The position numbers and the translations under genes are program-made. From positions 1 through 43,305 of the forward strand of contig CALVLF010000059.1 of assembly GCA_944336625.1 (NCBI GenBank): a stretch of DNA of 43,305 bases, given 5' to 3'. Below are positions 1-43,305 of this stretch, piece by piece (the first letter of the stretch is position 1; each line of letters starts with the position of its first letter). This DNA is from an uncultured Clostridia bacterium (GTDB lineage Bacteria > Bacillota > Clostridia > Christensenellales > CAG-138). The notes under the pieces were generated by a model that saw nothing but the letters and a program-made list of their open reading frames with translations, ran no database searches and was not told where the DNA came from.

Positions 1-50
1 TTTTATTTCCCCTCCATTTGTTTGCAGATTTTGTGCACTTCGCTATTATA
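1..50 (-). promoter_or_regulatory. Promoter and ribosome-binding site of an off-window minus-strand gene
   Basis: On the minus strand a TATAAT -10 box lies at 45-50 and a Shine-Dalgarno-like TGGAGGGG at 9-16, which places the start codon at or just beyond the left edge. No convincing -35 box is visible at the usual distance. The gene itself is outside the window, so its identity is unknown. From 51 to about 315 I see no gene and no clear structure. Confidence 0.4.
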
Positions 51-315
51 GCATATTTTTAAAAAAGCTTCTTGCTATTTCCCAGGGTATTCCCGCCGCG
101 TTAGAATTTATTCCCGGCGCGGCGCTGCGGCTGCAAAGCCCGGGGCGCCGGGGCCCCGCTAATCCTGCCTAGCGCCGGCTTCCCGGCCGCCTGCAATCGC
201 TCCCAGCCTCTTTTCCCATCCCTGCTTTTCTGATCGATTCCTCCGGCATTTATGCATTTATATCTTTATGCTTTCTTTATATCTTCTTTATCTTCTCTTT
301 ATTTTCGAAATAGGA

Positions 316-557
316 ATGTCTCCGGCCCCGGTGCTGCGCGCACGGCGGCGCTAAGCGCACGGGTGCTGCGCGCACGGCGATATTCGCGCGCAGAGGTTGG
401 TGGGCAGAGATGGTTAGAGCCCGCGCCCTTCGTTGCAAGCCGCCCGGCCCCGTAGATTATGGGGCCGGGCTCTTTCCCTCCTTGCAGGAGCGGGGCCTTA
501 TCCTGCTGGATGCAGCCTTATAGCCGCCGGGGCCCTGGATTATGGCCCCCGGCTTTT
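316..557 (+). repeat. Intergenic repeat: 90-bp-type unit with two terminator-like hairpins
   Basis: This holds a copy of the repeat that starts GGTGCTGCGCGCACGG and continues through GATATTCGCGC and CCGCGCCCTT. It ends in a hairpin at 442-470, with ten-base arms GCCCGGCCCC and GGGGCCGGGC around the loop GTAGATTAT, followed by a short T-rich tail. A second hairpin at 526-553 has different stem bases but nearly the same loop (CTGGATTAT). Similar copies lie at 12066, 29199, 29712 and 42845 and, inverted, at 12373 and 38710-39076. No plus-strand gene precedes this copy inside the window, so it may be a stranded or displaced element. Confidence 0.7.
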
Positions 558-605
558 CCATCGGCAAAAAGGAGCGCTGGCGGAAATAAGCAGGGGGCGG
601 CGGCG

Positions 606-655
606 CTTCGCATAAAGGGCCCGGGATGCAAGCATCCCGGGCCCTTTATGCGAAG
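606..655. repeat. Perfect 50-nt palindrome (24-bp arms, 2-nt loop)
   Basis: The arms at 606-629 and 632-655 are perfectly complementary and start CTTCGCATAAAGGG. A sister copy at 43131-43180 is also perfectly paired over 24 bp although its arm sequence differs, and degenerate copies lie near 29961-30011 and 38614-38660. It is followed by a second GC-rich hairpin module (GGAGGGGCC type). There is no T tract, so it is not an obvious intrinsic terminator. Confidence 0.85.
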
Positions 656-1286
656 GGGAGGGGCCCCAAGGGGCCTCTCCAGGAGCTCTTCGCGCTCCCC
701 GCCGCCTCGTCGTCGCAAAGTCCGCTTTTCTCCGGCGGCTTTTTAGCTGTAGGCTAAAAAGCAGCCCTCGCTTCGCTCCCTTGCTCCTCCTCTTCCACAA
801 AAGGCCGTCGCCGCGCCTGCGCTGTGCGCTTGCAAGCGCGCGCACAACGCTCCGCCTTGCTTTGGGCCTTTTGCGGCGGCGGAAGCCCAGTGCGCAAAGG
901 AGCCTTTTGGGTGAAGGGGAAAGGCCGAGTGGCCACCAATCCTCAGCATAAACCACCCAACCAAAATAAGCTGACTTCGCAAGAGGGAGAGGCTGGCCCC
1001 TCCCTCTTGTGGTCAGCCGGGAGCACGACCGGCGAAACGGGAAGGCGCCCCTGGCAATTTTCTGATCGAGGCGGATGCAGGGGGCCCGAAGGCCTATCGC
1101 TTCCGAGACTTGCATCTCCGGGGTCTGGGGGGCGAGAATCAGCAGTTCCCTCAGTTCGCAATAGCCGCCCTGCGTCGGGCCGGGGGGCCCTTCCTGGGGC
1201 TCCTTTGCTCACTGGGCTTCCGCCTCGCTTCTTCCGCCACTGGCGGCGCTCGGCTTCGCCCCCCGAACCCCCGAGGGAATTTTTAA
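656..1286. repeat. Mosaic of intergenic repeat modules, no gene
   Basis: This stretch is built from pieces found elsewhere in the window. They are a GGAGGGGCC hairpin, the CGTCGTCGCAAAGT motif (near 708), a TTTTTAGC/GCTAAAAA hairpin (about 740-765), and the GGCGGAAGCCCAGTG block (near 880, and inverted near 1200-1235). A 35-nt non-palindromic block at 944-978 is identical to 9466-9500. A long open frame crosses it on the plus strand, but it runs antisense into the esterase gene and matches nothing recognisable. I see no gene here. Confidence 0.7.
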
Positions 1287-1325
1287 CCCCCTGCCAAAGC
1301 CAAGGGGCAGGGGGCTTTTCTTTTT
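1287..1325. terminator. Hairpin downstream of the esterase gene
   Basis: Nine-base arms CCCCCTGCC (1287-1295) and GGCAGGGGG (1306-1314) form a hairpin between the repeat mosaic and the minus-strand esterase stop codon. The T-rich tail (CTTTTCTTTTT) is on the plus strand, whereas the minus-strand exit reads TTAAAAATT. It probably ends the 1334-4540 operon but is not a textbook terminator in that direction. Confidence 0.5.
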
Positions 1326-1333
1326 CAGGGGCT

Positions 1334-2434
1334 TTACCAGCGGGCATCCAGGAAATCGATAAAGTGCATCCAGTCCGAAACCTGCAAGCCATGGGGGCCT
1401 GTGCGCCTGTGGTAACCGATGCCGGCGCCGCCATAGGATTTATCCGGTACAGGATAAAGGGTATCCCGTATGCCGTTCATGCAATACAGGCGGTAGGCTT
1501 CTCCGGCCAGCTTTACGGCAGTAAGCTCCGCATCCGGGTCGGCCCACTCATCATTGGTGGCGCTGCTCACATAAAGGAGCCGGGGCGCAATGGTGGCCAG
1601 GAACATATGCTGGTCAAAGGGCATGGCCAGGACATCGTCATCATATTTGCGGAAATTCTGGCAGAACCAGTAGGGGAAGCGCTCATTGATCTGGGCAACG
1701 CTTTCCCCGCCCTTAAAGCGGGTCATGGCGGCGCCCATGCAGCCGGAGTTATTGGAAAATACGGCGCTGAAGCGGGTATCCAGCATGCCGGTAAGCAGGG
1801 CGGTTTTTGCGCCTCTGGAGTGGCCTACTACGCCAATGCGGCTCTTGTTGATGTCCGGGTCGGTCTGCAAATAGTCCATAACCCGCATGGCGCCCCAGGC
1901 CCAGGCCGCAATGGCGCCCCAACTATCTCCGCTGCGCTGCTGGGAAAAGCAGCTATGCACGCTATGGGAAAAGCACTCCGTGTTATCCGGCGCCAGGCTT
2001 TCATAATGAAAGGCCACGGCAGCATAGCCCCGGGCGACGATCTCCTCCACGGGCCAGGCCGGGCTTTTTACCTTCCGGGTAATATCCAGCTTGTCCTCCT
2101 TGGTGCCAATGCAAATGAGCAGCAGGGCGCCTACGGGCTGATCGTGCTTTGGCGTAAACATCCAGAAGGGAAAGCTCCAGCTGCCATAGGGCCCCTCGAA
2201 GCTGACGGTAACCGTTTTTAAAACAGCCTTCCCCTCCAGGGCATCCCCGTCGTTCACCACCGTATCAAAGCGGAGGTTATCCGGCCTGCCGGGAGCGGCC
2301 CCATATACCTCCCGGGTGAGCATTTCTACGATCTCGGGCCGGCGAATGGAGGCCCAGGCTTCCTGGCTGGTAATGGGGGTTCCGTCCAGGGCGGTAAGGA
2401 GCTTGGGCGTTATGCCGGGATCAAACAGTTTCAT
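1334..2434 (-). CDS. CE15-like (glucuronoyl esterase-type) alpha/beta hydrolase
   Basis: A 366-residue protein without signal peptide, so probably cytoplasmic. A nucleophile-elbow motif GHSRGAK at residues 204-210 (Ser206) matches the G-x-SR-x-x-K pattern of carbohydrate esterase family 15 and related bacterial acetyl-xylan or glucuronoyl esterases. Near the C-terminus HRRTGPHGLQVSDW supplies the likely catalytic His348, and the acidic residue may lie in NDEWADP (about 294-300). CE15 enzymes cleave esters of (methyl)glucuronic acid, but a cytoplasmic member may act on small imported sugar-acid esters. It is the last gene of an operon with the Gfo/Idh/MocA and LDH2-family genes, 45 bp after the former, and has a good AGGAGA site. 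Family placement is fairly safe; the substrate is inferred. Confidence 0.7.
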   Translation of the reverse strand: MKLFDPGITPKLLTALDGTPITSQEAWASIRRPEIVEMLTREVYGAAPGRPDNLRFDTVVNDGDALEGKAVLKTVTVSFEGPYGSWSFPFWMFTPKHDQPVGALLLICIGTKEDKLDITRKVKSPAWPVEEIVARGYAAVAFHYESLAPDNTECFSHSVHSCFSQQRSGDSWGAIAAWAWGAMRVMDYLQTDPDINKSRIGVVGHSRGAKTALLTGMLDTRFSAVFSNNSGCMGAAMTRFKGGESVAQINERFPYWFCQNFRKYDDDVLAMPFDQHMFLATIAPRLLYVSSATNDEWADPDAELTAVKLAGEAYRLYCMNGIRDTLYPVPDKSYGGAGIGYHRRTGPHGLQVSDWMHFIDFLDARW

Positions 2435-2479
2435 AGCAATTTCTCCTGCATCTGGGCAGCCGCGCCAGGCGGGCCGCCC

Positions 2480-3460
2480 TTATTTTTCAAAGGGATAGGC
2501 CATGCCCCATGCCTTGCGCAGGGCATCCATCAGCCCCATCCGCTGGAGGATCTCTTCATGGGTGGCCTGGGGGGTATCCAGCCGCTTTTCCTGCAGGGCC
2601 TTGTAAAGGGCATGAACCTCATAAACATAGTTGTTTTGGCAGGGGGGGTTGGTATAGCAGGCAATCTCCTGATTGTTGCTGTCAAAAACCCGGATGATGC
2701 TCAGGCGGTTGAGGTTATCAATATCCGCATAGCCCTGGCTGCCCCAAATGGTGCCCCGGCAGGAGCTCATATAGGACATGGAGGTATTAAAGGCGGCCAT
2801 CTTTCCCCCTTTATAGCGGAAGGCGAAGCTGTTGGTTTCATCCACGCCCCGGTCCGTCAGCTGGGCGCTGGTGGAAAGGGATTCCACGTCATAGCCAAAA
2901 ACCAGCCCCGCCAGGGCCACGGCGTAAACGCCAATGTCCAATAAGGCCCCCCCGGCCAGGGCAGGGTCGAAGAGCCGGGGCTGGGTCAGATGGTAGCCGA
3001 TTTCTCCGCTGAGCATCCGCACCTCGCCGATGGCGCCGCTGGCAACCAGTGCCTGGATCTTTTCCACATTGGGCAGGTAGCGGGTCCAGATGCCCTCCGC
3101 CGCCATAAGGCCCTTGGCCCGGGCCTTTTCTATCACGGCCTCCGCTTCCTTGGCATTGGCGGTAAAGGGCTTTTCCACCACCACGTTCTTCCCCGCCTCC
3201 AGGCACATAAGGGCATGGCTGCAATGGAGGGCATGGGGCAGGGCCACGTATACAAGATCCACTTCCGGGTCTGCCAGCATGGCCTCGTAAGAGCCATAGG
3301 CGCGGGCAAAGCCGTATTCTTCCGCAAAGGCCCTGGCCCTGTCCTCATCCCGGGCGGCAACGGCCCAGGGGCGGAATTCTTCCGGGCACATGCGGACGGC
3401 AGAGGCCATATGCCCTGCAATGGCCCCGGCGCCCAGGATGGCAATGTTAAAAGGTTTCAT
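2480..3460 (-). CDS. Gfo/Idh/MocA family NAD(P)-dependent oxidoreductase
   Basis: A 326-residue protein that opens with the Rossmann motif ILGAGAIAG (residues 8-16) and carries the EKPFTAN motif, whose lysine is the conserved catalytic residue of this family. The C-terminal half has the usual open beta-sheet substrate domain. Family members oxidise or reduce sugars, inositols, sugar acids and trans-dihydrodiols. The reaction here cannot be read from sequence, but neighbours (CE15-like esterase, LDH2-type dehydrogenase) suggest a uronate or sugar-acid substrate. It is the middle gene of the operon, 81 bp after the LDH2 gene, with its own GGAG site (AAAAAGGAGC). The gap before it holds a GC-rich hairpin without a T tract. 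Confidence 0.85.
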   Translation of the reverse strand: MKPFNIAILGAGAIAGHMASAVRMCPEEFRPWAVAARDEDRARAFAEEYGFARAYGSYEAMLADPEVDLVYVALPHALHCSHALMCLEAGKNVVVEKPFTANAKEAEAVIEKARAKGLMAAEGIWTRYLPNVEKIQALVASGAIGEVRMLSGEIGYHLTQPRLFDPALAGGALLDIGVYAVALAGLVFGYDVESLSTSAQLTDRGVDETNSFAFRYKGGKMAAFNTSMSYMSSCRGTIWGSQGYADIDNLNRLSIIRVFDSNNQEIACYTNPPCQNNYVYEVHALYKALQEKRLDTPQATHEEILQRMGLMDALRKAWGMAYPFEK

Positions 3461-3541
3461 AAGCTGCTCCTTTTTCCTATTTTATGGGAATATGTAATTA
3501 TATATAGGTATATAGGCCCCCGGTTGGGATGGGCCCGGGGC

Positions 3542-4540
3542 TTACAGCGCCAGGATGCTTTCCCAAACGCTTTCATGTACGGGGATTCCGTTTTGCAGGT
3601 TATCCTGCCGGCTGATGTAGCAGGGCTCGTTGGGATAAAGGATCTGCGTATTCTCATCCACCCGTTCCGAGGCCTTGATATCCTGGATGATATGCTCCAC
3701 GATGGCTTCATAGTTGGGGGTGATGCGCTTGAGGTCGATGGCGATCAATACCTGGGAAAGGCTGAATTCATCCTCCCCCAGCTTGCCCACTTCGCTGACG
3801 GAATTCCCCTCGGAAAGGGTAGCGGCCATCATATCCAGCATGATGGAAATGCAGGAGCCCTTCCAGTAGCCGATGGGCAGCACCCGCCAGGTTTTTTCGA
3901 TTTCAGCAGGGTCGCAGGTGATATTGCCCTGCGTATCGAAGCCGCCGGGAACCGGCAGCTGCTTGCCTGCCAGGCGGGCGGATTCAATGGCCCCGTAGGA
4001 GAACTGGGCCATGGCCCCGTCCATCATCACGTGGCCCCCCTCCTTGGGCACGCAGAAGATGAGGGGGTTGTTGCCGATCCGCCGGTCCTTGGCCCCCCAG
4101 GCGGGCATATTGGGCTGGGTATTCGTCCAGCAGATGCCAATGCAGCCGGCGTCCGCGGCCTGCAGGCCATAGGTGCCCCCCCGCATCCAGTGGTTCGTAT
4201 GGCGCAGGGCAATGCAACCGATGCCATATGTATGGGCCAGGGCAATGGCCCGGTCCATGCAGAACTTGGCATTGGTATTGCCCATGCCCAGGTTTCCATC
4301 CCATTTTTCAAAGGCGCCAAAGCTTTCTACCAACGTAGGCACGTTTCCCGCCTTAATATATCCCTTATCCAAATAGGAAATGATGCGGGGGAAGCGGTTT
4401 ACCCCATGGGAATAGATGCCGTCTATGCTGTTTTCCACCAGAAGGTTGGCGCAATCCGCCGCCACATCCCCAGGAACGCCGTGCTTAACGAGCTTTTCCT
4501 GCATAACCTGGCTGATTTCTTCTCTGCTGAGTCTAAGCAT
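3542..4540 (-). CDS. Malate/L-lactate dehydrogenase family (LDH2) oxidoreductase
   Basis: The frame is open to 4651, but the start at 4540 (MLRLSREEISQ) is chosen because AGGAG lies just upstream and family members begin there, giving 332 residues. The LDH2/YlbC/YiaK family of NAD(P)H-dependent 2-keto-acid and 2,3-diketogulonate reductases is recognisable from the GIYSHGVNR segment, NTNAKF, the HTNHWMRGGTYG block and PNMPAWG. Substrates in the family include malate, ureidoglycolate, sulfolactate and diketogulonate; the operon context favours a sugar-acid derived 2-keto acid. It is the first gene of the 4540-1334 operon, driven by a strong promoter with a LacI-type operator. Confidence 0.8.
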   Translation of the reverse strand: MLRLSREEISQVMQEKLVKHGVPGDVAADCANLLVENSIDGIYSHGVNRFPRIISYLDKGYIKAGNVPTLVESFGAFEKWDGNLGMGNTNAKFCMDRAIALAHTYGIGCIALRHTNHWMRGGTYGLQAADAGCIGICWTNTQPNMPAWGAKDRRIGNNPLIFCVPKEGGHVMMDGAMAQFSYGAIESARLAGKQLPVPGGFDTQGNITCDPAEIEKTWRVLPIGYWKGSCISIMLDMMAATLSEGNSVSEVGKLGEDEFSLSQVLIAIDLKRITPNYEAIVEHIIQDIKASERVDENTQILYPNEPCYISRQDNLQNGIPVHESVWESILAL

Positions 4541-4692
4541 GTTTCTTTCTCCTAACTGTAAATTTATGATTCTAAGCTGTAACCGCAGAAACCGTAGGGC
4601 GCGGGATTTTTTTGAAAGCGGTATCATATATTTTGAAGGAATGCTGGGCAATCATAAAGTTAAATAATAGAAAAACAAACGAAAAATAAAAA

Positions 4693-4747
4693 TGTTAGCG
4701 CTTACTGTGCCCGCATAAATTATATCCTTCCCCCCTGCCCTTGTCAA
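4693..4747 (-). promoter_or_regulatory. Sigma-A promoter with LacI/CcpA-type operator for the LDH2 operon
   Basis: Minus strand: TTGACA at 4742-4747, a 17-bp spacer and TATAAT at 4719-4724 make a full consensus promoter. Just downstream of the expected start lies TGTTAGCGCTTACT (4693-4706, read on the plus strand), an imperfect palindrome around the CG core typical of LacI/GalR and CcpA operators. Binding there would block initiation. Confidence 0.8.
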
Positions 4748-4811
4748 TCGGCAGCAGGCAGGGGAAAAGGATGTTTGCTGCCGCACCCCTTTTCCAGCTT
4801 AGGGGGAGGCA

Positions 4812-4854
4812 TGGAAAAAACAGGAAAGAGCCATCTGTATAAAGGACGGCTCTT
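4812..4854 (-). terminator. Intrinsic terminator of the HisC-like gene
   Basis: On the minus strand, arms AAGAGCC and GGCTCTT (plus-strand 4848-4854 and 4826-4832) close a 15-nt loop and are followed within a few bases by TTTTTT (4815-4820). It lies 26 bp past the stop codon at 4880. Confidence 0.75.
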
Positions 4855-4879
4855 AAAAGACTGGGGTTAGGCGGGTGGC

Positions 4880-5980
4880 TCAGGCCTTTGCCTGGATGGC
4901 CTGCAGAGCTTTCACCAGGGTTTCGTTTTCAATGTGCAGGCCAATGGAAATACGGGCAAAGAGGAAGTCGCCCCGAATGATTACCCCATAGGGCAGCAGG
5001 TCGTCATGCACCTCTGCTGCCGGCCGGCCAAAGTCCACCCAGATGAAGTTGGCCTGGGAATCATATACCTTATAGCCCATGTTGGAAATGGCCTGGGTAA
5101 GATAGGCCCGCTCGGCTTTATTATTGGCGATGGTCTTCTGCCGGAATTCCTCGTCATCCAGGGCGGCAATGCCCCCTTCAATGCCGAAGCAGTTCACGTT
5201 GCGGGCATCCATGGACTTGCCCAGGTAGGCGATAATCTCCGGGCAGGCGATGGCATAGCCCAGCCGGGCAGAAGCCATGCCGTAAATCTTGGAGAAGGTG
5301 CGCACCACCACCAGGTTGGGGAATTCCGCCAGGAAGGGCGCCAGAGTCATGCCATCGGGATCATCGGTGAAATCGATATAGGCCTCATCCGCAACAAAGA
5401 TCACGTCCTTGGGCAGCCGGCGGAGGAAATCCACCATCTTCTCCCGGGGCAGGGCGGTGCTGGTAGGGTTGTTGGGGTTGCAGATGAACAGGAGCTTGGT
5501 CCGGTCCGTAACTGCGGCAAGCATTCCCTCTATATCCATGGTCTGGTCTTCTTTATGGCAGGGGATATCCACAATCGTGCCGCCATTTTTAAAGATCCAG
5601 AAATAATAGGGCGCATAGGAGGGAGCGGAAACGATGCATGCATCCCCGGGCTGAATGAATACGGCGGCCAGGTCCTTCAGCACGTTGGCGGCGCCGCCGG
5701 AGATATAGATCTGCTCCGTGCTTACGCCGTTGCGGGCTGCCAGCTTGGAAACCAGCAGCTTTTCCCGGGATCCGTCTGAATAACGGTAACAGGTGGCAGC
5801 AGCTGCGCGCATGGCTTCCTGCGCCAGGGGGGAAGGGCCGAAGGGATTCTCGTTGGACGCGAGTTTGTATACGGTTTCATAGCCAAACTTTGCTTTTGCC
5901 TCGGAAACGGGCATGCAGCGGGGAATGACGGTTGCGGGCGCTTCTTTGAGAATGTAGCTTTTTACCAGCTTTTCAAACAT
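4880..5980 (-). CDS. hisC: HisC-like class I/II PLP aminotransferase (histidinol-phosphate aminotransferase family)
   Basis: The chosen start at 5980 (MFEKLVKSYI) follows GGAGG and gives 366 residues, the usual HisC length; upstream extension to 6094 crosses the promoter. Motifs: ASNENPFGPSP (substrate-binding arm, about 41-51), the aspartate of VADEAYIDF (about 196-204) that contacts the PLP nitrogen, and TFSKIYGMASARLGY with Lys231 as Schiff-base lysine. The family converts imidazole-acetol phosphate and glutamate to histidinol phosphate, but HisC-like enzymes outside a his operon often act on other amino acids. No other his gene is nearby; it is transcribed divergently from an amino-acid-type ABC transporter, so a catabolic or alternative substrate is possible. 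The gene symbol is therefore tentative. Confidence 0.75.
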   Translation of the reverse strand: MFEKLVKSYILKEAPATVIPRCMPVSEAKAKFGYETVYKLASNENPFGPSPLAQEAMRAAAATCYRYSDGSREKLLVSKLAARNGVSTEQIYISGGAANVLKDLAAVFIQPGDACIVSAPSYAPYYFWIFKNGGTIVDIPCHKEDQTMDIEGMLAAVTDRTKLLFICNPNNPTSTALPREKMVDFLRRLPKDVIFVADEAYIDFTDDPDGMTLAPFLAEFPNLVVVRTFSKIYGMASARLGYAIACPEIIAYLGKSMDARNVNCFGIEGGIAALDDEEFRQKTIANNKAERAYLTQAISNMGYKVYDSQANFIWVDFGRPAAEVHDDLLPYGVIIRGDFLFARISIGLHIENETLVKALQAIQAKA

Positions 5981-6041
5981 TTTTAAATGCCTCCATCCTG
6001 TACTGAATCGATATGGGCGCCAAGGATCGCCTGACGTGTAG

Positions 6042-6070
6042 AGTATATATTTGAAAATTCTTTTTGTCAA
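6042..6070 (-). promoter_or_regulatory. Sigma-A promoter of the HisC-like gene
   Basis: Minus strand TTGACA (6065-6070), 17-bp spacer, TATACT (6042-6047). No LacI-type operator is seen next to it, unlike the neighbouring promoters. Confidence 0.75.
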
Positions 6071-6124
6071 GGCGAGGAAAGGTTTTACAACCATTCCTTT
6101 TCTTAGCCATAAGAAAATTTAGTA

Positions 6125-6176
6125 TTGAACTTCCCGGTGCTTTGTATTATAATGGGCTAAATTGTAAACGGTTGCA
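6125..6176 (+). promoter_or_regulatory. Upstream promoter P1 of the ABC transporter with operator
   Basis: TTGAAC (6125-6130), 17-bp spacer, TATAAT (6148-6153). TGTAAACGGTTGCA at 6163-6176 overlaps the first transcribed bases and matches the LacI/CcpA-type operator seen at four other promoters of this window. Confidence 0.75.
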
Positions 6177-6385
6177 CACCGTGGTAGAAAATTGTTGTTG
6201 CCTTTTATGTCATGGACAATCTATAATACTCCTGGTGGTTGGTTGCATCATTCCAGTTTATGTGGGAAGGCCAGCTCTGGCGTTTGTGGAAGCTCTTTTA
6301 TCCCACCTTCCCTGAAAAAGGGCCCTTTCCTTTTTCAAAAATCGTGTTTCAGAAAAATATTCGTAAAATCTTTTGTCGGAATCGA

Positions 6386-6414
6386 TTGCAATGCTTCGCG
6401 AAAGATATTATAAT
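6386..6414 (+). promoter_or_regulatory. Downstream promoter P2 of the ABC transporter
   Basis: TTGCAA (6386-6391), 17-bp spacer, TATAAT (6409-6414), about 140 bp before the permease start. No operator is visible, so it may give basal expression while P1 is regulated. Between P1 and P2 there is no gene; a hairpin GAAAAAGG/CCTTTTTC lies at 6314-6336. Confidence 0.6.
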
Positions 6415-6563
6415 GGGGAATGTAATCTTAACACTCCATCTGTAAATGTTCTTTTGATTCCTGCTGCGGAGGCCGCCCGGTCTATCCGCCCCCGCTGGTT
6501 CGTTCGTATAAAACAGTCTAGGCTGTACGGTTCTAGTTTGTTTTTTATAAGGAGGAGGATTCT

Positions 6564-7352
6564 ATGTTTGACATCAGCTTAGTATGGGAATACTGGCCAA
6601 TCGTTTTAACCGGCCTTCCCGTGACCCTGAAGATGACAGCCATTGCCATTGTGTTCAGCATATTCTTTGGCCTCATCATCGCCCTGATTAAGATCAATAA
6701 CGTCCCGGTGCTCAAGCAGCTTTGCGCCCTGTACGTTTCCTTCATGCGGGGCACGCCGTCCATGGTATTGCTGTATATGACCTATTACGGCCTTCCCATC
6801 ATTGTGAATGCGCTGAATGCCCGCTATGGCACCGATATCGACGTAAACTCCATCACCCCCTTCACCTTCGCCGTATCGGCCTTTATCGTGCAGGAGTCCG
6901 CCTTCCAGTCCGAGGTAATCCGTGCAGCCCTCCTTTCCGTAGACCGGAAGGAAACCGAAGCCGCCAAGTCCATCGGTATGACCGGCCTCCAGTCCCTGGT
7001 GCGCATTATCCTGCCCCAGGCCATGGTGGTGGCGGTTCCTTCCTTCGGTAATTCGCTGATGTCCCTGCTCAAGGGCACCTCCCTGGCCTTCATGATCGCC
7101 GTTATGGATATGATGGGCATGGCCAAGATCCTAGGCGGCCGGAACTTCCATTATTTCGAAGCCTATACCTGCGCAGCCCTTACCTACTGGGCAATCTGCA
7201 TCCTCATCGGCTTCGTCTTCAAGTGGATTGAAAAGAAACTGAACTTCTATGACCGGGAAATCGAAGACAACAGCTCGGATGATGACGCGGCAAAGAAGAA
7301 GGAAATTAAAGAAATTGAAAAAGCCCTGGAAGAAGGAGGGGTGCAGGCATGA
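6564..7352 (+). CDS. Polar amino-acid type ABC transporter permease
   Basis: A 262-residue integral membrane protein of the HisM/GlnP (PF00528) type. It has about five hydrophobic segments. The coupling-helix (EAA-like) loop is at EAAKSIGMTGLQSLVRIILPQA, roughly residues 132-153. The start follows a strong AAGGAGGAGG site. The C-terminal tail is long and charged (Asp/Glu/Lys rich, about residues 230-262), beyond the usual end of such permeases. Only one permease gene is present, so the channel is probably a homodimer. It overlaps the ATPase gene by 4 bp (ATGA), indicating translational coupling. The substrate is unknown; amino acids are typical, though the shared operator with sugar-acid genes leaves room for another small polar solute. 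Confidence 0.85.
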   Translation: MFDISLVWEYWPIVLTGLPVTLKMTAIAIVFSIFFGLIIALIKINNVPVLKQLCALYVSFMRGTPSMVLLYMTYYGLPIIVNALNARYGTDIDVNSITPFTFAVSAFIVQESAFQSEVIRAALLSVDRKETEAAKSIGMTGLQSLVRIILPQAMVVAVPSFGNSLMSLLKGTSLAFMIAVMDMMGMAKILGGRNFHYFEAYTCAALTYWAICILIGFVFKWIEKKLNFYDREIEDNSSDDDAAKKKEIKEIEKALEEGGVQA

Positions 7353-8089
7353 TTGAAGTACGCGGCTGGCATAAGAGCTTCGGCAAGAACCACGTAATCA
7401 AGGGCATTGACTGGAAAGTCCCCACCGGCGATGTAAACGTCATCATCGGCGCCAGCGGTTCCGGTAAATCCACCTTCCTGCGCACCCTGAATTTCCTGGA
7501 GCGGGCGGAAAAAGGCACCCTGATCCTGGATGATGATATCAATCTGGATATGACTACCGTCCGCAAGTCGGACATCCTGAAGGTCCGCCGGAATACGGCC
7601 ATGGTTTTCCAGTCCTATAACCTCTTCCGCCATAAGACGGCCCTGGAAAACGTAATGGAAGCCCTGGTGGTCGTCCAGAAAAAAGATAAAAAGCTGGCGG
7701 AAGATATCGCCAAAACGGAGCTGGAGCGGGTTGGCCTGGCGGATCGTATGAACTACTATCCCCATCAGCTCTCCGGCGGCCAGCAGCAGCGGGTCGGCAT
7801 TGCCAGGGCCCTGGCGATTCAGCCCAAGGTCATCCTCTTTGATGAGCCCACCTCCGCCCTGGACCCTGAAATGGTAGGCGAAGTGTTGGATGTTATCCGC
7901 AGCATTTCCCACCAGGGTACAACCCTCATTATTGTTACCCACGAAATGGCCTTTGCGCGGGATTGCGCTGACCGGGTGGTTCTCCTTGCGGATGGCACCA
8001 TCTATGAGGAGGGCACGCCGGACCAGATTTTCAATAATCCCCAGCGCGAAAAGACCAAGCAGTTCCTGTACCGGATTACCCACCGGTAA
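7349..8089 (+). CDS. ABC transporter ATP-binding protein, polar amino-acid type
   Basis: A 246-residue ATPase. Walker A is GASGSGKST (residues 34-42), the Q loop lies in MVFQSYNLFRH, the signature is LSGGQQQR, Walker B with catalytic glutamate is VILFDEPTSALDP, and the H-loop is VTHEM. These are the features of the GlnQ/HisP (PAAT) family that energises binding-protein-dependent amino-acid import. It starts inside the permease stop codon and is followed by the binding protein 76 bp later. No truncation or missing motif is seen. Confidence 0.92.
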   Translation: MIEVRGWHKSFGKNHVIKGIDWKVPTGDVNVIIGASGSGKSTFLRTLNFLERAEKGTLILDDDINLDMTTVRKSDILKVRRNTAMVFQSYNLFRHKTALENVMEALVVVQKKDKKLAEDIAKTELERVGLADRMNYYPHQLSGGQQQRVGIARALAIQPKVILFDEPTSALDPEMVGEVLDVIRSISHQGTTLIIVTHEMAFARDCADRVVLLADGTIYEEGTPDQIFNNPQREKTKQFLYRITHR

Positions 8090-8165
8090 GGGTTTGTATC
8101 ACCGTCCCCAATTATGCAGCGGCCTCCGGGCTGCTACATAAAAAATATAGTATGGAGGAAAAAAC

Positions 8166-9188
8166 ATGAAGAAGTTTTTAGCAATCCTGATGGTTGCTGC
8201 CATGGCGCTGAGCGCAGTCGCCTGCGCCGCACCCGCTGAGGAAACCCCGGCTGCTACGGAAGCGCCCGCCGCTACCGAAGCCCCTGCCACAGACGCTACC
8301 GAAGCGCCTGAAGAGAGCGCCACCACCGAAGTCCGCAAGGTCGTTTACGCCTTCCCCGGAACGGCTGCCCGCCTCAACTACGTCAATGACGGTGGCAGCT
8401 ATGCCGGCTATGAAATCGATATCGTAAAAGAGATCGATGCCCGTCTGGACGAGATCGAGATCGAGCTGTACTGCACCGGCGAATTCTCCGCCCTGACCCC
8501 TGGCCTGGATGCCCAGAAGTTCGACATGGTGGGCTCCAACATCACCTGGACCGAAGAGCGGGCTGAAAACTATCTCTACTCTGAAGTCCCCTACATCCAT
8601 ACCCCTTACATGATGGCTGTTCGGGTTGACGAGACCGAGATCAACAGCCTGGAGGATCTGTGCGGCCGTAACGTAGTTGCCATCCCCGGCACCGCTGGCA
8701 CCCTCTTCCTGGAGGAGTTCAATGAGCAGCATCCTGATAACCCCATCAACCTGCAGTACATCGAGTCCAACGCCATTGATAACATCGCCATGCTGATCGA
8801 AGGCCGTGTAGACGCCACCTTCAGCAACGTTTCCGACTACGCCATCGCAGAAGAAGAGCGCGGCTATAAGGTAAAGCTGGTAGACGTTGACGTTTCCCAG
8901 GTTGCCCAGCAGCCCGATGGTTTCTTCCTCTTTGAGAAGGGCGACACCGAGCTCCAGCAGATGGTAGATGACTGCCTGCGGGAGATGCGGGAAGACGGCA
9001 CCCTCTCCGAGCTGTGCCTGCGCTACTTCACCATGGACTTCTCTCAGCTGGATGATTCCGTATACTTCGAAGACAGCAACACCGACGCTGCGGATGACAC
9101 TACCGACGCCGCTGCCGAGGCCACCGAAGCCCCTGAGGCTGCTGCCGAAGCTACCGAAGCTCCCGAAGCTACGGCTGCTGCTGAGTAA
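8166..9188 (+). CDS. Extracellular solute-binding lipoprotein of the ABC transporter (family 3)
   Basis: A 340-residue lipoprotein: signal peptide at residues 1-19 and a lipobox ending SAVAC with the lipidated cysteine at 20. A low-complexity ATEAP-type linker covers about 21-55. The family 3 periplasmic-binding fold follows (about 57-290), with VNDGGSYAGYEIDIVKEI near its start and FDMVGSNITWTEERA as the substrate-lobe motif. Unusually, a second ATEAP-rich acidic tail of about 35 residues closes the protein. Start and GGAGG site are clear. Codon choice is strongly biased to C/G-ending codons, as expected for a highly expressed binding protein. It is followed by a strong terminator and completes the permease-ATPase-binding protein set. 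Confidence 0.9.
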   Translation: MKKFLAILMVAAMALSAVACAAPAEETPAATEAPAATEAPATDATEAPEESATTEVRKVVYAFPGTAARLNYVNDGGSYAGYEIDIVKEIDARLDEIEIELYCTGEFSALTPGLDAQKFDMVGSNITWTEERAENYLYSEVPYIHTPYMMAVRVDETEINSLEDLCGRNVVAIPGTAGTLFLEEFNEQHPDNPINLQYIESNAIDNIAMLIEGRVDATFSNVSDYAIAEEERGYKVKLVDVDVSQVAQQPDGFFLFEKGDTELQQMVDDCLREMREDGTLSELCLRYFTMDFSQLDDSVYFEDSNTDAADDTTDAAAEATEAPEAAAEATEAPEATAAAE

Positions 9189-9203
9189 GTAAAGCAAATA
9201 CCC

Positions 9204-9257
9204 GGGGCTGGAAAGCCAGCCCCCTAAAAAAGAAGCGGCTACATAGCCGCTTCTTTT
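9204..9257 (+). terminator. Double hairpin terminator of the ABC transporter operon
   Basis: A first hairpin GGGGCTGG/CCAGCCCC (9204-9223) is followed by an 11-bp stem AAGAAGCGGCT/AGCCGCTTCTT (9230-9255) that runs into a T tract. It is a classic intrinsic terminator 15-70 bp past the stop codon. Confidence 0.9.
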
Positions 9258-9269
9258 TGCGTGGTAAAA

Positions 9270-9790
9270 AGGACGCGGGGCCGACGCTGCGCGGCTATTG
9301 CGAACTGCTCTGTCAGCTTTGCTGACTGAGGGATTGTAGCGGCTGGAGTTCTGGCCAGCGCTTTTATAGAGTTACTACGTTTACAACCCCTCAGTCATGG
9401 CCTTTTGGGCCATGACAGCTCCCCTTACACAGGGGCGCCTTTTGGGGGAGCGCGCCCCTACCCCGCAGCATAAACCACCCAACCAAAATAAGCTGACTTC
9501 ACAAGGGGGCCTTGGGAGTGGGCATCCAGCTTTTCCCCTTCACCAAAAGGCGCAAAAAAACCGCCCAGGGGGCGGCTGCGCGGAAACGGCGGCTTGCAAA
9601 AAAAACGGGCAAAAGGCGGCCCCTAGGCGCTTACATCCTTATCCCTAAAGGGGTGCATCCGCAGGAGCAAGGGGAATATGCTATGATTCCTTCTCCCTGG
9701 CCCGCCTTTATGGGGGAAGGAGCGGGAAGGCAGCCCTCGCAACAAGGGCGCAGGAAAAGCTCCCTTGGGCCTTAGCACCCACCCCAACCG
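9270..9790. repeat. Intergenic repeat mosaic, no gene
   Basis: Contains a block CTTTTATAGAGTTACTACG...CCCCTCAGTC (about 9360-9395) repeated at 17130-17165. Next is a nested inverted repeat of the CAGTC...GACAGCTCCCC type (9391-9425), a motif I recall as common in intergenic DNA of gut Clostridia. A 35-nt block at 9466-9500 is identical to 944-978. Open frames here have no recognisable product. Confidence 0.65.
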
Positions 9791-9799
9791 GCCGGAAAA

Positions 9800-10786
9800 T
9801 CAGCTGCTCTCGCCAATGACCAGCTCCGGGGAAATCATCATTCTGGAAGCCCAGGCTTTTCCGTTCATTTTATTATAGAGGGCTGTGGCAGCTTCCAGGC
9901 CCATCATTTCCAGCTTGGTATCCACGCTGGTAAGGACCCGGTTGGCCATTTTGCACTCGGCGCTGTTGCTGTAGCCTGTAATGGCAATATCCCGGGGGAT
10001 GGCCTTGCCAGCCATCTCAAAGGCCCGCATGCAGCCCAGGGCTGTAACGTCCTCTGCACAGATGACGCAGTCCACATCTTCTTTATATTGCTTCAGTATG
10101 GCCCTGCCGCATTCGATGCCGCCCTGGAAGCCCAGGGTAGACTGTATAATCCGCCCTTCCGGGTTCTCGATGCCCCATTTCCCCAGGGCATCCACAAACC
10201 CCTCGCATTTGCGCTTGGCGCTGTCCGTAGTATTGTCGTTTACGTAAACGGGCCGGCGCCGCCCCCGGGCGAAAAGATGTTCCATGCATTGCAGGATGCC
10301 TGCCCGGTCATCCACGATGATGCTGGTGACATTGGGCAGGTCGATGGAACCATTTAAAAATACGATAGGCGTCTTTGGATGATAGGAAAGGATGGCGCTG
10401 CGGGTCAGGCTGTTCATCAGATCGGAACCGATGAGGATAATGCCATCCACCTTAACCTGGGCGAAAACCCGGAAGGTGGCCGTAAGATCGCAGTCGCTGG
10501 CATTGGCGATAATGCAGCTGTAACCGTTTCGGTTCAGCTCCTGCTCAATATTGAATGCAAAGGAATTATAATGGGAAAGCCGGATATCCCGCATAACTAC
10601 GCCGGTCAGGTTCATGGAGTTATTGATCAGGCCCCGGGCTATGGAGCTGGGGATGTAATTATGCCGCTCCAGTACTGCCGTTACCCGCTTGCGGGTTTTG
10701 GGGCTGATGTTTGGTTTGTTATTGATCACCCGGGAAACCGTTGCAGTGGATACGCCCGCCTCCTTTGCAATATCATAAATATTCAT
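9800..10786 (-). CDS. LacI/GalR family transcriptional regulator
   Basis: A 328-residue repressor. Residues 1-25 (IYDIAKEAGVSTATVSRVIN) are the helix-turn-helix, followed by the hinge region (about 45-60) and a periplasmic-binding-like effector domain. The complete length and conserved TVSRVINNKP segment leave little doubt about family. Five operator-like palindromes lie within 6 kb on either side, in the promoters of the LDH2 operon, the ABC transporter, the PEP-mutase family gene, the alcohol dehydrogenase and the VOC gene; a partial site overlaps its own -10 box. It is thus the likely local regulator, but CcpA recognises similar sites, so the assignment is inferred. The effector is unknown; a sugar acid is plausible. 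Confidence 0.9.
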   Translation of the reverse strand: MNIYDIAKEAGVSTATVSRVINNKPNISPKTRKRVTAVLERHNYIPSSIARGLINNSMNLTGVVMRDIRLSHYNSFAFNIEQELNRNGYSCIIANASDCDLTATFRVFAQVKVDGIILIGSDLMNSLTRSAILSYHPKTPIVFLNGSIDLPNVTSIIVDDRAGILQCMEHLFARGRRRPVYVNDNTTDSAKRKCEGFVDALGKWGIENPEGRIIQSTLGFQGGIECGRAILKQYKEDVDCVICAEDVTALGCMRAFEMAGKAIPRDIAITGYSNSAECKMANRVLTSVDTKLEMMGLEAATALYNKMNGKAWASRMMISPELVIGESS

Positions 10787-10852
10787 TGAAACAACACCCT
10801 TTCACTATGCACGCCATGTGGAAAACCTGTTAAAAATACTCCTATATTAACA

Positions 10853-10881
10853 TGATAACGCAACCGATGGCAGTCCGTCAA
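10853..10881 (-). promoter_or_regulatory. Promoter of the lacI-type gene with a partial operator
   Basis: Minus strand TTGACG (10876-10881), 17-bp spacer, TTATCA (10853-10858). TGATAACGCAACCG (10853-10866, plus strand) has the TGATAACG half-site of the operator at 13734 but a poor second half. It overlaps the -10 box, suggesting weak autoregulation. Confidence 0.5.
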
Positions 10882-10931
10882 GAGGAAAGGGACAAAACAT
10901 AGTGATCTTTTCCAAAATTCTCCTTATTGGA

Positions 10932-10985
10932 TTGACAGGTTTTTCAATGTGAACTATACTTTTAGTGAGCATGTTAGCGGTTACA
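10932..10985 (+). promoter_or_regulatory. Promoter and operator of the PEP-mutase family gene
   Basis: TTGACA (10932-10937), 17-bp spacer, TATACT (10955-10960). The operator TGTTAGCGGTTACA lies at 10972-10985, about +5 to +18. A leader of about 160 nt follows; it contains an inverted repeat CATATCCCG/CGGGATATG (11070-11078 and 11100-11108) just before the ribosome-binding site. Confidence 0.85.
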
Positions 10986-11141
10986 TTATTTTAGAGCGAA
11001 GCGGCGTTTTCTGGCCTTTTTTCGCCGTATATTATACGAATAGTTGTATATTAATACTATTTTTCCGGGCATATCCCGTCCCCGGGGCGCCGGCCCCAGC
11101 GGGATATGGCCCCGGGGGAGTATGAAAGGAGCTTTTCCCTT

Positions 11142-12065
11142 ATGATGAAAAACCAAGTCCCTACTTTTCCGGAGCTGTTCCAGGCGGAAACAGGCGTGCT
11201 GGCCCCCTGCGTATTCGACTGCGCTTCCGCCCGGGTAGCGGAGCTGGCCGGCTTCAAGGCCATCTGCCTTTCCGGGGCGGAGCTTTCCATGGCCATGGAT
11301 GGCCTGCCGGATCTGGGTATCCTGAACCTTTCGGAGCTGGTATGGATCGTGTCCCGCATCACGGATAACTGCCCCCTGCCCCTGATTGTGGATGCGGAGG
11401 ATGGTTTCGGCAGCCCTATCAATGTATACCGCACCTGCGAGCGCCTGGCAAAGGCCGGCGCCAAGGCTATTTTGCTGGAAGATGAGGCGGAGCCCGGCTT
11501 TGCCAAAGGCGTAGTCAGCAAGAATATCATCCCCCGGGAGGAGTACTTCGCAAAGGTTAAGGCAGCCAAGGCCGCCCTGGAGGGCAGCGGCTGCATCTTT
11601 ATCGCCCGCACCAATGTGCCCCTGGAAAACGGTGGCCTGGAGGAAGCCATCGCCCGGAGCCTGGGCTCTTTGGAACAGGGGGCGGATATGACCCTGGTTA
11701 CCTCCATGAAAACCATGGAGGAAGCCCAGGCCGTGGCCGCGGCTGTGCCGGGCTATAAGATGTTCCCGGATATCAACCAGTCCGTCAAGCAGCCCACCCT
11801 CCGGGCGGCGGATCTGTATCCTTTGGGCTTCAACCTGGTCACCATGCACTTCCTTTTCAAGGGGGCTATGGTGGGCATGCTGAATTATGCTCTGCGCACC
11901 GCCAAGGAGCAGAATAACCTTTATCCCCGGGATGACGTGCGCTTCGGCGTTTCCGGCCAGAGCGGCCAGCCCTTCTATCCCGTGCAGGATTGGCTGGATT
12001 TCGAAGCGGAATTCACCGGCGTTTCCCGGAAATTCTGGGGCGATGCCCTCAAGCTGGATGAATAG
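11142..12065 (+). CDS. Isocitrate lyase/PEP mutase superfamily protein
   Basis: The start at 11142 is chosen because AAAGGAG (11125-11131) precedes it; the frame is open to 11106. The 307-residue TIM-barrel protein has the family core: SGAELSMAMDGLPD, the Mg-binding IVDAEDGFGSP, LLEDEAEPGF, IARTN and the C-terminal YPLGFNLVTM. Members cleave or rearrange C-C and C-P bonds of alpha-hydroxy acids (methylisocitrate lyase, dimethylmalate lyase, oxaloacetate decarboxylase, PEP mutase). The lyase signature KKCGH, with its catalytic cysteine, is replaced by a loop GFAKGVVSK, so true (methyl)isocitrate lyase activity is unlikely; an aldolase-like or decarboxylase reaction fits better. It is controlled by a LacI-type operator and lies next to an alcohol dehydrogenase. 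The substrate is unknown. Confidence 0.8.
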   Translation: MMKNQVPTFPELFQAETGVLAPCVFDCASARVAELAGFKAICLSGAELSMAMDGLPDLGILNLSELVWIVSRITDNCPLPLIVDAEDGFGSPINVYRTCERLAKAGAKAILLEDEAEPGFAKGVVSKNIIPREEYFAKVKAAKAALEGSGCIFIARTNVPLENGGLEEAIARSLGSLEQGADMTLVTSMKTMEEAQAVAAAVPGYKMFPDINQSVKQPTLRAADLYPLGFNLVTMHFLFKGAMVGMLNYALRTAKEQNNLYPRDDVRFGVSGQSGQPFYPVQDWLDFEAEFTGVSRKFWGDALKLDE

Positions 12066-12184
12066 GGCTCCGGTGCTGCGCGCACGGCGATAATCGCGCA
12101 CATATGCCGGTGGGTACTCTTGGGCAGTGCCCGCGCCTTTCCGTAAGAGCCGCCCAGCCCCGTAGATTATGGGGCTGGGCTTTT
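12066..12184 (+). repeat. 3'-end repeat unit ending in an intrinsic terminator
   Basis: Begins directly at the stop codon with GGTGCTGCGCGCACGG and ends in the hairpin GCCCAGCCCC/GGGGCTGGGC (12152-12180) around the loop GTAGATTAT, followed by TTTT. It probably terminates the PEP-mutase family gene. Compared with the copy at 442-470 the stem carries a compensatory A-T pair in place of G-C. Confidence 0.8.
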
Positions 12185-12228
12185 GTGAGGGCTGAAAGGA
12201 TGGTTTGCAAACATTCCGGCGGAGGGGG

Positions 12229-12326
12229 GCGGCGGCGTTTGGCGGCCCTTGGGGCCGCCAAACCAAAGGAAGGGCCGGGGCAAAGCCCCGGCCCTTCCTT
12301 TGTGTGCGCTCTGCGCACCCGCCGCC
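12229..12326. repeat. Three-hairpin intergenic module
   Basis: Three consecutive perfect hairpins. They are TTTGGCGGCCC/GGGCCGCCAAA, a 17-bp stem at 12265-12281 and 12285-12301, and GTGCGC/GCGCAC. The whole is bounded by GGCGGC/GCCGCC. Copies lie at 38239-38337 and, inverted, at 29614-29707. The 17-bp stem differs between copies at positions that change in pairs. Confidence 0.8.
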
Positions 12327-12372
12327 CCACCTTGCGGATCTCCACAAAGATTCCTTTCAGCCCCCGGCGAAA

Positions 12373-12490
12373 GCCCGGCCCCATAATCTACGGGGCCGGG
12401 CGGAGCTTAACGAAAGGCACGGGCAGGAAGGAGGGGTGCCTGCTACCGTTTGTGCGCGAATATCGCCGTCCGCGCAGGACTTGCCTCTGC
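12373..12490 (-). repeat. 3'-end repeat unit and terminator of the alcohol dehydrogenase gene
   Basis: Minus-strand copy of the repeat unit at 12066-12184. It starts within about 10 bp of the alcohol dehydrogenase stop codon and ends at the hairpin 12373-12401 with loop GTAGATTAT and exit TTTCG. The same repeat therefore serves the two convergent genes in opposite orientations, with the three-hairpin module between them. Confidence 0.75.
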
Positions 12491-12496
12491 TCTGTT

Positions 12497-13516
12497 TTAT
12501 TCTTCGGAAAAGACTACCTTCAAATAGCGGTCTGGATGAGCGGCCAGCTCCCGGACATAATCGGGCACCTGGTCCAGCCGGATAACCTTGCTGATGATGG
12601 CATTGCCATCCACCTTGCCGGTGCTGAGCAGCTCCAGCGCCTCGTCAAATTCCCCGGCGCTGGTGCGGCAGCCGTAGATATTGACCTCCTTGCGGGTAAT
12701 TACGTCGGTGGGAAGGGGGGTCTCCTTGGCAGGCCAGCCCGTAAGGCCGATGCGCCCGGCATAGCTGACCATGTCCAGGGTATTACGGATAGCGGCGTTG
12801 GCCCCGGATGCCTCTACCACTACCTCTGCCATACGCCCGCCGGTCAGGCGGGAAATCTCCGGCAGGAGATCCTGGGTGCCCAGATTAATGGTATGGCGCA
12901 CGCCCAGGCTCCGGGCAAAGGCCAGCCTTTCCTCCACCAGGTCGATGAGGATGGGTTCCGCGCCATAGGCAATGGCCGCTAGGGCCGCCAGCAGGCCGAT
13001 GGCGCCGGCGCCGTTGATGGCGATATGCTCCCCGGCCTTCAGGCCGGTGCGGTGCAGGGCATGGAGGGAAATAGTCAGAGGTTCCGCTACGGAGGCCAGG
13101 GTATAGCTCATATTATCCGGAATGGGAATGAGCATATCCGCCGGGTGCTTATACAGCTCCGCCATGCCGCCATCGGTCTGCACACCTAAAACCTTCAGGT
13201 CCGTGCAGCAGTTTGTGCGGCCCAAAGAGCAGGGATAGCAGCTGCCGCAGTAGATATAAGGGTCCACCACAACCCGGTCGCCGGCCTTCAGGCCCCGCTT
13301 GTTGGCCGGGTCGATGGAAACGATGGTGCCGGCCAGCTCATGGCCGATTACCCGGGGATAGGAAACCAGCTTATTGGTGCCCCGGAATGCGCCGATATCC
13401 GAGCCGCAGATTCCGCCGGCTACGATGCGCACCACAGCCATGCCCGGCGCATAGGCGGGCTCCGGAAGCTGGGTAATTGCGATTTCATTGGGCGCGCGCA
13501 GGAGTACAGCTTTCAT
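12497..13516 (-). CDS. Zinc-dependent medium-chain alcohol (polyol-type) dehydrogenase
   Basis: A 339-residue MDR protein. GGICGSDIGAF supplies the catalytic zinc cysteine, GHELAGTI the histidine-glutamate pair, and YCGSCYPCSLGRTNCC the four structural-zinc cysteines. The cofactor motif is INGAGAIGLLAALAA (about 168-182), with an acidic DLVEERLAF after beta-2 that favours NAD. Overall it resembles sorbitol, idonate and threonine dehydrogenases of the catabolic type. It has a GAGAGG site and lies behind a LacI-type operator, so it probably oxidises a sugar alcohol, aldonate or hydroxy acid in the same pathway as the neighbouring regulon genes. It converges on the PEP-mutase family gene. Confidence 0.85.
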   Translation of the reverse strand: MKAVLLRAPNEIAITQLPEPAYAPGMAVVRIVAGGICGSDIGAFRGTNKLVSYPRVIGHELAGTIVSIDPANKRGLKAGDRVVVDPYIYCGSCYPCSLGRTNCCTDLKVLGVQTDGGMAELYKHPADMLIPIPDNMSYTLASVAEPLTISLHALHRTGLKAGEHIAINGAGAIGLLAALAAIAYGAEPILIDLVEERLAFARSLGVRHTINLGTQDLLPEISRLTGGRMAEVVVEASGANAAIRNTLDMVSYAGRIGLTGWPAKETPLPTDVITRKEVNIYGCRTSAGEFDEALELLSTGKVDGNAIISKVIRLDQVPDYVRELAAHPDRYLKVVFSEE

Positions 13517-13568
13517 AGATAATAACCTCTCATATTGTAAACTTGCTTATGCAGAAACCTGTCGAAAA

Positions 13569-13582
13569 TGCAAGCGGTTGCA
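13569..13582 (-). promoter_or_regulatory. LacI/CcpA-type operator of the alcohol dehydrogenase gene
   Basis: TGCAAGCGGTTGCA, a near-perfect palindrome with CG core, about 55 bp upstream of the start codon. A plausible minus-strand promoter (TTGCGC, 16-bp spacer, TAAGAT) lies just upstream, within about 13593-13625, in very AT-rich DNA; alternatives such as TTATAT cannot be excluded. Confidence 0.7.
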
Positions 13583-13695
13583 TATAAATATATAATCTTA
13601 CGATAGCTATATCATAGCGCAAACTCCATAAAAAAGCAATAAAATAATAGAATAATTCCGGATTTCCCAGGATAAAACGTTGCAAATAATACCGG

Positions 13696-13747
13696 TTGAC
13701 ACCTACATCCCAGGCGGCTATAATAGTAATAAATGATAACGTTTACA
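13696..13747 (+). promoter_or_regulatory. Consensus promoter and operator of the VOC gene
   Basis: TTGACA (13696-13701), 17-bp spacer, TATAAT (13719-13724): a perfect sigma-A consensus. The operator TGATAACGTTTACA lies at 13734-13747, starting about +4. A leader of nearly 200 nt precedes the gene, with no gene or clear structure in it. Confidence 0.9.
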
Positions 13748-13942
13748 TCGAATTTATCCGTGCTACCCCTTTATTTTTTTCCAGCAACCATAGCGGCTGC
13801 ACCGGCCGCATCCGCCCTTTTCTCCGGTATAACCCAAAAGGGCAGCGCTGTTTTCCTGTGATAAAATCAAAGCTTCAGCGGCCCTGCAAACCGCGCCGCC
13901 GCTGTGATCAACATAATTCTTATTTTTAAGGAGAGCAAAACA

Positions 13943-14326
13943 ATGAGCGCAAACGATTTCAACTTCTCTTTAGGCCATATCGGGATCTGGCATGATAAGG
14001 ACGGCGAAGCCGAGCGCACGGCCAAGCTGATGGTAGATCTGTTCGGCTTTGATTCCGAAGAGATCCCCTGGGGCTGGCACCTGGATAATAACCACTTCGA
14101 GATCATCAAAAAGCCCGGCCGGGGCACCCGGGGCCATTTCTCCATCCTCTGCGATGATATCGTAGCGGCTAAGAAATACCTGGAAGAGGAAAAGGGCGTC
14201 GTTTTTGATGAGGATACCTGCGCCTATACCAAGGATGGCCAGCTCTGGAAGGTATTTGCCCATGACGAAATCTCCGGCTTTGCCTGGCACCTGGCCCAGC
14301 GGGGCAAGGCTTCCAACGGCCATTAA
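13943..14326 (+). CDS. Small VOC-fold protein resembling the C-terminal domain of KDPG-aldolase fusions
   Basis: The start at 13943 (MSANDFNFSLGH) follows AAGGAG; the frame is open to 13904. The 127-residue product has the VOC layout: LGHIGIWH at the start, MVDLFGF, a central NHFEIIKK with GTRGHFSI, and a final GFAWHLAQ. I recall the same arrangement (HIGI, FEVMK-like, GHIAI-like, GFAVHL-like) from the domain fused to the C-terminus of some bacterial 2-keto-3-deoxy-6-phosphogluconate aldolases. Here it stands alone under a perfect promoter with a LacI-type operator, so it is probably strongly induced. A role as isomerase, epimerase or accessory in sugar-acid catabolism is inferred; it could also be an unrelated glyoxalase-like enzyme. 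Confidence 0.65.
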   Translation: MSANDFNFSLGHIGIWHDKDGEAERTAKLMVDLFGFDSEEIPWGWHLDNNHFEIIKKPGRGTRGHFSILCDDIVAAKKYLEEEKGVVFDEDTCAYTKDGQLWKVFAHDEISGFAWHLAQRGKASNGH

Positions 14327-14341
14327 TCCTAAATCCGGTTT

Positions 14342-14404
14342 GGGCGGGCTTCCCTCGCTTGGCCTGCCCATATTTTTTGGCCCTGCCTTTGGCAGGGCCT
14401 TTTA
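14342..14404 (+). terminator. Tandem intrinsic terminators after the VOC gene
   Basis: Hairpin one: GGGCGGGC/GCCTGCCC (14342-14369) with tail TATTTTTT. Hairpin two: GGCCCTGCC/GGCAGGGCC (14379-14399) with tail TTTTA. The first tail directly precedes the second stem. Confidence 0.8.
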
Positions 14405-14432
14405 TATGTTTCCTCCATGGGGCAGCAGGGGG

Positions 14433-14909
14433 CTATAGGCCCGGCCGCCGCTTCTCCAGGCGCACCAGGCCCGCTTCATCCGGCTTCAGGGACCCTTCCG
14501 CCGGGGCATAGCCCAGGCCCAGGTAAAAGGGCAGTGCGGTGATGGAAGCGGCAGCCTCTATGCAGCGGGCCTTCCGGCCATATGTATCCCCTTCCAGGGC
14601 CTCCAGAATGGCCCGGCCCACTCCCCGGCCCTGATATTCCGGCAGAACGAAAAGGTGATACAGGCCGTATTCCTCCGCCCGGCCCTCTAGGGGGCCTATG
14701 CCTCCGGTGCCGATGAGCCGGCCCCCCTCCCAAGCCCCGTAAAAATGGGTGCCAGCGGCCCGTGCCGCAATATCCTGGGGCTGTAGCCGCTGAATCAGGC
14801 TTTCGATATATTCCTCTGTATAATCCCGTATGTTTACCTCCCGCAGGGTGCGGGCTATGAGGGCCGCGGCCTCCCCGGCATCCTCCGGGCGGAAGGGGCG
14901 TATATCCAT
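14433..14909 (-). CDS. GNAT family N-acetyltransferase
   Basis: The start at 14909 (MDIRPFRPED) is chosen for the AAAAGGAGG upstream; the frame is open to 14981. The 158-residue protein has the GNAT core: an N-terminal IRPFRPEDAGEAAALI, a beta-strand LFVLPEYQGRGVGRAILEALE with the acetyl-CoA P-loop QGRGVG (about 110-115), and a C-terminal FYLGLGYAP. The acceptor is unknown. It lies on the minus strand downstream of pckA but is separated from it by a strong hairpin, so it is likely expressed apart. Confidence 0.8.
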   Translation of the reverse strand: MDIRPFRPEDAGEAAALIARTLREVNIRDYTEEYIESLIQRLQPQDIAARAAGTHFYGAWEGGRLIGTGGIGPLEGRAEEYGLYHLFVLPEYQGRGVGRAILEALEGDTYGRKARCIEAAASITALPFYLGLGYAPAEGSLKPDEAGLVRLEKRRPGL

Positions 14910-14933
14910 AATATCCTCCTTTTCTTCAGGGCG

Positions 14934-14967
14934 GAAAAAGCGCCCGGAGGCCGTGGAGCCTCCGGGC
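14934..14967 (-). terminator. Intrinsic terminator of pckA
   Basis: Ten-base perfect arms (plus-strand 14942-14951 and 14958-14967, GCCCGGAGGC type) with a 6-nt loop; on the minus strand the stem is followed by GCTTTTT. It lies 23 bp past the pckA stop and before the GNAT start. Confidence 0.85.
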
Positions 14968-14989
14968 GGGATGTTTATCAAGGGGGAAG

Positions 14990-16561
14990 TTAGGCCTTGG
15001 GGCCCGCTTCTACGATGTGGGCGGGCATATGGCTGTACTTCTGGAAGTTCTTCACGAAGCGGGCAGCCAGATCCTTGGCCGTGGCTTCATAGGCCGCATC
15101 GTCCTTCCACATGGCCCGCTGGTTCAGGAATTCATCGGGCACATTGGGGCAGGTCTTGGGCACCATGACGTTGAAGATGGGATCCAGCTCGAATTCCCCT
15201 TTCTCCAGGTCCCCATTGAGGGCGGCGGTGACCATGGCCCGGGTATACTTGAGCTTCATCCGGCTGCCTACGCCGTATTTGCCGCCGGCCCAGCCCGTAT
15301 TCACCAGATATACGTTGGCGTTGTGCTCCTCGATCTTCTTGCCCAGCATTTCCGCGTAAACGGAAGGATCCAGGGGCAGGAAGGGGGCGCCGAAGCAGGT
15401 GGAGAAGGTGGTCTGGGGCTCTACGATGCCCCGCTCCGTACCGGCCAGCTTGGAGGTATAGCCGGAAACGAAGTGATACATGGCCTGGTTCTTATCCAGC
15501 TTGGAGATGGGGGGGATGACGCCAAAGGCATCCGCCGTAAGGAATACCACGGTCTTGGGATGGCCCGCCTTGCCGGGGATGAGGCAGTTGGGGATATAAT
15601 CCACCGGGTAGCCTACCCGGGTGTTTTCGGTGAGGGTCTTATCGTTGAAATCCAGCTCCCGGGTCTCGGGGTTCATGATGACGTTTTCCACCAGGGCGCC
15701 GAACTTGATGGCATCCCAGATCTGGGGCTCGTTCTCATGGGAGAGGTTGATGCACTTGGCATAGCAGCCGCCCTCGATGTTGAAGATGCCCTCGTCGCTC
15801 CAGCCGTGCTCGTCATCGCCGATGAGGCTGCGGTTGGGGTCGGCAGAAAGGGTGGTCTTACCGGTGCCGGAAAGGCCGAAGAACAGGGCGGAATCCCCCT
15901 CTGCGCCCACGTTGGCGGAGCAATGCATGGAAAGGACGCCGGCCTTGGGCAGCAGGTAATTCATGACGGAGAATACGCTCTTCTTGATCTCGCCGGCGTA
16001 CTGGCTGCCAGCGATGAGGACCATGCGCTTTTCAAAGTTGACGAGGATGGCAGCCTCGCTATGGACGCCGTCCTTCTCCGGGATGCACTTGAAGCCGGGG
16101 GCGGCGATAATGGTGAAGCCGGGCACAAAGGCCGCCAGCTGTTCCGCAGTGGGCCGCAGCAGGAGCTGGTGCATGAAAAGGTTCTGGCTGGCCAGCTCGT
16201 TTACCACCCGGACGGAGAGGGCGTATTTAGGATCGGCTCCGGCAAAGCCGTCGAAGATGAAGATCTCCCGGCCCTGGAGGTAGGCCATCATTTTATCATA
16301 AATATGATCGAAGGTCTCTGCGGAAACGGGGACATTCACCTTGCCCCAGTCGATATCATCATGAATGGCGGGGACATCCACAACGAAGCGGTCGTCCGGA
16401 GAGCGGCCCGTATATTTGCCCGTGGTTACCACCAGGGCGCCCGTATTGGAGAGGGTGCCTTCACCGCGGGCTACGGCGCGCTCCGTCAGCTGAGCCGGGG
16501 AAAGGTTATGGTATACCGCCTTGGGGGCGATAATGCCCAGGGATTCTACATACTCCTTCAT
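14990..16561 (-). CDS. pckA: Phosphoenolpyruvate carboxykinase (ATP)
   Basis: A 523-residue enzyme of normal length. It catalyses oxaloacetate + ATP to PEP + CO2 + ADP, and in fermentative gut anaerobes often the reverse, ATP-yielding carboxylation. Motifs: TGRSPDDRF (about 51-59), the kinase-1a P-loop [11 protein letters not shown] (229-239), the metal-binding LIGDDEHGW (246-254) and the adenine-binding region further on. Start and GAAAGGAG site are clear. It is single-gene, with its own promoter at 16646-16674, a terminator-like hairpin inside the leader, and a strong terminator downstream. No key residue appears missing. Confidence 0.97.
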
Positions 16562-16590
16562 GTCTTTTCTCCTTTCAGAATTGCGCTTTT

Positions 16591-16674
16591 AAAAAAAGTT
16601 CCGGCCCAAGCCGGAGCCCTTTGCTGCCAAGCTCTTCCTCCGACCATTTTATCCTATTCGCCGCTGCTTTGCAA
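16591..16674 (-). promoter_or_regulatory. pckA promoter and leader with an internal terminator-like hairpin
   Basis: Minus strand TTGCAA (16669-16674), 17-bp spacer, TAAAAT (16646-16651); transcription would begin near 16639. About 22 nt into the leader, arms at 16610-16617 and 16598-16605 form an 8-bp GC-rich stem followed by seven Ts (16597-16591), 30 nt before the start codon. This is the layout of a transcription attenuator. Confidence 0.65.
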
Positions 16675-16679
16675 GGCCG

Positions 16680-17300
16680 GGGGACAAATCCTCCCGGGGA
16701 AAAAAGGAAGGCCCAGCCCTGGCGGGAAATGGAAGGGAGGCTCACCCGCAAGGCCCCTTTGTGTAAACTGGGGTGCGGCTGGGGTTGTGGCGGAAGGAGC
16801 TTTGCCCGGCGCTTATCAAGAATTGCCGCTCATTTCCTTTTCCCTCGCATAAGCTGCCCTCCTCCTTTTCGCCGCCTTTTGTGCATTTTAGGTGAAGGGG
16901 AATGGTTTGGCGGTATAAGCAGGTTTGCGGGAGGGGACTGGGCCTTTTGCGGCGGCGGAAGCCCAGTGAGCAAAGGAGCGCGAGGAAGGGCCTCCTGGCC
17001 AAACGCAGCGCGACCATTGTGAACTGTGGGGTGAGCTTCGTAAAGGGAAAATGCCAAAAGGCCACCTTGTGTAAAGGGGGCTGTCCGCGCAGCGGACTGG
17101 GGGATTGTAGACGAGAGGGTTTAACCAGCGCTTTTATAGAGCTATTACGTTTACAACCCCTCAGTCGCGGCTTAAGGCCGCGCCAGCTCCCCTTACACAG
17201 GGGCGCCTTTTGGGGGAGCGCGCCCCCTACCCCGCAGCATAAACCGCCCAACCCCAAAAGCTGACTTCGCAAGGGGGCGGAGCCAACCGCCCCCTGGGGG
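16680..17300. repeat. Intergenic repeat mosaic between pckA and the flavoprotein gene
   Basis: Holds the GGCGGCGGAAGCCCAGTGAG block (about 16950-16980), related to 870-905, 36060-36107 and 38433-38472. Next comes GGACTGGGGGATTGTAGACGAG (17093-17114), shared with 43283-43305. Then the TTTTATAGAGCTATTACG/CCCCTCAGTC block (17130-17165), and a diverged copy (17235-17270) of the 35-nt sequence found at 944 and 9466. No gene is recognisable. Confidence 0.65.
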
Positions 17301-17315
17301 ATGGAACCCGCCGGG

Positions 17316-17409
17316 TTATCAACATGTCCGCCCCTGCTTTCCCCGCCTATGGGCGGGGAATAAACAAAGTTATCAACATATCCACATAGTTTTCCCCATA
17401 GTATCCACA
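17316..17409 (+). other. Cluster of five DnaA-box-like sites
   Basis: Same-orientation nonamers: TTATCAACA (17316-17324), TTATCAACA (17370-17378), ATATCCACA (17378-17386), TTTTCCCCA (17390-17398) and GTATCCACA (17401-17409). Each is one or two bases from TTATCCACA or its common variants, and four are spaced 8-12 bp apart in an AT-rich island within GC-rich DNA. The arrangement resembles Firmicutes oriC boxes, but no dnaA or dnaN is in the window. Confidence 0.55.
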
Positions 17410-17444
17410 TGGATTGGGGCGGTTGCGCCCCCTTGCAGCGGGAA

Positions 17445-18518
17445 TCAATCCGCAAACCCCCAGTCCGGCCCCGGCCCCATGGTGCTGAGTATATTGGCGC
17501 CAAAGGCGGCTGTGCGCACCTGTATGCCCGGGGAAGCCAGGGCATCCCCGGGGTCGTTGGCCGTTTCCAGCAGGCAGAAGCGGGGGGGCAGCATGAAGGT
17601 CTTGTTCAGGCACAGGGCCCCCAGCACCTGCTGGGCCACCAGATCCCCCCCGCTGTAGCCGGAAACCACGATGGCATACAGGTATTTATCGTAGAGGCTG
17701 TTATTCACCAGCAGGGCCGTAAGCCGGTTGATAAAGGCGGTAATGTTGGCGGAGAGGGCGTCGTTATAATTGGGACAAAGGAGGAGCAGGCCGTCGCTTT
17801 CCAGCAGTGCGGGGAACACGGAATCCACAATGGGCCCCCCGTAGAAGCAGGCGTTGCTTCTGGCAAAGTGGGCGCAGGTTTTATAAGAGCAGCCCCGGCA
17901 GTCGAATACGGTACCATTGCGCAGGGAGATCTCCCGAATGGAGCAGCGGCCCGCAAGCCCTGCCGCCACCGCCTCCGCCAGGTCCAGGGTATTGGAGGTA
18001 GGGTGTTCGCTGGCATGGAGCAGCAGGAGCCGGGGGCTTGCATGGCGGGGCGGGTTGAAGGCAAGGAGCCGCTCCACCAGCCGCCGGGCGCTTTCCTGGT
18101 AGGCCGTCAGGGTATCCACCCCCGCCCGCCGGGCCTGCACCCGCAGGTTATGGAGGGAGCCCGTCCCCTCTACCAGGGGCTTGCCCGGGAAAAAGCATCC
18201 GGCCCCATTGGCGCACAGGGCCAGCATATGGGCCAGCTGCTTGGTATAAAGCTCCCCATCCCCATCGATGAGCAGGGCGCCGCAGCTCCCCTCCATGGCC
18301 CCGGGATGCTGCCGCAGGTACACGATCAGGCGGCAGATCTGGGCATCCAGGCCATACCGGCCCAGGGAAAGGGCAAAAAGGACCCGCCTGCCCCGGAGCG
18401 AAGGGATTTCCCCCTGCTCCAGATCCGCCCGCTCATAGGGCAGGCCCTGCAGCGCATATTGCATCACCCCGGCCAGGCGGATATGCCGGCCGGTTGTAAC
18501 TACCAGCAGAGGCTTCAT
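17445..18518 (-). CDS. Tandem flavodoxin-like protein with a cysteine cluster (NADPH-dependent FMN reductase / iron-sulfur flavoprotein type)
   Basis: A 357-residue protein in two halves. The C-terminal half (about 161-357) is a flavodoxin-like reductase domain: LLLLHASEHPTSNT, where the FMN phosphate loop should be, then LLLCPNYNDALSANITAFINRL. A cysteine cluster lies at Cys207, 210, 215 and 224, recalling iron-sulfur flavoproteins. The N-terminal half (1-150) looks like a degenerate second copy (LLVVTTGRH at its start, and LLIDGDGELYTKQLAHMLAL). Its start overlaps the stop of the LDH/MDH-like gene by 4 bp, so the two are co-translated. A redox partner role for that protein is inferred; substrate and electron donor are unknown. 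Confidence 0.65.
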   Translation of the reverse strand: MKPLLVVTTGRHIRLAGVMQYALQGLPYERADLEQGEIPSLRGRRVLFALSLGRYGLDAQICRLIVYLRQHPGAMEGSCGALLIDGDGELYTKQLAHMLALCANGAGCFFPGKPLVEGTGSLHNLRVQARRAGVDTLTAYQESARRLVERLLAFNPPRHASPRLLLLHASEHPTSNTLDLAEAVAAGLAGRCSIREISLRNGTVFDCRGCSYKTCAHFARSNACFYGGPIVDSVFPALLESDGLLLLCPNYNDALSANITAFINRLTALLVNNSLYDKYLYAIVVSGYSGGDLVAQQVLGALCLNKTFMLPPRFCLLETANDPGDALASPGIQVRTAAFGANILSTMGPGPDWGFAD

Positions 18519-19636
18519 CCTTCAAACCCCTCCAGCTCCTTATAGCAGGCTTCCAGCCGGGCCTGCAGCCCGGGGTGGATATCCTCCGCATACAGCTCCA
18601 GCCCCAGGGGGCCAAAGCGGTTCTTGCAGCCGAAATACACCCCCCGGATGGGAACGGCCCCCAGATGCCACTGGCCCCGGAGGGTTTGGAGGATGCTGAC
18701 GCAGGCGGAGGAAAGGCCCGGGGCGATATAGGGCTTATACCCCAGGGCCCGTACCTGCAGGTTGGCCTCCCGGGCCAGCTTGGTCAGGCGCAGGGAAAGG
18801 GCCTCGTCATAGGCATCCCCGGGGGCGTTGGCGATGACCAGCCCGGCTCCGTGGGGGCCATAGGCCCGGCCCTCTGCAAACCCGATGCCTTCCTTTTCCG
18901 CATAATAGGCTGCCCGGGCTGCCATAACCCCCAGGCCATAGCCCTGGACCTGCTCGGGCAGCAGGCCCTCGCAGTCAAAGCGGCCGGATACGTCCCGGTT
19001 GCTCTCCAGAAAGACGAAGCGGGAAAGCTGGTCCACCGGGTCGGAAATCTGGCAGAAAAGGCCGGAAAAGCCCGCCTCCCGGGCGGCGCGGGCATAGGCC
19101 CGGAGCATATCCTTATTGGCCCCATACTGGGCCATGCGCACATCCCCCCCCTGGCCCAGGGGGGGCACCCCCCGGCTGGCGGTGAAGAGGAGGGCATCGC
19201 ACTGGAAAAGCTCCTCCGCCTTTTTGCAAACCACCCGGGGCAGGGGCTCTTCCAGGGGGAGGATCTGGTTCAGCTCCATTTCATAGCGGGCCATGCGGGT
19301 TTCATCCGGGTCATAGATGCCGATTTCCCCCAGCCCCTGGCCCAGGAGCTTCAGGCCCGTCAGCAGGGTTCCCCCCACATCTCCCAGGCCCACCAGATTG
19401 AGCCGGGGGGCCTCCGGGGGATGCAGGAGCCGATCCAGCAGGGCGTAGCAGTTTGCATAGGCCGTATTCAGAAAGGCCCGGCTTCCGGAGCGGAAAAGGC
19501 CCCCGGCCCTGGGGGAAGGCTGGTAAAACAGGCAGACCAGAGGGGAGAAGGGGTCCATAACCCGCAGGGCCCCTGCGGGCAGGCGTTCCAGGTTGGGCCG
19601 GGCCAGGCAGGCCCCGCCATAGGCATAATATTCCAT
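18515..19636 (-). CDS. Lactate/malate dehydrogenase-like Rossmann protein
   Basis: The start at 19636 (MEYYAYGG) is chosen by the GAGGTGG site; 373 residues. The NAD-binding loop is NLVGLGDVGGTLL (about 80-92), with an acidic IYDPDETRM after beta-2 (NAD preference). The segment ISDPVDQLSR (197-206) parallels the NPVDVLT motif of LDH/MDH, and AYGPHGAGLVIAN parallels their GEHG catalytic histidine. An extra N-terminal domain of about 75 residues precedes the Rossmann fold, and classic substrate-loop arginines are not evident. It is translationally coupled to the flavoprotein gene. A 2-hydroxy-acid or related dehydrogenase is the best guess. Confidence 0.65.
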   Translation of the reverse strand: MEYYAYGGACLARPNLERLPAGALRVMDPFSPLVCLFYQPSPRAGGLFRSGSRAFLNTAYANCYALLDRLLHPPEAPRLNLVGLGDVGGTLLTGLKLLGQGLGEIGIYDPDETRMARYEMELNQILPLEEPLPRVVCKKAEELFQCDALLFTASRGVPPLGQGGDVRMAQYGANKDMLRAYARAAREAGFSGLFCQISDPVDQLSRFVFLESNRDVSGRFDCEGLLPEQVQGYGLGVMAARAAYYAEKEGIGFAEGRAYGPHGAGLVIANAPGDAYDEALSLRLTKLAREANLQVRALGYKPYIAPGLSSACVSILQTLRGQWHLGAVPIRGVYFGCKNRFGPLGLELYAEDIHPGLQARLEACYKELEGFEG

Positions 19637-19651
19637 ATATCCACCTCGTTC

Positions 19652-19725
19652 TACCCTTAACGAACAAGGACATACACGCCTGCGCAGGCCGCCAAAACCG
19701 TGTACCCCCTTGTCCGTTAAGGGTA
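19652..19725 (-). repeat. Long imperfect inverted repeat in the leader of the LDH/MDH-like gene
   Basis: Arms at 19652-19678 and 19699-19725 pair over 11, 6 and 6 bp separated by one and three mismatches; the outer bases are TACCCTTAACG. The element ends 15 nt before the start codon. Its downstream arm (minus strand) matches 31227-31255, which precedes the first M42 gene in the same position. Function unknown. Confidence 0.7.
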
Positions 19726-20094
19726 TATATTTCAAAATGCAAGCCGGGCTTCCGCTGCTTACAGCACACCCCCAAAGGAAGGCGGGAAAAACCACGGAGG
19801 CCTCTGTGCGGCAATTCCGGGAGAGGAAGATCTGTTCCCTCCGCCGGCCCGGGGAATGCCGGGAACCCCGGGCCCCGGAGCATCCGGGGAAGGCTTTTGC
19901 CGGGGGAAGGGGCTCTTTTTCCCCGCCCTAGCGAAACCGGGAAAAGCAGCCGGGCTGCTGCCCCGGTATGGGGGAACCCCGGCAAGGGATAGCACGGCGC
20001 CGATGCCTGGAGCTTCCGCTGGGCGGATGCGGGCCCCCGGCCTATTTCAAAGGGCGGGATGCAGGATGGCCCGGACAGAAGCCTTCCCCCGCCC
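19726..20094. other. GC-rich intergenic stretch without recognisable gene
   Basis: About 370 bp between the large multidomain gene and the LDH/MDH-like gene. It contains several short GC-rich inverted repeats but no start/ribosome-site pair, no familiar protein in any frame and no clear promoter. A structured untranslated RNA cannot be excluded. Confidence 0.4.
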
Positions 20095-23000
20095 CTATGG
20101 CCTTCCCCTTCCCCGGGCCTGCTGGGGGGGCAGGGTATCCAGCCGCTCCAGCGCATCCAGATCCTGGTCCAGATACTGGGAGGGGGGCAGGTTGGGGTCA
20201 TAGCGCATGCCATCCCCCTTATAGGGGATACGGGGGGCGATGAAAGCCTCCCCCAGCCGCCGCAGGGTCAGGGGGCCGGAAAGGAGGGCCCCATGCCGCT
20301 CCTCCAGCACCTGCAGGATATCCCGGGCATTGGAAAGGGCGATCCTATCCAGCTCCCATACGGCCCGCTCCCCTGCCCCATGGAGGAAGCGGGGATAGGC
20401 ATAGGGCAGCATCAGGTTTACGGAGGGAATGGCCGTATCCAGCAGGGGTTGGCCCTCGATGCCATCCCCGCCGATGAAGGGATAAAGCAGGCTCTCATTG
20501 AACCAATAGCCCAGGTTGGGGATGAAATATTCACAGTCCACCGCCCGGCCCTGGGTGCGCATCAGATCCAGCCCTCGGCCCGAAAGGATGCCCGTGATGA
20601 TCCGGGCGATGGGCACATCCTCCGCCTTGAAGATGGGGTCCAGCTTTTCCATGCGGTAGCCATTATGCAGCAGGTCATCCACCAGCAATACGGGCCGCTG
20701 GAAGGATTTGAGGGTGCGCACCTGGTTCCTCAGGGAGGAATAGCCCGGGGTCTCCGTAAAGGAGAAGCCCGTCAGGTCCGGGTGGAAGGCCTTTTCCGCA
20801 TGGAGGGCCTTGGTAACCGTATTGGGCACGATATCCGCCGACAGGATTTTCCCATAGGGCACGCACATATTGGGCCCCAGCCGCCGCTGCCCCGGGGGTA
20901 CATCCAGCACCCCGTTCCATTTCTGCACCTTGGCCATAAGGGCTTGGTTCAAAAGCTCCGCATCGAAGGTGAGCAGGAGCCGGCCGGGGAAAAGGCCGCA
21001 TAGGCCCAGCCGCAGAGAGGGGCGGCGGCGGTGCACCGCCCGGATGACGGCGGCATCCGAGCTCAGGGGCTCCTTGATGCGGGAAAGGACATCCTGGATC
21101 AGCACCAGGGGGGAGCGCATATCCACCAGCAGCAGCCCCTCCGCCCCGGGAAGGGAGAGGAAGCCCAGCTGGGGCAGGAGGCTTGCCAGGTGCTCCTCCG
21201 GGGATTTGGGGCGGTAAACGGCATAGGTCACGTCATCCGCCAGGCTCCGGGCCAGGAGCTGGTTGCAAAGGAGGCGGGCGGCTTCCGCATGGATGGCGCT
21301 GCAGCCCTCGATGAGCAGAATCCGGCCCGAGGCCCGCTGCCGCAGGGCCTCCGCCTCCGCCGCGCTGCCCAGGGCTTCATGCAGGCCGGGGACGGAGAGG
21401 ATCCGGGCCCGGATCTCCCCCAGTGGGGTATCCGCATCCCGGCTGTGGAGGGAGAAGCGCAGGGCAGAATCCCCCTGGCGCCCCCCGTCGAAATACAGGG
21501 ATTCCAGGGTCAGCACCCGCTTATTTTGCGGGCTGCGGAGGTACAAACCCTTGGCATAGATAAAATCCTGCACCACCGGGTCCACCAGCATGGAAATATC
21601 CATGCTCTTATCGATGGACTGGCGGATGCGGGTAGAGCTTACGGTTTCATAATAAGCGGGCAGGGAGAGGATGATCAGCTCGCCGTGGATCTTGGCCCGG
21701 ATGCTGGCCCGGGCTGCCTCCTGCTCCTCCCCCTCTACCCGGGCGAAGACGATATGGTTGAAATAGCTGGCGCCCCCGGGCTTATCCTGATAATAGGCGG
21801 AGGCATTGAACACCACGTCGCTCCCCATGACCAGCCATACCCCTTCCCCGGGGAAAAGATCCGAAAGCTTTTTCAAATCCGCCGGGATGGCGATGTTCAC
21901 CGGCAGGTCATCCGGGAAGAGGAATACATCCGGAGCATCCGCTACGCTCATAAGGGCGATCTGCCGCCGGAGGAGCTTGGGAAGGGTGCGCTTATTCCAG
22001 GAGAACTCATCCACCGCCAGGTATACCGTAAAGCCCAGGCGCCGGATTTCATCCACGATGCGCCGGTGCCCGGCGGAGAAGGGGTCGAAGGTGCCGGGGA
22101 AGAAGGCGGCCCGCCCCGCCGGCGGGAAAAGGCAGGGCCCCAGCTCCGCCTGGGCGGTGGTGATGAAGCGGTACAGGTGGTTCACCATGGCGGCCCGGTT
22201 GAAGAAAGTGATGGAATCCTCCCGGGGCTCGCAAAGGAGGGTCAGGAGCTTTTTCGCGCAGCAGATAAAGGTCTGCATCCGCTTTTCCAGGGGCAGGGCG
22301 GGTTCATCGAAATACCGGCGGCACAGGACGTACAGGGCCGTGCGGTGGATGCTGTCTTCATAGTGGGCAATGCCCGTCAAAAGCAGGCCCAAGATGCGGG
22401 GCGTCAGGGCCGGGTCCTCCAGCTGGCCCAGCATGACCCCCAGGGTGGCCAGGGCCGCCCTGGCGGGCCGGATGTTGGAGGAGCGGACCATGGCCTCCAG
22501 CAGGGTGGTGCACTCGGCGGTTTCCTTGGGGGGCAGGCCGCAGATCAGGGCCCCCAGGTAAGGGGGGATATAATTGGAAATTTCGTCCTGGCCGCTTTCC
22601 AGCTCCCGGATCAGGTCGATGACGATCTCATTGCGCTGATCCACCCGCAGCAGCTCCGCCATGTCCCTTAGGGCCTGGCCCGCCCGCTCCCGCACGGGCA
22701 GGTGCTCGCTGACGGAAAGCAGGTTGGAAAGGTGCATGGCCACGTGGAAGGCCTCCTGCCTGTTTTCCCGGGCATAGGCTTCCAGCATGTCGATATAGGT
22801 GAGCTTCACCGTCCAGTGGACGGCGTTTTTCAGATTGGCCAGGAACAGGTCGGATACATTGGTCTGAGGGGGCTGGGCGGGCTTCCCTGCCCTGGCCCGG
22901 AGCCGCCCCATAAGGTAGGCCACTGCCGGGGGTTGTTCCCCGGGAAGGGCCCGCACCAGGGCCAGGGCCCCCCGGGTGCCCTCCCCCCCTCTGCTTTCCA

Positions 23001-24819
23001 GCAGCCGCTCCCCCAGGCGCAGGGCATAGATGACCAGGCGCTCCTCCTGCCCCGCCGGGGCTACCAGCTGGCACAGGCGCCGGAAAAAGCCGGCGGCTTC
23101 CCGGGGGGTCAAAAGCTCCAGGGGGGCATGGAGCAGAGCGTCTATGAGGATGAAAGGGTCCCCGGGCCGCAGATCTTCCCCCAGGAAGCGGCTGGCCAGG
23201 GGGGCCAGGAAATGCCGGGCCTCCCCAGGGGCGCAGGAAGCGAAGAGGGACTTGGTAATGGTTTTGAGGGAATTGGAGATGCGCTGGGCATGCTTGGTAG
23301 AAATTTTTACATCCGGGTGCAGGCAGCGCTCGATATAGCTATCCCACAGGTCCGCCGCTTCCTGCAGCACCTCGTTGATGGAAGGGGCAGCGGCGCCCTT
23401 GGGCGCCCGGGAGGGGAGCTCCTTGCGGTACTGGGGGCCACTGCCTGCCAATATCTGCCCCATGATGGAGCCGGCGTGGCGCCGCACATCCCCCTCGGAA
23501 TGCATCAGCAGCTCATAGAGGAAGCTCAGGGCCAGGAGCTTGCCGGAGCGGGTCATATAAACGCTGTAATCCTCCAGCAGCCTTAGGTAGGTGCGCATTC
23601 TATGGCGGTCTTTTTCCCCCCGGGCCTGCTCCAGCAGCTGCTCTACGGAGCGCTGGCCGCTGAGGGTATGCATGAGCTGGATATTATGGTAAAAGGCCAG
23701 GGAACGGAGCCGTTCCTCCGCCGCCTTGGGGGAAAGGAGGGAGGCATCCATCTCCTGCCGGGGCCGGAGGGAGCCTAGGGGGTCCGGGTCCACCCCCTGG
23801 CTTTGGAGGAAGGACTGGAAATCCCACAGCTTTTGATAGACGATTTCATATTGCCGGCGCTTTTCCTCGGTCATATTGGCCAGCTTGGAGAAGATGATAT
23901 CATGGGCCTCGGAAAGGGTATAGATGTGAATCCGCTCCCTGCCTTCCTCCCGTTGGCCCCGCACCCGGAAATCCGCATAGATGAGCAGCAGGCTTTCCAG
24001 GGGCAGGTTTTGAAACTCCAGATCCCAGGTGGAATGGTTTGCAGCAATATGGGCGATCTCGGGCAGGCCCTGGCGGGCTCCCCATTCCCAGGTATAATAG
24101 TAATGCAGGTAAGGCACCCTTTTTGCATCCTGGCCCCGGCAGCCGAATTTGCCGATATCATGAACCAGGGAGGAGGCTGCCACCAGGGGCAGGTCCACGG
24201 GCAGGCCGCACTGGGCCGCCTGCCGGGCCATAGCCACAGCCACATTATGTACCCCAATGATATGGGCCGCCGGGTCATAGGGCAGCACCAGGGGAGCCAG
24301 GCGCAGCAGGAGGAGATAGCGGCTTTCCCGCAGGCAGGCGGTGAAGCGCTTATATTCCTCCCGGATGCGGCTCTTTGCCAGCTCTGCCGTTGTAACGGGG
24401 CAAGGGTCCAGCAGGAGGCTATGGGCCAAGCTCTGGGGTTCCCGCTCCATCAGGCAGCCCAGAGTGCATAAGTACAGCTCCAGGGCCAGCTTTTCCCCGT
24501 GCCGGGGCCGGATAAAGTCTCTATCCGGGAAAAGGCCATCCGCCAAATAGGCATAGCAGCGGGCCAGCCAGCCTTCCTGAGGCGTTTGGGGGCAAAGGGA
24601 AGCCATGGTTCCCTGGCATACGGCCAGGACTGCCGCCGGGTCTGCCCGCTGGTCCAACCCCAGCTGCGAAGCCTCCTGGAAAAACCCGCCCCGCTCCAGA
24701 TGGGCGGCCAGGGTTCGCCGGGAAACGCGCCAGCGCTTTCCATAGTCTTCCAATAAGGCATCTGCCAGAAACTGATATGCTTTCGGTGCTTCCATCCCTA
24801 TGCTTCCAGGCCTTTCCAT
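20095..24819 (-). CDS. 1574-residue multidomain protein: HD - helical repeats - NadD-like nucleotidyltransferase - GNAT-like - PRTase-like
   Basis: Start at 24819 (AGGGG upstream) or in-frame at 24795. Residues 180-330 form an HD phosphohydrolase domain with His191, His220-Asp221, His262 and Asp283, so the metal site looks intact. Residues about 360-890 are alpha-helical, HEAT/armadillo-like. Residues 903-1095 are a nucleotidylyltransferase of the NadD/CTP_transf type: FPGTFDPFSAGH (907-918), MGSDVVFN, and SSTRIRQS (1061-1068). Residues about 1120-1205 resemble a GNAT fold (RILLIEGCSAIHAEAARLL). Residues 1375-1390 (RPVLLVDDLLHNGYRM) look like a PRPP-binding loop, followed by about 180 residues of unknown type. 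The HD plus NadD pairing recalls the adjacent yqeK and nadD genes of Firmicutes. A role in NAD or nucleotide metabolism is inferred. No frameshift is seen. Confidence 0.8.
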   Translation of the reverse strand: MERPGSIGMEAPKAYQFLADALLEDYGKRWRVSRRTLAAHLERGGFFQEASQLGLDQRADPAAVLAVCQGTMASLCPQTPQEGWLARCYAYLADGLFPDRDFIRPRHGEKLALELYLCTLGCLMEREPQSLAHSLLLDPCPVTTAELAKSRIREEYKRFTACLRESRYLLLLRLAPLVLPYDPAAHIIGVHNVAVAMARQAAQCGLPVDLPLVAASSLVHDIGKFGCRGQDAKRVPYLHYYYTWEWGARQGLPEIAHIAANHSTWDLEFQNLPLESLLLIYADFRVRGQREEGRERIHIYTLSEAHDIIFSKLANMTEEKRRQYEIVYQKLWDFQSFLQSQGVDPDPLGSLRPRQEMDASLLSPKAAEERLRSLAFYHNIQLMHTLSGQRSVEQLLEQARGEKDRHRMRTYLRLLEDYSVYMTRSGKLLALSFLYELLMHSEGDVRRHAGSIMGQILAGSGPQYRKELPSRAPKGAAAPSINEVLQEAADLWDSYIERCLHPDVKISTKHAQRISNSLKTITKSLFASCAPGEARHFLAPLASRFLGEDLRPGDPFILIDALLHAPLELLTPREAAGFFRRLCQLVAPAGQEERLVIYALRLGERLLESRGGEGTRGALALVRALPGEQPPAVAYLMGRLRARAGKPAQPPQTNVSDLFLANLKNAVHWTVKLTYIDMLEAYARENRQEAFHVAMHLSNLLSVSEHLPVRERAGQALRDMAELLRVDQRNEIVIDLIRELESGQDEISNYIPPYLGALICGLPPKETAECTTLLEAMVRSSNIRPARAALATLGVMLGQLEDPALTPRILGLLLTGIAHYEDSIHRTALYVLCRRYFDEPALPLEKRMQTFICCAKKLLTLLCEPREDSITFFNRAAMVNHLYRFITTAQAELGPCLFPPAGRAAFFPGTFDPFSAGHRRIVDEIRRLGFTVYLAVDEFSWNKRTLPKLLRRQIALMSVADAPDVFLFPDDLPVNIAIPADLKKLSDLFPGEGVWLVMGSDVVFNASAYYQDKPGGASYFNHIVFARVEGEEQEAARASIRAKIHGELIILSLPAYYETVSSTRIRQSIDKSMDISMLVDPVVQDFIYAKGLYLRSPQNKRVLTLESLYFDGGRQGDSALRFSLHSRDADTPLGEIRARILSVPGLHEALGSAAEAEALRQRASGRILLIEGCSAIHAEAARLLCNQLLARSLADDVTYAVYRPKSPEEHLASLLPQLGFLSLPGAEGLLLVDMRSPLVLIQDVLSRIKEPLSSDAAVIRAVHRRRPSLRLGLCGLFPGRLLLTFDAELLNQALMAKVQKWNGVLDVPPGQRRLGPNMCVPYGKILSADIVPNTVTKALHAEKAFHPDLTGFSFTETPGYSSLRNQVRTLKSFQRPVLLVDDLLHNGYRMEKLDPIFKAEDVPIARIITGILSGRGLDLMRTQGRAVDCEYFIPNLGYWFNESLLYPFIGGDGIEGQPLLDTAIPSVNLMLPYAYPRFLHGAGERAVWELDRIALSNARDILQVLEERHGALLSGPLTLRRLGEAFIAPRIPYKGDGMRYDPNLPPSQYLDQDLDALERLDTLPPQQARGRGRP

Positions 24820-24912
24820 AAAATTCCCCTGCAGGGCGCCCTAAAAACCCGGCCCCGCCCGAGGCGCAATTGCTTCCAGGCAGCCCCGCATCCGGGCGCC
24901 GCCTATTTTCTT

Positions 24913-24942
24913 ATTATAATATCCACAGCGGCAAATGAACAA
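24913..24942 (-). promoter_or_regulatory. Probable promoter of the 1574-residue protein gene
   Basis: Minus strand TTGTTC (24937-24942), 18-bp spacer, TATAAT (24913-24918), about 95 bp upstream of the start codon. Confidence 0.5.
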
Positions 24943-24971
24943 GGGCGGCGCCAAAACTTCCCCCCGGTGGC

Positions 24972-25059
24972 CTCGTCGTCGCAAAGTCCGCTTTACTCCG
25001 GCGGCTTTTTAGCCTACAGCTAACCCCCACCGCAGCTAAGCGCACTTTGCGACGACGAG
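24972..25059. repeat. 88-bp element with 16-bp perfect terminal inverted repeats
   Basis: Arms CTCGTCGTCGCAAAGT (24972-24987) and ACTTTGCGACGACGAG (25044-25059) are perfectly complementary. The inside contains CCGGCGGCTTTTTAGC, also found near 730. Single arms occur at about 704-719, 30174-30189, 38338-38353 and 38538-38553. It looks like a miniature inverted-repeat element; no target duplication could be confirmed by eye. Confidence 0.65.
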
Positions 25060-25066
25060 CATGGGT

Positions 25067-25095
25067 TTGCGTAAATGGGCCGGGTATGCTATGAT
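25067..25095 (+). promoter_or_regulatory. Promoter of the membrane protein-dusB genes
   Basis: TTGCGT (25067-25072), 17-bp spacer, TATGAT (25090-25095), about 30 bp before the start codon at 25127. Confidence 0.65.
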
Positions 25096-25126
25096 ACTGG
25101 GAGAATAGAGAAAAAGGAGGGCAGCT

Positions 25127-25687
25127 ATGTCCCGAAACCGGTATACAGTAGCCCGTAAATCCATATGGTATGTGCTCAGAACCCTGCTGGTGGTGGTGGG
25201 GGTGGTGGTTTTGGCCCTGTATGTCTTTATCGGCGCCATGCATGTGAGCAATATTTACGTGCTTGTCACAGAGGGCATGGAGCTGCGGGCGGAATATATC
25301 CTCACCGGCGAAAATTTCAACGAGCTGACGGAATATTTCACCGAGGATTTCCTGGCCAATGACCAGGCCCTTTACGATGAAACCTATGGGGACTATACCG
25401 TCACGAATTTTATCTATAAGCTGGACCCTACGGGGATTTTCGTCCTTCCCTGGGATGTGGTAGCTTCCATGGAGGTAACGGAGAGCATGCTCTCCCTTTC
25501 CGGCACGGCCAATGAAGGGGCTGCCAGCAGCACGCTGCCCCCCTGGGAGCCCAAGCGCTACAGCGTAAAGCTGCGGCGCATCGACGGCCGGTGGTATATC
25601 AGCAGCCTGATCCTGGTGGAAGCCAATCCGGAAACCACCCCCGGCCCTACACCGGATATGCGCCTTCTCCCCTCCGCTACCCCCTGA
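25127..25687 (+). CDS. Membrane-anchored protein of unknown function
   Basis: A 186-residue protein with a strong AAGGAGG site. Residues 1-12 are basic, 13-37 form one transmembrane helix (IWYVLRTLLVVVGVVVLALYVF), and the rest would lie outside the cell. The extracellular part has a short alpha/beta character (EYILTGENFNELTEYFTEDFL, RRIDGRWYISSLILVEA) recalling NTF2-like or DUF4829-type domains, but I do not recognise the family with confidence. A Pro/Thr-rich tail ends it. The dusB start codon lies one base after its stop, so the two are coupled. Confidence 0.75.
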   Translation: MSRNRYTVARKSIWYVLRTLLVVVGVVVLALYVFIGAMHVSNIYVLVTEGMELRAEYILTGENFNELTEYFTEDFLANDQALYDETYGDYTVTNFIYKLDPTGIFVLPWDVVASMEVTESMLSLSGTANEGAASSTLPPWEPKRYSVKLRRIDGRWYISSLILVEANPETTPGPTPDMRLLPSATP

Positions 25688-25688
25688 T

Positions 25689-26651
25689 ATGCCCATGCTG
25701 CCGTTTTTACAAAAGGAATTTCCCGTCCTCCTGGCCCCCATGGCCGGGGTGACGGATGTGGTCTACCGCACCCTCTGCCGCCATCAGGGGTGCGATTTTA
25801 CCTATACGGAAATGGTCAGTGCCAAAGGTTTAAGCTTTGGCGGGGCAGGGAGCACCGCCCTGCTGGAAACGGACCCGGCGGAGCGGCCTTGCGGCGTGCA
25901 GCTCTTTGGAAGAGAGCCGGAAATCCTGGCGGAGGTGGCCCATAAACTCTGCCAGGAGAACCGTGGGGAGCTGGCCCTTATCGACATCAACATGGGCTGC
26001 CCGGCCCCCAAGATTACCGGCAATGGGGAAGGCAGCGCCCTGATGAAGGAACCCCTGCTGGCGGGCAGGATCGTAGAGGCGGTGGTAAAGGCCAGCAGCC
26101 TGCCCGTAACGGTAAAAATCCGCAAGGGCTTCGATGCCGCCCATGTAAACGCCCTGGAATTCGCCCATATCCTGCAGGAAAGCGGCGCCGCCTGCATTAC
26201 CCTCCACGGCCGCACCCGGGAGCAGATGTACAGCGGCCGGGCGGATTGGGACAGCATTGCCGCTCTAAAGGCTGCCCTCCATATCCCCGTCATCGGCAAC
26301 GGGGATGTATTTACCGGGCAGGATGCCCTGGCCCTGCGGGCCCATACGGGCTGCGACGGGGTTATGGTTGCCCGGGGCGCCCAGGGCAACCCCTTCATCT
26401 TCCAGGAGATTCAGGCTGCCCTGGCGGGCCGGCCCTATTCGCCCCCTTCCGTCAACGACCGGCTGGATATGGCCATCCTCCATCTGGAGCGGGCCCTGGC
26501 TCATAAGGGCCCCCGGGCCTATATTGAAATGCGCAAGCATATGGCCTGGTATATCAAGGGCCTGCGGGGGGGGGCCAGGCTCCGCGCCCAGCTCAATGCC
26601 GCCCCCAGCGGGGAGGCCATGCTGGCCCTGCTGCGGGAGGCCCGGGAATGA
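25689..26651 (+). CDS. dusB: tRNA-dihydrouridine synthase (Dus family)
   Basis: A 320-residue FMN-dependent TIM-barrel enzyme that reduces uridines in the tRNA D-loop. LLAPMAGVTDVVYR (14-27) is the FMN-binding start, INMGCPAPKITGNGEGSALM carries the catalytic Cys104, VKIRKGFD the phosphate contact, HGRTREQMYSGRADW the conserved histidine segment, and GNGDVFTGQDA the FMN phosphate site. DusB-type naming is by similarity to Firmicutes Dus. No Shine-Dalgarno precedes the ATG, which starts one base after the upstream stop codon, so translation probably depends on reinitiation. An alternative ATG is at 25695. Neighbouring greA and lysS are typical housekeeping company. Confidence 0.9.
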   Translation: MPMLPFLQKEFPVLLAPMAGVTDVVYRTLCRHQGCDFTYTEMVSAKGLSFGGAGSTALLETDPAERPCGVQLFGREPEILAEVAHKLCQENRGELALIDINMGCPAPKITGNGEGSALMKEPLLAGRIVEAVVKASSLPVTVKIRKGFDAAHVNALEFAHILQESGAACITLHGRTREQMYSGRADWDSIAALKAALHIPVIGNGDVFTGQDALALRAHTGCDGVMVARGAQGNPFIFQEIQAALAGRPYSPPSVNDRLDMAILHLERALAHKGPRAYIEMRKHMAWYIKGLRGGARLRAQLNAAPSGEAMLALLREARE

Positions 26652-26701
26652 TCGCCCGGCCTTCCGCCTTTTTCATTTTTGCCCGGGAGGGCAGGCTTTT
26701 C

Positions 26702-26730
26702 TTGACTTTGGCGCTTCCTTTCATTATAAT
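26702..26730 (+). promoter_or_regulatory. Promoter of greA-lysS
   Basis: TTGACT (26702-26707), 17-bp spacer, TATAAT (26725-26730), about 34 bp upstream of the greA start. Confidence 0.85.
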
Positions 26731-26763
26731 AGCTGTACCTATGTGAATGGAGGAAATGAGAGA

Positions 26764-27231
26764 ATGGCAGAAGTGCGTCTTACAGCGGAAGGTGTGGCAA
26801 AATATGAGGAGCGGCTGGAATACCTGAAAACCACCGCCCGAACGGAGATCGCGGAGCAGATCAAAATCGCCCGATCCTTTGGCGACCTGAGCGAAAACGC
26901 TGAATACGACGCGGCTAAGATAGAGCAGGCCCGCATTGAATACGAAATCGTAGAGATCGAGTCCATGCTCAAAAACGTCATCCTGATCGATGAGGAAAAT
27001 ATCGATACCGAGATCGTAAACGTGGGCGCCACGGTTACGGTGAAAAATGCGGATACGGACCAGGAAATGACCTTCCAGATCGTGGGCAGCGCGGAAAGCA
27101 ACCCCCGGGAGCAGCGCATTTCCAATGAATCCCCGGTGGGGGCCGGGCTCCTGGGCCATAAGCTGGGAGAAACCGTGGATATCCAGACCCCCGGCGGCCT
27201 GACCCGGCTGCGTATCCTGCGCATACAGTAA
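26764..27231 (+). CDS. greA: Transcription elongation factor GreA
   Basis: The start at 26764 (MAEVRLTAEG) follows GGAGG; 155 residues, standard length. The N-terminal coiled coil runs over about residues 10-75, with the acidic tip SENAEYDAAK that reaches into the RNA polymerase secondary channel to trigger cleavage of backtracked RNA. The C-terminal FKBP-like domain (about 80-155) ends with SPVGAGLLGHKLGETVDI, the conserved GreA signature. It lies 12 bp before lysS, so the two form an operon from the promoter at 26702. Confidence 0.97.
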   Translation: MAEVRLTAEGVAKYEERLEYLKTTARTEIAEQIKIARSFGDLSENAEYDAAKIEQARIEYEIVEIESMLKNVILIDEENIDTEIVNVGATVTVKNADTDQEMTFQIVGSAESNPREQRISNESPVGAGLLGHKLGETVDIQTPGGLTRLRILRIQ

Positions 27232-27243
27232 ACAGGAGGCCCT

Positions 27244-29190
27244 ATGGAGCAGAATGACCGCAATATCCCCGCCCAGGGGGAAATGACCCAGGAGGAGCTT
27301 TCGGAGCTGCTGCAGATCCGGCGGGATAAGCTCAAGGCCCTGCAGGCCGCCGGCAAGGACCCCTTCCAGCAGGTCACCTATGACCAGGATTATTACAGCC
27401 TGGATATTCTGGAAAATTATGATAACCTGGAGGGCAAGGAAGTTTCCCTAGCGGGCCGGATGCTATCCAAGCGCATCATGGGCAAGGCCAGCTTTGCCCA
27501 CCTGCTGGATTATAAGGGGGATATGCAGATCTATGTCCGCCGGGAAGACGTGGGGGAAGAGGCTTACGCCCAGTTTAAAGCCTATGATATCGGGGATATT
27601 CTGGGCGTCCGGGGCTTCGTATTCAAAACCCGCACGGGGGAGGTTTCCATCCACGTCCATTCCCTGACCCTCCTTTCCAAATCCCTGCGGCCCCTGCCGG
27701 AAAAATTCCATGGCCTCAAGGATCCGGAGCTGCGCTACCGCCAGCGGTTTGTGGACCTGATCGTCAACCCCTCCGTGCGGCAGACCTTTATTCAGCGCAG
27801 CCGCATTATTGCCGAGATCCGCAACCGGCTCAACAGCCAGGGCTTCATCGAGGTGGAAACCCCCGTCCTCAATACCACCGCCAGCGGCGCTTCCGCCCGG
27901 CCCTTTATCACCCACCATAATACCCTGGATATAGACATGTACCTGCGCATCGCCACGGAGCTCCATCTGAAGATGTGCATTGTAGGCGGGCTGGAGAAGG
28001 TCTATGAGATCGGCCGTATCTTCCGCAACGAGGGCATGGATGCTACCCATAACCCGGAATTCACCACCATCGAGCTGTATCAGGCCTATACGGATTATCA
28101 CGGCATGATGGCCCTGGCGGAGGATCTGATTTCTCATTGCTGTAAGATGCTCCATGGCACCACCAGCATCACCTATCAGGGCCATGCCCTGGATCTTTCC
28201 GCCCCCTTTGCCCGCAAGACCATGAACCAGGCCGTGCTGGAAAAGACGGGGGTGGATTTCTACGCTTGCGAAAGCGACGAGGAAGCCCGCCAGAAGGCCG
28301 CAGATCTGGGCCTTCAGCTGGAGGACAAATCCGCCACCCGGGGCAAGATTCTGGAGGCGGCCTTCGATGCCTTTGTGGAGGCCAGCCTTATTCAGCCCAC
28401 TTTCATTATGGATTACCCGGTAGAAATATCTCCCCTGTCCAAACGGAAGCCCGAGGACCCGCGCATAACGGAGCGCTTCGAGCTGTTCATCGCCGGGCAC
28501 GAATATGCCAATGCTTTCAGTGAGCTCAACGACCCCATCGACCAGCGGGAGCGGTTCATCCAGCAGGCCCTGGAACGGGCCAAGGGGGATGAGGAAGCCA
28601 TGATGATCGACGAGGATTTCTGCCTGGCCCTGGAATATGGCATGCCCCCCACCGGTGGCATCGGCCTGGGCATCGACCGGTTGGTCATGCTCCTGACGGA
28701 CAACCCCACCGTGCGGGACGTGTTGCTTTTCCCCACCATGAAGCCCCTTGGCCACAAGGGGGAGGAGGCCAAATCCCCGGAGGCGCAAACGGTAAGCGGG
28801 GCAGCGGAAAAGATCGACTTTTCCAAGGTAGAGATCGAGCCCCTGTTTCAGGACTTTGTGGATTTTGAAACCTTCTCCAAGTCCGACTTCCGGGCAGTTA
28901 AGGTGCTTGCCTGCGAAGCCGTACCCAAGTCTAAGAAACTGCTGAAATTCACCCTGGACGATGGCTCCGGCCAGGACCGGATCATCCTCAGCGGCATCCA
29001 TGAATATTACGAGCCGGAGGAGCTTGTAGGCAAGACCTGCATTGCCATTACGAACCTGCCACCTCGGAAAATGATGGGCATTGACTCCTGTGGCATGCTG
29101 ATCTCCGCCGTACACCACGAAGCAGGGGAAGAAAAGCTTCACCTGCTGATGGTGGACCCCCATATCCCCGCCGGGGCAAAGCTGTATTAA
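27244..29190 (+). CDS. lysS: Lysyl-tRNA synthetase (class II) with a C-terminal Trbp111-type tRNA-binding domain
   Basis: A 648-residue enzyme that charges tRNA-Lys. Residues about 50-160 are the OB-fold anticodon-binding domain ([18 protein letters not shown]). The class II core follows with motif 2 ([21 protein letters not shown]) and motif 3 ([13 protein letters not shown], near 480). Typical bacterial LysS ends near 500. Here a linker of about 35 residues leads to residues 538-648, a Trbp111/EMAP-like OB domain as found at the end of MetRS ([32 protein letters not shown]). It presumably raises tRNA affinity. It has an AGGAGG site, lies directly after greA, and is followed by a triple repeat that ends in a terminator. 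Confidence 0.95.
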
Positions 29191-29198
29191 CAAAGCCA

Positions 29199-29492
29199 GG
29201 TGCTGCGCGCACGGCGGTGCTAAGCGCGCGGACGTTGGCGAGAAGCTTTGGTTCCTGCCCGCGCCTTTCCTTAAGTGCCGCCCGGCCCCGGTGCTACGCG
29301 CAGGTTGATATTCGCGCACGGACGTTAGCAGGAAACGCTGGTTCCTGCCCGCGCCTTTCCTTAAGAGCCGCCCGGCCCCGGTGCTACGCGCAGGTTGATA
29401 TTCGCGCACAGAGGTTGGTGGGAAACGCTGGTTCCTGCCCGCGTCTTTCCTTAAGAGCCGCCCGGCCCCTCAGTCATGGGGCCGGGTTTTTT
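29199..29492 (+). repeat. Three tandem copies of the 90-bp 3'-end repeat, ending in the lysS terminator
   Basis: Units begin GGTGCTRCGCGC at 29199, 29290 and 29380 (91- and 90-bp steps) and each ends GCCGCCCGGCCCC. Only the third is followed by the complementary arm: the hairpin 29460-29486 with loop TCAGTCAT and six Ts (29487-29492) is a strong intrinsic terminator. The array starts 8 bp past the lysS stop codon. It is not a CRISPR: there are no spacers between copies. Confidence 0.85.
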
Positions 29493-30200
29493 CCTTCCTC
29501 GCGGGAGCGGGGCCTTATCCCGCTGGGCGGGGCCTTCCCTGCCGCCGGGCGAAATCCGGTTCGCCCGGCTTTGGCGGAAGGGAAAAGGAAGGCCGGCGAA
29601 GGCCCGGCGGGGGGCGGCGGGTGCGCAGAGCGCACACAAAGGCAGGGCCGGGGCGCAGCCCGGCCCTGCCTTTCGTTTGGCGGCCCTTGGGGCCGCCAAA
29701 CGCCGCCGCCCCGGTGCTGCGCGCACGGCGATATTCGCGCACAGACGCTTGTGGGAAGCGGTGGTTTGTACCCGCGCCCATTGCATGTATCCGCCCGGCC
29801 CCGTAGATTATGGGGCCGGGCTTTCGCCTTCCTTGCGCAGGCGGAAGGGCGCCCCTTTCGAAACTGCCTTCCCTGCCGCCGGGACACTGGATTATGTTCC
29901 CTCGGCTTTTTCCGGAGGAGGAAAGGAGCCTTGGCGGAAATACGCAGGGGGGCGGCGGCGCTTCGCATACAGGGCTCCGGGATGCCAGCATCCCGGAGCC
30001 CTTTTGCGAAGGGGAGGGGCCGGTTTTGCCGGCCCCTCCAGGAGCGCTTCGCGCTCCCCGCCGCCGCCCCCTCCGCCGGAATTTTTGCAAACTTTCCTTT
30101 TAAGCCCCATTGCGAACGGAGAGGTTACCCCGGATACTATGCACCGCCCCTAAACCCCACCGCAGTAAAGCCCACTTTGCGACGACGAGGCCCCTCCTTC
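29493..30200. repeat. Intergenic repeat mosaic between lysS and the peptidase operon
   Basis: Contains an inverted three-hairpin module (29614-29707) and a fourth 90-bp-type unit (about 29712-29792) with its GTAGATTAT hairpin (29793-29821). A hairpin with diverged stem and loop ACTGGATTAT follows (about 29878-29905). Next come a degenerate copy of the 50-nt palindrome (29961-30011), a GGAGGGGCCGG/CCGGCCCCTCC hairpin with GGAGCG/CGCTCC, and an ACTTTGCGACGACGAG arm (30174-30189). Several long open frames cross it, but none has a recognisable product. Confidence 0.7.
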
Positions 30201-30238
30201 CTCTTTTATAAGAGGCGGATTTGGTGTATGATATAGGC

Positions 30239-31219
30239 ATGCATACGCAAGCAAATTATCCCATCGTTGACCTGCATTGCGATACCCTCACCTTCGGCGC
30301 GGACAGCCCCGGCGGAAAGGACCGGCTGGCGAAAAGCCGGGGGCATCTGGATATCCCCCGCATGCAGGCAGGGGGCGCCCTTTTGCAGTGCTTCGCCGTA
30401 TTCGCCCCAGCGGAGCCCCTTAGGCCGGATACCCTTCTTGGCAAGGATCCCCTTACCATATTCGAGGTATGCCGCAGCTGGTACGAAGGGGAGCTTTTGG
30501 AAAACAGGGAGACCCTAGCTCCTGTTTTTGTCTTTGAAGATATTGAAAAAAACCGGCAGGCCGGGAAGATTTCCGCCCTGCTCACCCTGGAGGATGGGGC
30601 GGCCATGGCAGCCATGGGGGGCCCGGAGGCCGCCTATGAAAAGGGCGTGCGCATGGTGGCCCTCACCTGGAATTTCCCCAATGCCCTGGGCTTCCCCAAC
30701 AGCCAGGACCCGGCGGTTATGGAACGGGGCCTGACGGACCTGGGCAGGGAGGCGGTTTTAAGGATGCAAACCCTGGGGATGGTGGTAGATGTATCCCACC
30801 TGTCCGACGGGGGCTTCTGGGATGTGGCCCGGCTCCTGCAGGGGCCCTTCCTGGCTTCCCACAGCAATGCCCGGGCCATAAAGGACCATACCCGGAACCT
30901 GACGGATGACCAGCTCCGGGCCCTGGCGGACCATGGCGGGGCAGTGGGGCTGAATTTCTGCAGCGCCTTTGTAGGGCCGGAGGCGGAAACCACCGTGGAA
31001 GGCCTGCTGCGCCATGCCCAGCATATCCGCCAGGTAGCGGGGGTGGAAACCCTTGCCCTGGGCTCGGATTTCGACGGCATCAGCAACGCCCTGGAGTTTG
31101 GGGATTATGCCGGGCTGCCCCGGCTCCTTCGGGCCTTTGAAAAGGCCTTTACCCCCCGGGAGCTGGAGCTGATCTCCCACAAAAATGCCCTAAGGGTTTT
31201 ACGGGATTGTATCCCTTAA
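30239..31219 (+). CDS. Membrane dipeptidase family (peptidase M19) protein
   Basis: 326 residues from the ATG at 30239. The frame also allows TTG at 30221 or GTG at 30224, and only the GTG has an AGAGG at a fitting distance, so the start is uncertain. M19 zinc dipeptidase motifs: VDLHCDTL with His13 and Asp15, the bridging glutamate in LEDGAAM, VVDVSHLSDGGFWD and ASHSNARAI with the two further histidines, and LGSDFDGI with the aspartate. These enzymes cleave dipeptides, including some with D-residues. No signal peptide, so it acts in the cytoplasm. It heads a five-gene peptidase cluster; the M42 genes follow 56 bp later. Confidence 0.88.
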   Translation: MHTQANYPIVDLHCDTLTFGADSPGGKDRLAKSRGHLDIPRMQAGGALLQCFAVFAPAEPLRPDTLLGKDPLTIFEVCRSWYEGELLENRETLAPVFVFEDIEKNRQAGKISALLTLEDGAAMAAMGGPEAAYEKGVRMVALTWNFPNALGFPNSQDPAVMERGLTDLGREAVLRMQTLGMVVDVSHLSDGGFWDVARLLQGPFLASHSNARAIKDHTRNLTDDQLRALADHGGAVGLNFCSAFVGPEAETTVEGLLRHAQHIRQVAGVETLALGSDFDGISNALEFGDYAGLPRLLRAFEKAFTPRELELISHKNALRVLRDCIP

Positions 31220-31226
31220 GGCTAAG

Positions 31227-31255
31227 GCGTGTATGCCCTTGTCCGTTAAGGGTAA
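31227..31255 (+). repeat. Leader element shared with the LDH/MDH-like gene
   Basis: 29 bases ending GTCCGTTAAGGGTA match the downstream arm of the inverted repeat at 19652-19725 with two differences. Here too the element sits just before the ribosome-binding site. A CCCTTAA...TTAAGGG inverted repeat (31214-31254) includes the stop codon of the M19 gene. Confidence 0.6.
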
Positions 31256-31275
31256 GGGTAAGAAAGGATGAAACC

Positions 31276-32322
31276 ATGGATCGATTGGAACGAATTCGCC
31301 GCCTGAGCGCGGCCCCCGGGGTCACAGGCCTGGAGGAAGGGGTGGCTGCGGAAGTGCTCCGCCAGCTCCAGGGCCTGGGCATCCGGGCCTGGCAGGATAA
31401 GGCCGGCAGCGTATTTGGCCAGGTGGGAGAAGAGGGCCCCCTGGTTCTCCTTATGGCCCATATGGATGAAATCGGCATGGCCATCCAGGCTGTGGAAGAG
31501 AATGGCATGGCCCGGCTCTGGAAGGTGGCGGGGGTGGACCCCCGGGTTCTGGCCGGGTCCCGGCTGCTGATCCATACGAAAGATGGCCCCCTTCCGGCGG
31601 TGGCCGGCGCCCTTCCCCCCCATTTGCAGCGGGGGGAGGAAGCCCCCCGGGCCTATGCCTGGGAGGACCTGCTCCTGGATACGGGCTTGGGCCCGGCGGC
31701 AAAGGAACGGGTACAGGTGGGCGATGTGGTGACCCTGTATCCCCATGCCCCCCTGGCGCTGCTGGATGGCCGCCTTTCCTGCAAAACCCTGGATGACCGG
31801 GGCCCCCTGGGGGCGCTGCTGGATCTGTTGGCCAGGCTATGCCAGAACCCCGCCCCCTGCCGGGCGGTGCTCTGCGCCTCGGTACAGGAGGAAAAGACCG
31901 GCGCCGGCGGCCTGACGGCCCCCCGGCAGCTCCGGCCGGATGTGGCCATTGCTGTGGACGTATGCCACAGCGGCCCCCCGGAAACGGAATTCCGAACCCA
32001 CCCCCTGGATACCATCGTCATCAACCGCAGCCTCTGCCTGCACCCGGGGGTAGTGAACTTGCTGGAGACGGCGGCAAAAAAGGCTGGGGTGGAATATGAA
32101 CTGGGGGCGGGGATGACCGCCTCGGGCACGGATGCCTTCCATATCGCCCCCCAGGCTGGGGGCATTGCAACGGGGCTCCTGGAGGTGCCCTTAAGGTATA
32201 TGCATACCAGCGCAGAGGTGATCAGCGCCAGGGCGCTGGATGATCTGGAGAAGGTGCTGGAGGCCTTTTTGCGGGGCCTTGCCGGGGAGAGCTGGAAGGA
32301 GGCACTATGCTGGAAAGATTGA
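31276..32322 (+). CDS. M42 family aminopeptidase, paralogue 1
   Basis: The start at 31276 (MDRLERIRRL) follows AAAGGATG; 348 residues. M42 peptidases are self-compartmentalising dinuclear-metal aminopeptidases (TET/YsdC/FrvX types). The ligands are all present: His62 in AHMDEIG, Asp173 in TLDDRG, catalytic and ligand glutamates in QEEKTGAGG (205-206), Asp228 in AVDVCHS, and His310 in RYMHT. ASGTDAFHI is the conserved GTDA block. It is the most divergent of the three tandem copies (LDDRGPLG for the usual LDDRVG). It overlaps the next gene by 16 bp. Confidence 0.9.
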   Translation: MDRLERIRRLSAAPGVTGLEEGVAAEVLRQLQGLGIRAWQDKAGSVFGQVGEEGPLVLLMAHMDEIGMAIQAVEENGMARLWKVAGVDPRVLAGSRLLIHTKDGPLPAVAGALPPHLQRGEEAPRAYAWEDLLLDTGLGPAAKERVQVGDVVTLYPHAPLALLDGRLSCKTLDDRGPLGALLDLLARLCQNPAPCRAVLCASVQEEKTGAGGLTAPRQLRPDVAIAVDVCHSGPPETEFRTHPLDTIVINRSLCLHPGVVNLLETAAKKAGVEYELGAGMTASGTDAFHIAPQAGGIATGLLEVPLRYMHTSAEVISARALDDLEKVLEAFLRGLAGESWKEALCWKD

Positions 32323-33338
32323 TGGCCCTCTGCGCCCTGCCGGGGGTATCGGGCTGGGAAGGCCCGGTGCGGGCCTATTTAAAGCGGGAACTATCCCCCC
32401 TGGGGCTGGAGCTTTTTACCGACCCCCTGGGGAACCTCTATGCCCACCGGCCCGGCAAGGGGCCCCGGATCATGGTGGCGGCCCACATGGATGAGGTGGG
32501 CATGGTCGTATCCGGCATCCGGGAGGACGGCACCCTTTTCTATCGGGCCGCGGGCCTGGACAGCCGGGTGCTGCCGGGGAAGCGGGTGCGCATCGGCCCC
32601 AAAGGCATCCCCGGCGTCATCGGCAGCAAGGCCATCCACCTGCAAAAGAAGGAAGAATTTGAACGGGCCTATTCCCACGAGGAATTATATGTGGATATAG
32701 GCGCCAAGGATAAGGAATCGGCCCAGGAGGCCGTGGGGATCGGGGACCCCATCGCCTTTGATTCGGAGCCTCAGCGGATGGGGGAGCTGCTCTGCGCTAA
32801 AGCCCTGGATGACCGGGTGGGCTGCGCCATCCTCTCTTCCATTTTGGCGGAGGGTTACGAATGCGACCTGTGGGGCGTTTTTACCGTACAGGAGGAGGTG
32901 GGCACCCGGGGGGCCATGGCAGCGGCGGCGCGGGTGGCGCCGGAGCTGGCCCTGGTGCTGGAGGGCACCACCGCCAACGATATGCCCGGCCTGCGGCCGG
33001 ATGAAATGGTAACCCAGGTAGGCCAGGGGGCGGCCATCACCCTTATGGACGGGCGCACCATGGCCCCGCCCCGGCTATACCAGGCCCTGTTCCAAACCGC
33101 GGCGGCCCATGGCATCCCCTGCCAGCCCCGCCGGGGGGCCCGGGGGGGCACGGACGCCGGGGCCATCCATCAGGCCCTTGGGGGCTGCCCGGCCGGGGGC
33201 ATTTCCGTGCCCTGCCGCTATATCCATTCCCCCAACAGCCTTTGCAGCATAAAGGATGTGGAGGCGGCTTACAGCCTCGTTTGGCATTTTCTAAAGGATG
33301 CAATGTGGAAGGAGGTCATCCCCCATGCTGGAAACTAA
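32307..33338 (+). CDS. M42 family aminopeptidase, paralogue 2
   Basis: 343 residues, start preceded by AAGGAGG inside the previous gene. Ligands: His60 in AHMDEVG, Asp168 in ALDDRVG, glutamates 196-197 in QEEVGTRGA, Glu219 in LEGTTANDMPG (glutamate where copies 1 and 3 have aspartate, as I recall from the YsdC branch), and His307 in CRYIHSP. The GGTDAGAIH block is present. The different second metal ligand suggests another specificity or metal preference from its neighbours. It overlaps the third copy by 14 bp. Confidence 0.92.
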   Translation: MLERLMALCALPGVSGWEGPVRAYLKRELSPLGLELFTDPLGNLYAHRPGKGPRIMVAAHMDEVGMVVSGIREDGTLFYRAAGLDSRVLPGKRVRIGPKGIPGVIGSKAIHLQKKEEFERAYSHEELYVDIGAKDKESAQEAVGIGDPIAFDSEPQRMGELLCAKALDDRVGCAILSSILAEGYECDLWGVFTVQEEVGTRGAMAAAARVAPELALVLEGTTANDMPGLRPDEMVTQVGQGAAITLMDGRTMAPPRLYQALFQTAAAHGIPCQPRRGARGGTDAGAIHQALGGCPAGGISVPCRYIHSPNSLCSIKDVEAAYSLVWHFLKDAMWKEVIPHAGN

Positions 33339-34311
33339 TTTAAAACTGCTGACCGCAGCCTATGGCCCCTCCGGCCGGGAGGAGCGGGTCCGCACCATGC
33401 TCACGCGGCTGGCGGAGCCCCTTTGCAAGGAGCTGCGCACCGATGCCCTGGGCAACCTCATCGCCTTCCGGCCGGGCAGCAGCGGCAAAAAGCTCATGCT
33501 CTGCGCCCATATGGACCAGATCGGCCTGATGGTGACGGACATAGATGAAAAGGGCTTTTTGCGGGTGGCCCGGGTAGGGGGGGTAAACCCCGTTCTGGCC
33601 ATTGCCCGGCGGGTGGCCTTTGCAAACGGCCTGCTGGGCACCGTCTATTTCGACGCCCGGAAGAAAAAGCCCGGGGAGGCCCAGGTGGAGGATCTATTCA
33701 TCGACATCGGCGCGCAGGGCCGGGAAGAGGCTGCCGCCCAGGTTTCCATCGGGGATGTGGCGGTATTTTACAGCCCCCTGACCCTCCAGGGCAGCCGGGC
33801 CACCGGCGGCGCCCTGGATAACCGGGTGGGCTGCGCCGTAGCCCTCAGCGCCCTTACCCTCCCCTGCCCCCATGATTTATACGTGGTATTCTCCGCCCAG
33901 GAGGAGGTGGGCACCCGGGGGGCGGGGCCGGCAGCCTATGGCATCGGGCCGGACCTGGCCATCGCCCTGGACGTTACCCCTACGGGGGATTGCCCCAAGG
34001 CCCCCCGCTCCGTCATCGCCCTGGGCAAGGGCCCCGCCCTGAAGCTGCTGGATGGCAGCGTGGTGGTATCCGCCCCGGTGCGCCGGCGGATGGAAGAGGC
34101 GGCGGCCGCCGCCGGCATCCCCTATCAGCGGGAGGTGCTCACCGCCGGCGGCACGGATACGGGGGTTATCTCCCGCACGGGGGGCGGCATCCCGGCGGGC
34201 TGCATTTCCATCCCCTGCCGCTACATCCACTCCCCCGTGGAAACCTGCGATCTGAAGGATGCGGAGGGAGCTGTAAAATGGCTGGGAGCCATTCTGGAGG
34301 AGGAACTATGA
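33325..34311 (+). CDS. M42 family aminopeptidase, paralogue 3
   Basis: The start at 33325 (MLETNLKLL) follows AAGGAGG; 328 residues. Ligands: His62 in AHMDQIG (Gln replaces the common Glu after the aspartate), Asp165 in ALDNRVG, glutamates 193-194 in QEEVGTRGA, Asp216 in ALDVTPT, and His302 in CRYIHSP; GGTDTGVIS is the GTD block. Three non-identical, fully motif-bearing copies in a row make pseudogenisation unlikely and suggest complementary specificities or mixed oligomers. Its stop overlaps the start of the X-Pro aminopeptidase gene by 4 bp. Confidence 0.92.
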   Translation: MLETNLKLLTAAYGPSGREERVRTMLTRLAEPLCKELRTDALGNLIAFRPGSSGKKLMLCAHMDQIGLMVTDIDEKGFLRVARVGGVNPVLAIARRVAFANGLLGTVYFDARKKKPGEAQVEDLFIDIGAQGREEAAAQVSIGDVAVFYSPLTLQGSRATGGALDNRVGCAVALSALTLPCPHDLYVVFSAQEEVGTRGAGPAAYGIGPDLAIALDVTPTGDCPKAPRSVIALGKGPALKLLDGSVVVSAPVRRRMEEAAAAAGIPYQREVLTAGGTDTGVISRTGGGIPAGCISIPCRYIHSPVETCDLKDAEGAVKWLGAILEEEL

Positions 34312-36050
34312 AAACCATACAGGAACGGACCGGCGCCCTGCGCCAGGCTATGCTGGGGGCGGGCCTCGGGGCCTATCTGGTGCCCACGGCGGACCCCCAC
34401 GGCAGCGAATACGTCAGCCTGCATGACCAGGCCCGGGCCTATTTTACCGGCTTTACGGGCAGCGCAGGCACCCTGCTCCTTACCAGGGAGGAGGCCCTGC
34501 TCTTTACGGATTCCCGCTATTTCCTCCAGGCAGAAAAAGAACTTGCGGGCAGCGGCATCCGCCTGATGAAGGAAGGGGTGCCCGGCTATCCTACCCTGGG
34601 AGAAACCATCCAAATGGCCCTGGGGGCGGAAGGCCAGCTGGGGCTGGATGGCCGCTGCACTTCCCTGGAACAGGCCAGGGCCCTGGGGGGCGGCCGGGTA
34701 GTGGATATAGACCTGGTATCCCCTCTTTGGGAGGGCCGGCCGGAACTATGCCATGCCCCCGCCTTCCTTTTGGAGGAAAGGCTGGCGGGCCGCAGCGGGG
34801 CGGATAAGCTCCGGGCCCTGCGGGAACACATGGCCCAGGAAGGGGCCCGGGCCTTTTTGCTGACGGACCTGATGGACTGCGCCTGGCTTTTGAACCTGCG
34901 GGGCGGGGACATTCCCCATACCCCCGTATTGCGCATGTTCATCCTTGTGGAGGCGGCGGAGCTGTATATTTTCGCCCAGGAACAAAGCCTGGCCCCGGTG
35001 GCGGATTATTGCCGGGGCCTGGGGGCGGAGCTAAGGCCCTATGAAGAAATCCGCCCCTTCCTGGCCCGGTATGGAAGAGGAGATTTGATCCTCACCTCCA
35101 GGGGGGTCAGCTTTTCCCTGGGGGGTGCCCTGGAGGCGGCGGGGGCCCTGCCCCGGGAAAGCCCCTGGCCCGCTCTGGCCCGGAGCGTGAAAAACCCCGG
35201 GGAGCTGGCGGCCATCCGGGAGGCCCACCGGAAGGACGGGGCCGTGATGGTCCGCTTCCTGCGCTGGCTGGATGAAGAGGGGGCCCAGGGGGGTTATGAT
35301 GAAGGGGCGGTAGCCCGGAAGCTGGATGAAATGCGCCGGGCTGCGGGCTGCCTGGATATTTCCTTCGATACCATCTCTGGCTATGGGGAAAATGCCGCCA
35401 TCGTCCACTATCATGCCCCGGAAACCGGCGGAAAGCCCCTGCAGCCCCGGGGATTGCTGCTGGTGGACAGCGGAGGCCAGTGGCCCGGAGCCACTACGGA
35501 TATTACCCGCACCGTGGCCCTGGGCCCCATAAGCCCGGCGGAGCGGACCCATTTTACCCTGGTGCTCCGGGCCATGCTGGCCCTGATGGAAGCACGCTTC
35601 CCCTGGGGGACGGACGGGAGCCACCTGGATATGCTGGCCCGGCAGCCCCTCTGGGAAAAAGGGCTAGATTATGGCCATGGCACGGGCCACGGGGTGGGGG
35701 CTATGCTCTCCGTCCATGAGGACCCGGTGCGCATCCGCTTCGGGTTAAAAAATACCCCTGCCTTCCAGCCGGGGATGATCGTATCCGATGAGCCGGGGCT
35801 GTATTTTGCCGGGGCCTATGGCATCCGCACGGAAAACCTGCTGGAGTGCGTGGAATGCCCCGGGGGGATGCTGGGTTTCCGGCCCCTGACCCTGGTGCCC
35901 ATCGACCGGGCCGCCCTGGACCCGGCCCAGATGACGCCAGGGGAGGTACAGGCCCTGGACGCTTACCATGCCCGGGTTTACAGCGAACTGGCCCCCCTGC
36001 TGGAGGGGGAGGACCTGCTGTTCCTGGAGCAGGCCACAAGGGCCCTTTAG
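34308..36050 (+). CDS. Xaa-Pro aminopeptidase (M24B, three-domain type)
   Basis: The start at 34308 (MKTIQERTGA) follows GGAGGAAC and gives 580 residues, close to the length of the cytosolic three-domain aminopeptidase P. Two creatinase-like N-terminal domains (from AYLVPTADPHGSEYV) precede the pita-bread catalytic domain. Metal ligands lie in LLVDSGGQWPGATTDITRT (two aspartates, about 387 and 398), HGTGHGVG (histidine, about 461), SDEPGLY and RTENLLE (two glutamates). It releases N-terminal residues before proline, complementing the M42 peptidases that stall there. It is translationally coupled to the third M42 gene and is the last gene of the peptidase operon. Confidence 0.93.
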   Translation: MKTIQERTGALRQAMLGAGLGAYLVPTADPHGSEYVSLHDQARAYFTGFTGSAGTLLLTREEALLFTDSRYFLQAEKELAGSGIRLMKEGVPGYPTLGETIQMALGAEGQLGLDGRCTSLEQARALGGGRVVDIDLVSPLWEGRPELCHAPAFLLEERLAGRSGADKLRALREHMAQEGARAFLLTDLMDCAWLLNLRGGDIPHTPVLRMFILVEAAELYIFAQEQSLAPVADYCRGLGAELRPYEEIRPFLARYGRGDLILTSRGVSFSLGGALEAAGALPRESPWPALARSVKNPGELAAIREAHRKDGAVMVRFLRWLDEEGAQGGYDEGAVARKLDEMRRAAGCLDISFDTISGYGENAAIVHYHAPETGGKPLQPRGLLLVDSGGQWPGATTDITRTVALGPISPAERTHFTLVLRAMLALMEARFPWGTDGSHLDMLARQPLWEKGLDYGHGTGHGVGAMLSVHEDPVRIRFGLKNTPAFQPGMIVSDEPGLYFAGAYGIRTENLLECVECPGGMLGFRPLTLVPIDRAALDPAQMTPGEVQALDAYHARVYSELAPLLEGEDLLFLEQATRAL

Positions 36051-36376
36051 GCGGAAGGCTCTTCCTGGGGCCCCTTGCGCACGGGGCTTCCGCCGCCGAA
36101 AAAGGCCCAGTCCCCACCAATAAATCCCCTTATACCGCAAAACCATTCCCCTTCACCCAATTTGGCAAAGGCAGCGGAAACCGGGCGAAGCAGCTTATGC
36201 GAAAGCAAGGGAAAGGAGCGGTGATTGCGAAAGGAGGCTGCTTCCGCAAAGGAGCGGGGTGGGCGCCCCGATGAGGGCTGGAGGATTGCCCCGGGGTATT
36301 AATTATAGGAAAGCCCGGGGAGACGGGCGGCCATTTTTAAAAATTAAGAATCGAAAAGGCGAAGGGAGGCGAGGCT
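36050..36376. repeat. Intergenic repeat stretch after the peptidase operon
   Basis: Arms GGCGGAAG (36050-36057) and CTTCCGCC (36087-36094) enclose a GGGGCCCC/GGGG core and belong to the block related to 16940-16980 and 38433-38472. The following CTTATACCGCAAAACCATTC (36130-36149) is the inverted match of 16898-16917. The rest (to 36376) has no recognisable gene; a clear promoter for the SDR gene was not found. Confidence 0.55.
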
Positions 36377-37189
36377 ATGGAAGGGAAGCAGCAAGCCCCG
36401 GTGGCGGTGGTTACGGGGGCATCCGGGGGCATCGGCCGGGCCACGGCGGCCCTGCTGGCCCAAAAGGGCTATAAGGTTTACGGCCTGAGCCGCCGGCCCG
36501 GGCCGGCGCAAACCCTGCATATTCCCACGGACGTAAGGGACCCGGCAGCGGTGGCGGCGGCCTTCCGGCAGATCCTGGAGGAGGCGGGGCGCATCGACCT
36601 GCTGATCCTGAACGCTGGCTTCGGCATATCCGGCCCCCTGGAGTTTACAGGGGCGGAGGCCGCCCAGCGGCAGTTCCAGGTGAATTTCTTCGGTGCCCTT
36701 TGCTGCGCCCAGGCTGCCCTGCCCCAGATGCGGGCTCAGGGCGGGGGCTGCATCCTGTTCGTCAGCTCTGTGGCGGCGGTGCTGCCCATTCCCTTTCAGG
36801 GCCTGTATTCCGCCTCCAAGGCGGCGCTGAACGCCCTGGCCGGAGCCCTGGCCAACGAGGTGCGGCCCTTTTCCATCCGGGTGGCCGCCCTCATGCCCGG
36901 GGATATCCATACGGGCTTTACCGCTGCCCGGGAAAAGGAAAGGGAGGGCAGCGGGGTTTATAGGGCGCTGGAAGGCTCCCTGGCCCGGATGGAGCGGGAT
37001 GAGGCCGGGGGCATGGACCCGGCAGCGGTGGCGGCGGCCTTATACAGGCTGGCCCGGAAAAGGCGGCTGCGGCCCCTGTATACCCTGGGGCTGCAATACC
37101 GGTTTTTTACCCTGCTCCAGCGGCTTTTGCCGGGGCGGCTGGTGAGCTGGCTCCTGTACCGGCTCTATGGGCTGCCCCCCAGGGCATAA
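36377..37189 (+). CDS. Short-chain dehydrogenase/reductase (SDR) family protein
   Basis: A 270-residue classical SDR. The cofactor motif is TGASGGIG (13-20), with RR after beta-2 (LSRRPG) suggesting NADP preference. NAGFG stabilises the sheet, the catalytic serine lies in FVSSVAAV (about 131), and the YSASK motif holds Tyr144 and Lys148. ALMPGDIHTGF is the usual substrate-loop start. An AAGGGAGG site precedes the start. The C-terminal extension (RPLYTLGLQYRFFTLLQRLLPGRLVSWLLYRLYGL) is hydrophobic and basic, as in membrane-associated SDRs that act on lipids or steroids. The substrate cannot be read from the sequence. Confidence 0.87.
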   Translation: MEGKQQAPVAVVTGASGGIGRATAALLAQKGYKVYGLSRRPGPAQTLHIPTDVRDPAAVAAAFRQILEEAGRIDLLILNAGFGISGPLEFTGAEAAQRQFQVNFFGALCCAQAALPQMRAQGGGCILFVSSVAAVLPIPFQGLYSASKAALNALAGALANEVRPFSIRVAALMPGDIHTGFTAAREKEREGSGVYRALEGSLARMERDEAGGMDPAAVAAALYRLARKRRLRPLYTLGLQYRFFTLLQRLLPGRLVSWLLYRLYGLPPRA

Positions 37190-37438
37190 AAAAGGGCCTG
37201 CAAAGGCAGGAAAAGGAATTCCCACCAGGGAAAAAGGAAAAACTGAATATACGGACGAAGAAGGGTTCTCTACCGGGGGAAAGCACGTTTTCAGGGGGGC
37301 GCAGATGTTGCGGCCCTTTAGCCTTATGGGGTTGGGAGCAGGGGGAAGCAGCGCCCGGCAAGGGGAGCCGGGCCAAGAATTACAACCCTGGCACATCCCC
37401 TGCCCAGCAGGGGTGCATAGGAACGGAGGTGTTTTTCT

Positions 37439-37792
37439 TTGGAGCCGGATTATAAAGCCATTGGCAGCCGCATCAAAGCGGCACGCCTGAGCCGGGGCAT
37501 GAGCCAGGCGGAACTGGCGAAACAAGCAGGGATTTCCCCGGCTACCCTTGGGCGGATTGAGGAGGGCCAGTCCAGGCTGCGCCTGCCGGCGTTTGTGAAC
37601 CTGGCCCAGGCCCTTTCCCTGCCCATGGAAGCCCTGCTGCGGGATAATGGAAAAGCGGCAGCCCAGAGGGCGCTGGACAGGCAGCTGGCAGATTGCCTGG
37701 CCAGCTGCGATGCATACGAGCTCCGGGTGATTACGGCCCTGGTCCGGGCAGCCAAGGATGCCTTGCAGGAGAATGGGACACCCAGGCAATAG
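37439..37792 (+). CDS. Small XRE-family helix-turn-helix regulator with TTG start
   Basis: 117 residues starting at TTG (37439), supported by GGAGGT eight bases upstream. Residues 6-61 form a Cro/C1-type HTH (IGSRIKAARLSRGMSQAELAKQAGISPATLGRIEEGQ). The C-terminal half is helical and short, without a known sensor domain, so it may oligomerise or bind a partner. The 250 bp before it hold no other gene. It is followed by an 11-bp GC-rich hairpin. Its target is unknown; the SDR gene upstream is a candidate. Confidence 0.85.
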   Translation: MEPDYKAIGSRIKAARLSRGMSQAELAKQAGISPATLGRIEEGQSRLRLPAFVNLAQALSLPMEALLRDNGKAAAQRALDRQLADCLASCDAYELRVITALVRAAKDALQENGTPRQ

Positions 37793-37793
37793 G

Positions 37794-37822
37794 GGGCCGC
37801 AGCCTTTAGGCTGCGGCCCTTC
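37794..37822 (+). terminator. Hairpin after the HTH gene
   Basis: Eleven-base perfect arms GGGCCGCAGCC/GGCTGCGGCCC around TTTA, directly after the stop codon. The T tail is only two bases, so termination efficiency is uncertain. Confidence 0.6.
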
Positions 37823-38870
37823 GGCTATAGGGCGGGCCTACAGGGGCGGCTTGGGGAAAAGCCTTGGGGAAGGGGGCGGCGGCGCGCTGCGCGCGCCGGT
37901 AGGGGCGGCCCTGAGGCCGCCCCTACCCAGGGCCCTTAGGGCCCCGCCGCCCCCCATCTCCCCTGGCCCTCCCTGCAGCCGCCGGAAAGCCGGGGGCAGG
38001 CCTGAGACCTGCCATGGGAAAGCGCTAAGCGCCCTCTCCCCCAAGGCGCGCAAAAGCCGGGGCCCAAAGGGCCCCGGCCCAGCGCGGCAAAAAAGCGGAT
38101 ATATAGGCCGCTTTTTTGTGCTTTGCAGCTTTGGCCGGCCGTGCGGCGCAAGCAAGCCAAAGCTGCAAAGAATCCCTTGCTACGCAAAGCTTTTCGCTGG
38201 CGCCGCCCATATTGCTGCCCACGATGGAAAGCCGCTGGGGCGGCGGCGTTTGGCGGGCCGAAGGCCCGCCAAACCAAAGCAAGGGCAGGGGCAAAGCCCC
38301 TGCCCTTGCTTTGTGTGCGCTTCGCGCACCCGCCGCCCTCGTCGTCGCAAAGTCCGCGGAGAAGCGTTTATCTCATTACAAGCCAAACTCTCAGCTCGCA
38401 ATGGTCGCCCTGCGTCGGGCCAGGAGGCCCTTCCTAGGGCTCCTTTGCTCACTGGGCTTCCGCCGCCGCGAAAGGCCCAAAGCAAGGCGGAGCGTGGCGA
38501 GGGCGCTTGCAACCGAGCAGCGAAGGCGCAGCGACGGCCTTTGCGACGACGAGGCGGCGGGAGCGCGGAGCGCTCCTGGAGGGGCCGGTTTTGCCGGCCC
38601 CTCCTCTTCGCAAAAGGGCTCCGGGCTGCTTGCATCCCGGGGCCCTGTATGCGAAGGCCGCCGCCCCCCTGCTTATTTCCGCCAACGTTTCTTTTTTCCT
38701 ATGGAGAAAGCCGGGGCCCATAATCTAGGGCCCCGGCGGCTGTAACCCTGCATCAAGGGAAATAAGGCTCCGCTCCCGCGGGGACGGAGAAAGCCCGGCC
38801 CCATAATCTACGGGGCCGGGCGGCAGGGAAGGCAGTTGGAATGGGGGCTCTTCCGCCTGCGCAAGGCTTG
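37823..38870. repeat. Large intergenic repeat mosaic
   Basis: In order: GGGGCGGCC palindromes; a symmetrical terminator-like hairpin AAAAAAGCGG/CCGCTTTTTT (38089-38117); and a 14-bp inverted repeat CTTTGCAGCTTTGG/CCAAAGCTGCAAAG (38121-38134, 38157-38170). Next come a three-hairpin module (38239-38337), CGTCGTCGCAAAGT arms (38338 and 38538) and the CTCACTGGGCTTCCGCCGCC block (about 38446-38465). The rest is a GGAGGGGCCGG hairpin, a degenerate 50-nt palindrome (about 38614-38660), and two hairpins with loop ATAATCTA or ATAATCTAC (38710-38737 and 38793-38821). Long open frames here are repeat-derived. Confidence 0.7.
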
Positions 38871-38871
38871 A

Positions 38872-39076
38872 AAAAGCCGGGGGCCATAATCTACGGCCCC
38901 CGGCGGCTCTTACAGAAAGACGCGGGCAGGAACCAGCGTTTCCCGCAAACGTCTGCGCGCGCTATCGCCGTCCGCGTAGGACCGGCCCCCGGCGGCTTTT
39001 AAGGAAGGGCGCGGGCAGGAACCGTTTTTCCCGCAAACGCTTGCGCGCGAATATAGCCGTGCGCTTAGCACCGGGG
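38872..39076 (-). repeat. Minus-strand 3'-end repeat units and terminator of the DUF308 gene
   Basis: Starting at the DUF308 stop codon, the minus strand reads two 90-bp-type units (CGGTGCTAAGCGCACGG start, GGTTCCTGCCCGCGCCCTTCC middle). It ends with the hairpin GCCGGGGGCC/GGCCCCCGGC (38876-38904), loop GTAGATTAT, then TTTTT. It is organised like the lysS 3' array. Confidence 0.75.
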
Positions 39077-39628
39077 TTAAAACTCATCCAGAAAGACCTG
39101 GTCGTGAAGGTGCCGGCGCACATCCAGGGCGATGCAGAAATCCACAATACCATCCAGCATCAGGCAGATGCCTGTAAAGATGGACATGGCCGTCAGGGCT
39201 GTAAAGGGGCTGAAGAGCATCAGAATGCCCAGCACCAGGGTGATGAGGGCGCAGATCAGATTGCGCCGGGCGCTGCCGGGATGGTTGCGCCGGAGCTGAT
39301 AGCTGATCTGGAGCTTGACGACGCTGTCCGCTACCACCAGCAGGCCCAGAATCGTGCCCAGTATGCCTAGGATGACCTGGGCCCGCAGGATAAACAGCAG
39401 CCCCAGAAGCAGGAAAAGAAGCCCTGCCAGATATCCATTGCCCAGGGTCAGGAAGCCCCGGGAATTCCACTGCACCAGAATGCGAATAAGCCCATAAAGC
39501 ATGAACAGGCCCCCGGCGATATAGCAGATCACCAGGCGGGACTGCTGGGGCCAGATGACGAAAATAAGGCCCAGGAGAAAGTATACGATGGCGCTGATCA
39601 TGAACGTCCTGCTGAAGCTTTTTGTCAT
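39077..39628 (-). CDS. DUF308/HdeD-type membrane protein
   Basis: 183 residues with six predicted transmembrane helices in three hairpins (about 10-45, 62-100 and 120-170), the pattern of the DUF308/HdeD family. An AAAGGAG site precedes the start. HdeD in E. coli is linked to acid resistance, but Clostridial members have no settled role. It is single-gene, divergent from rex, with its own promoter and a repeat-encoded terminator. Confidence 0.85.
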   Translation of the reverse strand: MTKSFSRTFMISAIVYFLLGLIFVIWPQQSRLVICYIAGGLFMLYGLIRILVQWNSRGFLTLGNGYLAGLLFLLLGLLFILRAQVILGILGTILGLLVVADSVVKLQISYQLRRNHPGSARRNLICALITLVLGILMLFSPFTALTAMSIFTGICLMLDGIVDFCIALDVRRHLHDQVFLDEF

Positions 39629-39678
39629 GGAACGATTTCTCCTTTAAAAAATTGCTCCGCCCCCGGCGGTATATTTCC

Positions 39679-39706
39679 ATTTTACCAATTTTTCCCCGCT
39701 TGACAA
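39679..39706 (-). promoter_or_regulatory. Promoter of the DUF308 gene
   Basis: Minus strand TTGTCA (39701-39706), 16-bp spacer, TAAAAT (39679-39684), about 50 bp before the start codon. Confidence 0.6.
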
Positions 39707-39753
39707 GCCCCCTTCTTCCCTGCTAATTCTTTTTATCTACAGGCGGAAAGCCA

Positions 39754-39803
39754 TTGACAAGAAAAAATATCGATATTATAATACCGATATCTAAATATCA
39801 ATC
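39754..39803 (+). promoter_or_regulatory. rex promoter with three 14-bp-spaced ATCGATA-like boxes
   Basis: TTGACA (39754-39759), 17-bp spacer, TATAAT (39777-39782). Boxes ATCGATA (39769), ACCGATA (39783) and ATCAATC (39797) start exactly 14 bp apart and cover the -10 and start region, a repressing position. The same arrangement lies upstream of the iron alcohol dehydrogenase. Confidence 0.7.
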
Positions 39804-39823
39804 CGGAAAGCAAGGGGAAAAAC

Positions 39824-40483
39824 ATGCGGACAACAGGAAGCCCAACGGCCATATCCAAGCAGGCTCTCCAGCGGCTGCCGTATTATATCCGCCTTTTGCG
39901 GGAGCTGCGGGAAAATGGAACGACAGTGGTAGCGGCGCCGGCAATAGCAGCCCGGCTGGGGTTTAACGAGGTGCAGGTCCGCAAGGACCTGGCTTCCATG
40001 AGCGACAGCCGCGGAAAGCCCAAGGCTGGCTTCATTGTGGAAGAGCTCATTAATAATATGGAAGAAACCCTGGGCTACCATAATAGCAACGATGCCGTGC
40101 TGGTAGGGGCCGGCTCCCTGGGCAGGGCCTTGCTGGGTTACGGGGGCTTTGGGGAGTGCGGGATCAACATCGTAGCTGCCTTCGATCGGGACCCGGCCCT
40201 GGCAGACCACAGCCTCTGCGGAAAGACGGTCTTTCCCATAGAGCGGCTGGGGGAAATCTGCACCCGCATGGGCATTCATATCGGCATCATCACCGTGCCC
40301 GCAGAGGCAGCCCAGGAGGTTTGCGACGCCCTGGTGGAAGCCGGGGTGCTGGCCATCTGGAATTTTGCGCCGGTGCGGCTCAACGTGCCCACGGATATCC
40401 TGGTACAAAACGAGAATATGGCCGCCTCCCTTGCCCTGCTTTCCAACCATTTACGGGATAAATTCCAGGAGGAGCGCCCATGA
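39824..40483 (+). CDS. rex: Redox-sensing repressor Rex, variant subgroup
   Basis: 219 residues: winged helix (about 10-75), Rossmann NAD(H)-binding domain with VGAGSLGRALLGYGGF, and the C-terminal swapping helix. Rex proteins leave DNA when NADH is high and so derepress fermentation and reductive genes. The recognition-helix region reads VQVRKDLASMSDSRGKPKAGF, whereas canonical Rex has QVRRDLSYFGEFGKRGVGY; I recall GKPK-type Rex paralogues in Clostridia. Altered DNA contacts would fit the absence of the canonical TTGTTAA-type operator nearby. AAGGGG precedes the start. The lysR gene overlaps its stop by 4 bp, and the iron alcohol dehydrogenase downstream is a typical Rex-type target. Confidence 0.88.
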   Translation: MRTTGSPTAISKQALQRLPYYIRLLRELRENGTTVVAAPAIAARLGFNEVQVRKDLASMSDSRGKPKAGFIVEELINNMEETLGYHNSNDAVLVGAGSLGRALLGYGGFGECGINIVAAFDRDPALADHSLCGKTVFPIERLGEICTRMGIHIGIITVPAEAAQEVCDALVEAGVLAIWNFAPVRLNVPTDILVQNENMAASLALLSNHLRDKFQEERP

Positions 40484-41376
40484 ATACCCTGCATTTCAAA
40501 TATGCCGTTACCGTAGCCCGGACCGGCTCCATCACCCAGGCGGCAGAGGAGCTTTTCATGGCCCAGCCCAATTTGAGCAAGGCCATCCGGGAGCTGGAGG
40601 ATAGCCTGGGCATAGAGATATTCCGCCGCACCCCCAAGGGCATGGTTCCCACGGCCCAGGGGGAGGCCTTCCTGGGCTATGCGGAAAAGGTGCTGGAGCA
40701 GGTAGAGCGGATGGAAGCCCTCCGCCAGGGGGGCAATGAATCCCAGCGGTTTTGCCTGGCCCTGCCCCGCTCCGCCTATATCGCCACTACGGTGGCTCGC
40801 CTGCTGGGGGAGCAGCCCGTGCCCGGTGCGGTGCGGATCATGGAAATGGGGGGGATCGGCCCCCTGCGGGAGGTGCAGGAAGGCCGGGCGGACCTGGGCA
40901 TCGTCCGCTATGCCTTGTCCCAGGAGGCATATTTTCAGGATCTGATCATCCACGGGGGGTTGAATGCTGAGTGCCTTTGGGAATATGACGCCCGGCCTAC
41001 CTTCCATAGCAGCCACCCCCTGGCCGGGGCGGAAACCATTACGGAGGAGGACCTGGCCCCCTATCCGGAGCTGTGCTACTGCGATGCCGCCGGAAACGAC
41101 CGCCGCCCGGAAGCCGGCCGCCGCATCTACCTTTCGGACCGGAGCCTGCTGCCTGCCCTGCTCCAATCCACCCGGAGCTATATCTGGGGGGCGCCCCTTT
41201 CTTCCGCCTATATGGAGCTGCACCATTTCTTCCAGCCCCGCTGCCCCGTAGCCGGCAATGCCCGCCGCCGGTGGCGGGAGGTGCTGCTATACCCCAAAAA
41301 TCAGCGCCTCAGCCCCCTATACCGCCGCTTTATCGATCTGCTTTATGAAGAGCGGAATGCGCTGGCATTTAATTAA
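40480..41376 (+). CDS. LysR family transcriptional regulator
   Basis: 298 residues. Residues 1-60 carry the LysR HTH (FKYAVTVARTGSITQAAEELFMAQPNLSKAIRELEDSLG), followed by the linker helix and the two-lobed effector domain (from about 90). It is translationally coupled to rex (ATGA overlap, GGAGGAG site inside rex). It is followed by a strong terminator and, 275 bp on, the iron alcohol dehydrogenase gene. LysR regulators usually act on adjacent genes from sites near -75 to -50; the ATCGATA boxes before adh fall in that zone, so this protein competes with Rex as their reader. The effector is unknown. Confidence 0.92.
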   Translation: MNTLHFKYAVTVARTGSITQAAEELFMAQPNLSKAIRELEDSLGIEIFRRTPKGMVPTAQGEAFLGYAEKVLEQVERMEALRQGGNESQRFCLALPRSAYIATTVARLLGEQPVPGAVRIMEMGGIGPLREVQEGRADLGIVRYALSQEAYFQDLIIHGGLNAECLWEYDARPTFHSSHPLAGAETITEEDLAPYPELCYCDAAGNDRRPEAGRRIYLSDRSLLPALLQSTRSYIWGAPLSSAYMELHHFFQPRCPVAGNARRRWREVLLYPKNQRLSPLYRRFIDLLYEERNALAFN

Positions 41377-41432
41377 TACCCCGGAATATATAAAAACCAA
41401 AATAGAAAGATATGCATATCCATATGCATAAC

Positions 41433-41477
41433 GCCCCGGAAAGGCAAATTTCAGCCTTCCCGGGGCATTTTCTTTCT
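41433..41477 (+). terminator. Terminator of the rex-lysR operon
   Basis: Thirteen-base arms (41433-41445 and 41454-41466, GCCCCGG type) with one mismatch, 8-nt loop and a T-rich tail. An ATATGCATA direct repeat (41410-41430) lies between the lysR stop and this hairpin. Confidence 0.8.
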
Positions 41478-41506
41478 TCCGGCAGTAAGGCATGACCAAC
41501 CATACA

Positions 41507-41587
41507 ATCGATAAGCACATATCGATAAAAGAATATCGATATGTAAAACTCGACATTTTCAGATTCGGCAAATCGCGCTAAACTAAA
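41507..41587 (+). promoter_or_regulatory. adh regulatory region: three ATCGATA boxes and a weak promoter
   Basis: ATCGATA occurs at 41507, 41521 and 41535, exactly 14 bp apart. Downstream, TTTTCA (about 41556), 17-bp spacer and TAAACT form a weak promoter, which would place the boxes at roughly -85 to -50. This suggests activation here, in contrast to the rex promoter where the boxes cover the -10. Confidence 0.6.
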
Positions 41588-41651
41588 ACCGTGCCCAAGG
41601 GGGCATGCTAAAAGCGCAAAATATTTTTTACCATATAAGGAGGAACATAAA

Positions 41652-42842
41652 ATGGCACGCTTTACACTTCCCCGGGATTTGTATCATGGCAAGGGCGCGC
41701 TGGATGCCCTGAAGGACCTGAAGGGCAAAAAGGCCATCATCGTCGTGGGCGGCGGCTCCATGAAGCGCTTCGGCTTCCTGGATAAGGTGGAGGAAAACCT
41801 CAAGGCTGCCGGCATGGAAGTTGCCCTCTTTGAGGGGGTTGAGCCGGATCCTTCCGTAGAGACCGTCATGAAAGGCGCAAAGGCCATGCAGGAGTTCCAA
41901 CCCGACTGGATCGTAGCCATCGGCGGCGGTTCCCCCATCGACGCGGCCAAGGCCATGTGGGCCTTCTATGAGTATCCCGATACTACCTTTGAAGATCTGT
42001 GCATCCCCTTCAACTTCCCCACCCTCCGGACCAAGGCCAAATTCTGCGCCATTCCTTCCACTTCCGGCACGGCTACGGAAGTCACGGCTTTCTCCGTCAT
42101 TACGGACTACCATAAGGGCGTAAAATACCCCCTGGCAGACTTCAACATCACCCCGGATGTGGCCATTGTAGACCCGGATCTGGCGGAAACCATGCCCAAG
42201 AAGCTCACCGCCCACACGGGCATGGACGCCATGACCCATGCCATCGAGGCTTATGTATCCACCCTCCACTGCGATTATACCGATCCTCTGGCCCTCCATG
42301 CCATCAAGATGATCAGCGCGGACCTGGTGGACAGCTACAATGGCGATATGGAGGCGCGGGACCGGATGCATAACGCCCAGTGCCTAGCTGGCATGGCCTT
42401 CTCCAACGCCCTGCTGGGCATCGTCCACTCCATGGCCCACAAGACCGGCGCCGCTTACTCCGGCGGGCATATCGTCCACGGCTGCGCCAACGCCATGTAC
42501 CTGCCCAAGGTCATTAAGTATAACGCCAAGGAGCCCGAGGCTGCCAAGCGGTATGCGGAAATTGCCAAGTTCCTGGGCCTTGCCGGCACCACGGACATGG
42601 AGCTGACCGACGCCCTCATTGCCCACATCAAGGGCATGAACGCCAAGCTGGATATCCCCGCCTGCATCAAGGACTACGAGGGCGGCATCATCGACGAGAA
42701 GGAGTTCCTGGAGAAGCTGCCCACCGTGGCTGAGCTGGCCGTTGGCGACGCCTGCACCGGCTCCAACCCCCGCAGCATCGACCCCAAGACCATGGAGAAG
42801 CTCCTCACCTGCTGCTTCTACGACACAGAAGTGGACTTCTAA
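41652..42842 (+). CDS. Iron-containing alcohol dehydrogenase
   Basis: 396 residues, AAGGAGG site, strongly biased codons (high expression). Group III Fe-ADH motifs: the NAD-binding GGGSPIDAAKAMW (about 97-109), PSTSGTATEVTAFSV, DPDLAETMPKKLTAHTGMDAMTHAIEAYVS with the first metal ligands, and IVHSMAHKTGAAYSGGHIVHGCANA with the metal histidines. It reduces aldehydes to alcohols with NAD(P)H, or the reverse; butanol, ethanol, 1,3-propanediol and lactaldehyde types cannot be separated by eye. It is next to rex-lysR and probably helps dispose of NADH. It is followed by a repeat-encoded terminator. Confidence 0.93.
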   Translation: MARFTLPRDLYHGKGALDALKDLKGKKAIIVVGGGSMKRFGFLDKVEENLKAAGMEVALFEGVEPDPSVETVMKGAKAMQEFQPDWIVAIGGGSPIDAAKAMWAFYEYPDTTFEDLCIPFNFPTLRTKAKFCAIPSTSGTATEVTAFSVITDYHKGVKYPLADFNITPDVAIVDPDLAETMPKKLTAHTGMDAMTHAIEAYVSTLHCDYTDPLALHAIKMISADLVDSYNGDMEARDRMHNAQCLAGMAFSNALLGIVHSMAHKTGAAYSGGHIVHGCANAMYLPKVIKYNAKEPEAAKRYAEIAKFLGLAGTTDMELTDALIAHIKGMNAKLDIPACIKDYEGGIIDEKEFLEKLPTVAELAVGDACTGSNPRSIDPKTMEKLLTCCFYDTEVDF

Positions 42843-42844
42843 GG

Positions 42845-42957
42845 CGCTAAGCGCGCGGCTATAGCGCGCGCGAACGTTGGCGGGAAGCGCTGGTTTGCGC
42901 CCGCGACTTTCCTTTACAGCCACCCGGCCCCGTGGATTATGGGGCCGGGCTTTCTCT
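42845..42957 (+). repeat. 3'-end repeat unit and terminator of the adh gene
   Basis: Starts 2 bp after the stop codon (GCGCTAAGCGCGCGG), passes GGTTTGCGCCCGCG, and ends in the hairpin CCCGGCCCC/GGGGCCGGG (42923-42949) with loop GTGGATTAT and tail CTTTCTCTTT. Confidence 0.8.
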
Positions 42958-43305
42958 TTCCCGGCGCAGGCGAAAGGGCACCCCTTCCCAGCCGCCTTCC
43001 CTGCCGCCGGGGGCCGTAGGCCATGGCCCCCGGCTTTATCCATAGTCGAAAAGAAACGTTGGCGGAAATAAGCGGGGGGCGGCGGGAGCGCGAAGCGCTC
43101 CTGGAGGGGCCGGCAAAACCGGCCCCTCTTCTTCGCAAAAGGGCTCCGGGATGCAAGCATCCCGGAGCCCTTTTGCGAAGCGCCGCCGCCCCCTTTGCAC
43201 AGGGAAGCCTTTCGGATGAAGGGGAAGGGCCGGATGCCCACCCAAATGGCCCACTTGTGTAAATGGGGCTGTCCGCGCAGCGGACTGGGTGATTGTAGAC
43301 GAGAG
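42958..43305. repeat. Intergenic repeat mosaic at the right edge
   Basis: Holds a hairpin GCCGGGGGCC/GGCCCCCGGC (43006-43034, loop GTAGGCCAT), GAGCGC/GCGCTC and GAGGGGCCGG/CCGGCCCCTC hairpins, and the second perfect 24-bp-arm palindrome (43131-43180). It ends in a block at 43266-43305 related to 17079-17117. No gene is visible. Confidence 0.7.

Follow-up and report, generated by a model that had tools for sequence, protein, structure and literature searches.

What is the role of a protein that joins several apparently nucleotide-handling domains in one very long chain? The window analyzed here is a contig of 43,305 nucleotides from an uncultured Clostridia bacterium (assembly GCA_944336625.1, contig CALVLF010000059.1) whose genome assembly of 2.18 Mb is 97.6% complete; among named relatives, a metagenome bin of the Christensenellaceae is closest. 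On the minus strand, positions 20095–24819 form a stop-free frame of 1574 codons, and we refer to its product as the giant. Homology searches retrieved giant homologues in relatives and across the order, class and phylum, and full-length, single-frame examples with 32–60% identity occur in many genera. Purifying selection acts on the gene, as in the two better-diverged pairs the dN/dS is 0.10 and 0.14 for the whole giant and 0.05 to 0.2 for each domain. The full-length homologues and a dN/dS of about 0.1 rule out a chance open frame or a pseudogene, and confirm the single uninterrupted 1574-residue frame reported in a preliminary description of this DNA. The in-frame TAG of some homologues lies 5' of the start codon. 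In one homologue (L034, G030:C97) the reading frame shifts near residue 1261 and the gene is split, which may reflect either sequencing error or decay.

The giant consists of N-terminal helices, a YqeK-like HD domain, a HEAT solenoid, a NadD/NMNAT-type adenylyltransferase, a GNAT-like segment and a phosphoribosyltransferase (PRTase)-like segment, in that order. The preliminary description had proposed the same order from the HD domain onward, and it stands, although the GNAT-like part looks degenerate and the PRTase-like part is of moderate strength with a non-canonical loop. No Pfam, NCBIfam or PADLOC model covers the whole protein. Conservation was assessed in an alignment of 35 giants; the alignments used for structure prediction exclude one homologue from a plasmid collection. 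Residues 1–149 (24373–24819, minus strand) are entirely helical in the AlphaFold2 model and show the lowest conservation in the protein.

The HD domain spans approximately residues 150–345 (23785–24372, minus strand), and the Pfam HD model matches this region in 27 of the 35 giants. HHalign comparison with a reference of 23 YqeK domains from related genomes gave a probability of 82% over 154 columns, compared with at most 2% for the other, unrelated families tested. Up to an E-value of 1, the NCBIfam matches of the window protein do not include the curated YqeK model TIGR00488, and the only HD matches are other, weak ones. Six residues corresponding to the ligand set of a dinuclear metal site (H186, H220, D221, H239, H262 and D283) are invariant in all 35 sequences, and H239, H262 and D283 line up with the conserved H, H and D of YqeK. 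Six such ligands are diagnostic for a dinuclear site (PMC8177086). The preliminary description had named His220-Asp221, His262 and Asp283 correctly. However, its His191 is present in 29 of 35 giants and is R, Q or K in the other six; the first ligand is His186, and the invariant His239 was not on its list. It had also considered that the HD active site might not be conserved among homologues, and we find all six ligands kept throughout.

The resemblance to the Ap4A hydrolase YqeK (COG1713) therefore lies in the profile similarity to the HD family and the six metal ligands. However, the spacing from the HD pair to the next histidine is shorter in the giant, the domain is embedded in a much larger protein, and one arginine is missing. 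HD phosphohydrolases conserve an arginine three residues ahead of the first HD histidine (PMC8177086). Among the 35 giants no sequence has it, as position 183 is T (21 sequences), P (12), A or L.

The roughly 500 residues of helical repeats that had been noticed previously can be identified as HEAT repeats. They occupy approximately residues 385–896 (22132–23667, minus strand), and Pfam HEAT repeats are detected in 18 of 35 giants. The AlphaFold2 model of residues 1–905 has a mean pLDDT of 88.8 and a pTM of 0.85, and residues 385–896 of this model resemble known HEAT solenoids with a best Z of 15.2. Matches at Z of about 11–15 reflect a shared helical-repeat arrangement in the predicted structure and are uninformative on function.

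The adenylyltransferase domain (approximately residues 903–1098; 21526–22113, minus strand) contains the motifs GTFDPFSAGH and SSTRIR. Pfam CTP_transf_like is found in 34 of 35 giants, NadD models match 33–34 of 34, and HHalign against NadD gives a probability of 99%. The predicted structure of residues 640–1574 has a mean pLDDT of 86.5 and a pTM of 0.82. Within it, residues 902–1094 superimpose on a NadD structure (4rpi) with a VIA-align Z of 18.8 and an rmsd of 2.6 over 186 residues. Besides helical repeats, the top fold matches are nearly all NaMN/NMN adenylyltransferases; NadD and HEAT matches fill the lists obtained with both long models. FDPF and H918 are present in all 35 giants, and S1061, S1062, I1065 and R1066 (SSxxIR) are each present in 34.

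The domain thus shares its fold and both signatures, GTFDP..xGH and SSTxIR, with NadD/NMNAT, as the preliminary description had seen. However, the first signature is altered. The second histidine of the NadD HxGH motif is invariant, but the first is S (27 sequences) or T (8), so that the motif reads as a GTFDPFSxGH type. The giant also falls far below the family cut-offs, scoring 33 bits against the 112 required by the curated NadD equivalog model TIGR00482. Additionally, an invariant tyrosine (Tyr1009) aligns with a tryptophan of NadD that stacks on nicotinate, which suggests that the base handled by the giant may not be nicotinate. W941 is also invariant and differs from NadD.

The segment that follows (approximately residues 1108–1275; 20995–21498, minus strand) is weakly similar to GNATs by HHalign, with a probability of 26% over 86 columns, while the other three domain segments give at most 0.2%. 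Its predicted strand-helix order is compatible with a GNAT fold, but the acetyl-CoA loop, R/Q-x-x-G-x-G/A, is not found in the giant alignment. The GNAT-like segment proposed earlier thus has weak profile similarity and looks degenerate.

The PRTase-like segment (approximately residues 1270–1485; 20365–21012, minus strand) carries the loop VLLVDDLLHNGYR. Pfam Pribosyltran is detected in 8 of 35 giants with a best E-value of 3.7e-4, and an adenine PRTase model matches 20 of 34. HHalign probabilities against PRTases range from 44 to 63% over 39–68 columns, with the likeness located at the PRPP loop. The larger PRTase reference set includes one doubtful row; a smaller adenine-type set without that row gives 59%. 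The loop consensus is VDDLLxKGYR, in which D1381, G1387 and R1389 are invariant, and the two acidic residues of the PRPP loop are present in 35 and 31 of the 35 giants, respectively. The loop lacks the phosphate-binding TGxT, with (N/K)G(Y)R in its place. The PRPP-loop-like sequence reported previously therefore has profile support, but it is non-canonical.

The closest known parallel is the fusion of NadD and YqeK (NF005519/PRK07152; JCVISYN3A_0380), which likewise carries a NaMN-adenylyltransferase-type domain and an HD hydrolase of the YqeK type on a single chain. In minimal mycoplasma this fusion synthesizes NaAD and degrades incorrect analogues, an experimental example of proofreading in NAD synthesis (PMC9426524). 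The comparison with YqeK and NadD drawn in the preliminary description is well founded, given the HHalign probabilities of 82% and 99% and the structural Z of 18.8. In the giant, however, the two modules are in reversed order, with the HD domain leading, and are held apart by a HEAT solenoid some 500 residues long; GNAT-like and PRTase-like parts form the end of the chain. The giant also differs in having two redox partners, described below, and in coexisting with a normal fusion. The same genome encodes, on a different contig, a second NadD-YqeK fusion protein whose motifs are intact and which is distinct from the giant, as a check for other copies of nadD and yqeK suggested in the preliminary description revealed, and other giant-bearing relatives also have one. 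This rules out the giant as the housekeeping NadD, the NAD enzyme of the cell.

The giant is the first of three genes on the same strand, a cassette that had not been noted before. It is followed by a gene of the LDH/MDH superfamily (18515–19660, 381 amino acids) and then by an FMN_red-family gene (17445–18518, 357 amino acids). The gene 5' of the giant (at 25127) is divergent, and a dihydrouridine synthase gene comes after it. Both partner genes lie directly 3' of the giant in almost every locus, with unrelated genes inserted in two loci, and beyond the three genes no generally conserved neighbors were found among the cassette loci compared.

The first partner matches LDH with an HHalign probability of 96.6% over 277 columns. 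It resembles the L-lactate/malate dehydrogenase superfamily in its Rossmann motif, loop arginine, second arginine and catalytic histidine. However, it has an N-terminal extension, the catalytic aspartate is an invariant methionine, and the asparagine of NPVD is an aspartate. Of the full LDH/MDH set (the Asp168-His195 pair, Arg109, Arg171 and Asn140) the Asp and Asn are missing, so the protein may not be a dehydrogenase. The second partner matches Pfam FMN_red (E-value 3.8e-15) and has four invariant cysteines (CX2CX4CX8C), by which it probably carries an iron-sulphur cluster. It resembles iron-sulphur flavoproteins of the FMN_red type in having this domain and four invariant cysteines, but it differs in the CX2CX4CX8C spacing and in having about 160 additional N-terminal residues. 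No convincing NCBIfam family and no PDB sequence match were found for this protein.

The giant is present in 32 of 391 Clostridia genomes sampled, beyond which three weak matches of about 50 bits are confined to the NadD-like part and what follows it. Of the 32 genomes with a giant, 31 also carry the LDH-like gene, and none of the other 359 does, setting aside a 50-bit match in one genome (G621) that was counted as an ordinary LDH relative. In the sole exception (G505), a contig end cuts the giant off. Giants occur patchily in Clostridia and in two further classes of the phylum, and all three genes lie side by side in two genomes of these other classes. The tree of giants closely tracks family labels, suggesting that the gene was mostly inherited vertically and was lost many times. 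The ties to two partner genes and the retention of the normal fusion make it doubtful that the giant is a self-contained NAD or nucleotide machine, as had been suggested.

The giant carries the NadD and YqeK modules of the mycoplasma fusion, reordered and spaced by a solenoid, and from this we infer an enzyme that makes and edits a dinucleotide for its redox partners. We tentatively favor this reading, in which the giant would be a scaffolded synthesis and editing enzyme for an NAD-type dinucleotide, at a probability somewhat below even. The NMNAT/NadD-type domain would join a mononucleotide to AMP from ATP, and the dinuclear HD domain would hydrolyze wrong or surplus dinucleotides. The HEAT solenoid would hold the transferase and the HD domain together and dock the partners, and the PRTase-like end may bind either the mononucleotide or the phosphoribosyl compound from which it is made. 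The product, or its quality control, would serve the LDH-superfamily protein and the probable iron-sulphur flavoprotein. The observed base of this proposal comprises domains recognized at the profile or fold level, conserved active-site residues, a co-inherited three-gene unit, purifying selection, and the decay seen in duplicate giants (see below). Catalysis by each domain, a dinucleotide product, its editing and its use by the partners are what we infer from that base. Counted against the proposal are Tyr1009 in place of tryptophan, the absent HD arginine, the lack of TGxT and the altered LDH-like partner. A stronger form, in which the giant would be a self-editing synthase of a non-canonical NAD-type dinucleotide cofactor for a dedicated redox pair, is rather improbable. 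If correct, it would constitute an undescribed cofactor pathway in anaerobic Clostridia.

The strict co-occurrence with the redox partners would also fit a product that is a specialised modified nucleotide cofactor other than NAD. The PRTase-like domain would place phosphoribose on an unusual base and the NadD-like domain would adenylylate it, with the partners acting as pathway enzymes or as the sole users of the cofactor. The presence of PRTase-like and adenylyltransferase domains in one chain and the invariant Y1009 and W941 are consistent with this possibility. However, the PRPP loop is non-canonical and no further biosynthetic gene is conserved nearby, and we consider it unlikely. The alteration of the LDH-like partner, together with the long HEAT region, the degenerate GNAT-like part and the altered PRTase-like part, could instead indicate a scaffold or regulator, in which the nucleotide domains act as sensors of NAD, PRPP or dinucleotides and the solenoid governs how the redox proteins work or assemble. 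The HD ligands and adenylyltransferase motifs are, however, almost fully invariant, as expected for working enzymes, and such a role is quite improbable.

Three genomes of one family encode a second giant without either redox partner (L072, L080 and L180). These duplicates form a single clade (SH-aLRT 100). The HD ligands and the PRTase-like loop are intact in all three, but the adenylyltransferase motif SSTQIR is SPAQIR in one, LSCETK in another and missing in the third, and by its sequence the adenylyltransferase of these proteins is decaying. It thus appears that the adenylyltransferase is needed only with the redox partners, and that the HD and PRTase-like parts serve some purpose independently of it, which is also counted against a synthesis and editing role. 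With three cases of a single origin, the pattern is suggestive and not proof. The duplicates amount to a natural experiment that predicts which activity serves which partner. They adjoin a phosphotransferase-like gene on the opposite strand in a head-to-head arrangement, which could indicate a second pathway; the kinase assignment was made by eye from motifs (CHND..ERN), and a 70-residue fragment has no Pfam match.

The retention of HD and PRTase-like motifs in all three duplicates is consistent with a nucleotide repair or salvage hub. Here the HD and PRTase-like core would recycle damaged or alarmone-type nucleotides (e.g. Ap4A-like), and the adenylyltransferase and redox proteins would repair NAD(P)H or components of it after damage. 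YqeK itself hydrolyzes Ap4A and acts on 8-oxo-GTP (PMC9426524, PMC8177086). However, a general repair function would not be expected to be distributed so patchily, the cassette has no other generally conserved neighbor, and the housekeeping NadD-YqeK is present as well. We regard a repair or salvage hub as fairly unlikely, and continue to prefer synthesis and editing of a dinucleotide for the two redox partners. The giant places the make-and-proofread pair of NadD and YqeK within a very large architecture that is new, contains a HEAT solenoid and is linked to a redox pair inherited strictly with it. Should the activities be borne out, they would define a pathway in anaerobic Clostridia that is dedicated to a dinucleotide or cofactor. 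The architecture is not described in the open-access literature searched; subscription papers or other domain databases could describe it.

Several other identities were considered and rejected. There is no PADLOC match that would indicate anti-phage defence and no phage match, and the sole match labeled 'plasmid' is to a replicon of Acetoanaerobium noterae that measures 2.6 Mb. For a relation to citrate-lyase ligase (PF08218), no match was found in the genome.

In two lineages (L025, L030, L031 and L036) purA and purB adjoin the cassette, one lineage having them upstream of it and the other downstream. At another locus (L035), a nicotinate phosphoribosyltransferase-like gene, identified by eye, is found approximately 0.5–2 kb upstream of the giant with one small gene between. 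Within the window, a 27-nt inverted repeat, CCCTTAACGAACAAGG, occurs at the start of the LDH-like gene (19652–19725), in a 435-base gap that is missing from most relatives, and a half-site resembling it lies at 31237–31252. A palindromic element with ends CGTCGTCGCAAAGT and 33-nt arms is located at 24972–25059. It recurs at 708–721, 30174–30187, 38340–38353 and 38538–38551, compared with a chance expectation of 0.03 in the window, and resembles a small repeat of a mobile or regulatory kind.
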